From Bolinopsis microptera (lineage: Eukaryota; Ctenophora; Tentaculata; Lobata; Bolinopsidae), in the NCBI RefSeq assembly GCF_026151205.1, contig NC_087072.1, positions 1,881,375-1,945,374 on the forward strand: a stretch of DNA of 64,000 nucleotides, in the 5' to 3' direction. The notes under the pieces were generated by a model that did not search any database, was not told where the DNA came from, and worked only from the letters and a program-made list of their open reading frames with translations. Positions within the stretch are counted from its first letter, which is position 1. Each line of letters begins with the position of its first letter. The translations under genes and the position numbers were made by a program. Positions 1 to 64,000 of the stretch are shown here, one piece after another.

Positions 1-1646
<1,646 letters not shown>

Positions 1647-3230
1647 ACAATGTCACATAATACTTTGAGGGAAAGAGAGAGAGAGGTGGGAGAAATGTTG
1701 ACAATATATTGAAATTAGAGGATCTAGGAGTTACTGAGATTGAGACTGCTAGTGATTGAAGTGTATAGTAGTCCAGATTTAGTAGAGAGGTTTCAATTAA
1801 GAGATGTTTTTTTCCCAGATTATAGAACATTTGCGAAGTGCTTGAATAGAAAGACGGACGGCTAGGTAATACCAGGCTTCGTGATTCGTTAACCTCAGCT
1901 GTGTATGTGACATGCTTTAAACCAAGATCAGGGCTCTGGTCCAGACCCAACGGAGAGGATATGGCTTCTCAGCTGGCTCAACCCCCACTAGGTAACACGT
2001 GGTCACACGTGGGTTACCCTGGTAACACGTCTAGAATAGTATTAAATTAGACAAAATCACAACAAAACTGTAGGCTTTAGAAAGTAGTAGTCCTGATGAA
2101 AAGCCATATTCCTCTAACTTTTGACAAGTAGTGCACGATTTATTACCTGCAATATAACAAGTCCCTATCTGGCCAGGCAGTGCATTACACAGATATCATG
2201 ACGAGCGTGCCTTAACAAAGCCAATCAGGCTGAGAAAGGCCACAATGACTACTCCACGACTATCCTACATCTTTCATTTCCACATTTTGGGGAGACAACT
2301 TTCGTCCCTCTATCATCATATGATTCTACTGAAAATTTCTGATTATTTATCAAGAATCTAGCATATACGATCAATATAACATGATATCATATTGGCAGAT
2401 GAGTGACTATGTTTGTAGTGACTAGTGAGTGAGGTATAGCAGTACTGATGAACTCTGTTAAACGACAGTAAGCAAATCATCAGAGTCTGAAGCATTTCAG
2501 AATAAAGGCACACCCTTATATTTCATGACAGATTTCCAGTACACACTAAGGGAGAAAACAAACCAATACTATCAAGGGACAAGGAGCGGCCCCAAAGGCG
2601 CCATCTTAACAAGGTACCACAATAAGCAAGTATATATAAATATAAAAAGTATCTGGTCTACAATGGAAAAAAGGTCAAATAGCTGAGCAGCTGACACAAT
2701 ACTTACACAGCAATACTCCCACTACACCCACAAAAAGAGTGGGAGTAGTGGGAGGAGTGTGTAGGTTGTCACTCTGATGAGTGTTGAGGTGCGGAAAACA
2801 CTACACTGTAAACCAGCAACATTTGGAGACATGACTCAGGGAGGAAAGTTGAGGGGGGAGGAAGAGATGAGACGTTATACTGATGAAAATGTAACAGCAT
2901 AATGACGCTTCTCGAATACAAGCAAAACAACAGTCAAGTATAGGTCAAATATCGCACTGCAGCGCAAGCTAGCTCGACTACAGAGAGATGTAGATTGTAT
3001 ACTATATGACGGAGTAAAGCTGTTTGAGCTGAGAGTAATCGTCGGAAATTGTGAGAAATTGGGATATAGATTGTGTAGTAAGTGGGGTAATGAACTGCAC
3101 ATTTTTTTTATCTCAATTCTTATTTTACTTCGGACATTCCAACAGCCACATTGTTACACAAGTGTGTAACCAGCCAATTACAGGAAGCCGAAGGATTCAA
3201 TTATACATTAGGCCAGTGACGGTTAAGGTA
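1647..3230. other. gene-free stretch
   Basis: No recognisable gene. It contains a short GTTACC/CACGTG-rich imperfect palindrome at about 1990-2030 and an imperfect inverted repeat of CTACTCCCAC type at about 2715-2765. Otherwise I see nothing. Confidence 0.55.
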
Positions 3231-3239
3231 GTGTGTACC

Positions 3240-3468
3240 ATACTTTCTTCGCCCGAGACTTTGCTGCAATGGGCAGCTCCTCATTTAACCCTCACACCCG
3301 ATTTCTCGAGTATTTGGCTGAGTGGACCGGGGGGCTGCATAGACCACTCAGGATCCTTAGCTGAGCGTCGACGACGCTCACCCCACGGCTAGTGGCAGAG
3401 TCGGGAATCGAACCTGGTACCTCAAGCAATACCAGGCCTGGATTAACCAACTGAGCCACTAAGCCGTG
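3240..3468 (-). mobile_element. tRNA-derived SINE
   Basis: On the minus strand the 5' end (3468 downward) reads like a tRNA head. It has an A-box-like TGGCTCAGTTGG (3458-3447) and a B-box GGTTCGATTCC (3414-3404) at normal pol III spacing. The expected acceptor stem does not pair, so it is not a functional tRNA. The body continues to about 3240 with a perfect 9-bp hairpin (TGAGCGTCG / CGACGCTCA, 3362-3380) and a moderately GC-rich segment unlike its surroundings. A decayed tRNA gene is the alternative. The 3' boundary is approximate and I found no target duplication. Confidence 0.6.
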
Positions 3469-3479
3469 ATTAAAGATTA

Positions 3480-5047
3480 AGTGTGATTAAATTATCACAC
3501 TTATATCCAAGTAAAATAGAACAGGTTGTGTATACTATTTACATTTCATGTTTATGCATGTACCGTCAATATCACCGACTATCGCATGTCATAAGTACAT
3601 CGTATATGAGAAGAGAAAAAGGGGAGAATTAGATTAAAAAAGGGGGTCATTAGATAGAATGTATATTGAGGCTAACGACCGTGTGATGTTTTAGCTGCAG
3701 TGCCACTCGATTATTCAATTATCATCAAGATCACGCTAAACCATCCACAATTACAGTGGTTATACTCGAGTAACCACGGCCACTTTTTGATACGAAACAC
3801 GCGCTAATAAAGAATCCATCCGTCACGGGGTATTCCAACTATATATATATATATACTAACTCTATTAATAACCACTGACCGGATTTCTTAAAGAATCATC
3901 TCGGAAGCTCAAACAATCACAATCAATGAGCAGGTGCAATGGAAAGAAATAGACAACGGAGAACAGATATGACAGAAAAAGATCTTTTGATTTCGAAGAC
4001 GGCAGTCTGAAAAACCACTTAGTAAAACAATGACAAATTATTAAATTGTTACATTTGATAGTTTGATCTGACCTAGGTTTATTAGTGCACAGAGCGGTAA
4101 GTTAGCCGTGACAATGGTAGGCTATCTCGGGAAGAAGATACAACAATATGGTTTCCTCAATAAACCCAGGGTGATATATGTACTGATTGTCATTATACAG
4201 GCTAGTAAATCTTACCAAGAGTAGCACAATACTTGTTCACGTAAATATGGGACGCCACCTAATTAAAAATGTCTCCACAAAGACTGAAAATAAATTGCCA
4301 CTATGATCGCCAATTAAGAGAGAAAGGTAGCAAGTATCGGCAGCTAGTACAGTTTGTAATAACTCCAGCAAAAGCGGGTGTCCAAGAAAGGCAAAACATA
4401 TGTAGTAAAAGTGGAATACATTACATTTTGAGTAATTGAGTGTGGTCATTACACTGCATATAAAGTGTCGTGTTCACACCTCAGGGGAGTGGGAGCTGCA
4501 CGTATCCTACTGCTAAACCAGGCAGAGTGTAGCTCCCAACAGTGAGGGACACTACTGCTAAAGGTTCCTTATAACCCCTCAGGAGGGACGAATTATCCGG
4601 TCCCCAAACACTACAGTCTAAAGAAAATTAGAGCAACCCTACAACGAGAAGTAGATGTAAATATGTAAGGCACTGTAGCTAGGCTGGTTAAGCCGGATGT
4701 ACCCTATTGTGTTGACGATGAAAAGAGAGCTCGCTCGCTGCAACCCACTCCCCTTCCCAACTGCAGGATCCTTTGTTAATTCTAATCGTGGTATCCAATT
4801 AAAACGAGAGTACGGTGCTCCTGAGGTTGAGAAGCTGGTCACGTGACAGGCAAACAAAGGAGAGAGGACTATTGTCCCGTGTCAGGATATAATAAGGTAT
4901 AAGGCACATGAAGATAGTGTGAGAATATTATATATATTCTGTCATATCACATATATAGCACGCGCACACTTTTTGTAGCCGAACACAGGGTTAAAAAGTT
5001 AAAAACAAGCTCAAACAAACTGGACCTACATATTATTACAATGAAAC
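3480..5047. other. gene-free stretch
   Basis: No gene recognised. There is a short (TA)n run at about 3840-3855 and a weak internal duplication (GGAG..CTCC type motifs, CACTACTGCTAAA) at about 4480-4620. Confidence 0.5.
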
Positions 5048-5284
5048 TTGAAGGACTTAGGGCGTGCAGACTATATGTTTAGTGTTTACTACACGGGGCT
5101 CCAGATATATTGGCAACAACTGGCTATACTCTTCTATGTAAACAAGATGTTACATCGGTGTCAGATTACCCCTTCTCGCTCGTTCACCCAGAATACTGAC
5201 ACATTCCCCGCCAATAACTCGACTCAGACGGAGGATTATAATAGTAATACAGCTGGCCTGACGATACCGGGGAGAATATCAAAA
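5048..5284 (+). pseudogene. possible decayed Ty1/copia RT fragment
   Basis: The 79-codon open stretch begins KDLGRADYMF, close to the KDLG-x-A-x-Y-x-LG segment at the end of the copia-type reverse transcriptase palm. It is followed by an I-x-x-x-Q-x..Y-V-x-K-M-L-x-R-C-like stretch where copia proteins have I-x-L-S-Q-x-x-Y-I-x-x-I-L-x-R-F. There is no start codon in context, no integrase or YVDD motif nearby and no LTRs, so at most this is a relic. A chance match is possible. Confidence 0.3.
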
Positions 5285-8200
5285 TGAATGAACTACTTGA
5301 AGTGAACATGGTTGTTGAAACATGAGGGGCCGAGGGAAAAGTCCTTGTTGTACGAACATTCAATTGGATAAATGAGTTCGCCGTTTACCGGGGATGATCA
5401 GGTAAACTGATATCAATATCATAACAGATATGATTTTTAATCTGTCAGTCCTATACCATCTGCTAATGACTCTTGAAGAGATTCGACAGGTAGAAGAAAA
5501 TGTGAGTGTAAAAGTGTCGAAGACTGGGTATATTCTACATAATAAAGTAGCAAGAGAGAAAGGGAAGGACACAACGCCGGTACCACTTACAGGCAGCTGT
5601 AGAGCAACTTTTAAAGGAGCTCGTTAAAAAAGTGGAAAATGCGAACCGTGTTAGCTGTAATTACTAAAATTATAAGCTGTAAATATGCACCAGAACAAAC
5701 GCGCGAGCTATTGGTTTAACACTGTTGCCCTGCGGTCAGTGAGCCAATGGTGACCGGCTTGGACTGCTGGACATACTGGACTAGGTTTTGTGCTACCAAG
5801 GTAAATTATCTTGGGTTAAGCGCTGTAAATATATTGACAGGCCTGGCGACTACTGTGGCTCAAGCTAATCAAAGAATTAAAAAAAGGTTAGATTTGTCAA
5901 AGTGAACTCATAGTTGGAGAGCTCCGATAGTAACGAACAATTAACAGGAGTCAACCGAAATGGTTTGGATGGGATTGTGTGATTTGTTGCAACTCAAGGA
6001 AGCCCGACCAAGTTAATAACGTCCTGTCTTCCCCGTGGTAACTATTAGCTCACGTCGTTAAGAGTTTATACCTCAACCAACAATTGAAACAATGAACGCG
6101 GGTCTGAAGTTAGACTCAACAAACATTAGTCACCTCTGGAGACTGAAACAATAATTAGAGTGGATAAAGCCGCACAAATAACGATCCTACAGGATAAATA
6201 ACGTGTCAAACTGGCAGCGCTCATAGCTGCTCAGCGACCAAGTGTTGAGGTGAGAGTGAGTCAAGAAGACCTGTAAAAGATCGGCTCGATGAGCAACACT
6301 AAAAGATCTCCAGGACCCGCGGAAGAGAAAGAAACCCGAGGCAGGTCTAATTTAGCGTATCACGTGGGGAGTGGCTGTCAGCCAGGGCCCAATCAGCCGG
6401 ACTGGTAGTAGCACGTGATCAGTAGGAGTGTACAGAACAGCAAGTGTTGAAGGGTCCGCTGATAAGGGAGTTGACGTTGTTCCCCCGGCCGGCTCTCATG
6501 TCGTAAAGTGCACTGCAGCACCTGACAGCGTGAGCCTCCTGCCATAGGTCCTCTATCTAACCTATCAGCCTGACGAGAAGAGACCAAACCTGCTGTCTCG
6601 ACCTCTTTTGACACTGTAGTCAGAAGCTGGCAGGATATCTCTACCCAGTTAGAGAGCAGGTAACCCTGGTAACGACATCATGCTCTCTTGATGACAGTAC
6701 GGCCATTAAATAGGAGTTTGTGGGCTGTGAGCGGATATTGCCAGTGCCAAAACTAAGCCAACCCAAAACTACCCAAACCAGGCTTCACCGCGTACGGAAC
6801 GGGCGTATCCAGTATTAACTTAACGATATACTCCGCAAATAAGACGATAAATAGCTGATCAAATCTGAGAAATATAAGAGCCGGATAGAAGACCTTCGAA
6901 AACAGCGAGATTTACGTTTAGCAGGTACGTGGGAACCTAACTTAGCAAGTTTTGAGCCTTCTTGATGAGTGATATACGAACATAATGTTGGCTACAGGAA
7001 TGCTGCGCTAAAAAGTAAAATAGATATATATCTATAAATGAAGTTCTTGAATGGTTAGACGTTAACATTAAAGCGGCAAACCTCAGTGGGGGTAGCAGAA
7101 CATGAACCATGCTAATTTAATCGATGTGACTTCAGACCAAACACCAATAGAAAGTAGTTTAAAAGTAATTTTAGCTGTGGGACTGAGTAGTAGTATCCTA
7201 TGACAGAGCTAACGAATACACTGATATGGCGGGAGGGACTGACTACTGTCATGCTGTATAACACACAGTACCTCCCGGAATGATTGATTAATACAAATAC
7301 CACCACCACCATGCTGCAAGCAGCCATATAGTCATGTTGTATAACACCACCGCCTCATCCTTCACAGCCGGTATTATCGGTGACAAAGTGGACACCATGC
7401 TGCCAGCCATCGTAATCGACAATCATCTTCATCATCATCATACTTCTTAAGAACTTCAGTTGTATGCTTATTGGTAGTTTGACGTCTTAGTCCTGGTGCT
7501 GTGAGTGTTGTTGAAGAAATGAGAATGTAGACTGTGAAAGGTTGGGTAGAGTTCTAGTTCTACCCTCTACAGTAGACAGTACCGTCAACACTACCGCGGA
7601 AATCTGATACAGAATCACTAATCAGGATTCTGAATGATTTACAAGGTTTGACTACAGAGATCATTTCAAAGGTTGTAAGAGAAGCCTGGCAGTGCACGCT
7701 CAGAGAAAACTTGACAGAGGAGGGCGTGATAGGAAACCAACTGAAGGTGGAAAGAATGAAACAGATACATTGTACATTGTAGTCGTGCTTGACATATTAC
7801 CTAATTAATGCAATTATCAGGTTGTGTTGATTAGATGATTTCTATTCTTGTCCTAATTAAGGCCATGTTGTTGCAGTAGTGAGAAGTCAGATGCAGTATC
7901 TTGAGATTGAACTATGCACTCATTTATCGTACGTTCAAAAGGTTTTATTCGCGTAAGTGGGCTTCATTTCAGAGCTATTTATAAACAAAATTCCACGTTC
8001 TGGCTGAATGCACACCATCTATCATTATAAATGCCAAGTGAGATCACCCATAAATACATAAGTATAAGGATTTAGTAATTTTGAATGATTCTAAAAATGT
8101 TGTTTATTAGCTTTATGACTTTATAAGACGGACATTTTTATGAGGTAGAAACATGAAAAACTTCGAATTCTTTAAAATTCATGCCATCAATTGTATGTGC

Positions 8201-10021
8201 TCCAAGAAAGGGCTTTCAGGGTGCTTAAATATCTACAAAATATGTCAATTTGTGAGGGATCAGGAGAGGAGTGAGCACCCGACAGCGTTAATGTAATGGG
8301 AATCAAGGGGCTACACTGCTGGTTTTAAATCCTTTTAATCTATGTGATAATTATCAGAAGGCACGAATGTTGCTAATGAATCCTCGTATAGTATGGATGA
8401 TATGCTCAGCTTACAATTTATACTTACAAAAAAGAGACTGCCAAGACTGACAGGACTGACGGGATGATCATATCGTGAGATAAGAGAGTGAACTTCCTGA
8501 ATTGGGATCAGATTAAATCTCAACTCTTTGATAAACCCGCCGTGCAGGGCAAATACCTCCGGGTAATACCGGGTAACACTATTATAACTTGCTGATATCA
8601 ATAAACTGCAATATGCAATAGTGTGATATCATGCCGAATAATCATTATCATAGATGCAAGCGGTATGATAATAACTGTAATATTCCTGGCCACAGATTAT
8701 CAGATTATGTTAAAGGGTTTCCTCGGCTAATGGCACTTCACAGTTCGCTATTTTTATCGACAAGTGGGAGGAACTATCATCATGCCCTGGAGATTATGTC
8801 GTCGCATTTTATTTTCCCGAGAAACAACACCATACTTAAAGTTATAGTATTAATCCGTCCAAAAATTTACAGAAGAGAATAGAAAGTCTACGTTCCTCGA
8901 AAAACTTAGTGTGGAAAGGACTCCAGCGGTATGAAAAACAAATAATCATACAAATGCTATTCTGCGAAACCATCCGCACTCGCATATCTAATATGTTTAT
9001 AATAATAATACCGCAATGTCAAATCTCACAGCAAATAAATTGAACGTTACTCAAGTTTCATTCAGCTATTCAAATCTTAAGGAGTAAAATCTAAGACAAA
9101 AACTTCTCTAAAAGTATAGAGTATTGATCACATATGAGGTGTTTGTTACACCGTTACACATTTACAAAGTTTTGTTACTTTAAGATAGAATTATCCGCAG
9201 ATTTGTCACGCTGGGTACACAACTGTTACTAATAATCTAATAATCGGACGTGAGAGGACACTTTCACAAGTAGCAAAATGATAAGAGAAAAAACAAATGT
9301 GAGCCGCAAATAAAGCAGATTATGAGAAGCGACGCATTATTTTATGCATGATAAATTGTATGAAAACACAAGTGTCGCTCAACAAGCTTAAAATTAGAAA
9401 TTGTTAACGCCTCACATGCTACTACAAGAAAAAAAGCGAATCGGCAAAAGAGCTGAGCTTGAAAATGACGATTATAGAGCAGGCCTTAAAAAGAGACGGA
9501 GAGAGAGAAAACACAGCACAGTGGTTAAACCTAATATTTTGCATAAATAGATGCCAGGGAATAATATACATCATCAGTCATCACCTCTGAAAACGTTATA
9601 TGCCGAAATTAGGAGTTTTGTGTGAAAAGCTGTCCTTGCCCAGCAAAGAGCACTCAGTTATCCAGCCTTCTAGAATATGTATTCTGTGTAAAATTATCTT
9701 TATCCCGGTTACTGCGACAAGTAAAAAATCTAGAATATGATAGCCTAGTGGCAGTGCCTGAGTGTGGATTAGGAATAATTCGTGAGTTTACAAAATTCGA
9801 CTGCCACGTGTCACTGGTTACAATAGATATCGGAACATGTGAGGTACCTACTACATCATGGTCAAGCCAAGAAAATCGGAACAAACTCAGATTTAGCTGA
9901 ACAACTAAAGGTAGACAAATGAGGTGTACAAATGTTTTCTTACGAACAGTTGAATATAGTCTAGCAACTGCAGCACATCCGTCAACAAACTGTACTGAGT
10001 GTCCTGGATAAACAAACAAAG
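5285..10021. other. gene-free stretch
   Basis: No gene, RNA or transposon end recognised over 4.7 kb. The open frames at 8335-8601 (-), 8631-8882 (+) and 9654-10019 (-) overlap each other or show no domain, splice support or codon periodicity that I can judge. Short ATCATC and CACCAC runs occur at about 7295-7445. Confidence 0.5.
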
Positions 10022-10149
10022 CAATGAGGTGCTGTTCTGGGGAGGATACAATTTAGGAGGACTGAAGTGAGTACTAGCTGGACTTACAATGAGGTGGTGC
10101 TCTGGGGAGGATACAATTTAGGAGGACTGAAGTGATTACTAGCTGGACT
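10022..10149. repeat. tandem duplication, 65-bp unit, 2 copies
   Basis: The segment beginning CAATGAGGTG and containing GAGGATACAATTTAGGAGG occurs twice in tandem (starts at 10022 and 10087) with a few substitutions. No coding potential. Confidence 0.9.
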
Positions 10150-10690
10150 CAGCAGGGGGCCTATCAGATCAACCGAGGAGGTCCGCAAGATATCCCTCAT
10201 GTACAGATAAAAGTTAATCTGGAACTATCGATTGCACATCTTGAGCGGGCAGTGTACTTATAGCTTTATAGGTGGAGATCACGCAGAAGACGTGTCTTAG
10301 TTGTGATAATATCTGGTTGATATCTAGTTATACAGTTAGCAGCAACCCCTCTGCAATTTAACGGTCCAAAAACTGAAGTTGGCAAACATTTGTAGCACGA
10401 TCGAAAACCAGGCCTACAACAAAACAGCAGCTAAAACAGTTCAATCACCCCTACAAAGGACGCAATGACGGTGCATATCTCGGAAAGAAATTACCTGAAG
10501 CAACATAAGCTGCGTGAGCTTATAACTCCGCGGAGTTACTCTGAGCAAGCTGGAGGCAAACCGTTCATTCATTAGTTCGCTAAGCTGCTTACCAAATATT
10601 AAATTAAACCCCCGCTACATTATTTCACTGGGAACTAGTGGCGCGACCTGGGCCACTGTTACCTAGAGATCTGGGCCACTGTTACTAGGC

Positions 10691-10774
10691 AACTACTACC
10701 TAGCAACTACTACCTAGCAACTACTACCTAGCAACTACTACCTAGCAACTACTACCTAGCAACTACTACCTAGC
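10691..10774. repeat. 14-bp minisatellite, 6 copies
   Basis: Six perfect head-to-tail copies of AACTACTACCTAGC, flanked by degenerate relatives (TGTTACTAGGC, CTGGTTACCTAGC). The related GGTTACTAGGTTACTGG motif recurs at 13470-13540. Confidence 0.95.
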
Positions 10775-11327
10775 CACTGGTTACCTAGCATAAGCGCTCC
10801 ATTCTGTTACGAACGAGTGAACATCGGCAAAATCGAGACTATCAGTAAAATACTCTTAGTTAAAAGCGTATCATCGCAAGTTATGATCATAAAACCAACT
10901 GCATCACACGAAGAGAAATTTAAAACCAGACTCATTATGATAAAACTACCAGCTGAATGATTTGCATGCTAACGGTAATCATTGCACCGTCGGGACCAGT
11001 TTAAAGTTTCGATTGGTTGACCAGCCCTCCGTCAAGCACGGAGCGTCGTAAAACTTAGCAAATGTCTGAAAATCCTGCCCTTCGAACAAGCACGTTTGAT
11101 TGTAACGCACTGCTCCGGTTTAAGAACACGCATAACATATATCCCAGCTTGCTAATATAGCTGCTCGCGAATATTTCATAAAGTTGAAGATTATCCCGAG
11201 GAAGGATCGGTCACGTGGCCTCTGGACCCAGTAAATTGTAAAACTACGATCAGCAGCAGGCAAAACTTGCATGTCAGGTAACTTATCAGCTGCTTGGCTG
11301 ATGTGATAATATAGATCGTATATATGT
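10775..11327. other. gene-free stretch
   Basis: Nothing recognised. Moderately AT-rich single-copy sequence. Confidence 0.5.
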
Positions 11328-11960
11328 GTTATGGTAACAATGGTAATCGTTGATAAAAGTACAAAAAGGGACTATTGCTAAACATGCTGCAGTATACATT
11401 TTAAAACTCTATTGTCTTTCCGTACTGTCATTTTACTGGCTGAAAATGACGTTTTAAATATCTTGATGAGAATAGATAAGGATCAGGTTATGTTTTTATC
11501 GGGAGCTGGGCTTGTTATGGTAACACTCATAATCGGCGATAAGAATAAAAGAGGAGATTTTAACTAAACATGTTCCTTTTATCGGTTGCGTACATTTTAA
11601 AACTCTATTGTTCTTTGTTACTTTAATGCTTTCATTCTAACGGTTGAAAGTGCAGTTTTAAATCTTTTAATGAGCAAGGTAATGGAATAGAGTCTAAAAT
11701 TAGATTTTGTTTAAACAAGGATCGATGGGTACATATTAAAATGTTATACTTATGTTATATATTTGATTCTATTCTGTTCTATTATATGTTATACTTTTGG
11801 TAACAATGGTTATCATAGATAAAAGTAAAAAGGGCTTACTTTCTAAACATGCTTCTTTTACGAGCCGGTTAAATTGTAAAACTCTATTGTCTTTTCATAC
11901 TGTCGTTCTACCGACTGAATAAGACGTTTTAAATATTTCATCGAGAAAAGATAAGATTGT
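11328..11960. repeat. diverged tandem triplication, ~150-180-bp units
   Basis: Three related blocks begin at about 11328, 11512 and 11787. Each contains in order a GGTAACA-like start, GATAAAAGTA, CTAAACATG, AAAACTCTATTGT and a TTTTAAATAT-like end. Identity between units looks like roughly 70-75% by eye, so this is an old duplication. No ORF spans it. Confidence 0.75.
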
Positions 11961-14900
11961 CTTTGATCAAGAAGTAGGTGGGTCGATATGATTATAAAAT
12001 TATATCAATGCGCTGGTGGGGAAATTGTGATAATAGTTAATACTGAATAGTAATTGAACCTGTTGCATCACAACATTTAATCTTTATAATAGAAATTTCA
12101 AACTCCGTTGTTTGGAGAGACCTCTTATTTCTATATTGGTACCAAACTACAGGTCCGACAGTAAATACCTTACTGTAAATACCTTCAAGAAAATACCCGC
12201 CAGTAACTACCATTCGCAAAGTCCGAACGCTGTCTCTGTCAAGCTTCAATACATTCACTTTCTATTGTATTGTCTATTACTTTCGAGAACAAGGTCCCAG
12301 TAATAGACAATATTCATGTAAAGTCGGACGGTAAAATAAATCATCTAATTATGTGCAATTTTGTTCAAATTAAATTGAAGTTTCTGACTTCTAACCCTCA
12401 ACAGGCAGCGCCTTCAAATGGGCTTCAACAGGTTGCCCAAATTGGTGATTTAGCAAAGCTTTCGACAGCACAAAATTATAAGGATTAACCAAAAGCCATA
12501 GAGAAGCCAGTAACTTATTCAGTAAATGAAAGGACCCATTACTCGCGGCGTGTTGAACTAAGATAGGTGTCTAGAACGGATCAAACCAGGGATAACAAGT
12601 GCAGCCTGAATATTTTACAGAAACTGAATATATTTTACAGTAAGGTTGGCAGGTCGTGTTTAACGTGTGATTTTAACTACAAAAGGGAACATCAGGAGCT
12701 GTTTGTCGGAGAGGCAGCTGTCAGAATTACTTGTATTGCAAAGATGAGCCCTAATTCTGAGGGTTAAAAAGAGAAGGGACCCAGAGCAAAAGTGAACCCT
12801 TTACCAATTACTATACCTTTAAAAAGCCGAATTATCCCAATTACTGTACCTTTAAGTCTTTAACAGTATGAACCCATCACATGACAGACGGAAGGGAGTC
12901 CAGAACTGAAAACTAGGAATCTTTTAAACTAGATACAAAGTTGCAGCAAGTCAGAACAAAGTGTACCTGATTTATACAACACGACACTACTAGTACTACT
13001 ACGAAGCAGAAGTAGTGCGTGGACAGGTAAACAGGGGTTGTTGTACACGGTTATAACCCACACCACATGTACTAGTGGGATAGGTAGTAGCTGCAGGGGG
13101 AGAGAGAGAGAGAGAGAGAGAATGATAATTAATCTGTGTCTGGTTAAACACAGCTAGCGTACAAACTCTGACATTGAGTCCTGAAGGGATGAGCTGGTAC
13201 TCTGGTACACTACAACATACCTCCTGCTCTGCTAGTAATATGTAGCACACTTGTTAATGTTTAACTCTTTAATTCTCATCTTATTTCCTTGATGTACTTT
13301 TTGTGTGAGTGCCGGAAGGGTGCAAAGGGTGCTAAGTTTTCTTAACTTAACGTAAGACTGTGTGACTGAGTTGAAGAGTAAGGTTGCCTGATTAGAGTAG
13401 GGCCCCCGCGGAGAAGGAACCCAGAAAAGTAACAAACCTTACCTCGTACTCCGTCACACTACCAGGCAGTAACTACCTAGGTTACTAGGTTACTGGTTAC
13501 TAGGTTACTGGTTACCAGGCAGTAACTACCTGTTAGTGCTGAAGGGAGCTGCTGTTTAACTAGGGGATCTTGTACACTTACTGTAGTGATCACCATGCGA
13601 GGTACGCCAGGGGTTCTGCAACTTTGTTAAACTTATAGCCTCTTTATTACGTCGATAATAATACAGTTGCTTTATCAGGAGTTTGACTGCTGGAAAATTA
13701 TCATTTCTCTCAGTTTTTTCGCAGGTAGGACCAACCAAGACACATAACTGACATAACTGACATGACAGCCAGGTAGTTGTCTAAATTCGTTTCAAATGAC
13801 GGTTGGTCTGTACGGAACCTCAATTCCATTTTAATTAATAAGTAATGTTCACCAGTACAGGTGAGATACTAAAATACCAGCTACCTGACAACAGATATTT
13901 GAAGAGTTCACTGTATGCTGCAAGTAGGGTTTTTGACGTCCATTTAAGCCTTAAGGTTATCAGGTACTATAATATATATATATATTATGTTGTATTGGTA
14001 AGTAACGAAGAAAGGATTCAAAAACTGTTTAAATATAAGGCGTTGCACTTCATTCATAGAACGGTGGATTAAACATACCGATACAATTAGGTCACATACC
14101 ACCAGTACGTGGTCAGATACCAACACAAGGTCGTGCACCCAGACCTTGTACGCCAGGTCAGGTGATAATTTATCCAACTAAGGTTGCTTGGTAGACAGAT
14201 CAAACCAGACCTACTTTCCGGCCGGGTAAAATGGAATTATAATGCATTCCAAGCAGCACTAGCTGGAATGTAGTCGACTGCTGATTAATAGTACAATTGT
14301 AGTGGAGTTGTGAAGATGTACTTCTTGTTGAGATGTACAATTTGTTACTTCTTTGTTGAACTGAAGATTCTATATCTAGAGTACTGCAAATCAGTGTTAC
14401 CAAAGTAGTTACCTATACACTATACAACTGAAGAGGAGTCCTCTATACAGATTACAGCTGTTTATGGAGAAGATCCGGCCATCTTTCGGGTAAATTTATT
14501 GGAAGGACTCCAAGAATAATGTACAGATTGCTACACAGATTACACTATACAGTCCATCATTAGACCCCGGAAACATGAACTCAGCTGACAAGTTGACATT
14601 ATAATTGAACATTTTACTCAGGTCACCAGGAAATACTAATAAAGACCTTCTACTCGCGACTCACACAGCTATAACAACCCTCCCTGATCAGACAGCTCTA
14701 GCCACGTCCGTCCTCACAGACATCAGACATGCCACACACCTCAAATAACTTGTCAAGACTCAGTTACTTTGTTACAAGAATCAGGAGACCAGTCGCCATG
14801 ACTACGAGTCTGACAGCTGACTTACAAATCTGATCCTTGTGGGGATGAAGCGGGAGCAGGGAGTTGGTTAAACGCGAATAGTGGTTAGTGAAACTTTAGT

Positions 14901-15579
14901 TAGTGTACAACTAACAACACGGTTTATACTTTAAACATTTTAAATTAAAGAGTCAAACTAAAAAATGCAGCGCGGTTCGGACAATGCAACTAAATGAGTA
15001 AATGGAATGAACTACTAAATGAAAACGGGCGATTTTAATAAATGCAGTAACTGTAAGCCCGTTATAACCCAATTCAGGGTATTTTGCTTAGGAGGGAATG
15101 ATAGATCCCTGAAGGGTAAAGCATTTGAGCGTCGGTAAAATTTATAAAGATCATAAGATGGGTTTAACAAATTTGGTTGATCTTTTCCGCAGAAGTATTT
15201 GAAGGCCTATGATCCTCAAGAGAGACAATTCTTAACCGCCGGCGGTAAAGCGAAGACTTAAATAGTTATATAGACTTAAATAGTGAACGTATATGTTTGA
15301 AAGGACCATCGTACACTACAACAATAGTGAAATTAGTTAAAATGCTGCCACTAACTTCCTCTTACGAAGCTTTACCAGGTCACAGTTGCTGAACTTGAAG
15401 TAAAATGTCCAGGGGTTCAGTTAACTCCTCACTGTGTGCCTGGATCAACCTGACGAACTTATAACATCATGCTCACTTCAAGCGATATATATCCCTCAGT
15501 CTACTATTTACCGATAATAAACCTCTACTCCTTCTATGAGCGCCCTTCTATGTGAGTGTCACATCATAACTTAAAGTAT
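11961..15579. other. gene-free stretch with simple repeats
   Basis: No gene recognised. It contains a (GA)n run (about 13099-13121), a GGTTACTAGG/GGTTACTGG mini-array (13470-13540) and a 140-bp segment (about 14730-14870) with weak similarity to 16514-16660. The open frames here have no recognisable product. Confidence 0.5.
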
Positions 15580-16491
15580 TGGAAACCAGGGATACATATT
15601 ATTGGTAACCAGGGATATATATTATTGGTAACCAGGGATACGTATTATTGGTAACCAGGGATACTTATTAATGGTAACCAGGGATACTTATTAATGGTAA
15701 CCAGGGAGTAACCAGGGATACATATTAATGGTAACCAGGGATACTTATTATTGGTAACCAGGGATACGTATTATTGGTAACCAGGGATACTTATTAATGG
15801 TAACCAGGGATACTTATTAATGGTAACCAGGGAGTAACCAGGGATACATATTAATGGTAACCAGGGATACTTATTATTGGTAACCAGGGATACTTATTAT
15901 TGGTAACCAGGGATACTTATTATTGGTAACCAGGGATACTTATTATTGGTAACCAGGGATAGTTATTATTGGTAACCAGGGATACTTATTATTGGTAACC
16001 AGGGATACTTATTATTGGTAACCAGGGATACTTATTAATGGTAACCAGGGATACGTATTATTGGTAACCAGGGATACGTATTATTGGTAACCACTAACCA
16101 GGGATACATATTATTTGTAACCATGAGGGATACATATTATTGGTAACCAGGGAGTAACCAGGGATACTTATTATTGGTAACCAGAGATACATATTATTGG
16201 TAACCAAGGATACTTATTATTGGTAACCAGGGATACTTATTATTGGTAACCAGGGATACGTATTATTGGTAACCAGGGATACTTATTATTGGTAACCAGG
16301 GATACTTATTATTGGTAACCAGAGATACTTATTATGGTAACCAGAATTATTGGTAACCAGTGATACGTATTATTGGTAACCAGGGATACTTATTATTGGT
16401 AACCAGGGATACTTATTATTGGTAACCAGGGTTACATATTATTTGTAACCAGGGATACTTATTATTGGTAACCAGGGAGTAACCAGGGATG
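15580..16491. repeat. 23-bp minisatellite, ~38-40 copies
   Basis: Head-to-tail copies of the 23-mer GGTAACCAGGGATAC + TTATTATT. The variable positions are mainly TTATTATT/TTATTAAT/ATATTATT/GTATTATT. Some units are truncated to GGTAACCAGGGA, creating a longer composite period (the block 15700-15780 is repeated at 15825-15900). Non-coding. Confidence 0.97.
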
Positions 16492-18216
16492 CGTATTCTT
16501 CAGAATGACCACTTACCTCAAAGCCGCGGCGGCATATTGAGTTTGTCAAGACACCGTGACAGCAATCAAGAGGACAGTCGCCAGTAACATTGAGTCTGAC
16601 AGGTGCTGTGATACATATTATAGGGGGGTGCGTGATGTGCGAGGGAGATGCTTGAGAGTTGGGTAAAACACATGAAAAGGTTGCCGGTGAGAGGTGTTAA
16701 AACTCAGTTGGATTGAACCAAACTAGAAAACAGCAGCGTTTATATAAGACAACACGACTAAAAGTAAGACGGGAAATACAGCGAGCATTAGCTCGAGCTA
16801 ACTAGATGGGATTCCGGACAGGTAGTACGTCAGACTGCTAAAATGTGAACGCAGGTCAGAGACTAGGCAACTACAGGATCTCCATGGTACACACGAGATA
16901 TTCGGCCGCTATGGACTGTCGGACGGTCGGTTACTAGGGGGTTATTAGTGCACTGACTAAACGGAAACGTGCCCTTGCGGTCAACAAAGAAACTTGAACG
17001 AATCGGAATGCTTGGACTGAAGAGCAATTATCTGTCACAACTGGTAGCACAGACCGATTGAACCTTTCATCAATTCTGTGTTAGGGGTACACAGCGTGTT
17101 TTTGGTACAAAGAGATGAAAGCCACTGCAATCTGCATGTCAACCGTAAAACAAATTAGAGGTCTAGAATGGGTTTAACTTGTAAGCTTCCTTACATCGGT
17201 TGACATGCTCTTATTAGCTAATTGGCAGGCCTCAAATTATGGAGGGTATTTATGTGCTTAAGGGCTGATTTGTACAAGATTAAGATGTTTAATACAGGGC
17301 TGTAGTCGACCGAACATGTACGGGAATGGGCGATGTAACCGGAAGTTGCGACTCTTAAGTCCTCAAATTTCCGAGAAGGCTGAAATTAAACCATTATTTC
17401 TCCAAAGTATATCAAAGATTTTGCATCCAGGATGAGAGATATTTTGCAATTACAATTTACTAATGGCAATCTTTATGAAGGAGCATATTACAATTTACTA
17501 ATGGGTTGCCTGAAATTGCCTGAAGAAGCTTATTGCCCTAGCCCAAGTTTGAAAAGGGGAGGGGTTATGAAGAACATGTTGATTGTTTTAAGAGGCCGCA
17601 CTACCTTAGATGAATTGCTCCCAATTGGGGAATGGGGATGTAAATCCAGAGTGCTAATAAGCTACTCAACACGTAGTAAAGTGTGCCCCCTGTGACCCTT
17701 CAACAGATCTTACTCCTTAATTCACCTCTGTGCTAACAATTACCCTCTGAAGGGCACATCCTAGTAGGTCTACATTCAACAACTAGCTACAAGTATTACA
17801 ATAAACACCGAGTAGCACGTTTAACTATACGGTAGCTATACGGTAGCTCTCTCTACGGCTCATTATTGAGTAAGTGAATATTGTGAGCCATTTAGTTAAC
17901 CTAGCTTCTTAACGATAGCATGATTTTTACAGGCTGTAAATTTCTACAAAACCCAAACTTTATACCGCTATAAACTTTATAGCGGTAAATTTCTTGAAAA
18001 CCTGAACAATGCCGCTCCCGGTAAAGGAGATGGTAAATCAAGCAAAGGTCGAGTTGTTGACTGACATGGTCGAGGTTTAAGTGCCCAACTACATAGATTA
18101 GCTGCTTGAGTGGAGGTCAAAAAATAAGTTTAGGACAAAGAGGTCGTTACGGAATGTCGAATTAAAGCAGCGGTCATGTGACGAAAATGAGGTGCAATCG
18201 GCTTAAGGTTGAAGTG
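16492..18216. other. gene-free stretch
   Basis: No recognised gene. The 87-codon frame at 17432-17695 is partly built on a local duplication (TTACAATTTACTAATGG twice, about 17450-17505) and matches no family I know. Confidence 0.5.
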
Positions 18217-18296
18217 TCACGTGACGTCACGTGACGTCATATGACATCACGTGACGTCACGTGGCTTACACGTGACGTCATGTGGCTTATACGTGT
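18217..18296. promoter_or_regulatory. clustered CRE (TGACGTCA) and E-box (CACGTG) motifs
   Basis: An irregular tandem array of TCACGTGACG-type units gives several overlapping CACGTG E-boxes and TGACGTCA/TGACATCA CRE-like sites within 80 bp. These are binding sequences known for bHLH-ZIP and CREB/ATF proteins. No gene is recognised next to it, so function is unproven. It may simply be a short minisatellite. Confidence 0.5.
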
Positions 18297-18434
18297 AATT
18301 TACCCAATTAATTCTTAATTCTCTTATTTTAGCGGTGAAAATTTTATTGTACACGCGTAGTTCAGGGAAAGAAGGACTTGGTGGTTGCTGATTATGCTAT
18401 CCTGGTTTACGGTGCTACCCGGCCTGGCCCAGTT

Positions 18435-18550
18435 CGTTTTAATTAAACACTGTTTAATTTCTACAGGAACTGTAAGTTTTAATTACCCCGGTTAATTTAT
18501 ACAGGAACTGTAAGTTTTAATTTAACACTGTTTTACTCGTCCAGGAACTG
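18435..18550. repeat. imperfect tandem repeat, ~45-48-bp unit, ~3 copies
   Basis: The pattern GTTTTAATTAAACACTG..ACAGGAACTGTAA repeats with substitutions, ending in CCAGGAACTG. Non-coding. Confidence 0.75.
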
Positions 18551-19809
18551 GGTCTAGTCTCCTCCGCCATGAGAACCGTTACTTCCAGAATAGCTTGCCC
18601 AGAATTAGAGTTAAAGAGAAAACTTAGGGTTTACAGGAGAGAGAAATTCATGAATTTAACAAGCTTGATTTATCTTTAGAATCAAAGCCAGAAAGAGGAC
18701 AGTGAGAGAAAAGATATAGTATCTCCCCAGCACTTTGACTGGGTTATAGAGTGTTATATGGAATTCGAGACTTGCACAATTTAAGTAGTTAATAATAATA
18801 TGACTACGAATGAGTTAGTCGCCGAAATGAGTAACAATTCATTGCCTTTTATATGTAGTGATAGTAAAGTGTCAATTCAAATGAACTGAATGATTTTGAG
18901 ATCAGTTCAATTAGCAACACGTTAATTGATCACCACCGTGTTCTTAATCTATTTATAATAAACCAAGAATAGAGTGGATTAGTGAGGATGTGATTTGTAT
19001 GACAGCGGTTTTAGATCGGGCCAGGTTGATATCTGGTTGTTTAACTACATGGATCCCATCTTCAATCATCTTCAATCATCTTCAATCATTTCTAGAAATC
19101 TAAATTTAATCGAAGTTGAATCTAAATCGAATGGTAAAACAATTGAAACATTCACATTTCCTAACACACACGTATGTCGCACGTGGGGTGGATGAGGTGC
19201 TTTTTAGACATAGGCTACGAAGTGCTGAAATTTAGTGTATGTGCTTTTCAGTGCTATCACAGTCACCAGTGATTTTGCTATATTTATGTGAATAATGACT
19301 AGGTCGGCTAGGATACTATATAATCATCGGCTATATATTCAATATTGGCGGGCAAATACGTTTAGGAGGGCAACTCTTTTCAGGCTTTAGGCTCGGTCAT
19401 CGCATCAAAGTTTTCAACACGTCTCAACGTTAAGAATGAAATGCTTGTAAAGCGTCTTTTAGTAGCAAAAAGGCCGCCCTGTCTCAAACGAACAATAAAG
19501 TTAAACCTACCATGGATCGCAACCTTCCGTCATGTCCAAGAAAACGACGTACAGAGTGAACAAAGCAATCATTTAAAAACAATAATAGTGCTTGTATCAA
19601 GCAGTACTCATGCTATCGGTTGTTGCGTGCAGTCTCTCTCCTGATCGCCACTAAACAAGAACGTGCAGGCAATTAAAGCTAATAAAGCGAAGAATACACT
19701 CCAATTTAGTGAAGGAAATGATGCCCGGGTGGGTTCGACCACGTGTGTTGTTTGGAAGTGCCTGACTGGCGCCTTTTAGCCTCTGCCAGTACACAGCATT
19801 TCCGGGTAG
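18551..19809. other. gene-free stretch
   Basis: No recognised gene. It holds a 10-bp triplet repeat (ATCTTCAATC, about 19061-19090). Open frames at 18995-19195 and 19441-19644 show no domain. Confidence 0.5.
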
Positions 19810-22800
19810 CCAGACTACCTCTATACTCTAGAGTACCAGACTACCTCTATACTCTAGAGTCTATACTTGAACAACAGCTTCAAGTTACCGACTATAATGC
19901 CAGACTACCTCTATACTCTAGAGTCTATACTTGAACAACAGCTTCAAGTTACCGACTATAATGCCAGACTACCTCTATACTCTAGAGTCTATAATGCCAG
20001 ACTACCTCTATACTCTAGAGTCTATACTTGAACAACAGCTTCAAGTTACCGACTATAATGCCAGACTACCTCTATACTCTAGAGTCTATACTTGAACAAC
20101 AGCTTCAAGTTACCGACTATAATGCCAGACTACCTCTATACTCTAGAGTCTATACTTGAACAACAGCTTCAAGTTACCGACTATAATGCCAGACTACCTC
20201 TATACTCTAGAGTCTATACTTGAACAACAGCTTCAAGTTACCGACTATAATGCCAGACTACCTCTATACTCTAGAGTCTATACTTGAACAACAGCTTCAA
20301 GTTACTGGCTATAATGCCAGACTACCTCTATACTCTAGAGTCTATACTTGAACAACAGCTTCAAGTTACCGACTATAATGCCAGACTACCTCTATACTCT
20401 AGAGTCTATACTTGAACAACAGCTTCAAGTTACCGACTATAATGCCAGACTACCTCTATACTCTAGAGTCTATACTTGAACAACAGCTTCAAGTTACCTA
20501 CTATAATGCCAGACTACCTTTATACTCTAGAGTCTATACTTGAACAACAGCTTCAAGTTCTGGTACCGACTATAATGCCAGACTACCTCTATACTCTAGA
20601 GTCTATACTTGAACAACAGCTTCAAGTTACCGACTATAATGCCAGACTACCTCTATACTCTAGAGTCTATACTTGAACAACAGCTTCAAGTCTGTACCGA
20701 CTATAATGCCAGACTACCTCTATACTCTAGAGTCTATACTTGAACAACAGCTTCAAGTTACCGACTATAATGCCAGACTACCTCTATACTCTAGAGTCTT
20801 TACTTGAACAACAGCTTCAAGTTACCGACTATAATGCCAGACTACCTCTATACTCTAGAGTCTATACTTGAACATTGAACAACAGCTTCAAGTTACCAAC
20901 TATAATGCCAGACTACCTCTATACTCTAGAGTCTATACTTGAACAACAGCTTCAAGTTACCGGCTATAATGCCAGACTACCTCTATACTCTAGAGTCTAT
21001 ACTTGAACAACAGCTTCAAGTTACCGACTATAATGCCAGACTACCTCTATACTCTAGAGTCTATACTTGAACAACAGCTTCAAGTTACCGGCTATAATGC
21101 CAGACTACCTCTATACTCTAGAGTCTATACTTGAACAACAGCTTCAAGTTACCGACTATAATGCCAGACTACCTCTATACTCTAGAGTCTATACTTGAAC
21201 AACAGCTTCAAGTTACCGACTATAATGCCAGACTACCTCTATACTCTAGAGTCTATACTTGAACAACAGCTTCAAGTTACCGACTATAATGCCAGACTAC
21301 CTCTATACTCTAGAGTCTATACTTGAACAACAGCTTCAAGTTACCGACTATAATGCAGACTACCTCTATACTCTAGAGTCTATACTTGAACAACAGCTTC
21401 AAGTTACCGACTATAATGCCAGACTACCTCTATACTCTAGAGTCTATACTTGAACAACAGCTTCAAGTTACCGACTATAATGCCAGACTACCTCTATACT
21501 CTAGAGTCTATACTTGAACAACAGCTTCAAGTTACCGACTATAATGCCAGACTACCTCTATACTCTAGAGTCTATACTTGAACAACAGCTTCAAGTTACC
21601 GGCTATAATGCCAGACTACCTCTATACTCTAGAGTCTATACTTGAACAACAGCTTCAAGTTACCGACTATAATGCCAGACTACCTCTATACTCTAGAGTC
21701 TATACTTGAACAACAGCTTCAAGTTACCGACTATAATGCCAGACTACCTCTATACTCTAGAGTCTATACTTGAACAACAGCTTCAAGTTACCGACTATAA
21801 TGCCAGACTACCTCTATACTCTAGAGTCTATACTTGAACAACAGCTTCAAGTTACCGACTATAATGCCAGACTACCTCTATACTCTAGAGTCTATACTTG
21901 AACAACAGCTTCAAGTTACCGACTATAATGCCAGACTACCTCTATACTCTAGAGTCTATACTTGAACAACAGCTTCAAGTTACCGACTATAATGCCAGAC
22001 TACCTCTATACTCTAGAGTCTATACTTGAACAACAGCTTCAAGTTACCGGCTATAATGCCAGACTACCTCTATACTCTAGAGTCTATACTTGAACAACAG
22101 CTTCAAGTTACCGACTATAATGCCAGACTACCTCTATACTCTAGAGTCTATACTTGAACAACAGCTTCAAGTTACCGACTATAATGCCAGACTACCTCTA
22201 TACTCTAGAGTCTATACTTGAACAACAGCTTCAAGTTACCGACTATAATGCCAGACTACCTCTATACTCTAGAGTCTATACTTGAACAACAGCTTCAAGT
22301 TACCGGCTATAATGCCAGACTACCTCTATACTCTAGAGTCTATACTTGAACAACAGCTTCAAGTTACCGACTATAATGCCAGACTACCTCTATACTCTAG
22401 AGTCTATACTTGAACAACAGCTTCAAGTTACCGACTATAATGCCAGACTACCTCTATACTCTAGAGTCTATACTTGAACAACAGCTTCAAGTTACCGACT
22501 ATAATGCCAGACTACCTCTATACTCTAGAGTCTATACTTGAACAACAGCTTCAAGTTACCGACTATAATGCCAGACTACCTCTATACTCTAGAGTCTATA
22601 CTTGAACAACAGCTTCAAGTTACCGACTATAATGCCAGACTACCTCTATACTCTAGAGTCTATACTTGAACAACAGCTTCAAGTTACCGACTATAATGCC
22701 AGACTACCTCTATACTCTAGAGTCTATACTTGAACAACAGCTTCAAGTTACCGACTATAATGCCAGACTACCTCTATACTCTAGAGTCTATACTTGAACA

Positions 22801-24701
22801 ACAGCTTCAAGTTACCGACTATAATGCCAGACTACCTCTATACTCTAGAGTCTATACTTGAACAACAGCTTCAAGTTACCGACTATAATGCCAGACTACC
22901 TCTATACTCTAGAGTCTATACTTGAACAACAGCTTCAAGTTACCGACTATAATGCCAGACTACCTCTATACTCTAGAGTCTATACTTGAACAACAGCTTC
23001 AAGTTACCGACTATAATGCCAGACTACCTCTATACTCTAGAGTCTATACTTGAACAACAGCTTCAAGTTACCGACTATAATGCCAGACTACCTCTATACT
23101 CTAGAGTCTATACTTGAACAACAGCTTCAAATTACCGACTATAATGCAGACTACCTCTATACTCTAGAGTCTATAATGCCAGACTACCTCTATACTCTAG
23201 AGTCTATACTTGAACAACAGCTTCAAGTTACCGACTATAATGCCAGACTACCTCTATACTCTAGAGTCTGTACTTGAACAACAGCTTCAAGTTACCGACT
23301 ATAATGCCAGACTACCTCTATACTCGAGAGTCTATACTTGAACAACAGCTTCAAGTTACCGACTATAATGCCAGACTACCTCTATACTCTAGAGTCTATA
23401 CTTGAACAACAGCTTCAAGTTACCGACTATAATGCCAGACTACCTCTATACTCTAGAGTCTATACTTGAACAACAGCTTCAAGTTACCGACTATAATGCC
23501 AGACTACCTCTATACTCTAGAGTCTATACTTGAACAACAGCTTCAAGTTACCGACTATAATGCCAGACTACCTCTATACTCTAGAGTCTATACTTGAACA
23601 ACAGCTTCAAGTTACCGACTATAATGCCAGACTACCTCTATACTCTAGAGTCTATACTTGAACAACAGCTTCAAGTTACCGACTATAATGCCAGACTACC
23701 TCTATACTCTAGAGTCTATACTTGAACAACAGCTTCAAGTTACCGACTATAATGCCAGACTACCTCTATACTCTAGAGTCTATACTTGAACAACAGCTTC
23801 AAGTTACCGGCTATAATGCCAGACTACCTCTATACTCTAGAGTCTATACTTGAACAACAGCTTCAAGTTACCGACTATAATGCCAGACTACCTCTATACT
23901 CTAGAGTCTATACTTGAACAACAGCTTCAAGTTACCGACTATAATGCCAGACTACCTCTATACTCTAGAGTCTATACTTGAACAACAGCTTCAAGTTACC
24001 GACTATAATGCCAGACTACCTCTATACTCTAGAGTCTATACTTGAACAACAGCTTCAAGTTACCGACTATAATGCCAGACTACCTCTATACCCTAGAGTC
24101 TATACTTGAACAACAGCTTCAAGTTACCGACTATAATGCCAGACTACCTCTATACTCTAGAGTCTATACTTGAACAACAGCTTCAAGTTACCGACTATAA
24201 TGCCAGACTACCTCTATACTCTAGAGTCTATACTTGAACAACAGCTTCAAGTTACCGACTATAATGCCAGACTACCTCTATACTCTAGAGTCTATACTTG
24301 AACAACAGCTTCAAGTTACCGACTATAATGCCAGACTACCTCTATACTCTAGAGTCTATACTTGAACAACAGCTTCAAGTTACCGACTATAATGCCAGAC
24401 TACCTCTATACTCGAGAGTCTATACTTGAACAACAGCTTCAAGTTACCGACTATAATGCCAGACTACCTCTATACTCGAGAGTCTATACTTGAACAACAG
24501 CTTCAAGTTACCGACTATAATGCCAGACTACCTCTATACTCTAGAGTCTATACTTGAACAACAGCTTCAAGTTACCGACTATAATGCCAGACTACCTCTA
24601 TACTCTAGAGTCTATACTTGAACAACAGCTTCAAGTTACCGACTATAATGCCAGACTACCTCTATACTCTAGAGTCTATACTTGAACAACAGCTTCAAGT
24701 T
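19810..24701. repeat. 64-bp satellite array, ~76 copies
   Basis: The unit is 64 bp, as direct spacing of successive GACTATAATGCCAG motifs shows. It carries ACTCTAGAGT, a perfect 10-bp palindrome with an XbaI-type core, followed by CTATACTTGAACAACAGC. Copies are nearly identical. Variants are GGCTATAATG for GACTATAATG, a CTCGAGAG variant at about 23325, 24413 and 24477, single-base deletions (TGCAGAC) and a few short units at the left edge and near 23170. The period is not a multiple of 3, so the ORFs inside it are artefacts. There are no unique spacers, so this is not a CRISPR-type array. Confidence 0.98.
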
Positions 24702-26307
24702 CTGGTAACCGTTATTCTATGCACTAACTATTTTATAAGCTAATAAGTAAATTGCAACACAGAGATTTGTATGGACGGAGAGACAGAAACTTATGTTTGA
24801 TAATGATACCATGGAAACCGTAGACCAGAGATTCCGTGAGTTCCACGGGTAAATGTGAGTAAGAGACAACAGTGCTGAAGGAGATGCAACAAAAGGTTGG
24901 TTTCCAACTGGTTTACTTCGGATTCGGAAAGTGAATATTCACGAAACGTTTTAGGTTTTAGATAAAAGTAACTGGCCATGAATACCACTATATTTTAGAG
25001 TAAGAATTAAGTGATCATCATTAACATACCGGTACGGCGGTACAAGCACTAGGAATCCTGTCCTTTCAAAACATTTGGCCACGGTTCTTACATTAGGGTT
25101 AAACTATTATGTCTCAAAGTCTAGATTCACAAAAGGCGGTCCCCTTGTAAGCTTGTAGAGTCGATGCTCACAAATGTAACCTGCTGTAGAGTATTAAGTG
25201 CAGGTAGATATAGTTTGGACTATCATGAATATGTAAAGGCTAAATAGCAGACAGCTAACCTGCTATAGCTCCAGTTTCTTGTATAGCTATGATTATCTAA
25301 CGCTATAATACATACTATTACTATAACACTAACACCATGGCCAGCTCATCACCCCATATTATATGTATTTTTGTCAGATCCATTCCGATAAATACAAAAA
25401 CGGTGAGACTGATGAGCACAGATTAAGATATGACCAGGCTGATATGGATTGTAGTCATAAATATTTGGGCTTTTTAGTTTTCTTAACAGCAGCATACTTG
25501 TATTTTTATATAACTCATATAAAGGCGCATTGTAAATTTAATATAATTGAAGTGTCGACTTTTGAAGTGATAATTGCCTAGTGTATCGTGTTATATCTCG
25601 ACGCTATATACTAGCAAATGTTTAGTTAGATTTATAGTGATACTAATAGTATTCACCAGAATTCACCAGATTTCGCCAGATTCTGACTAATTGTGCAATG
25701 GATTATTACTGGTCAAACTTGATAAACAGTAAGAACAGTGAACAGTGGTGATTGTCTTAGTTTCCTGGCTTATATTTCTCATTCAATAATCAAAATTTAT
25801 ATATATAATTCGACAAAATATGAATGATATAAGTATATGTGCTTGTAACATGCCTACCACAAGTGCAGACTACATATTACACCCTGTCAGATCCTGCCAA
25901 CTCTCTTTGAAGAACCACACGCTTCACCATCTGAACGGCACTTGCCACTATTATACTGCCACTATTGAATCATCAATACAATGTCAGTTCATCACGTGAC
26001 AACACCATAAAAACAATAGAACTTATCTTCATATCTAACAAAGTAACTAATTTACTAATTTTGTACGGTGAAATTATTATTTAGTAATTTCATTTTTGTA
26101 GATCGTTTCTGCACAATGCCTACTAACTCTGTGGTTATTTTCTATTTTTAATAATATAGATCACTTTCCTTAACATTTGTCAGACGTTACATACTGTAAT
26201 ATTAAAGTATACTTTGTATTTCTTGGTATTTCTATATCATGATCAACTGCAATCAAAGTAATATATCATGCAACTACAGCTCAACTATTTACAAAGGATT
26301 TTGTAGA
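24702..26307. other. gene-free stretch
   Basis: No gene recognised. AT-rich. The 72-codon frame 25363-25581 has a hydrophobic segment (FLVFLTAAYLYFYI), but neither flank resembles a known protein. Confidence 0.45.
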
Positions 26308-26502
26308 TTCTATACACTATATACTGCATTCTATACACTCTGTACATTCTATACACACTATACATTATAATATACGTTCTATACATTCTATATATTCCAT
26401 ACACTCTATACACTCTATACATTCTATACACTCTATACATTCTATACATTCTATACATTCTATACATTCTATACATTCTATACATTCTATACATTTTAAA
26501 CA
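26308..26502. repeat. 10-bp tandem repeat (TCTATACATT)n
   Basis: A degenerate left half becomes regular toward the right (26440-26495, about 7 near-perfect TCTATACATT units). The reading frame across it on the minus strand (MYRMYRMYR...) is a by-product. Confidence 0.95.
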
Positions 26503-27350
26503 TTATGTTTCTTCTACCAGTTTACTTACGTGTTTTATTTAGAAAAAGAAATCAAAGAGACGTAAATGTGATCATAACTTCAAAAAAACAACACATTCTC
26601 AGACGGGAAATGTCAGATAAACCTCTTATTAATCTCAACATTTTTGATTAATCATATTTTAAGAGTTGTTTTTGGAGGGTCTGTTACAACTTCTATACTA
26701 GCATGGAAATTATCTTAACACCCTATCACAGTATCATTTGAAAAGATAACGATTAAAGGATACTAGGTTAACAGATTTATTGGGAATAACTTGTCTTCAA
26801 ATGCGTTGATAGCTGAATAACAACTGAATGTGGGCTCTTACTAATTCGCTCGCCCAAAAATTTGACGTGACTTTGGTTTTTATGGTTTTGCAGCCGTACA
26901 AAACGGTTTTACAAAACCCAAATCCCAACCCTAACCTAGCTATAACCCCGAAGCTATCATGATAACCCTTACCACAACCCTGTCCCTAACCCTAACCCGA
27001 GCCCTAAACAATCGAATTCATGTTTTACTAGCCTGTCACGTGACCGAAACGGTTTTTTGCCCATAACTCTCCAGGGAAGCATTTTAACCCTACGTCACGG
27101 GGGGTGATTCGGAATCAGCGTCCAAAAATACACCGATTTAAATCAATTTCACAACCATGAAGGGTCCTTTTCACAAGAATTTTCTTAAAATTTCGGCGAG
27201 CGATTTAGTAGGAGCGCTGAATGTGATCCGGAACGACTGTAGCGAAGGCGAGGCAGAAGCCCCAAATCTACACAGTACACTAACACAGTACACTAGTGTC
27301 GCTCTGAACATGTTAATAGATATACGTAGGGACAAGTTACAAATATATAA
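26503..27350. other. single-copy DNA with a telomere-like tract
   Basis: Contains the C-rich tract annotated separately at 26917-27006, followed by a frame (27157-27411) that runs into the transposon at 27351. The frame resembles no known family. Confidence 0.45.
26917..27006. repeat. degenerate interstitial telomere-like tract
   Basis: A perfect CCCTAACCCTAACCC (26984-26998) sits in a wider decayed stretch of ACCCTA, CCCTAA and AACCCT motifs. This is the metazoan TTAGGG telomere repeat on the minus strand. It is too short to be a telomere and lies internally. Confidence 0.6.
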
Positions 27351-28121
27351 ATATCTCCGGGATTTCGACGCGGGATCATATTATCACTCAGCCCGGCCCG
27401 CTGTTAGATAAACATCTCAAGGTGATATCATCCCGCCCCGGAAATTTGTATAAACCCGGCCCGCTTTTTAGTCGTAACTGATGTTTATCATTCAATTCTC
27501 CGACTTACAATAATCAATGATACTGCTGATTAGAACTCGATAATAGTAGAACAGTTAGACGCGCGATCACGTGGGCGCGTCACGTGCGTACCACGTGCCA
27601 CCAATAGCATACGCCGAGTCTATACCACGTGACACGAAAGCGCACCACGTGATATGAAACATCGTAACCGTCCACTTCTTTTACACGCAAATTCCTGGGA
27701 ACGTTGCCAAAGCAGCTAATTCTTGGAATTTCTCCAACGCGTGGCGTGAGAAGTTGGCGACTAGCCAGCTACCCTTGTCCGTGCCCTAAAAATAGTATTG
27801 TTTTGCTTGCTCTCCTTCCAGCTCTTGTTCCTGCTAATAGAAATGAAAATATTACTAAAATCAGACCCGTATTCCGAAATAAAAACTATTTTATCACTCT
27901 CTTCTAAAGTATAAATCCCTTGTCGAAATCGCCGGAGATAATTATAATCCATAAACACTTCACGCTCAGGGCTAAATAAATGTAATCCCTCAGCTGGCGC
28001 TTCGGGATTACATATTAACACAAAACTCGTGCGCTGCGCGCACTCGTATGTGTTTATCAGATCATCCCGCTAGCGCGGGATGATCTGTTATATAAACCCT
28101 TTGCGTGGCGGGTTTATGTTA
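27351..28121 (-). mobile_element. TTATAA-flanked non-autonomous element, copy 1
   Basis: A 771-bp element, an inverted and highly similar copy of 51793-52569. It is flanked by ATATAA (27345-27350) and TTATAA (28122-28127). Its left end ATATCTCCGGGATTTCGAC has an inverted relative inside the element at about 27912-27945, again next to TTATAA. The remaining 175 bp (27946-28121) has its own weak terminal repeats (CCATAAAC / GTTTATG), so the element looks like two TTATAA-bounded units fused. It carries five CACGTG sites (27568-27651) and a perfect hairpin GATCATCCCGC/GCGGGATGATC at about 28050. No transposase gene is visible. The superfamily is unknown. Confidence 0.85.
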
Positions 28122-28741
28122 TTATAAACGGGAACGATTGATTCAATACGGAAATGGACGCAGATTGAAATCTAAGATGGAAACTCTATTTCTCACGGTC
28201 CCAACGCATTTAACCGAGCTGCATAGTCACGTGCCGGTAGTGATCATGGTAGTTGATCACGTGACAAGTATTCAGCTTGTTCACCTGCCTGGTCACGTGA
28301 CGTAATTAGTGCGCGCGCGCACGCCGCACAAACAATATCTGCACTGATTATATTCAGAGGTTGTAGCGCGATGCACTACTGGGTCGCGCGCGCATCAAAT
28401 AATGCTTCTCTTCGGTAGATCGGCGAGATGCACCACTGTGCCTCACCGAGCTGCGAAGGATTGACATCGTGAATCAAATTCAGAGGCGGCTATTGAGGGC
28501 GTGCTAAAATTGTTATCCGGTGCTTGAAAAAATAAATTGTATTCGGAAATGTCGCGATTTAAAGCTTGTTATCTTACTAAAACGTTCGAATGTAGCAAAT
28601 GCTACAAAGCACATCATCGCATGAGCAATCAAGTCTTTTATTTGTAGTTGTACGCGCGTGTAAGTTTGTGTGAACTGCGTCCTGCGACGGAGTCACGGAT
28701 GTATAACGGATGTATTATTTATTATATCATGATATGATGTA
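28122..28741. other. short gene-free stretch with E-boxes
   Basis: Three GTCACGTG-type sites occur at about 28228-28300, followed by a GC-alternating stretch (GTGCGCGCGCGCAC, about 28310). No gene recognised. Confidence 0.45.
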
Positions 28742-28888
28742 CAGGGTGTACCACAGAAAGTGTGACATTTTTGAGAAATGATACAAAATATTATGAAGGA
28801 GTAGTTGCTAAAAACTCTTCATCACATCGTGTCACTAGGTGTCGAATTTAAACTATTAAAGTGGAAGAAAGTCACACTTTACACCCTG
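28742..28888. mobile_element. TA-flanked MITE (Tc1/mariner-like)
   Basis: A 147-bp element with terminal inverted repeats CAGGGTGTA..AAGTGTGAC on the left and GTCACACTTTACACCCTG on the right. It is flanked by TA on both sides (28740-28741 and 28889-28890), as expected for a TA-targeting element of the Tc1/mariner group. There is no coding capacity. Confidence 0.75.
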
Positions 28889-28941
28889 TATCTCTGGTAG
28901 CACTGTAGCAGTTGGTGTGAAGGCGCCTGACAGTCGATCTA

Positions 28942-31900
28942 TAGTACAGACAGATCCGTCTGAAAAAATCGATCTGCTGACACACGAAGCTTTCAGAGGA
29001 TTTTTGACGTTTTTGAGTCCCATTAGGTGCCCTTTATGGCTGACCAACTTTTCCAAACTTTTCCACTTGTCTTAAGGCCACTTTTTGCCACTTTACCACT
29101 TTTTACCACCTTTCTTGTTTGTCGAATATCTTTAGTTGTGAACATCGTAAAAGGTTGCAGATCAATCGAGTGTGTTCATATTATCAGGAAGAAAAACTTT
29201 TGTTCAAACAATTTTTACGTCAGATAATAAGTTAATTGGATAATTATCAATTAACTAATTAGCAAAATTCTAAAATTTTTTTATTGGCTCAAAATGATCG
29301 GAATAGCTTAAAACACGGAGAAAAGTAGTTTTTAGAAAAAATTTGAAAATTTTTCACTTACATTTTTTTTCGAGACTTGGAAAAAATTTCGAAAATTCAA
29401 AATATTTTTTCCGCCAAAAGTGATCAAACCGCATGAAACACGGAGAAAAATGCCTTTCAAAATAACTTAGAGAATTTTTCGTTTCAAGAATACTTAAATA
29501 GCCAATTTTTGTAGTTGGAGTTCAGTAAATCTCAGCAGATTTTAGTAATCAGGAATTACTAAGTGAAGAGGTCTGAAACTGAAAAACGTTAACCATACGA
29601 TCGCGCGGCGATATAAGAGTTTCATAAACTAATTTTCGCAGAAACTGCACCAATGGCACAGTCAAGATCGAAACGATAGCCTGCTGTACTGTCATTTTAT
29701 TGATTTCAATGATGAATCAGTGGGGTTAAGATAATCACATTTGTAATAAATAAACATCTCTGTACCGTCAATTGTGCTAATCTAAACCAGCCTACCTGTA
29801 TTACCAGACCTCTTCTTTTCCTCGACAATCAAACCAAGTTGTTCATATCGCATTTGGTGGGTGATGTATGTAGTAATGCGCTTAGTCAATAAAGACACCG
29901 TTATTTTTATTAAAAGGAGATGATGAAGCAAGTATTCATGACACAAAGAAGAATGGTCGGTGGGGATTGGGACCCACTTAAATCACCTTAACACAGTGTC
30001 CTCAGTAATCCATCCTGTCATTCAAATTATTTGTTATATAGTAGTGTTGAAAGTATTGAAACTAATACATATCGAGCTGTATTCAATCAGACTACGACAC
30101 AATACATACATGTTACATGGCGAGATCTCCATCCAAAAGGATTAGTCTGCGTCGACTGCGTCATTACTTTGTATTATACAACTTCGGCGGGTAACATTTC
30201 TCCACCCCTTTCGGTCTGCAGCTAATCTTCTCATACAATCAATCGTGAGTCCATTCCGATCCAATCTCTGCTCAGCATCCTCAATAAATACATCATTTAA
30301 GCTCTTCCTAGGCCTGCCTCTTGATCTCTTCCCATGCTTGGGTTTCCATTCAAGTAAATAGTTGGGTAACCGATCTTCAGGCATTCTACTGACATGTCCA
30401 AACCAACGCAACCGTTTTGTTGTTATTATGTCAGCAAGAGCAGTTATTGATGCCCTTCTTAAAACATCCTCATTACTTACTCGATGGAACCACCTCACTC
30501 TCAGGATTCTTCTTAAGCAGTACTGATGGAAAGACTCCAATCTTCTTGTCTGCACTTGAGTCGAAAATGGCTCTTAATGACTAATGAGGTTTATGTAACG
30601 CTTTATACCGTAAGAAACCCGGTATAGAGACGTTTTAAAGTTTATCACGAAAACGTATACTTGACCTCATGGCTCATTTACAGTTCGAAGAAGGCAAGAA
30701 CAGATCAGGGAAACTAAGGAACAGCCAGGTCCAGGAAGCAAGTGTAAATACACCTTCCAACATCAACTGTGACTTGTTTTGTATTGTTCTGCATACCGCT
30801 TCATTTACTATGCTGGATCGGTGGTTACCTCAAATCACCCCCATATGTCATCGTCAGGGTCGGCTAAACGTAAAATCAGCAAGAGTAACATACTGGCAAG
30901 GGTAAGATGTAGATACGAGTGACGGGCAAGGGTAGTAAAGAACCGGTAATAATTAATTCAGTGAAATGCTCCACGAGAGTCAGGATATTTTGGAAATTGC
31001 TAATAGAGACAGATTCTGATCAGGAAGGATTGTTAATGTTATTGAGGGTGTTGATTTGAAATCCGGACGTCGTGAGGTAAAAATACAGGTTCTTCCCGTA
31101 GGATATTCGGGGCCATGATGATCAGCTCAGGATTAATGTGGGACAGATCGAAGAGCATTGAAAAGAGCGAGTTGAAATTTTAAGCTTTCTGGTCTTTTCT
31201 TGCCTTCTTTGAGCTGTCAATGAGCCATGAGGCCAAGTAGACGTTTTCGTGCTAAACTGTAAAACCTCTCCATAATGGGCCTCTCACAGGAGAAACGAGA
31301 AGTGTACGGTATAGAACGTTTCATATACCTCATTAAGGGCCATAATATAATATACACGTATTGCATTGTGTCGTATTGTGATTGAATACAATCACGATAT
31401 GTATTACTACTTACATCACCCACCAAATGCGATATGAACAACTTGGTTTGATTGTCGAGGAAAAGAAGAGGTCTGGTAATACAGGTAGGCTGGTTTAGAT
31501 TAGCACAATTGACGGTACAGAGATGTTTATTTATTACAAATGTGATTATCTTAACCCCACTGATTCATCATTGAAATCAATAAAATGACAGTACAGCAGG
31601 CTATCGTTTCGATCTTGACTGTGCCATTGGTGCAGTTTCTGCGTAAAATAGTTTATGAAACTCTTATATCGCCGCGCGATCGTATGGTTAACGTTTTTCA
31701 GTTTCAGACCTCTTCACTTAGTAATTCCTGATTACTAAAATCTGCCGAGATTTACTGAACTCCAACTACAAAAATTGGCTATTTAAGTATTCTTGAAACG
31801 AAAAATTCTCTAAGTTTTTTTGAAAGGCATTTTTCTCCGTGTTTCATGCGGTTTGATCACTTTTGGCGGAAAAAATATTTTGAATTTTCGAAATTTTTTC

Positions 31901-32337
31901 AAGTCTCGAAAAAAAATGTAAGTGAAAAATTTTCAAATTTTTTCTAAAAACTACTTTTCTCCGTGTTTTAAGCTATTCCGATCATTTTGAGCCAATAAAA
32001 AATTTTTAGAATTTTGCTAATTAGTTAATTGATAATTATCCAATTAACTTATTATCTGACGTAAAAATTGTTTGAACAAAAGTTTTTCTTCCTGATAATA
32101 TGAACACACTCGATTGATCTGCAACCTTTTACGATGTTCACAACTAAAGATATTCGACAAACAAGAAAGGTGGTAAAAAGTGGTAAAGTGGCAAAAAGTG
32201 GCCTTAAGACAAGTGGAAAAGTTTGGAAAAGTTGGTCAGCCATAAAGGGCACCTAATGGGACTCAAAAACGTCAAAAATCCTTTGAAAGCTTCGTGTGTC
32301 AGCAGATCGATTTTTTCAGACGGATCTGTCTGTACTA
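28942..32337. mobile_element. 3.4-kb long-inverted-repeat element
   Basis: The outer ends are TAGTACAGACAGATCCG and its reverse complement (32321-32337). The left arm (28942 to about 30710) and right arm (about 31180-32337) are inverted copies over at least 1 kb, with high identity by eye (for example GTTCATATCGCATTTGGTGG). The left arm has two extra segments absent from the right arm: about 29876-30066 (bounded by TAAT) and a LINE fragment (about 30115-30563). No transposase is recognised in the ~470-bp spacer and I see no clean target duplication. A foldback or long-TIR (for example Mutator-like) transposon, or a local inverted duplication, would all fit. Confidence 0.8.
30142..30555 (-). 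pseudogene. non-LTR retrotransposon 3' fragment (RT C-terminus)
   Basis: A 137-codon minus-strand frame matches the C-terminal end of endonuclease/RT polyproteins of RTE/CR1/jockey-type LINEs. Visible hallmarks are ESFHQYCLRRILRVRW near the start, the very common KRLRWFGHVSRMPEDRLP, and the basic GKRSRGRPRKSLNDVF tail. The RT catalytic domain is missing, so this is a 5'-truncated insertion, usual for LINEs. It interrupts the left arm of the large inverted repeat and is absent from the right arm, so it inserted after the arms formed. Confidence 0.85.
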
Positions 32338-32847
32338 CTAGTCGAAAGTTGAAGTTGTGTATACTGTATATAATACTGTATAGTGAGGATCAGTATTCCG
32401 TGCATGAGCAAAATGTTCAGAAGCTGAGATCAGAGATGTAAAAAGTGGAAAATAAATGGTAACTGTGGGTTATTCCTTTGGGAGCTCTGATCAGGGATGA
32501 CTCCTGGAGCCTGTCCCAACCATTTCCCATTAAAATTGCTTTGGTCCAATGGTCCAATAAATACTTCCACTAATTAGATCAATGGCTTTGTTCAGTATAC
32601 TTATACTGTTATAGCTTTATAATAGGATAGTAGGATATCACAATCCTAACTGCTGTTATTTTCAGTGCAACGTCATTTAAAAATTTTGAGTCGGTCGAAA
32701 AATACAACTTTGGAAGTGGTAGTGCCAAGGGAATATTCGCGTCTGAAAAAATTAATTTCATTAAGGCGCCCAAACCTCTTATCACACTTCAGAGCGAGTG
32801 CCCCAGAACTTTATGCAGTTCAGGTAGAGTTATAAGTTTGATGGTGG

Positions 32848-32887
32848 CCGGGAGGGGGGGAGGGGGGGGGGATGGGGGGAGGGGGGT
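32848..32887 (+). repeat. poly-G-rich tract
   Basis: Several runs of 6-10 consecutive G separated by single A or AT (GGGAGGGGGGGGAGG type) over 40 bp. It is compatible with G-quadruplex formation on the plus strand. Confidence 0.85.
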
Positions 32888-33414
32888 TCCAAAGCGTGAA
32901 TATGAAAATTAAGTTGCAGAAGTCTATTGACTTTGATGTCAAAAAGCGACAAATGGAAATTAGTCAGTGGCATCTCACATGAAAACTTGGCGTTCTTATA
33001 CTTATAGCACAAACATTTTCTTGAATTCTTACAGTTACATATCTTATCAAGCGCTTCGTTTGATTCACACTGATACATTCTTTAGGCTTAATTGGCGCAA
33101 ATTTTTCCCCGTGAATTCAAAATTATAGACTGAGGAACATCAACAATCCATATAAATACTTTACTTGTAACAGTAAGAGTAACAATTAGTTCGGTAAAAT
33201 AAACTGCCGCTGGTTCAACAAATCTCTCAGCTATTATGTATTTTTTTTACAAAAATCGCACACCAAATTCCAAATCACTTTCACTCTCATGATCTCAGGT
33301 AAGTAAGTCTTCAGAGTTTGCTATCCGACATCCGTCATCAGTCTCCCAATCTCTCTCCAGTGTCCGTCAGTCCCACCTAGAAACGCGGAGGTTATGAAAG
33401 TCAGTGTGGGCCTC

Positions 33415-33546
33415 CCGGCACCCCTCCAGCGTCCCCGTCACCCCTCCCGTCACCCCTCCCGGCATCCCTCCCGCACCCCTCCCGGCATCCCTCCCGGCAT
33501 CCCTCCCGGCACCCCTCCCCGCACCCCTCCCGACACCCCTCCAGCG
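33415..33546. repeat. C-rich minisatellite (CACCCCTCCCGG)n
   Basis: Degenerate 10-12-bp units of CCCTCCCGGCA / CCCTCCCGTCA type, about 11 copies. The Gly/Ala/Arg-rich frame on the minus strand is a by-product. Confidence 0.9.
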
Positions 33547-35474
33547 TCCAAATAATGTCCGTTCAATTAATAAAGTCCGATAACAAAACGTAATGTAAGT
33601 GTAAGTGTAACGACCTAACGTTAATGCGATGTTGATGCTTTTAAGATATTCTATTTCTATGCTCAGATACAGCACAATTAAATTAGAGGAGAGTGATATA
33701 TCCTGATCCATACATGAAGATGGCTAACGAACCTGTTCCAAATGTCATGAAGATGGTATTCAAGGAAAAAGCTCGACAATGCATAAAAGCTGGATGTCTC
33801 ACCACTGAACAACAAATCGAAACGATCAGTGGCCACTGCAATTACGAGAATTTCTTTTGTTTCAACTTTAGGTGAATTTTATTTTGAGTGAATGCAGCGA
33901 GACTATATAACCAATGTAACCTTCTTCCACGACAAGTGAACAGCCTAACTGCTTTAGGACCCTTCGAAGTATTACTTGCTAAATCTCCCCGACACCCCTC
34001 CAACCAAAGGATACATCACCAACAACTCACTCTTGGAATATTGGAATCTACAAAAAAAGGAATGATTGGAGGACGTACTAGATACTGTTGTCCAGAAGTT
34101 ATCCCTGTAAAACTAACCTAAAGGTGGTGATCGTAATTTTAATTTCGTCCTAATATAATTACCAAGCTCAATGATAGCCGCACACAATATGTTATATGTT
34201 ATTGTTTCTTCTAGAACATCTTTTTCTTCATACTTTGGATATACTGTATGAAAAATAATTGAGTTCTGATACAGCTGAGGTTACAAAGAAGTCGATATTA
34301 TTCCTTCCAATCAGTCGTCGTATTAATTTGTTGAAGAGTAAAGCATGCTAAAGTATGAATATGATATCAGAAAATTAACTCCAACTTAATCTAAGAACCA
34401 CTGATAGAATATTGGCAATATTAGCAATATCCATATTACAACTACAGGTAGAATATTAGTCAAATTAGTAGGATTAGTATTTTGAAAAATTTCCTTTCGC
34501 AGGTTGGGTTTGAAAATGTACTGACACATTTGAGATTTGCCTGATTAAGTAAATCATTATCCATCGTTTTAGGTGTTTTGGACACCAAGTAGGTCATCTT
34601 GAGACAAATTTTAATATTGCTCATGATTCTTTATTCTTAGAGCTTTAGAGCCTTCCTGGCTCCTGTTCCGATAACCCCGTTTTCGACCGTATTTCCGAAA
34701 CGAAGCATTCAAATGTACATTTTGGGTTCATAATAATTATTATATAAATTGTGGTCATTTAAGTGGTCGGGTAAGCTTCTTTGACCCTAGCATAGCTGAA
34801 GACGATTTACTCCAGCTGAAGACGATTTACACATGTATTTTGAAACTCGCTGCTAAACAAACTTTTCGTATCACTTATTTTACCAAAACCCATAATTGGG
34901 TTAGAGTGGACCGCTGTCCACTGTCTCTCTTTCCCAAACAAAAGGAATGATATTAATTGGAATAACCGTCCGCAAATATCAAGAATGAAATCGGTCGCTC
35001 GATTTTCCATTAATTTACAATTGTAATAGATTAAGAAGAACTACCCGAAGGCAGCTGTACTCGGCAATAAAGATTCAATAAACATCATCTTATTTCATTG
35101 GACACTATATATCGACCCGAAAACAATTACCCAAAGAGTTTTTTACAGCAATGTGATTGATGTAATTAATTTAAACTTATTACAATTCACAAGCCGTGAT
35201 CAAGTATAAAAAGTATAAATATAATGTGATACTTAGAATATTTAAATTGTATAATACCGTTTTAATTGATCCAATGATATAGGTAGTTTAGTCCGAATCC
35301 GATGATAGAAATTACAATTGACTGAAATTAAAAAGTTGTCATATCCTAAACATGAGTTCGCAGTGGAATAATTTTGGAAAAAATGATCTCAACGGACATT
35401 AACTTGACGGACCTTAAAGTTAAACGGACCGGACTTTATTTGAAAGTGTGAATATAAGGGCAACGGTTATGGGA

Positions 35475-35508
35475 GGGGACGGGGACGGGGACGGGGACGG
35501 GACGGGGA

Positions 35509-35543
<35 letters not shown>

Positions 35544-35925
35544 ACGGGGACGGGGACGGGGACGGGGACGGGGACGGGGACGGGGGACGGGGACGGGGAC
35601 GGGACGGGGACGGGGACGGGGACGGGGGACGGGGACGGGGACGGGACGGAACGGGACGGGACGGGGACGGGGACGGGACGGGGACGGGGACGGGGACGGG
35701 GACGGGGACGGGGACGGGGACGGGGACGGGGACGGGGACGGGGACGGGGACGGGGACGGGACGGGGACGGGACGGGGACGGGGACGGGGACGGGGACGGG
35801 GACGGGGACGGGGACGGGGACGGGGACGGGGACGGGGACGGGGACGGGGACGGGGACGGGACGGGGACGGGACGGACGGGGACGGGGACGGGACAGGGAC
35901 GGGGGACGGGGACGGGGACGGGGAC
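35475..35925 (+). repeat. (GGGGAC)n hexanucleotide tract, ~75 units
   Basis: About 450 bp of GGGGAC with occasional GGGAC (5-nt) and GGGGGAC (7-nt) units that shift frame. All six frames are open over most of it and predict dipeptide repeats (Gly-Asp, Gly-Thr, Arg-Gly on plus; Val-Pro, Ser-Pro, Arg-Pro on minus). None has a plausible gene around it. The plus strand has regularly spaced G4 runs. Confidence 0.97.
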
Positions 35926-36771
35926 ATTTTTGTTCGTTACTGTTAATTAACAATGATTGATTTCTGTATTCTACAAGTATTACAAGTTTACATTTTCACA
36001 ATTCTTACAAAGATATATCGATATTACATAGTGGATAATAACAAATCAGCTGTGAGAAATTTTAAATCTGACATTCGCAAAACAAATCTGTTACAAGCGA
36101 ATGTTTCCAAACCAAAATGAAGATACCTAACCCGGGTACAGAGAAATAGGGCTCATAATAATAATAATATTGCAAAAAAAGACACCTCTCACTTTGTCAG
36201 TGATATTTAATCATTTCTTAGTGTTATTTATCATATCTCACATAATCATAACTATATATTATTATTATAGAAATCCTGCTATGATTTCTTTATTCATCTT
36301 ATCAACAAAACAGTCACTTCTATTCGAACATTGGACCCGTCTTGGAACATAAAATGATATACAAGAATCTAGTTGTAGACACCTATCAACAAAATTATAG
36401 ATAATATGAATGCTTTTCATACATATATGTTAAATATAAGATATAAGAAAAATATTATAGATATACAATATACATGAATACAATGTACATGAAAATATGG
36501 GATATAATTGTGTTCTAACAATTATATCTTAATAATAAAGTAAAACCTCAGGAAAACAACACATTTCATATTTTTACCGTATCTATTCTATATCAAGATC
36601 AAATAGTTTTAGTGTTTATTCTTATGTATCTTGATTCTTGCTATATCGGCTTTTTATATTGTGCATGATTAAATCTACCTCTGCAGTTCTTATCTTTTAT
36701 TTATCAGTTTAATTTATCTGTGCTCTCCTTCTTTGCAATTTTTTCTAGAGCTCCCATGTTTCCTTAATATT
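35926..36771. other. gene-free stretch
   Basis: AT-rich (AATAAT runs, about 36157-36170, and TATTATTAT at about 36255). This is the presumed 3' side of the GPCR gene. I see no exon. Confidence 0.5.
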
Positions 36772-37639
36772 TCAAGCGTGAGAATCTCCATCAGTCATCG
36801 CTCTTTCATTTTCTCGCTTCTCCATAGTTGAAGTTCTCTCAGCAACATTAATGTCAGCATTATCTCCTTTGACTCCAACACGATCTCCCTTTTCTTCCAT
36901 CTCCAAGTTATCCTCCTTGAGTCCCTTCGTTTTGTCATCAACACTCTGTTGTAGCTCTTCGGCCTTAATTTTCTTCTGTTCAGTTTCCCTCATATCTCTT
37001 CCAACATCTAGTTCCTCCTCTTGTACGTTCATCTGCTCAAGCGTGTCAGTTACATTTGCCAATTTTGTTGTAGCTCATCTATTTTCACTCTCTTCTGCTC
37101 AAGCGAAACATTTTTAGTTCCATCATCGATTCTATTTTTTCCGCTTTCATTTGTTTCAGATGCGTCAAATTCTTTATCAACTGCAAGATTTCCTGGTACT
37201 TTGGCTAGATCCTTTGCTTGCACTTTAACTTCTTCAAGTTCAGTTGTGTCCTGATGTACTTCTATTCGAGTGAATGTATCATCTTTTCTCTGTTCCTCTG
37301 ATTGCTCTTTTGCTGGTTCTATTGCCAATGCCTTTGATTGGACTCTCACTTCTACTAGTTCGATCGGTTCCTCAAGTTGTACGGTTATTTTCGGCTGTAG
37401 ATTTGTATTGTGTGTTTCAGCTGGCAGAACAGTATCATGAATTCTTTGTTGTTTTCTTGGCTCTTGGTCAACTTATTTGATTGTACTTTGACTTCCCCTA
37501 GTTCTGCAGTTTCTTCTCGAATCCTTTTGCTGAATCGAGCTACTGCTTTTACTGTTACAGCTGAATTTTTAACTCTGTTATTTGTTCTTCTTAATGCAGT
37601 CAGGAAGAAACTTGTCAAGGCATCATCAAACAGGAGGGG
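36772..37639 (-). pseudogene. GPCR cytoplasmic tail with internal repeats
   Basis: After TM7 and TALRR the frame continues as a hydrophilic Glu/Lys-rich tail for about 290 residues, ending ..MTDGDSHA. It contains three spaced repeats of the pattern EL-x-EV-K/R-VQ-x-K-x-L-A/T (ELGEVKVQSNKLTK, ELVEVRVQSKALAI, ELEEVKVQAKDLAK), predicted helical. Two more frame changes (about 37435 and 37058) interrupt it. GPCR tails of this size and composition are atypical. The tail could be a coiled-coil interaction region. Confidence 0.65.
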
Positions 37640-38989
37640 GTTAATGACGGAGTTAATGGAAGAACTATCATTGAAAAGTAACCGTACCATGGGGTGGCGT
37701 CCACCACCTCCATGGAGTGAAGAATGCAGATAGAAATGAAAGGCAACCAACAAGCAAAGTCAGATGCTATGATAAGAGAGATTCTTCTGTTTCATTTTCG
37801 AATTCCTCTTTTCGACTTGGCGATCGTTCTGACCTCCAGTAAGTTGTCTTGATGATTTGATTGAGATAAACCCGATGAGGGTATAAGACATTGTAATTAT
37901 GATGAAGCATACAAAGTTGAGGAGAATAAGTGCCCAGACGAACATTCTTTGAGGGTCATCGGTTTCTTGACAAAGTATTTGAAGAGGCAAACCCATCGTT
38001 TCCGTAGAAATCAACTTTTGTTTCTTTCACTGTGTGGTCTTCGTAGTCGAGATCATGAGAAAACATTTCTCGTGTCATCTTGTTTATCAAGTCCCAGCTC
38101 AAGGTTGTTGCTTTCATTCTTCCATAATAACCTTCCAAGGTATTGAACATTTGCTGTTTGTTGGGTGTTCCAATGAACAAATGTAATTCCTCTGGAAACT
38201 TTAGTGCATTTACGAAAAAGTCTTCAAATTTTCTGATCAGTGTAGTCACGGCAATCGCTGCTGAAGCAATTGCAATTGAGCAAATTCCTGCTGCTATTTT
38301 GATAAACCTTTCTTAACGTTGACCTCTCCTGGAATCCTCATTGGGTTCCATATCCATGAATTCTGATGAGACTCAGCACCGTCATGGAAAATAAAGAGAT
38401 TTGAGATCCGATTGTGCTGATGATGCCTATTGCTGAACATTTAACACTGTGATCCAAGCAATCTGATGGACACAGTAACCTTTCTTGAAGACGATTGTAT
38501 CATAAACAGATATCACGATAAGATAGCAGCCAATCAAGAAGTCTCCAGAAGATATGAGAATAATAAGGATTTTGTTTATCAGTGCAACTGAAGTCTCACA
38601 TCGTCTCAAAGTTCCAACGTTCTTAACTATAATGAATAGATTTGCTAAGACTGCGAATATTCCGATAACCCAGGACATTACTTTAAGAAGGTTGTTTTTC
38701 TAGGATTCTTTTGAACACTTATCGTTACATTCGTCAGATAAGTTGAAACAATCAAAGACACCGTCACATACTTTTGTTTTCGGAATGTAATGGTCTGCAG
38801 AACATTTGTAGTGATTTGTGCAAGAGTTCTCATCAGATCCGTCTTCACAGTCTTTTACCAGGTCACAAACCTTCGAGTAATCTAAACACCTGATTTTATC
38901 GTCACAAATAAAGTATCTGTTGGTGTATAAATCCTCGAATGATCTGGTGACAAAAACAAGGTATTCGTTGTTTGCTATGGTACCGACTC
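37640..38989 (-). pseudogene. GPCR last LDLa modules and 7TM region
   Basis: Two LDLa modules end at an in-frame TAG (38700-38702) just before TM1 (MSWVIGIFAVLANLF). TM2 is LISSGDFLIGCYLIV; TM3 begins CSAIGIISTIGSQISLFS. TM4 is KIAAGICSIAIASAAIAV, after which a loop leads to FYGNDG and TM5 (FVWALILLNFVCFIIITMSY). TM6 is IIASDFACWLPFISICILHS and TM7 is INSVINPLLFDD, where NPLLF replaces the usual NPxxY. The order and the ..SDFACWLPF.. and ..YGYFSMIVLP.. segments are those of relaxin-receptor-like class A GPCRs. Six frame changes separate the helices. All but one look like single-base deletions, two of them in the short TM3-TM4 loop. Confidence 0.75.
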
Positions 38990-40599
38990 TGTAGGAAATT
39001 GGTCCGGGCAATATTCATACCTTGGTATGGTCCTGAGAGGACATGGCGAGTTGGCACATTTGTTGGTACAGCTAGTATATACATACTGCTCCCCAAACAA
39101 GTTGTCACAAACCTGTTTGCTGCTCGGAAGATGCAAAGTAGTTTTTGTGTCGACCCCGAAAACGGTATGTTCTGGGAATATGAAGAGTTCACGTCTTGTG
39201 CAAATGCTTTTTTGTAGTTCGATGCTCTTTAGACCTTTTTTGCAATAAGAAATCCGTTTGGTAAGGCCTTTGTCCGTAGTTAGAAGTGATACTGACTTTT
39301 CGGTAGACCTTCGGGATTGTCTGCAAATTTGATTTTCGTTGCCACAAGTTTCAATTCCGTCACACAGATCTCTTAACTCGACGTAACCAGGTTCTTCATT
39401 AGGGCAGACGAAAACGTTTTCACATGAGTTATCATTCTTGACAAATCTTTTGGTCCTGCCGATTCCACACGTTGGCCATATTGGCATCTCATCACTTCCG
39501 TCCACACAATCTTCGACCCCATCTTCCAACCAAGACAGTGGCAGAGTTAATTCACCTCGGTTCCCGACTCTTCTTTTGCATGTTCCCTCAGTTTGGGATC
39601 TGCATATCAGTTGCTTTTCATCTGAGTTGTCGTCACAGTCTGGTTCACCATCACACATGAAGTGCTTATGCAGAGTGCAGGCTTTTGATGTTGGATAACA
39701 CACTTTCTCTATGCCATCATCACAAATTTTCTCGTTTGTTTTTAGACAAATCATGTACTTAGAAACTGTGGACAAATATCCAGCTACTTTGCAAATGATA
39801 CCAACTCTTGATGGGTCGGTACAGTTTGAATGACTCTCGACAAATTTCTCACAATACATGCCTGTACTTTTGGGGGTGTTATACTTCCATTCATTTCCAG
39901 CTAGTGGGAAACATTTGGTGAAGTTATGTACCGGTACAGTTTCTGAAGTAACTTTATGTTTACAAGTTTCTATAGTTGCATTTGTGACCTGACAATTTGC
40001 TTCGTCCTCTCCGTTTGGACATTGTTTCTTTCCATCGCATATGTATTGTGGAAACAAATGTCTAGATTTGTCACCAAATTCATCTTTGCAATACATGCCA
40101 TATTCATATCCATTACATAAGGCTTCATCTTCACAGTATTTTTTATCATCACCGGGCATGTTACCCCTTCGTGCTATGCATTCGTTATCGCAAATCGTAT
40201 TTTTATGTATCAACTCCCCACTAGGTACTTCTACCAAATCATTCGGACATTCTGCTTCATCAAGTTTAGTAACGGTGCATTGCACTTCACCATCACAAAT
40301 TTCATCCCTATTCTTAAGCATAATTGCTGAGTAAAGCATAGCCCCATAAGCCCCAACTCTTATACAAATATAATTTTCGCACAAATACTCATTATTGGTT
40401 ATTTTTCCTCCTAGCATTTGATCGCATGCCTGATAAAAGTGCGGATCGTTTGAGCAGATATCTCCTAAAAGAAAAAAAGTATTGGTGTGTCTGTAGATTT
40501 CTTTAGAATTGTGACACATGTTGTCGTTGAAGGTTCCCAAACGTTTGTTACGACACACGTACTTAAGGAAACCACGTTGTTCCTTAATAGCACATGTTC
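38990..40599 (-). CDS. GPCR ectodomain exon: cysteine-rich LDLa modules
   Basis: About 535 uninterrupted codons in one frame. Recognisable LDLa signatures include CDGKKQCPNGEDEANC, CDGEPDCDDNSDE, EDCVDGSDE and CDGIETCGNENQIC. Other segments keep the six-cysteine spacing but lack the acidic Ca2+ box. Two more modules (CDLVKDCEDGSDENSC and KVCDGVFDCFNLSDEC) lie just downstream after the frameshift near 38990. Such a long intronless ectodomain is unusual, since LDLa modules are normally one per exon. It could reflect a retrocopy origin for the large exon. Confidence 0.75.
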
Positions 40600-41035
40600 C
40601 TGAAAAGCATGATTAATTTTAGGTCCCATTTTCTCAGTGAAACTAAAAACGTTCAATAAAAATTTACTGTACATGCATTCAGCCCAGACAGAATTCAAAC
40701 TACACCGGCCATAGCATTTACCAAATTTTAAAATCTCAGTTTATTGCCTTAGTTTATTTCATAGTTCTCACACTTAATTTCGATCCCATTCTACCGCTGA
40801 TGTACTGATAATTCGCAGTTTAAGATAATTCTTGAGGTATCGCTATGATAAGATTGTTGACAGCCCTTGAGCCCTTTATTTTCCCTTCTTTGCTCATAAT
40901 TGAGGCCGTTCATGAATTAAATTACTCAAAGTTCGGTCCGTCTACAATGGGACCGATAGGGCCCGACTGATGTGATCTACCATAATCTATCATAATCTTT
41001 AGAAATCCTTCCCTGTCCCCCTAAAAACCTCTAAC

Positions 41036-41108
41036 CTGTTGAAAACGACTGGGTCAGGTTGATCATCAAAAGGAGCAGAATAATTAGCTCTATCTTAACG
41101 AAAACCAT
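41036..41108 (-). CDS. GPCR exon 1: signal peptide
   Basis: The exon encodes MVFVKIELIILLLLMINL.. followed by TQSFST: a short basic start and an unbroken Leu/Ile core, a textbook signal peptide. It ends ACA-G before GTTAGA. The next exon starts GA-ACA-TGT after TTTTCAG, so the phases fit (G|GA = Gly). An upstream in-frame ATG at 41213 would add 35 residues before this core and is less likely to be the start. Confidence 0.7.
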
Positions 41109-42542
41109 TATCCACTTGGGGCTGTACTTCGTTTCATTCTTCTGAGGAGATGATATATTGTAGTTGAATAAAATTTGATAACTTAATAGCATCAAGAAAG
41201 TGACTACTTTCATTACATTGACCGTATTTCTTTTGTATTTTTTATTACAAATTCTAAAACGGAGGAAAACGGATAATTTATAATCTCTGCAATCACAGCA
41301 GTTAAATAAATAGTAATTTAGTAAAATAAAAACGTGAAAATTTTAAATGCTGCATTAAAAACTCTCAACGGAGCTGAGGAACAAATTGTGCTTTGCGGAC
41401 GAAATAAAGTTAAAACTATGTGCCCATACGCAAAAAAATATAGACTCTGCAATTGCAGCAATTGAGTTACCTGGGGACCTCAGGCTATTATGTTCATAAA
41501 CATAATAAATAAACGAATAATAAACGAATAGAGATTCGGCGGAATGACAGGCTGAGCGCGGCCCAGTAACAATTGAGTAAATAGCAATTTGCTTAAGATT
41601 AAAACGTGAAAATTTAGAAAATTGCAGCAACTATAGTAAAGTCTTCAATGCTGATCAATTGTCACCTTTCAGCAAAAGGCAAAAGGTGTAGGACTGCAGG
41701 TCGAAGTAATACAGTGTGTAATGAGATACAATACTACTGTACAGCACGAGATTCGAATTAAATGTTAAATAAGCTTGAGGTGCTGAACTTGCTGTTGAAC
41801 CTGATTTACCAACAAATTCAGCTGTCATTAAAAGAGAAAAATGGCAATTTATCACCACAACATTAACAATTTGCAGTACCCACTGTGGTGCTTCCTAAAG
41901 CGAAATCGGAAATAAGGTTATACTTCTATTACCTGGACATATTCTTTAAAAAAATTACATCTCAACTGCGCTGGGTAGAGCCAAATTGAATTGTAAGCAA
42001 ATAGAATTATTATTATGCAACTACAGGAGAGGATGAGGAGTTTAGAATGGTCAAAACTTTGTCTACGTATGTGAACGATCCCTGAGACTAGTTTAAAATC
42101 AAAAGTTGTTTATTTTCTGGCTGTTTTATCTTAAAATGGAAAATAAGATGGAACGTTAGAGCTAGCCCAAGTGGCCGACGGAATGTTTACAACCCTTATT
42201 ATCATTTTATACGTGAGCATATCTGATTTATTCCACTTAACGGTTTGGAAACTTTATTTGTTTCATGATATGACATTCTAAGGGTGTGAAAACTCTTCGT
42301 GGCCAGACTGTCGTGGTGAAATTCCTTTGAAAACGAGCCCTCCTCGCTGCTCAAACGGTTTGAATTTAATCGACAGACATTACCAGATGGGACTATTCGG
42401 TAATCTGTCGGTGGACACACTCAGCCTAAGGGACACCTGAAAGCCTAATATGGACGGTTAAGCGAGGACAACACACAGGGGCTGCTTATAAACGCACAGA
42501 CACGTAAAGTACGGTTAAGCCACTTTAAAGGCACAGTTAGGG
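41109..42542. other. gene-free stretch, GPCR upstream
   Basis: Presumed promoter side of the GPCR gene. A near-repeat GCAATTTGCTTAAGATTAAAA..CGTGAAAATTT occurs at about 41325-41345 and 41585-41612, and CTCTGCAATTGCAG-like segments at about 41285 and 41446. No gene or promoter element can be named. Confidence 0.5.
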
Positions 42543-44185
42543 CAGCAGCGTAACGTTGGCGCCCCCCACCGAAGATGCGCCCTCCCCTCCCCTCCCCCCC
42601 CCCCCTGTTGGCGCCCCTCCCCTTTTATTTTGGCGCCCCTCCCTAAAATTGAACAAATCAGGTGATTTTAAAGGATACGCCATTTAAAATCTCTAAAAAA
42701 GTGTATTTCTAGCTAAGATGGCAAGTACGTACGGTACGTACCTTTAACTTAGCTGTACGGTACGTACTTAATAAAGTAGGCTGAAAGGTACAAATCCAGT
42801 GGATAGCAATGGACAAGCGTAGATTAAGGTTGCGACATGAGCTAGCTGAAAAGCTGGTGTTCGTATACTGCAACAAAAGGAATAAGGATGAAGCTTTGAG
42901 TTTAACGATAATTATAAGTAGTAGTAGTGTAGTACCGGTTAATTTGTGTGTTTATTTTCGACCTCTAGTTCTGTCTCAAAAATTATGATGATAATACTAA
43001 TCAAAAATTGCAAGTAATTCACTGAAGTTGATTCTAAAAATTTGAAAAAAAATTGTACCTTACAGTGCCTGTACCGTACGTACCTTTAAAAGTAGCTGTA
43101 CCGTACGTACTTAAAGCCCTGTACCGTACGTACTTGCCATCTAAGATTTCTAGAGCAAAACACGCTGTTTTGCTAGTACCTCAGTTAAGTTTTTCAAAAT
43201 TTTCCCACATTCGAACGACGATTTTCGCCCCCTAAGATGGCGACTCCCCCCTCCCCCCCCCCCCCCCCCCTACAGCGGGGTCAGCGGAGCCCTTTGTTAC
43301 GCCACTGATTTACGGCATAGTTAAGGGACACTTAATTAAGCCCAGTTAATGCTTTAATGGACATTGGAGTAATATCAACAAGAACATGCCGAGAAATCAC
43401 TGTGCTCAACTTGATCGTAGAGTGTGTTCTAAAAATAAACTCAAGGCGCTCTCACCTAGGGTATGATCCATGGCTTTTCTAATGGCCTTTGTTTTAATGC
43501 TCAGTTTGTGGGGGAGTTAGCAACGGGTTTGCTTGCCACAATAAAGCAGGAACCCTCTTCATGCAATGCTCATGAATAAAGCATTGTTATGTTTATTTCA
43601 CAGTAAGATAATCTCACACTGACGGGTATTTACCATTCGCTGCGACATATTACAAGCTACCATGAACATAGTGTTCACTAAGAACACCGACTGAAGGACC
43701 TTGGCAAAAATGCCAATGACCGCCTGGATCCAGTTTATTTTAACTCATACTTATAATGTATGAATCTGAGGTGTCAGCGGGGAGCTAATTGCCGGCAAGA
43801 CCGTTTAAGATAATGTGGTTGCATCATCTTAGCGTATTATGAACTATCTTATCCTTCTTTGTAGGGGCTGTGGTCAAGGTATTTACTAAAAAATAGAACA
43901 TAGAAGCCCTGTGCTAGGGTACAGGTAGATATACAGCTAGTGGAATGAATAAAATGCACTTAAGATCAGTGGTTTAACCGTGCCTTACGTACCTTACGTG
44001 CCTGCGCGCGCTAAATAACCCCTGTGTGTTATCCGTGTCTTAGACTCTTAGACAAGGGACATACCTTATTGGACATATTAAGTGTCACGGACAAGTTATT
44101 CACGGACCAAATTTATCACGGACATAATTATTCACGCTCAAGATCACCGCCCATAAGTGTTTTACTCTTTTTCTGAACTCAAGAA
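42543..44185. repeat. dispersed repeat copy A
   Basis: Matches copy B (pieces at 47650-48007, 51399-51792, 52570-52783 and 54033-54185) over about 1.2 kb once insertions are removed. The left part, from CAGCAGCGTAACG to GTTACGCCACTG (43307), has hAT-like ends (CAGnnGCGTAAC both sides, poly-C interior). The right part carries GACGGGTATTTACCATTCGC and GTTATCCGTGTCTTA. Copy A preserves the empty target sites used in copy B: CTCAACTT (43405-43412), TTATAA (43751-43756) and CTTAAGAT (about 43960). Copy A itself contains the MITE at 42713-43145. Confidence 0.85.
42713..43145. mobile_element. 433-bp MITE with 8-bp target duplication
   Basis: Terminal inverted repeats CTAAGATGGCAAGTACGTAC / GTACGTACTTGCCATCTAAG (one mismatch), flanked by perfect 8-bp duplications ATTTCTAG (42705-42712 and 43146-43153). 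Copy B shows the uninterrupted site GTGTATTTCTAGAGC at about 47784. The subterminal regions are rich in GTACGTAC palindromes. An 8-bp duplication fits hAT-type transposition, but the ends lack the usual CAGNG. There is no ORF of note. Confidence 0.9.
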
Positions 44186-44259
44186 TGTAACCGAGGAGTG
44201 ATCATAATTTTCCTAGTATACTAATAGTAATAAATAGACTATAGTGATCGGCTACACAC

Positions 44260-44663
44260 GGTAACACGACATCTGTCCAACAGCAACATCTGTCCGACAG
44301 CACTATTTTCTTGGCACATAGAAATTCGCCCAAACTTGCACAAGTTATTTGTCTTAAAGCTATTTTACTATCTAGATAGTAAGATAGCTAAATCGTAGCG
44401 TTGGATCTCCAGATATATGCCTTGGAACCACTGCAAACCACCGAATTGGAGATATTTTGTGTGTTTAACTTTAACTTTAAGGTGATATCTCAAATTTGGC
44501 ACATAGAAACTCGCTCAAACTTACACAGATTATCCATTCCAATAACCACCATACTTTATGGAAAGTTTCAAGAAAATCGGTAGGATCCGACATAAACTAT
44601 TGTCCGAATAACCTATTTTCTGAATCGGACAGATGTCGCTGTCGGACAGATGTCGCCCAATCG
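44260..44663. mobile_element. foldback-type element with 8-bp duplication
   Basis: The left end contains ACGACATCTGTCC and AACATCTGTCCGACAGC. The right end contains the inverse (TCGGACAGATGTCGC twice). CTACACAC occurs on both sides (44252-44259 and 44664-44671). Two imperfect internal copies of TTGGCACATAGAAA..TCGC.CAAACTT (about 44312 and 44497) are direct repeats. No transposase. Confidence 0.65.
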
Positions 44664-44671
44664 CTACACAC

Positions 44672-45606
44672 ATATCTACGCATATGTAGGGACACCCTCA
44701 CTAAAATTAATGGAAATAATTACCGGACTTTATTATTCACGGACCTAATTAATGCCACAGACATTATTTTCACGGACATATTTATCCACGCTAAGGTCTT
44801 CAGCGTGGAAATAATGTAGTTGATAATTATGACCGATAAGGTAAGTTAAGTCACTCACATTACACAAAAAAGTTACTACTGAATAAAATGTAAGTAAAAA
44901 AGGAAATCTGATGTTCAGCTTTTGCTGTTAACAATGTTATATACAAAGGTAAATGACTTAATCGCACAATCGCGATTACACAGGCCTCTCTCTGTCCCTC
45001 TCTGTAATGTGTTGGAGAGCCCCTGTTTTAACTAATGTGAGCATTCAACAAAATTATTTACCTCCCTAAATGTAGGATTTATTCACAAATCACTATATAA
45101 GTATATAATGGAAGCCACCTGTGCTTCTGATCTGTCCAGTATAAGCTTTGAAACAAAGTATTCGGATGAACTCTCTTCTTCCACAATACACGCGGAGTAA
45201 TCTTCATGCTACCCAATCAATCCATATTTTTCACAGTGCCGAACAGGAAAGATCTTCTTCTCTCTGCTGAGTAGGTAGAATCCCAAAGAAGGAAGGTTTC
45301 GCCACTGTTCGTTTTGATACCCGGTGGATCACACACTGCATACGTGGCTTGAACTGACCCGAAGGAATTATGATCAGTGGATCACTTCGAAACACGTGAT
45401 GTGAACCGACGAATCGTATTCGCAAGATCACTTCGAAATAAGTGACGTGAACCGACCCGAAGAATCACTTAATGGTCCATAAGGAGGATAGGATGTGACC
45501 TGAACTTGGAAATAAGTCAGGATATTTTGTCGCAGTAGAGTACGCTACCTGGATCGTAGTGCGACGTACGTACCCTAGTGCGACAGAGGGTGTTTTTGTC
45601 GGACTT
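44672..45606. other. gene-free stretch
   Basis: CACGGACNTAATTATTCACGG-like motifs shared with 44090-44150 occur at about 44735-44790. A 45-50-bp segment containing GATCACTTCGAAA..GTGA.GTGAACCGAC is duplicated at about 45376-45466. No gene recognised. Confidence 0.5.
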
Positions 45607-46538
45607 CGCACTAGAGTACGTGTCGCACTAGAGTACGTGTCGCACTAGAGTACGTGTCGCACTAGAGTACGTGTCGCACTAGAGTACGTGTCGCACTAAA
45701 GTACGTGTCGCACTAGAGTACGTGTCGCACTACAGTACGTGTCGCACTAAAGTACGTGTCGCACTAGAGTACGTGTCGCACTACAGTACGTGTCGCACTA
45801 GAGTACGTGTCGCACTAGAGTACGTGTCGCACTACAGTACGTGTCGCACTAGAGTACGTGTCGCACTACAGTACGTGTCGCACTAGAGTACGTGTCGCAC
45901 TAGAGTACGTGTCGCACTACAGTACGTGTCGCACTAGAGTACGTGTCGCACTACAGTACGTGTCGCACTACAGTACGTGTCGCACTACAGTACGTGTCGC
46001 ACTACAGTACGTGTCGCACTACAGTACGTGTCGCACTACAGTACGTGTCGCACTACAGTACGTGTCGCACTACAGTACGTGTCGCACTACAGTACGTGTC
46101 GCACTACAGTACGTGTCGCACTACAGTACGTGTCGCACTACAGTACGTGTCGCACTACAGTACGTGTCGCACTACAGTACGTGTCGCACTACAGTACGTG
46201 TCGCACTACAGTACGTGTCGCACTAGAGTACGTGTCGCACTACAGTACGTGTCGCACTAGAGTACGTGTCGCACTACAGTACGTGTCGCACTAGAGTACG
46301 TGTCGCACTAGAGTACGTGTCGCACTACAGTACGTGTCGCACTAGAGTACGTGTCGCACTACAGTACGTGTCGCACTACAGTACGTGTCGCACTACAGTA
46401 CGTGTCGCACTAGAGTACGTGTCGCACTACAGTACGTGTCGCACTACAGTACGTGTCGCACTACAGTACGTGTCGCACTAGAGTACGTGTCGCACTAGAG
46501 TACGTGTCGCACTAGAGTACGTGTCGCACTTCAGTACG
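45607..46538. repeat. 17-bp satellite, ~55 copies
   Basis: The unit is GTCGCACTAGAGTACGT or GTCGCACTACAGTACGT, two variants differing by one base. The core, roughly 45950-46215, is almost pure CTACAG type, while both flanks mix CTAGAG and CTACAG. Just to the left, GCGACGTACGTAC / CTAGTGCGAC forms an inverted relative of the unit. The protein frames across it are artefacts. Confidence 0.98.
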
Positions 46539-46608
46539 ATTACCTGCTTAGGAACAGACAGCCACATTTAGGGATACTATACTTGTTGCCCTTTAATTCT
46601 CACATTAA

Positions 46609-47446
46609 GGCCACAGGGGGGGGTCCGAGGTCGATTTTGAGATTTTGAGATATGTTGTAGAGCTCGATCTAAATTTTCAAATGCTTTTGTCCTTACCGAA
46701 AACAAAGTTTCCTATTTGAAGATATCGCGCGTTGAATTTTGAGGTTTACCTGTAATTCTATTGTAAATGAAAACTTTAAATGAAATCGTGTTCAAAATCT
46801 ATCTTCTTTTTCAGTTTATGACTTAGAACCTTGTAACTTGGCAACAATGTTCTTCAAGGTATTTTGAGTTTTTGTTATGTAACGATTTATGATATCTTGC
46901 TCCAAAGCTGAGATATGAGGTTAACCATGAGTGCGGGTTACAAAATTTAAAATGGTTAACCTCATAAAAAGAGTTAGGAGCAAAATTACAACAATCGTTA
47001 CATAACAAACTTTTAAATTTATGTCAGGAACATAAGTTCCAAATTTGAGGTGAAATGGATAAAAACTCTAGGAGAAGATAGATTTTGAAGTCAAAAGTTC
47101 GAGGTTTTCAGAAGAGGCAAAAAACTGTTTTTCATGTTATGTGATTTTTGAGTATTTTGCCTTCATTTGTATATTTTTCAAAGTTTAACTGCTGAAATAA
47201 CACAAAAACAATAAAAACAAAGCTTATCGTAGTTTTCAGTTGTAATGGTATCAATATTTCTGCCCTCCATTATCGATTTATCAAAAAAATGAGGTTAAAT
47301 GAGAATTGGTTAACCTCATTTATTAAAAAAAGTAAAATAGCTACAGACAAATGAGTGGTGGCAAAGTATCCACCACAAAAATATATATTGATTCAAAGCA
47401 TAATATTTTTTTGCATTTTTTGAAGCCTCGACCCCCCCCTGTGGCC
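46609..47446. mobile_element. TTAA-flanked MITE, 838 bp
   Basis: Terminal inverted repeats GGCCACAGGGGGG / CCCCCCCTGTGGCC lie directly inside TTAA on both sides (46605-46608 and 47447-47450), the target pattern of piggyBac-type transposases. Inside is a large imperfect hairpin (about 46872-47010) with arms GTTATGTAACGAT..GAGGTTAACCAT and ATGGTTAACCTCA..ATCGTTACATAAC. There is no ORF of note, so it is non-autonomous. Confidence 0.75.
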
Positions 47447-48125
47447 TTAAGAGTGAAAAGGCAGTTGAAGCTCATGATACAATGTGGACAATCTATCTGC
47501 ACAACTCATAAATATAAATGTGGATTCTGGTGGGGAGGTGAGGCATATTTTTTGACACGTGACAGCAATTAACCAATCAGCATATACTATTCTGAGTCTC
47601 TTTCTCATGCATATTTGAACTTTGAAGTATAACGTTAGGTTTGACGCTGAGAACAGCGTAACGTTGGCGCCCCCCCCCCCCCCCCTGTTGGCGTCCCCTC
47701 CCCTTTTATTTTGGCCTCCCTCCCTAAAATTGAACAAATTAGGTGATTTTAGAAGATACGCCGTTAAAATCTCTATAAAAGTGTATTTCTAGAGCAAAAC
47801 ACCCTGTTTTGCTAGTACCTCAGTTAAGTTTTTCAAAATTATCCCACATTCGAACGACGATTTCGCAAGACCTTACAGCGGGGTCAGCGGAGCCCTTTCT
47901 TACGCCATTGATTTACGGCACGGTTAAGGGACACTTAATTAAGCCCAGTTAATGGACATTGGAGTAATATCAACAAGAACATGCCGAGAGATCACAGTGC
48001 TCAACTTTGAAGTAAGATTATTCAAACAATATACACATAATATAACAATTACCCTATATAAAAATTCGATATAAATTCAATAGAAAACTAAATAAACACC
48101 CTTTAAGTAGTATAAGTAAGCCAGT

Positions 48126-50033
48126 TTAAAGAACTGGCTCCAAATTTATATCTAATTCTGCTATTTTTACTGCACTACTACTTTTTAACCCTCTCTCTCC
48201 TCTAAGAGCTATGACTGTTGTTCTCAAAAGGTCAAATCTTACTCTCTTCCTAATAAATGTCATTGCCTCACTATATCGTTGGCCTGATTTCCTAGAAAGT
48301 TTATCCGCTAATTTCTTGAAGAACTTATTAGCTTCCCTTCCCATACCCCCAGTGGTTGATAGGACTATCGGTGTAAACGTCCCATGTTCCACTTCTACAA
48401 TCCTTTTATTGTATAAATTCTTTTTCTGTCTCTCGTGGCTATTGTACATAGTGGTTGGAGATCCAAGAGCCTTATTGGAAGGAGCTTGAGCATGAAATAC
48501 TCTTACATCTAAAAATGCCCTTTCCAATGGGTTCCATACACTCCTAGCACTAACATCTAATCTAGCTCCATCTGCTTTGTTGGCCCCTGCAGGAAGTTCT
48601 CTCCCGTTGACAGGAATGAGGAGAGGTTCAGTGGTAACATCTTTACAGCCAGCAGTTTCTAATAGCTCTGCTATCACATCCCTCAATGAGTTGTGGCGAA
48701 GAGATACATATCCACCCCTTTTGCATATTAATGAGTGGTTTATTGAGTTGTCACTTCCACATACACATTTTCTTGCAGCATCTTTTATCCCAAAGTTGTA
48801 CCTTAGGGCTAGGGCATCATTGAATTCTTGCTTGTTGAGACAGAATCCGAATGATTTGAGCGGGAGTGACGAAAGCCAGGAACTTGCCCCTTTCTCTGAT
48901 GTAAGATCTAATTGCAATTTTTGGGTTTCATTCAGGTCATTTGTAACCTCTTCTTTTCTCTCCTTGAAAAACTCTTCCCTTGATTTTCGGATTTCAGTCT
49001 TGATCTCTACTAGTTTTTCCTGATCATCAAAAAAATCTTGGTGCTGGTTGTATATTGCTTCTGTAAGATCTAATGTTACTTTGCAGGAATACTCGTACTC
49101 TAGGTCAGACATCAAACTCAGATCGTATATACCAAGACCCCCTTCTTTGACTGGTAATGCAAAGAGTTTTCTACTGGTTTGGTCGGTTCCAAACGACCTG
49201 TCCAATATTGCTGGTATAAAGGATTCTTGAATTTTGTATTCTAGTCTCCTGAGGTGTTGACTGATACCAGGTGTTGTTCGACATACATAATTCCATCTTT
49301 TAGATAGCCCATAGTTGAACGCAGAATAAGCTGCCTGAGGTTCCCTCTTGGCAATATCTGCCAGATCTTCGATATCGTTAATCCATTCATCAACTTTACT
49401 ATCTAAAAACGTTTTTGTCCCCTCCTCAGTTCCAATGAATGATCCAAGATATCTGTGTCCAACCTCTGATATTTGTAAATCTGGAAACATTTTTTCTGCT
49501 TTTTCTTTACAATGTGGTTTAACAATGAGCCATGTTTTGGCTGGCTTGGGATAATAGCCAAACAGTGGCCCGGTTTCAATAAGTTTTTCCCACCATCTCA
49601 GAACCTCTTCCAGTTTTCCCCCACCAGCTGCATCGTCTGCATACCATACCTGTTTCACTTTGCTTGCATCAGATGTTGATTGTGCAACAGTTTGAACTAG
49701 AGGCATAAGGGAGCAAGAGTATTTTCCCATTGCACAATTATCTCCCTGGGTTACCCCTTCTTCACTTAGCAGTTCCTTGTCTGAGTTGGATATAAAGAGT
49801 CTTGCTGGATTCCTGTACGTGTTTATGAGGTAAGTAGCAATCTCTGGGCAGATAAATTGTATGTTGTGTAGGGCTGCGGTTCGGTTAAGTCTGTTGAATG
49901 CATTATCTGCATCTACTAAGATAATTGCTTCAGTTTCATCGTCATTGAATATTCTCCTTAGGCCATGAACAGCAGCCTCTACTCCACCTGATAGCCCAGC
50001 GCATACTTGGATGGGAGCCGTTGCTCCAACCAT
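48126..50033 (-). pseudogene. retroelement RT palm/thumb and REL endonuclease
   Basis: 635 codons. RT motif A is VDADNAFNRLNR (residues about 40-51), motif B GVTQGDNCAMG, and motif C the catalytic YADDAAGGG. After the thumb there is a long helical part. The C-terminal domain has CVCG..NHSLIC followed by SLRHNSLRD, a CCHC/RHN arrangement as in R2-type endonucleases. It then has ADGARLDV and, 16 residues on, FLDVRVF, which gives the spaced acidic residues of the PD-(D/E)XK-like REL nuclease. It ends ..DINLEPVL. All catalytic residues that I can place are present. Only the upstream stop and frameshift disable it. Confidence 0.85.
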
Positions 50034-50039
50034 ATCAGA

Positions 50040-50915
50040 TTAAAGGACTCTTGATATTGCTTTGCCAATAATGCGTCTTAGCACCTCCCCTATCCCCACA
50101 GGTCTCACTCCAGGTTTCTTATCAAGGGGTATTAATCGGCAAGCTGTGTAAGCTTCCAAATGCTCTGGGATAACATTTTTGGTGCACAGTTTCCTGGCCA
50201 TAGCTGCAATGTTCTCTGCCAACTGTTTTGATTTTGAGGAGAACTGTTTTGAGCAAAGAATACGCTTCCAGCCATCTGCATCGAGACCCGATGGTCCAGC
50301 AGAACCACTCATTTTCCTGGCACACAACTCAATCAGATCTCCATCAATGTTTTCATAAATGACATCCTCAACATTTTGCTTCGCACCAAGAAGTAAGGAA
50401 CCCTTTCCCGCTGGTGTTGGAGGTGGATGTTTGTCTTTAAGAGTTTTCATTACATCGGGGGTCACATCTAAGACTGATGTTGCCTGAGATCCTATCCATC
50501 GCATAGCATTTGATACTTTCCCTTGAAGCATTAGTCTGACAAATACTTTTTCTTTGTTCTCTTCTGTCTTCTTTCCCTTAGTGAGTCTCTTCTGAATTTC
50601 CATTCCTTCCCTTAGAAGTGATTGTAGGTCCCCATCTGTCCACCATTTCAGTCTTTTCTCCAAGTACTCAACATGCTTCTTTGTTTTAGATTTCTTTGAT
50701 GGCTTCTGCAATAGAAGTGGGGGCATAACCATGAGCAACTTGATAGCAACTTCTTCCATTCCTGTACCATTGATGTAGTATCCTACAATCTTTGACATCT
50801 CTTCAATTAAACGTTTTCCCGACTTCCCAGATGGAATTTTAAAGAGATTTATTTTCCACTTGATTGTCTCCGAATAGGCATCATTTACAGCCTTTATTAT
50901 ATCATTTCCCTTCAA
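50040..50915 (-). pseudogene. retroelement linker and RT N-terminal part
   Basis: The frame opens with KGNDIIKAVNDAYSETIKW and runs through a basic linker to the RT fingers. It has the loop SAGPSGLDADGWKRI (equivalent to GPDG/GPSGL in RT motif 0/1) and LIPLDKKPGVRPVGIGEVLRRI (motif 2, the K-x-x-x-x-R-P-I/V signature). It ends at TAA (50040-50042), in phase with the next open frame two codons later. Only a nonsense change separates them, not an intron. Confidence 0.8.
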
Positions 50916-51307
50916 CGAATTACCCCAACGACAGTTTTCGATGTTACTAGTAGGTGTTGCTGGTGTTGGAATAGATGTATACTTTCTTCGACCTGTCTCC
51001 TTTCTTCGACCTGTCTCCTCAAAACTCGAATAGCTTCGGTGATGGGGTTGTCTTCGTCTTCCTCTTCGTTGCTCTTCTTCTCTTTGCTACATCTTTGACA
51101 TGACCACTCAGAATCATTTTCCGATAGGTCTTTAAACTCCAACTCCGACAGTCCACTACAAGCGCTATGGAACCATCGACCACACATCCCCTCACATAGA
51201 ATACAGTCGTACATGACTTCCTTTGAACAAAATCCACAGATATCAGCATTATTTTCAATTCGCTTTAATACTCTGGACCTAGTGTCCATTTTTCTAGTGT
51301 CCGGCAT
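50912..51307 (-). pseudogene. retroelement N-terminus: PHD finger
   Basis: 131 codons from an ATG 92 nt inside the 5' end. Residues about 24-73 form a C4HC3 PHD finger: CGFC, CILCEGMC, WFHSAC, then WSCQRC, with the expected Trp before the last Cys pair. A Glu-rich coil follows (RRQVEERRQVEES). PHD fingers read histone H3 tails, so it may steer integration to chromatin (inference). The frame ends at a TGA, while the upstream-extended next frame (..RWGNSLKGND..) overlaps it. One indel at about 50920-50950 therefore splits an originally continuous ORF. Confidence 0.75.
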
Positions 51308-51792
51308 TCCAACCCAAAAACAGGTACCACTACTGTTGCCGAGTCGGTTACCAGCAGAAACTGAAGCTTACCGCTGTCAGTCCCTACTGGATACGGGTCT
51401 CAACTTGATCGTAGAGTGTGTTCTAAAAATAAACTCAAGGCACTCTCACCTAGGAGTAGGGTATGATCCATGGCTTTTCTAATGGCCTTTGTTTTAATGC
51501 TCAGTTTGTGGGGGATCAGTTAGCAACGGGTTTGCTTGCCACAATAAAGCAGAAACCCTCTTCATGCAATGCTCATGAATAAAGCATTGTTATGTCATTG
51601 GTCTGGGTACCTGCTTCGACTCCTTTCTTTATTTCACAGTAAGATAATCTCACACTGACGGGTATTTACCATTCGCTGCGACATATTACAAACTACCATG
51701 AACATAGTGTTCACTAAGAACACTGACTGAAGGACCTTGGCAAAAATGCCAATGACCGCCTGGATCCAGTTTATTTTAACTCATACTTATAA

Positions 51793-52569
51793 TAACATAA
51801 ACCCGCCACGCAAAGGGTTTATATAACAGATCATCCCGCGCTAGCGGGATGATCTGATAAACACATACAAGTGCGCGCAGCGCACGAGTTTTGTGTTAAT
51901 ATGTAATCCCGAAGCGCCAGCTGAGGGATTACATTTATTTAGCCCTGAGCGTGAAGTGTTTATGGATTATAATTATCTCCGGCGATTTCGACAAGGGATT
52001 TATACTTTAGAACACGATTGGAAAGCAGTTCATCAATCTGAATGTCAAACCGATCTGTCATAGTGGAGCAATAGCTTGAACGTTAGCAGGAACAAGAGCT
52101 GGAAGGAGAGCAAGCAAAACAATACTATTTTTAGGGCACGGACAAGGGTAGCTGGCTAGTCGCCAACTTCTCACGCCACGCGTTGGAGAAATTCCAAGAA
52201 TTAGCTGCTTTGGCAACGTTCCCAGGAATTTGCGTGTAAAAGAAGTGGACGGTTACGATGTTTTATATCACGTGGTGCGCTTTCGTGTCACGTGGTATAG
52301 ACTCGGCGTATGCTATTGGTGGCACGTGGTACGCACGTGACGCGCCCACGTGATCGCGCGTCTAACTGTTCTACTATTATCGAGTTCTAATCAGCAGTAT
52401 CATTGATTATTGTAAGTCGGAGAATTGAATGATAAACATCAGTTACGACTAAAAAGCGGGCCGGGTTTATACAAATTTCCGGGGCGGGATGATATCACCT
52501 TGAGATGTTTATCTAACAGCGGGCCGGGCTGAGTGATAATATGAGCCCGCGTCGAAATCCCGGAGATAT
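51793..52569 (+). mobile_element. TTATAA-flanked non-autonomous element, copy 2
   Basis: A 777-bp element between perfect TTATAA duplications (51787-51792 and 52570-52575). Copy A of the dispersed repeat shows the empty site (43751-43756). It is the inverted equivalent of 27351-28121, nearly identical except for a ~70-80-bp core (about 52010-52085) that is unrelated in the two copies. It carries the same five CACGTG sites (about 52268-52355) and the GATCATCCCGC hairpin near 51835. Confidence 0.9.
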
Positions 52570-52783
52570 TTATAATGTAGGAATCTGAAGTGTCAGCGGG
52601 GAGCTTGCCGGCAAGACCGTTTAAGATAATGTGGTTGCATCATCTTAGCGTATTATGAACTATCTTATCCTTCTTTGCAGGGGCTGTGGTCAAGGTATTT
52701 ACTAAAAGATAGAACATAGAAGCCCTGTGCTAGGGTACAGGCAGATTACAGCTATAGTGGAATGAATAAAATGCACTTAAGAT

Positions 52784-54032
52784 CATGGGCACATATTAGG
52801 TGCGATGGGTGCGGGATCGCACAATTTACCGTTTTCCGCACACTTCCGCATAATTTATTGTTTTCCGCACATTTCCGCACATTTTGTAATTATCTGCATA
52901 TTTCCGCATAATCTAGCATTTTCCGCGTAATTTCACATAATTTTGAAATTTTCGCGTAAAGATTTTCGAGTTTAAAAACCAAAATATGTTAAAAGTCGGG
53001 CCCTTTTAGGACCGTGACTCAGGCCCTTTCGGGACCCTGACCCAGGCCCTTTCGGGACCATGACCCAGGCCCTTTCGGGACCGTGACCCAGGGGCCAGGC
53101 CCTTTTGGAACTCATACCTAGGCCACGTGACCCAGTTACCACGTGACTCAGGCCCTTTCGGGACCGTGACCCAGGCCCTTTCGGGACCCTGACCCAGGCC
53201 CTTTCGAGACCGTGACCCAGGCCCTTTTGGAACTCATGCTTAGGTCACGTGACCCGGTTACCACGTGACCGAGGCCCTTTCGGGACCGTGACCCAGGCCC
53301 TTTCGGGACCATTACCCAGGCCCTTTCGGGACCCTGACCAAGGCCCTTTCGGGACCCTGACCCAGGCCATTTCGGGACCCTGACCCAGGCCCTTTCGGGA
53401 CCGTTACCCAGGTCCTTTCGGGACTGTGATCCAGGCCATTATGGAACCCTCGTCGTTACCGTACCTTGATTATAGTGTATCAGTTATCATTCGTATAGTA
53501 GGTGATAATAGAAGAAGTAGGTGTAAAGGGTAATGAGCTTTATTCGTTGCAGCGTTGGCTTTGTATTGGGCTTAATGGATCTTGGATCAAATGGTTCACA
53601 AATACTGACGATCAATGCCAATAAGCGTGTCACATATTTGCGATCACGCATGGGATCTGATCGACTCTATCAAGAGGCGTCTTCAAATAACTGTATCCTG
53701 ATTCCTGATCTCTACCAGATCAAGTCACTGTTCTCAGATAACTGAATCTCAATATAGGTTCAATCATGGTCTTATTAAAGAACTACACCCTCAGTAACAC
53801 ATAAACAGACCAATTTTTGATAAGAGCGGCGGTTATACGTTTAGAATTTCCAAAGTCCTTGAGAAAATGCAAAAAAATCCGCACAATTCCCGCACAAATT
53901 TCAAAAAAATCGCCGCACATTTGCCGCATAATTGATAAAAATTTACCGCACCTTACCGCACATTTTACCTTTATAGTCGGGTGCGGTACCGCATAATTTC
54001 GATTTTTTTACCGCACCTAATATGTGCCTCTG
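52784..54032. mobile_element. hAT-like non-autonomous element with internal satellite
   Basis: 1249 bp. Ends CATGGGCACATATTAGGTG and its inverse CACCTAATATGTGCCTCTG are flanked by the 8-bp duplication CTTAAGAT (52776-52783 and 54033-54040), with an intact site in copy A. Both subterminal regions are dense in TTTCCGCAC / CCGCACAT motifs, which may be transposase-binding repeats as in other hAT elements (inference). The middle is a 22-bp minisatellite. The 70-codon frame at 53533-53745 has no recognisable domain. Confidence 0.9.
52998..53445. repeat. 22-bp minisatellite inside the hAT-like element, ~20 copies
   Basis: Units of the type CAGGCCCTTTCGGGACCGTG, with alternation of ..ACCGTGA and ..ACCCTGA and two longer insertions carrying CACGTGACCC. 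Each unit contains the imperfect palindrome CCCTTTCGGG. Confidence 0.93.
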
Positions 54033-56013
54033 CTTAAGATCAGTGGTTTAACCGTGCCTTACGTACCTTACGTGCCTGCGCGCGCTAAATAACCCCTGTG
54101 TGTTATCCGTGTCTTATACTCTTAGACAAGGGACATACCTTATTGGACATATTAATTGTCCGGACAAGTTAGTCACGGACGCCCAATCAAAATTATGCAA
54201 TCAAAATCACTATACACCCTCGATCATATGATAAAAACACAAAGCTTCAAAATATACTTTTTCTGTTTGAGATTTGAATAACGCTACTGTAATGTTCCAA
54301 ATTATATTTTACATGTTTTTTAAAAATGTGTATAATCACCTTAACACCTGCTACGTTGCGAAAATTGGGGCAAGGAACCCCGAGGAACAAGTAATCTTCC
54401 ATAAAAAAGGTCCGTAAGAAGATTGCCACTCTTATACGATGGAATAGGGAAGAACGTAATTATTAGATTTTAGCGCTTAGTGCTGGCAAAATGTGCAAAA
54501 CATAAAATGTCCATGTGATATGAACTGTGTCGAATAAGATTTATCAAGTTACCAAATTTCACAGCCTTATAATTCATAACCTAACTCCTATTCAAATTTA
54601 ATTGAAAAGAGGGGCGGCGAATTTTTATCCCTGGGTTATTTAAGAACTGCAGCCTGGAGATAAATCTTAACAAACGGTAAATTACATTTTCTGTTCGACG
54701 AGATTTTAACGATGAATCGCTTAATAAATTCCTTTTCTAGTGTGTTCCGTTTTATCGTATTTATATACGTTATAAATTAAACGATTGTTTTAGAGTTCAC
54801 CATTTTTACTTAAACTTAAAGTTGACGTGACATAACTTAACATCATTTGTCGTCAATTAAAATGAGCTTTAACAAATAACCACTTAAGGTTTGTGAATAT
54901 ATTAAACCAGGGTTTTAAATATTACAGAATAAAATGAACGTTGGACCCCTGTCCATGCACAAGTGGGAGGAAGGCGATAATGAGGCTCCAGCTTGGCCCA
55001 AGTCTCTATCTTTGGTCTCCCAAAGTGAACCAGGTTTGTTGAATCAATGTAGGTTTACAAGTGGGAGAGTTACAATTAGAATTTAGGTTAAGATAGCCCA
55101 AAAACTAACATTAAATTCAAGTTTTAGGATAAGGTTGATAAATGATAACGGAGTGAATTAGAGACATACATCCACCGCTACTAAGTATAATCTAGACTGG
55201 TAAATAGCCTATTTATCAGTCGACTCAACCCTCTTCGTCACTTCAAGATAAATACTGCCCTTCAAGTCAAATTTCATTAGAGAGGACATAATTGAAAATT
55301 TGCCCTAATTAATTCTCAGATAAATGCACATATAATTTTGTAATGAAGTACGTGAGTGAATAGAATTGAAATTATCCAAGCCGCCCACACCCCACAGCCT
55401 CAATTCTATCACGTGCACGCTAGGAATAAAATAATGAATTGTACTTAAGTCAAAGACCCGTACGTACCAGATGAAGTGGTCGAGGTGCGTGAGTTTTTTC
55501 AGCCATCTTCTTCTTTAGGTTAGTTACCAGATGCTTTATTAGTTTATCGCTGCACGCTCTTCACTCTTCTCAACTAGCCTCAGTCTCCCTGTTTTCATCA
55601 GAATCTAATAAAATGCCGTTGAGCTCGGGATGGTGATCATGTCGTCGGATAGCCTCTTCAGCATGGACTTTGGTAGAATATGGCTTCAAAATGAGTTTTT
55701 CTCGCGATCTCTTTCAAAACTACGGTTACCAAAGCTGAAAGCTGTTTTTCTTCTTCTTTGATGACCCAAACACAATTACTTTCTTGCTCATGTCCTCCTC
55801 TACAGCCACACACTTTATTAATACAATAAAACCCTGATTTACCGCGCCCCGATTTAACATTCTTTTTTTTCGAAACATTCGACTTTATTTCCGCATTCTG
55901 ACAATTTCAGATTTTAAAAGAGACAACATTTTACAAATTATACCATTATCTTGAAATACGAAATTTGACACCAAAGAGTTATGGAACAGTTGTTTTATTA
56001 TTTATGGATAATG

Positions 56014-56100
56014 AATATGGTTATGATTAAACACTTCCATTTGACAGTCGAGTGGATTCCCATAGATTGCCAGATAGAATTGTTTAATCATAACCATATT
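56014..56100. other. perfect 20-bp inverted repeat, 47-nt loop
   Basis: AATATGGTTATGATTAAACA (56014-56033) and TGTTTAATCATAACCATATT (56081-56100) are exact reverse complements. Pairing continues imperfectly outside with TAAT/ATTA. Possibilities are a tiny MITE, a miRNA-like hairpin or chance in AT-rich DNA, though chance is unlikely for 20 of 20. Confidence 0.7.
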
Positions 56101-57112
56101 ATTATTAAGTAGAATGAAATTAGATTCTAAGCACATATGTTAAGATACGGCCGACAAAAAGTTCAGTTACCAGATTTCTTCTCGATATCTGCGCTGCTGT
56201 TTCTATTTCTTTTTTTCTGTGCTTTTTCATTCAATTTATGTCACAAGTGCTCCCTGTTGAGCAGCTGATGACAAAAATCCGTTGAGTCCGACCAGAAATG
56301 ATAATGTAAAATTGTCCGTGTTGCAGCACCGATTGTAACCTTTAAACCGAATTATCTAGCGGGCGTGAGACGTTATTATATCACGTTGTTGAACTAGCAG
56401 CAAAACCTCATTATCATTCACAGTTAAAATTTGTTAATAACTTGGTAACGGGATCAAATTCCTCTTTTCGATTTCATTGGACAACAACCACAACAAAGTT
56501 CAGCTCTCTAAATTTGCGAGGCTCTCCTAATCGCAGTCTTATTCGTTATCAGCACCATTGTCGGTGTCCACACCCGACCCCCGCGTTGAAATTAGGGAAA
56601 CAATATTTGACGGAATACTGTTAACATTTTCATCATTTTATCCTCTTAACACGTGTTATTAAGCGTGATGCAATTATGCAGTAATTAGTGTGGTGTGACG
56701 CAGTCTCAAAAATGCGTCATCAAGAACTGGTCGGTATGCAGTCTAGTGCATCATCACTTGACTCCTCAGGGACAACTGGATCTAATCGAATCATCCAATC
56801 TGAGGAGATAACAGATAACTAAACGTTACCCAGATCCATGTACCATCAAATCGTCTATAATTAAAAAAGGATTCGCACTAATATCTGATATTGTACGGAC
56901 AAGTTCAGATTTTGCAGTTTTATTTGCTAGGTGTGGTGATCTTGAACATGTTTCTTTATCGGTCCATTGAAAGGTTATTTGCAAGGCTATACAAGTTGTA
57001 AGGCTAGTTGAAACGAATATTAAACAATACAAGCACAGTTTGTTATATGAGTATGATAATAACTACAGTAAATTTACTTTTATTAAAGACTTATATGATA
57101 AACTATGGCTTG

Positions 57113-57178
57113 TGTGGTGACACGTGGTGTGACGTCATGACACGTGGTGTGACGTCATACTACTGATATGCTGTCGTT
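57113..57178. repeat. CRE/E-box repeat related to SLC6 intron minisatellite
   Basis: GACACGTGGTGTGACGTCAT occurs twice (CACGTG + GACGTC), followed by ACTACTGATATGCTGTCGTT, a copy of the 3' end of the SLC6 loop-2 exon. The same composite recurs at 59341-59540. It lies about 640 bp upstream of the SLC6 start codon. Confidence 0.8.
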
Positions 57179-57809
57179 TGCTTGTGTTAACCACTGATGG
57201 TATTATTCAACATATCTTTTAACCAGCCTTTTAATCGACCGATGACGATATATTATTAGGTACATGACCATACTAATATCCTTTTAAATCGTAGATGGCT
57301 CTAGATATTAAATGGCAGAACTTTCTTAAGAAACAATTTTTACTCTCATATCTCTTCTATAGAAAGTCTGACATTTTTGTTTTTCGTTAATGTTGCTATT
57401 TTCGTTTCATGATACATTTTTAATAATTATATGTATTTATTTTTCAAACGAGAACCTAGCAATTTACTTTAAGGGTTACACTCTAAAGGGAAAATAAACG
57501 ATATTCGAGGCACGTCCTTAAAAGCGTGCCCTAAAAACTTCCAGGGATTTAAACGTCCCATAATCCCACGAAGCAACGATCACGTTCAAGCATGCCTGCT
57601 GAGTGCTGACCATACATAACGACTTATGCTACTTTTAGCACAACAACATATTGGATTTTAGTCGACTTCGCTAATAATAATATGATCTAGAGTCTACCAT
57701 CGATTTCTTTCATTGATTTATTATAACGCTTAGTCTTACATTTTTAATGAATTAATGAGCTCAGTAAGTTGAAATTATAAAGAAACTGCCCAAATCAGGA
57801 CAGGAGAAA

Positions 57810-58002
57810 ATGACAAAAGCTAAAGAATCCATTGATATCGAGATAAGAAAAGGATCTTTGGTAGAAAATGGAGACGATGGGCCCAAAGAAGAGGTGGAGG
57901 CGTGGGGGAACAAAACTCAGTTCATTCTGGCCTGCATAGGCCTCGCTGTGGGCCTGGGTAATGTGTGGAGATTCCCTTATCTTCTTCATAAAAACGGCGG
58001 AG
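57810..58002 (+). CDS. SLC6 exon 1: N-terminus and TM1
   Basis: Starts ATG after CAGGAGAAA. A ~37-residue acidic cytoplasmic N-terminus leads to W[26 protein letters not shown] and ends in NGG before donor GTTTTG. The split Gly codon (G|GT) joins exon 2 in phase. Confidence 0.9.
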
Positions 58003-61000
58003 GTTTTGAATTTGTTTATAATATATTATCTGTTTACATATTCTATTATTGAACCAAGTCACCTTATATGACTTCAATGCCATAATATCTTCGAGATTTA
58101 AAAAAGTTATCTCACTCGATTAGTTTTCTGAAACACCCTTGCTTCAGACTCATTAACAAAATTCTAATCATGATTAAACACCATGAACTTATAAATATAC
58201 TTATAAATAAACTTATAAATATACTTATAAATATATTTATAAATATACTTAAAAAGGTTATTTTTCGTTTCAGGTGCATTCCTTATCCCTTATTTCATCA
58301 TGCTACTAGTAGAAGGTTTACCCATGATGTATGTGGAGATGGCTATAGGACAATACTTCAGAGGAGGAAGCGTTGTGTCTTGGGAGAAAATACATCCAAG
58401 TCTAAAGCGTTGGCCGATTGAGAAATACCCAATAAGTACTTTATCCATGCTAACGTTGGTGTCTTGGACGTCATAGTACATCGGTGGTGACCATTTGGAC
58501 TGTCATGATCACCGTGGGTTGTGTACTTGCTTGAAGCACAACGTAGGCTCATATTAGGACATACATTCAGAGGAAGCAAGGTGGTCGTGATCTTGGATGA
58601 CAAATAACTTATCCAAGTCTAAAGGGCGTTGGTACTCGTACCAATGTAGACATTGTATATGTCCAGCACCATATATCGCCCTATAAATACAAACATAAGT
58701 TATCTTATACATAATCACAATATCTTCAACAGGTGTGTTGTGTACTCTTTCTGTACCATTGACTTATATCCTATGGTTAAAAACAGTTGTCCTCAATTGT
58801 ATATACACGGGTTATCATGCATTGTACGAAATTAGTAAAATTTTGAGGCCCCCAAAAAATGCCATTAAAAAAACGTCCCATTTTTTTTTATCACCCGTTG
58901 ATTATACAATATCGTAATAGTACATATAAAACTGTGATATTCAACTTCGTATATTGTCTTCTAAAGTCACAAATAGTGTGTACGTCATGACAGTTGTGTG
59001 GTGATACCGTGTTTACTCTGTACTACTTACGTCATGCAGTGTTGGACTCATACTACTGGTTCTCTTTAAGGACCGTAAATCAGATCTTTTTTTACTGTGT
59101 CATTCAGTGTGTAACGTTGCTGTGTATTACGTCATGTACTCTATTAGTTTGTTGGTTTGAAGTAGTTTACTTGGCTCTGTTGCAGTATTTTTATATTTTA
59201 GACAACGATGAATAATCAAACGATCCAATCTAAACAATTATGTTTTCAGGACTCCACCTTATGCAGGGTGTGATTATACAGATGACGTATGCTGTACTTA
59301 TGATAAAACTCTATACTACTGGTATGCTGTTGTTCTCAAGGTACGTACGGTAGTGTGGTGACGTCATGATACGTAGTGTGACGTCATGACACGTGGTGTG
59401 ACGTCATACTACTGGTATGCTGTCGTTCTCAAGGTACGTAAGGTACTGGTAGTGTGGTGACGTCATGACACGTGGTGTGACGTCATGACACGTGGTGTGA
59501 CGTCATACTACTGATATGCTGTCGTTATCAAGGTACGTGATGGGCGTAATATGCAGATTCTTTTTTTTAAAGCTTAGTTTTCTATTCTAGTTTAAGTTTG
59601 CTTGTTTTATTTATTTATTTTTTCTATTCTTTGTTGGTTGAACTATCTATTAATTAAAGGCAAGGTTGCAGTTATGTTTATTTATTTTTAAGGACGATGA
59701 ATAATCATAATGATACGAAATGAAACGAAACAAAGTATTTATTACCCGCTGCTATGCGACAAAGATGTAATATAAAATATAATAAGTAAATAAATCGCTG
59801 TAAAACTATACACATTCGTTGACGTAGAGAATCATGAAAACTATGTAGCTGGCAGTATTTTGAGGAATAAGATTATTCCAACTAAGTTACTAAGCCATTC
59901 ACTTAATTAAATGTTACTTATAATTTAGTCAATAATGTCTAACTAATATACATTTTGTATGCGAACATCCAAGACTGTAGTTTCAACCGTATCAATAAAG
60001 ATGTTTGCCATTTTGAGATAGCGTTCCTGCCATGTCCCATTTGAGATAGCATTCTCAATAAACGGGAGAAGGACATGGCACAAGCTGTCAGTAATGGTTG
60101 GACATGTATTTTAAACAGTGATTATGTTGTTCTTAAGACTTAACATATACGGTTCCAATATCATTCCAAATAAAATCAAGACCTATTTCTTCCATGAAAA
60201 CGTCAAATCGATAAGGGGTATCATTCTCGTTACTGACTTCATCGGAAGGTTCCCTTTCTGGTTGAGCTCTCTCACCAGACATATCCATGTTACGTGCTAC
60301 ATCCCCGTACACAACTCTCTGCTGCATCAGTAGAAGCATTTGTGAAGCATGACCCATCGCTTCTTGCTTATTTTCTATGTAGGGACCACCTGTTTCGTTA
60401 GGTGGTGAAACTGGAAACAGCCCCCGTGTGATCATCCAGATTTCATCGAAGAACATGCTCATTTCAAAGATCAACTTGTCCATGTGATCGAGAATAAGGT
60501 TTTCGTATATGGTGCTGTGCCTCTTTGTCTGATCTATTATCAAGCGCTCCGTGGATTCTAACATTCCCTTAGTCTGCAGTCTATCAGCAAAGACATCTTC
60601 TACTTCTTGCAGGTATTCGGCAGACTCGAAGTAGTCCATATAAAGTCTAGGACTACTACCTTTAATTATTTTATTCGTCAGAACGTCTGAGTAAGTGTCC
60701 ATGAACTCTTCCTCGAGCAGTTCGGAAACACCTAGAGCCTCGAAACCGTAGACTAAAGTACCAGACGTCGTATTGAGAAATTGTGGCGTTTCGGTAAGCA
60801 GTGAGAAGCAGTTCCCAATCACGGTTCTTTCTTCGCGATAACAGAAATCATGCCTGTCGATCTTGCTAGATAAAACTTTCGGCTTCCTTATATTGTCCCA
60901 GACCTCCATGACATCAATCTCGAACATGGTTCCATAATAGGCGATAGCAATACCTTGCCTGAAGATGTCCCGGCAGTAATTAGCGCAATCAAGAAAATCC

Positions 61001-63938
61001 GAACAATTGTCAACGGCATCGTTAGTGAAAATTCCTGCAAGACGTTTATCGACGTAAACTACCAATGTTTCTTCCAAGAATGCTAAACTCCATGAACAAG
61101 GGGGCAGTGTTTCATCACTAACGCACAGAGGTGCATCAAAGATTGTTGTTTGAAGTTCCTTAAAAGATCCACAACCCTGCAACGAAACGCTTACCAAACC
61201 ATTATGGTATCCGAGGGTGAGCAACTTTGTAATAGGGTAAACAGCTGCCTTAGATTTGGAAGAATCTATAGAAATGGCAAGGACATGTTCTATGTTTGAT
61301 CGATCCTGTCCCTCGATCTTTAGCCCTTCCTCGTGCTGTTTTGACATGAAAGTCTTCGAGTTACTTTTGAAGTAAATGTTTGCAACAGAATTGTTGAAGT
61401 TCATAGGAGGAGACTTAATGGAAAGTCTTGGATGGCCACTAGGATTTCCCTTGATTTCAATCTCGGAGAGGGTTAGGTTTATCGGAACGGATTTTCCCTT
61501 GTATCTATCAATTTGAATGAAGATTCTGCTAGCAATGTAGCCACCGCAAGAGCTTGTCAACTGATAATCACCCTCATAATCGGTCAATCTTGACATTTTC
61601 GATTCATAATCAACCGGGTCACAGGCTATTCTCATATCAAACCATTCCAGCGACACTCGAAGCTGGTCGATCAAACGAGATTTGTCCCCTCCGCTGACAG
61701 AGTTGCTTACATGCATGATCACGTGACCAATGTAAATATTATCTGGTAAGATTAAAGCAATCCAGGTGGGAGCCTCATCTGATCCAAGAAGTGAGCAGAG
61801 GGTCTTCGTGTCTCCATCGAGAAGGTTGTGGGAGGGGAATACTTCAGTCTCTGGATTATATCCAAAACTTTCCATTTCTCGTTGTTGATCGCATATCCTC
61901 GTTTCTGGCATGTCATCGTTCTCAAATAAGCAGAACTGAAACTTAATGAGTTGTGAGGTTACAGCCACAATGGGATGCACATTGCTAGTTTGTATTAAAG
62001 GAAATTCTTTTGGATGACTGTCGGAAGCTCCTAAATCTCGTTTCATCTCAGCAACTGCAGCAACATCCGCTCTATATATATAGTATTCTCCAGTTACTCT
62101 AGCCCATGTTGGGGTAAATTGAGTTCCAATTTCATCCGCTGTGAAGTCACGGGAGTCAGAGGTTAAGGTAGGCTGTTCCCGCTGCCGGGAGTCAGAGGTT
62201 AAGGGTGTCTGTTTCCGCTGCCGGTTACCCGTAGCAGAGGTTAAGGGTGTCTGTTCCCGCTGTTGGTTACCCGGAGCAGAGGTTAAGGGTGTCTGTTCCC
62301 GCTGCCAGTTACCCGGAGCAGAGGTTAAGGGGGGCTGTTCCCGCTGCCGGTTACCCGGAGCAAAGGTATAGAAAACTTCCCCTTTGTCAGGGAAGTTAAC
62401 GTGTTCCATTTCTCTCCTAAAGTTAAAGGGAATGGTGGGATCAGCAGGAGCATCTTCTAATCTTGAAGGTAATGGTAGGAACTCTTCTGCGGACTTTGAA
62501 AAACCTTGCTGGTCGACATTACTATCAACCAAAGACTCACGATGATAGTCACGTTTACCGTTTTGGTATATAGAGTAGGAACACTCTACCCAGACAAAGA
62601 AATACAACAAACCAATCATGTTCTCAGTTAAAATAACTGCTTCGTGACCAGAAACAACATTAGCAAATTTGGTTGGATATGCTTCCCTTCTAAATGGATC
62701 TTGTCGTGCATAAGATATCTAAATGGTCCTTAAAATCCATTTCATCGTTTCCATTAACTTGATTTAAATTTCAGGCGACACCATCAATTGACGACACTGG
62801 AAACGGTCCAGCATGGCATTTAGTCATCTTTCTGATTTTGGCGTGGATAGTTACGTATTTGTGCGTGTTCCAAGGCGTGAAGAGCACTGGAAAGGTAAAA
62901 TGAATCTAACACCTAAGAGATCTTTCTAACAGTAAATCGATTTTGATTGCTAGAAGCAAAGACGATTTCCTCGAAAGCAAATTATATAATAATGAAAAGT
63001 ATTCTTAATTATTGTATAGCTGAATTTAGTAACACCTCTTGTTGATACACAGTAACAGGTCATTCGGCTTCAAATAATTAAAGTTTAACCCCAAATAGAT
63101 AAAGTTTATGATATTTATAAATCTCCCATCAAACTCTAAAACGCTTTCTGAGAATGGTTCAGCTGTTTCTAACCACTCAATTACAGGCAGCGTATTTCGC
63201 GGCAACGTTTCCCTACGCTTGTCTCATTATCTTACTGATAAGAGGGGTAACACTAGAGGGTGCTGAAATTGGACTCAAAGCTCTCTTTACTCCTCAGGTG
63301 TGTTTGAAGTGTTGTTTCCAAAGCAAATTTTAGGACGGCGCTTAAACCTTATTTTACAGTTCCAAAGTTATTGTTAAAGAAAATCCATGAATTAACATAC
63401 GAATCATTCATATCTACTCAGATTCTGACTGCAGTTTAACGGTAAAATTATCGTATTTCAGTGGGAAAGGTTGGCAGATCCAAACGTTTGGATTTCCGCA
63501 GCAACACAAACATTTTTCTCTCTTAGCCTGGGTTTTGGAGCTCTTGTCGCATTCGCTTCTTTCATGCCTTACAAGAATAATATTACTCATGATGCTATAC
63601 TTGTAGCAACAGTCAACTCTTTCACATCGGTGGGTTGAGTTTTATTTGCATTTAATATTATCTATATTATATTTTAAACTTGACGAAATCCCCCCGGCAA
63701 CTGATTTATAGACAACTTCAATCGACATTTTATTGGCAGGTTTTAGCCGGATTGTGTATCTATTCCATCCTGGGATTCAGATCGTTTAAGACTGGGGTAT
63801 CAATAGATGACGTGAGCGCTGGGTCGGGACTAACTTTTGTTGCGATAACCGAGGCCGTTACTCAGATGAACGGAACGCCCTTCTTTGCTTTTGTTTTCTT
63901 CTTTATGCTCTTCAATCTGGGTATCAGCAGCCAGTTTG
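57810..63938 (+). CDS. SLC6 Na+/Cl- -dependent transporter, 5' part
   Basis: Multi-exon gene continuing past the right edge. It encodes N-terminus through TM8 of a solute carrier 6 (neurotransmitter:sodium symporter) protein, a plasma-membrane cotransporter using Na+ and Cl- gradients. TM1 has the family signature [11 protein letters not shown], with Gly where amine transporters have Asp, which favours an amino acid or GABA/taurine/creatine-type substrate. Recognised exons are 57810-58002, 58274 to ~58407, 59250-59340, 62775-62894, 63187-63297, 63462-63629 and 63740-63938, with GT-AG boundaries in phase except around exon 2. The exon for TM3 was not found. With an apparent frameshift and lost donor at the end of exon 2, the gene may be damaged, although all other exons look intact. 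Intron 59341-62774 hosts an antisense gene. Confidence 0.88.
58274..58407 (+). CDS. SLC6 exon 2: TM2 and intracellular loop
   Basis: The acceptor TTTCAG is followed by [20 protein letters not shown], then [14 protein letters not shown] and WEKIHPSLK. After AAG the family expects Gly-(Ile/Val)-Gly, but the DNA reads CGTTGGCC, as if two G's were missing compared with the decayed copy 210 bp downstream (AAGGGCGTTGGT). No good GT donor follows directly. The 3' end of this exon is therefore uncertain. Confidence 0.8.
58551..58632 (+). pseudogene. decayed duplicate of SLC6 exon 2 end
   Basis: Segments parallel exon 2 in order: ATTAGGACATACATTCAGAGG (cf. ATAGGACAATACTTCAGAGG), GAAGCAAGGTGG and ATCCAAGTCTAAAGGGCGTT followed by GGTACTC. 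Substitutions and indels destroy the frame before the well-preserved CCAAGTCTAAAGGGCGTTGG. It retains a GT donor-like site that exon 2 itself lacks. Confidence 0.65.
58633..59249. other. SLC6 intron region where the TM3 exon is missing
   Basis: I looked for the conserved YYNxIIAW..YY segment of TM3 and did not find it. A frame after CAACAG at 58733 ([16 protein letters not shown]..) is phase-compatible but shows no family residues. At 59048-59070 there is another partial copy of the loop-2 exon end (CATACTACTGGT..CTCTTTAAGG). Confidence 0.5.
59250..59340 (+). CDS. SLC6 exon: extracellular loop 2
   Basis: The acceptor TTTTCAG is followed by the [12 protein letters not shown] segment (the C-x(n)-T-D-x-C disulfide pair of loop 2) and then YYWYAVVLK leading to TM4. 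Donor GTACGT. The last ~30 bp of this exon with its donor are duplicated several times in the following 200 bp. Confidence 0.8.
59341..59540. repeat. minisatellite of exon end + CRE/E-box motifs
   Basis: Alternating blocks of GTGTGACGTCATGACACGTG and CATACTACTGGTATGCTGTC..CTCAAGGTACGT. The second block is a copy of the 3' end of the loop-2 exon including its splice donor (copies at about 59406-59446 and 59506-59538). Each copy still presents AAG-GTACGT or AAG-GTACGTGA. Confidence 0.85.
59541..60132. other. SLC6 intron; 3' flank of the antisense gene
   Basis: AT-rich, with no exon. On the minus strand AATAAA (59743-59738) lies about 390 nt downstream of the antisense gene's stop and may be its polyadenylation signal. 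Confidence 0.45.
60133..62619 (-). CDS. secreted protein with galactose-binding-like domain
   Basis: An uninterrupted 828-codon single-exon [19 protein letters not shown] looks like a signal peptide with no later membrane helix, so the product is probably secreted. Residues ~87-154 are four 14-residue repeats (A-P/T-G-N-x-Q-R-x-Q-x-P-L-T-S) plus a 12-residue one. Residues ~255-391 resemble an F-type lectin/discoidin (galactose-binding-like jelly-roll) domain: [29 protein letters not shown], a [12 protein letters not shown] strand and a closing [10 protein letters not shown]. Residues ~400-570 contain a second beta-rich, Cys-containing part ([21 protein letters not shown]), perhaps ConA-lectin-like. 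The C-terminal 250 residues are acidic and helical, of unknown fold. It lies antisense inside a 3.4-kb SLC6 intron. A role in carbohydrate binding or matrix is inference. Lack of introns suggests retrocopy origin. Confidence 0.75.
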   Translation of the reverse strand: MIGLLYFFVWVECSYSIYQNGKRDYHRESLVDSNVDQQGFSKSAEEFLPLPSRLEDAPADPTIPFNFRREMEHVNFPDKGEVFYTFAPGNRQREQPPLTSAPGNWQREQTPLTSAPGNQQREQTPLTSATGNRQRKQTPLTSDSRQREQPTLTSDSRDFTADEIGTQFTPTWARVTGEYYIYRADVAAVAEMKRDLGASDSHPKEFPLIQTSNVHPIVAVTSQLIKFQFCLFENDDMPETRICDQQREMESFGYNPETEVFPSHNLLDGDTKTLCSLLGSDEAPTWIALILPDNIYIGHVIMHVSNSVSGGDKSRLIDQLRVSLEWFDMRIACDPVDYESKMSRLTDYEGDYQLTSSCGGYIASRIFIQIDRYKGKSVPINLTLSEIEIKGNPSGHPRLSIKSPPMNFNNSVANIYFKSNSKTFMSKQHEEGLKIEGQDRSNIEHVLAISIDSSKSKAAVYPITKLLTLGYHNGLVSVSLQGCGSFKELQTTIFDAPLCVSDETLPPCSWSLAFLEETLVVYVDKRLAGIFTNDAVDNCSDFLDCANYCRDIFRQGIAIAYYGTMFEIDVMEVWDNIRKPKVLSSKIDRHDFCYREERTVIGNCFSLLTETPQFLNTTSGTLVYGFEALGVSELLEEEFMDTYSDVLTNKIIKGSSPRLYMDYFESAEYLQEVEDVFADRLQTKGMLESTERLIIDQTKRHSTIYENLILDHMDKLIFEMSMFFDEIWMITRGLFPVSPPNETGGPYIENKQEAMGHASQMLLLMQQRVVYGDVARNMDMSGERAQPEREPSDEVSNENDTPYRFDVFMEEIGLDFIWNDIGTVYVKS
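62775..62894 (+). CDS. SLC6 exon: TM4
   Basis: The acceptor TTTCAG is followed by [14 protein letters not shown], then [18 protein letters not shown], and the conserved QGVKSTGK ending in phase 0 before GTAAAA. This matches the TM4 W..Y...xGVKSxGK pattern of the family. Confidence 0.9.
63187..63297 (+). CDS. SLC6 exon: TM5
   Basis: 37 codons in phase: [20 protein letters not shown], then [17 protein letters not shown]. This corresponds to the family's [23 protein letters not shown]...P. Flanked by TTACAG and GTGTGT. Confidence 0.92.
63462..63629 (+). CDS. SLC6 exon: TM6 and start of TM7
   Basis: 56 codons: [34 protein letters not shown], then [22 protein letters not shown]6 matches the substrate/Na+-binding helix (xxxSLSxGxGxLxxxxS), but where the family has SYN-x-F/Y-x-NN this protein has SFMPYKNN. 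Confidence 0.92.
63740..63938 (+). CDS. SLC6 exon: TM7-TM8
   Basis: After [23 protein letters not shown], then [20 protein letters not shown], then the [19 protein letters not shown] helix, ending in a split codon before GTAAGT. It contains the conserved AGxxxxSxLG and GLxFxxxxEA motifs. The remaining exons (TM9-TM12) lie beyond the window. Confidence 0.93.
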
Positions 63939-64000
63939 GTAAGTTTGGGGTAACTTGGTGATACATTTTAGAATTTCTATTATTATTGCGACCCCCACTG

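Follow-up and report, generated by a model that had tools for sequence, protein, structure and literature searches.

R2 and other LINEs (non-LTR retrotransposons) of the restriction-like endonuclease (RLE) type locate their targets mainly with N-terminal DNA-reading fingers, and they are under development as gene-insertion tools. A 64,000-nucleotide stretch of the Bolinopsis microptera genome (hereafter the window) raises the question of whether such an element can carry a PHD finger in that position. The first-pass annotation had read one of its loci as a PHD finger combined with a reverse transcriptase (RT) and an R2-type endonuclease, and every PHD, RT and C-terminal motif it named was confirmed; they lie on the minus strand, spread over three open pieces. 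A literature search found no published account of a PHD finger joined to an RLE.

The element is bracketed by an 8-bp direct repeat, CTCAACTT, at 48000–48007 (its 3' end) and 51399–51406 (its 5' end), and the same target occurs as an empty site, without the element, in a paralogous segment of the 64-kb window at 43405–43412, with adjoining segments ~90–99% identical. This target-site duplication (TSD) and the empty site give 48008–51398 as the element's true bounds, and the interval is one retroelement insertion of 3391 bp on the minus strand (5' end 51398, 3' end 48008). It is 5'-truncated, fuller copies reaching ~90 nt further 5', and its gene is broken by one frameshift between the PHD and RT pieces and by one stop (TAA, 50040–50042). 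The first open piece (50912–51367), which holds the N-terminus and the PHD finger, loses its frame near 51000, in a region that is one open frame in the intact copy L003; the second (50040–51086) holds a conserved pre-RT linker with no known domain and the first RT motifs, and ends at the TAA; the third spans 48126–50039. No match was returned by an Rfam search of the window.

The PHD finger (C4HC3, 51089–51238) lies just above the curated Pfam cut-off in the window copy (25.4 bits against 24, E 1.4e-5), as the annotation's proposed profile check would have it, and just under it in L003 (22.7 bits). The RT fingers and palm occupy approximately 49440–50115, spanning the stop, with the motifs VRPVGIGE, DADNAFNRLNR, TQGD, YADD and YLGS, and the thumb approximately 49130–49440, with EGGLGI aligned to the GGL motif of R2. 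Here the profile check came out mixed: RVT_1 did not match the whole 637-aa window piece, and the RT part alone gave a weak match under the cut-off (E 4.7e-4); five of seven relatives matched at E<=0.1, the best at 7.4e-7. The window RT–endonuclease pieces gave no credible relative in PDB, viral_contigs (searched by patterns and with an alignment query), phages or plasmids, their matches to ribosomal and PPR proteins being judged chance, and the family profiles A2 and A3 gave none in PDB at E<=10.

In the 264.7-Mb host genome we found 75 matches falling into several subfamilies, including the intact copies whose existence the annotation had asked about; these are single open reading frames of 1076–1179 aa, several of them 99–99.6% alike. 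In intact copies of several subfamilies the PHD finger, RT and RLE lie within one protein, as had been claimed. Since near-identical copies with an unbroken gene are present, the combination is real and the element has probably been mobile recently. The break between PHD and RT in the window copy alone speaks for a host PHD exon having become fused to a single degenerate element. That reading is refuted and has practically no probability left: the PHD, far from being absent from other copies, occurs at 23 of 33 family loci (none was seen in ten), inside the TSDs and in the same layout in intact copies elsewhere. No PHD was seen in L001, the sole relative outside the family, though the 5' end of that contig is open.

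The insertions bear marks of target-primed reverse transcription, namely TSDs, 5' truncation and a common 3' end. Ten of 12 other copies have TSDs of 12–17 bp and two gave none (a thirteenth, L028, was dropped, its variant 3' tail being missed by the tail pattern), with no TSD in 132 mismatched flank pairs. A fixed 8-bp duplication, as in transposase-like integration, was considered and is ruled out by these longer TSDs. Read by eye, the flanks of the window copy and the 12 others differ and share no common target. The conserved 3' tail has as its core TATATAGGGTAATTGTTATATT (48039–48060, minus strand), near-identical in the 27 of 33 loci where the pattern found it, which include L032 and exclude L034. 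A hairpin in the tail (seven pairs, −2.3 kcal/mol) has no pair altered on both sides, and the tail is therefore evidence for conserved sequence alone and none for a selected structure.

Profile–profile alignment and a conserved catalytic set together support the identification of the C-terminus as an RLE (48342–48698, minus strand, with RHN at 48690–48698 and GGM at the low end), preceded by a zinc knuckle, CxC-x7-H-x3-C, at 48723–48767. The family endonuclease profile A3 aligned with eight pooled RLEs at probability 85 (E 6.3e-6, 166 columns, catalytic residues in register), and none of 200 shuffles did as well; the alignment is strong only against the pool, being weak with each single RLE group: R2 alone (probability 4.5, P 0.009), R2 together with the host-genome element L058 (3.3), L060–L062 (1.1) and L064 (2.1). 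Across seven aligned relatives the CxC...H...C and RHN motifs do not vary, and the catalytic-type Asp residues of ARLD and DVRV are invariant, with ARLD reading AAPD in one relative and DVRV slightly variable. The pattern of D, D and a helix K (K-x3-Y), taken as the RLE criterion from a portion of PMC5678591, is invariant in all seven and aligns with the eight pooled RLEs; the predicted catalytic residues are D 48555–48557, D 48507–48509, K 48423–48425 and Y 48411–48413. The knuckle ligands are likewise invariant (7/7); their spacing, CX1CX7HX3C, falls one residue short, in two positions, of the CX2-3CX7-8HX4C that the same portion of PMC5678591 gives for the knuckle upstream of the RLE in RLE-type LINEs. 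The D936–K964 distance is 28 residues, against 17 for the R2Bm counterpart. The protein is predicted to be enzymatically active.

R2 was represented by Bombyx R2Bm (PDB 8gh6) and two vertebrate elements, PDB 9nl3 (labelled R2Tg) and PDB 9nl2, which we take to be R2Pm. The family resembles them in having a single open reading frame and the order N-terminal finger, RT, thumb (GGL), CCHC, RHN, EP, PD..D..K..Y and GxW, and is collinear with R2 across 503 columns; its RT and thumb profile matches R2 at probability 95.8 (E 7.4e-9, 300 columns) and CR1-like RTs at 4.2 (98 columns). It differs in carrying a PHD finger where R2 has C2H2 zinc fingers and Myb (neither zf-C2H2 nor Myb matched the window copy or seven family members), in lying away from the 28S site, and in its shorter knuckle spacing, longer D-to-K distance and distant RT. 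The label R2-type is right as to the class of endonuclease and the layout of the protein, and fails for membership of the R2 clade.

PHD fingers are common in LINEs of the CR1/L2 type, according to part of PMC4120745, and the element could be one of these, with an apurinic endonuclease (APE) and an unrelated zinc-knuckle tail as its C-terminal segment. Two CR1-like LINEs of the host genome have weak PHD matches under the Pfam cut-off (L050, E 0.001; L052, E 0.0034). The top PDB matches of family profile A1, among the best 60 of 102, are the Pygopus and MLL1 PHDs, as in that part of PMC4120745, and N-terminal modules are exchanged in both groups: 5'-UTR/PHD modules have been swapped between subfamilies, so that L015 and L023, with RT–endonuclease DNA 94.7% identical, carry two different PHDs. 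CR1/L2 elements have their APE upstream of the RT, whereas the family has its RLE downstream and no APE detected by Pfam or hhalign in the pre-RT linker, which aligned with the N-parts of APE LINEs at probability 0.21. Pfam APE was found in none of seven family members and, with the same library, in all nine scanned CR1-like LINEs of the host genome (ten fetched); among seven further host LINEs it was found in two, the other five (L058, L060–L062 and L064) being RLE-like. The family C-terminus aligned with CR1-like C-termini at probability 0.12, against 85 for the pooled RLEs.

The RT phylogeny with R2 that the annotation had proposed places the family outside the CR1-like APE clade, with support of 99/99 in a tree with R2, L1 and CR1-like references and 98/99 in a second tree that adds RLE-like and APE elements of the host genome; AU tests did not reject a joining with CR1-like elements (p 0.199 and 0.137). 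The grouping with APE-type LINEs that the annotation had named as refuting its reading was not shown. Each tree holds six family rows (L023 of the seven in A1 omitted), and the second holds six of ten CR1-like rows. The family RT is a long isolated branch (4.7–5.0 changes per column); it lies at a far greater distance from R2 and from CR1-like RTs than these two do from each other. We regard a CR1/L2 affiliation as largely refuted and very unlikely.

It is, in our estimate, highly probable that the family is a single-ORF RLE-type LINE of an animal genome, arranged as one or more PHD fingers, conserved linker, RT, thumb, CCHC knuckle and RLE, because of this architecture, the intact copies, the TSDs, the 5' truncation in the window, the common 3' tail, the lack of a detectable APE and the conserved catalytic-type residues. 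The element RNA would be translated into one protein of ~1100 aa, which may bind its own RNA by recognizing the short, conserved 3' tail; the RLE would nick the chromosome without a fixed target sequence, from that nick the RT would copy the RNA, and second-strand cleavage would yield TSDs of 8–17 bp, with copying sometimes ending short of the 5' end.

The PHD of this RLE-type LINE appears related to PHDs that read H3K4 methylation, and we infer that it brings the complex to chromatin, replacing the DNA-binding zinc fingers and Myb of R2. That it has no targeting role, and serves in RNA binding, folding, protein–protein contacts or the blocking of silencing, is a real possibility that we rate somewhat below even. 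Subfamily PHDs are strongly divergent (23–43% identity, the L003/L015 pair excluded), and L032 and L034 have an additional Cys-rich finger; against this, the zinc ligands and the Trp common to Pygopus PHDs are retained in all six aligned family PHDs, with histone binding a prediction at most. PHD-region dN/dS is 0.25–0.28 in the three informative pairs of nine, a sign of purifying selection in part of the set; one pair gave 1.02 on a small number of changes, three gave zero or undefined values, and two were saturated.

The RLE-type LINE proposed here may also belong to a clade already catalogued, as a metazoan branch carrying a PHD by chance, most likely CRE-like and possibly HERO, NeSL or R4; we give this almost an even chance. 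CRE-group elements (SLACS, CZAR, CRE and MoTeR) have an RLE and a QGD-type motif, and the TQGD motif and RLE tail of the family presumably resemble theirs; compared by description only, they differ in their repeat-targeted insertion, of which none was seen in the family. HERO elements, also of the RLE type, are often not site-specific, as stated in part of PMC4640811, while NeSL/Utopia elements are marked by an Ulp1 protease in some members or by U2 as their target. NeSL/Utopia and HERO are set apart by description, the family having flanks that differ between copies and no common target, no C2H2 fingers and no Ulp1-type protease (none in seven members at E<=0.1). Dualen/RandI elements carry both APE and RLE, and no APE was found here. 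The five RLE-like host elements did not group with the family in the RT tree; the AU test did not reject joining the family with RLE elements (p 0.423, second tree).

We suggest only tentatively, and as rather unlikely, that the family forms a deep clade of its own among RLE LINEs, in which a histone-reading PHD has replaced the zinc fingers and Myb, site-specific integration has become chromatin-state-directed, and the 5'-UTR/PHD is still exchanged as an 'address module'. The family offers a natural case of a chromatin reader in the position where an RLE LINE usually has its DNA reader, in recent intact copies. A direct test is possible, comparing insertions with H3K4 methylation and PHD swaps with landing sites, and the host genome already holds natural swaps.

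The element is a LINE retrotransposon copy on the minus strand, in which a PHD finger, linker, reverse transcriptase (RT), thumb, CCHC knuckle and restriction-like endonuclease (RLE) follow in that order. Repeat analysis places the octamer CTCAACTT at 48000–48007 and 51399–51406, and a paralogous segment of the same window, 4–8 kb from the element, has a single CTCAACTT at 43405–43412 and no insertion; aligned flank pieces of the occupied and empty segments are ~90–99% identical. The duplicated octamer and the uninserted paralogue therefore delimit the element as 48008–51398, the bounds proposed in the first-pass annotation, and the PHD lies within them. Translation gives three open pieces on the minus strand: the PHD (50912–51367), the linker and first RT motifs (50040–51086), and the remaining RT with the C-terminal domain (48126–50039). 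Between PHD and RT the reading frame of the gene is lost, and a stop codon lies at 50040–50042; fuller copies reach ~90 nt further at the 5' end, so the window copy is 5'-truncated.

The same duplicated segment carries two more insertions relative to the empty copy at 43.1–44.1 kb (51794–52565 and 52786–54032, the latter rich in GGCCCTTTCGGGACC repeats), each with a ~10–11 bp overlap resembling a target duplication. Elsewhere in the window, an 846-bp segment (46605–47450) with perfect 21-bp terminal inverted repeats starting TTAAGGCCACAGGGGGGGG fits a non-autonomous DNA transposon that targets TTAA, and positions 19989–24701 hold a ~4.7 kb tandem array of a 64-bp unit, 98–99% uniform and with strong GC skew.

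By the sequence criteria published in PMC5678591, which are applied here, the C-terminal domain is identified as an RLE. All seven aligned members (six subfamily representatives and L001, a relative from outside the host genome) keep, in the numbering of the intact copy L003, L817-P818, the knuckle C850-x-C852-x7-H860-x3-C864, R873-H874-N875, E896-P897, D920, D936, K964...Y968 and G989-G990, the last followed by M (W in L032). In profile-profile alignment the conserved C-terminal residues fall in register with R2, from which the family differs in a knuckle spacing one residue shorter at two places and in a longer distance between the second D and K (28 residues, against 17 in R2). The endonuclease part alone aligns weakly with three R2s (probability 4.5, P 0.009), with none of 200 column shuffles matching the score (maximum 23.8, observed 25.3), and is weak against other single groups (R2 with L058, 3.3; L060–L062, 1.1; L064, 2.1). 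Against these eight RLEs pooled (three R2s, L058, L060–L062 and L064) it reaches probability 85.0 and E 6.3e-6 over 166 columns, scoring 46.6 with a maximum of 25.7 in 200 shuffles. RT and endonuclease together align with R2 over 503 columns (probability 82.9, E 9.2e-6) and with CR1-like elements over 98 (2.3), and the C-terminus gives a probability of 0.12 against CR1-like C-termini. The pooled alignment and the residues in register with R2 support the REL-type endonuclease that had been proposed.

No match to the apurinic endonuclease (APE) family was found by Pfam in the seven aligned members (E≤0.1) or in the pre-RT linker. The same genome yields Pfam APE matches in all nine CR1-like LINEs scanned (ten were fetched; some matches fall below the curated cut-off) and in two of seven further LINEs (L059, L063), the remaining five having RLE-like C-termini. 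Four of these (L060, L061, L062 and L064) are RLE-type LINEs without a PHD, with open frames of 1147–1191 aa and the endonuclease pattern (R)PD...E/D...K..Y; L058 is R2-homologous (35% to a vertebrate R2 RT) and carries C2H2-type fingers at its N-terminus, as sponge elements are reported to do.

For the RT and thumb together, the alignment with R2 spans 300 columns (probability 95.8, E 7.4e-9) and that with CR1-like RTs spans 98 (4.2); R2 and CR1-like RTs align far better with each other (99.5, E 5.8e-23). Two RT trees were built, the first with R2, L1 and CR1-like references and the second adding further RLE-like and APE elements of this genome, neither including named CRE, HERO, NeSL or R4 references. 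The family is a 100/100 clade in both, on branches of 5.0 and 4.7 changes per column, and lies outside a CR1-like clade supported at 99/99 and 98/99. Placement with APE-type LINEs had been named as an outcome that would count against the first-pass annotation; the family stands apart from the CR1-like clade, but joining it there is not rejected (AU test, p 0.199 and 0.137), nor is grouping with R2 (p 0.289 and 0.424) or with all RLE elements (p 0.423, second tree). No tested grouping being rejected, the RT is a divergent lineage compatible with each of these placements.

The WFH/WHH-motif Trp, which we take to be part of the methyl-lysine cage, is retained in all six family PHDs aligned; it is missing from three PHD-like fingers that CR1-like LINEs of this genome carry. 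PHD-region dN/dS is 0.277 (L003–L005), 0.246 (L003–L015) and 0.25 (L018–L023); among six other pairs, one gives 1.02 on few changes, three are zero or undefined and two are saturated. In PDB, the full-length family profile best matches Pygopus PHDs (E 2e-11), followed by MLL1 PHD3 and by PHDs of, for example, KMT2C, TAF3 and BPTF; PMC4120745 likewise reports Pygopus and MLL1 structures as top matches of CR1/L2 PHDs. L050, L052 and other CR1-like APE-type loci of this genome give weak N-terminal PHD or PHD-like matches, and such loci are a possible donor pool for the family PHD.

A search of the host genome (264.65 Mb, 232 contigs; window at C1:1881375–1945374) with the window RT-endonuclease piece gave at least 75 matches, a lower bound from 2404 first-look candidates of which 69 were scored. 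Identity to the window copy is mostly 84–100%, 53–58% or 45–46%, and intact copies do occur elsewhere, with single open frames of 1076–1179 aa, stop to stop, in all three groups. Near-identical pairs include L015/L017 (99.5%), L027/L028 (99.0%) and L032/L033 (99.6%). The PHD and REL-type pairing first noticed in the window copy belongs to a layout of PHD, linker, RT, knuckle and RLE common to the six subfamily representatives; L032 and L034 have an additional Cys-rich finger by sequence. Searching 33 family loci (L002–L034, with L002 the window copy) with a profile built from six family PHDs detects the domain in 23, a count that takes in the six source loci and a partial match (L031). The ten others are partial genome matches (L004, L007–L012) or have RT and endonuclease with an altered 5' part (L014, L021, L030). 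Pfam PHD matches six of seven aligned members (E≤0.1), the exception being L001. This 3592-bp contig, open at its 5' end (JAAXHO010000193.1), is filed under a Candidatus Poribacteria MAG; its product of 1076 aa is related to this animal LINE, and the contig is probably sponge-host contamination of the bacterial genome.

A pattern search locates a near-identical 3' tail around TATATAGGGTCATTGCTATATTATGTGTATATTGTTTGAATAATTTTA in 27 of the 33 loci; L032, of the 46% group, is among them and L034 is not. Short, variable, A/T-rich letters follow the tail instead of a pure poly(A). Flanks were taken at the 5' ends of 13 further copies, L028, whose tail was missed by the pattern used for this comparison, being left out; ten of the twelve have exact target duplications of 12–17 bp, none being found in L026 and L027, and 0/132 mismatched flank pairs reach 12 bp (longest 11). 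Tens of nucleotides of copy-specific sequence often separate the 5' duplication from the element start; in L013–L024 this is often T-rich or repeats the element's 5' end, which suggests template jumping or untemplated addition. Flanks differ among copies, so a fixed target is not seen. The duplications, 5' truncation and shared 3' tail are marks of target-primed reverse transcription.

Subfamilies combine their parts differently. L015–L017 share RT through endonuclease with L018, L023 and L024 (L015/L023, 94.7% DNA identity), but have PHD and 5' UTR in common with the window subfamily: L003 and L015 are 94% identical in the 5' UTR and 66.6% in RT-endonuclease DNA, with a PHD-region dS of 0.46 and the remainder saturated. 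Similarly, L023 and L027 have 5' UTRs 97.3% identical and RT-endonuclease 65% identical. The N-terminal and RT-endonuclease trees disagree in keeping with exchange, the N-terminal tree being weakly supported, and we infer from these comparisons that modules were exchanged through template switching or recombination.

Titles and abstract openings of the open-licence literature, among the matches listed and with Repbase outside this scope, gave no description of a PHD paired with an RLE. A 2026 survey of animal R2 elements (PMC13188248) reports R2-homologous and Utopia elements in sponges, with no mention of PHD in its main text; further related literature includes PMC3636483, PMC9004415, PMC4640811 and PMC12222951. 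RLE LINEs as such are already known, and the combination of PHD and RLE is probably new. PHD-bearing RLE LINEs are a real family and, judged from the near-identity of intact copies, one that has probably been mobile recently.
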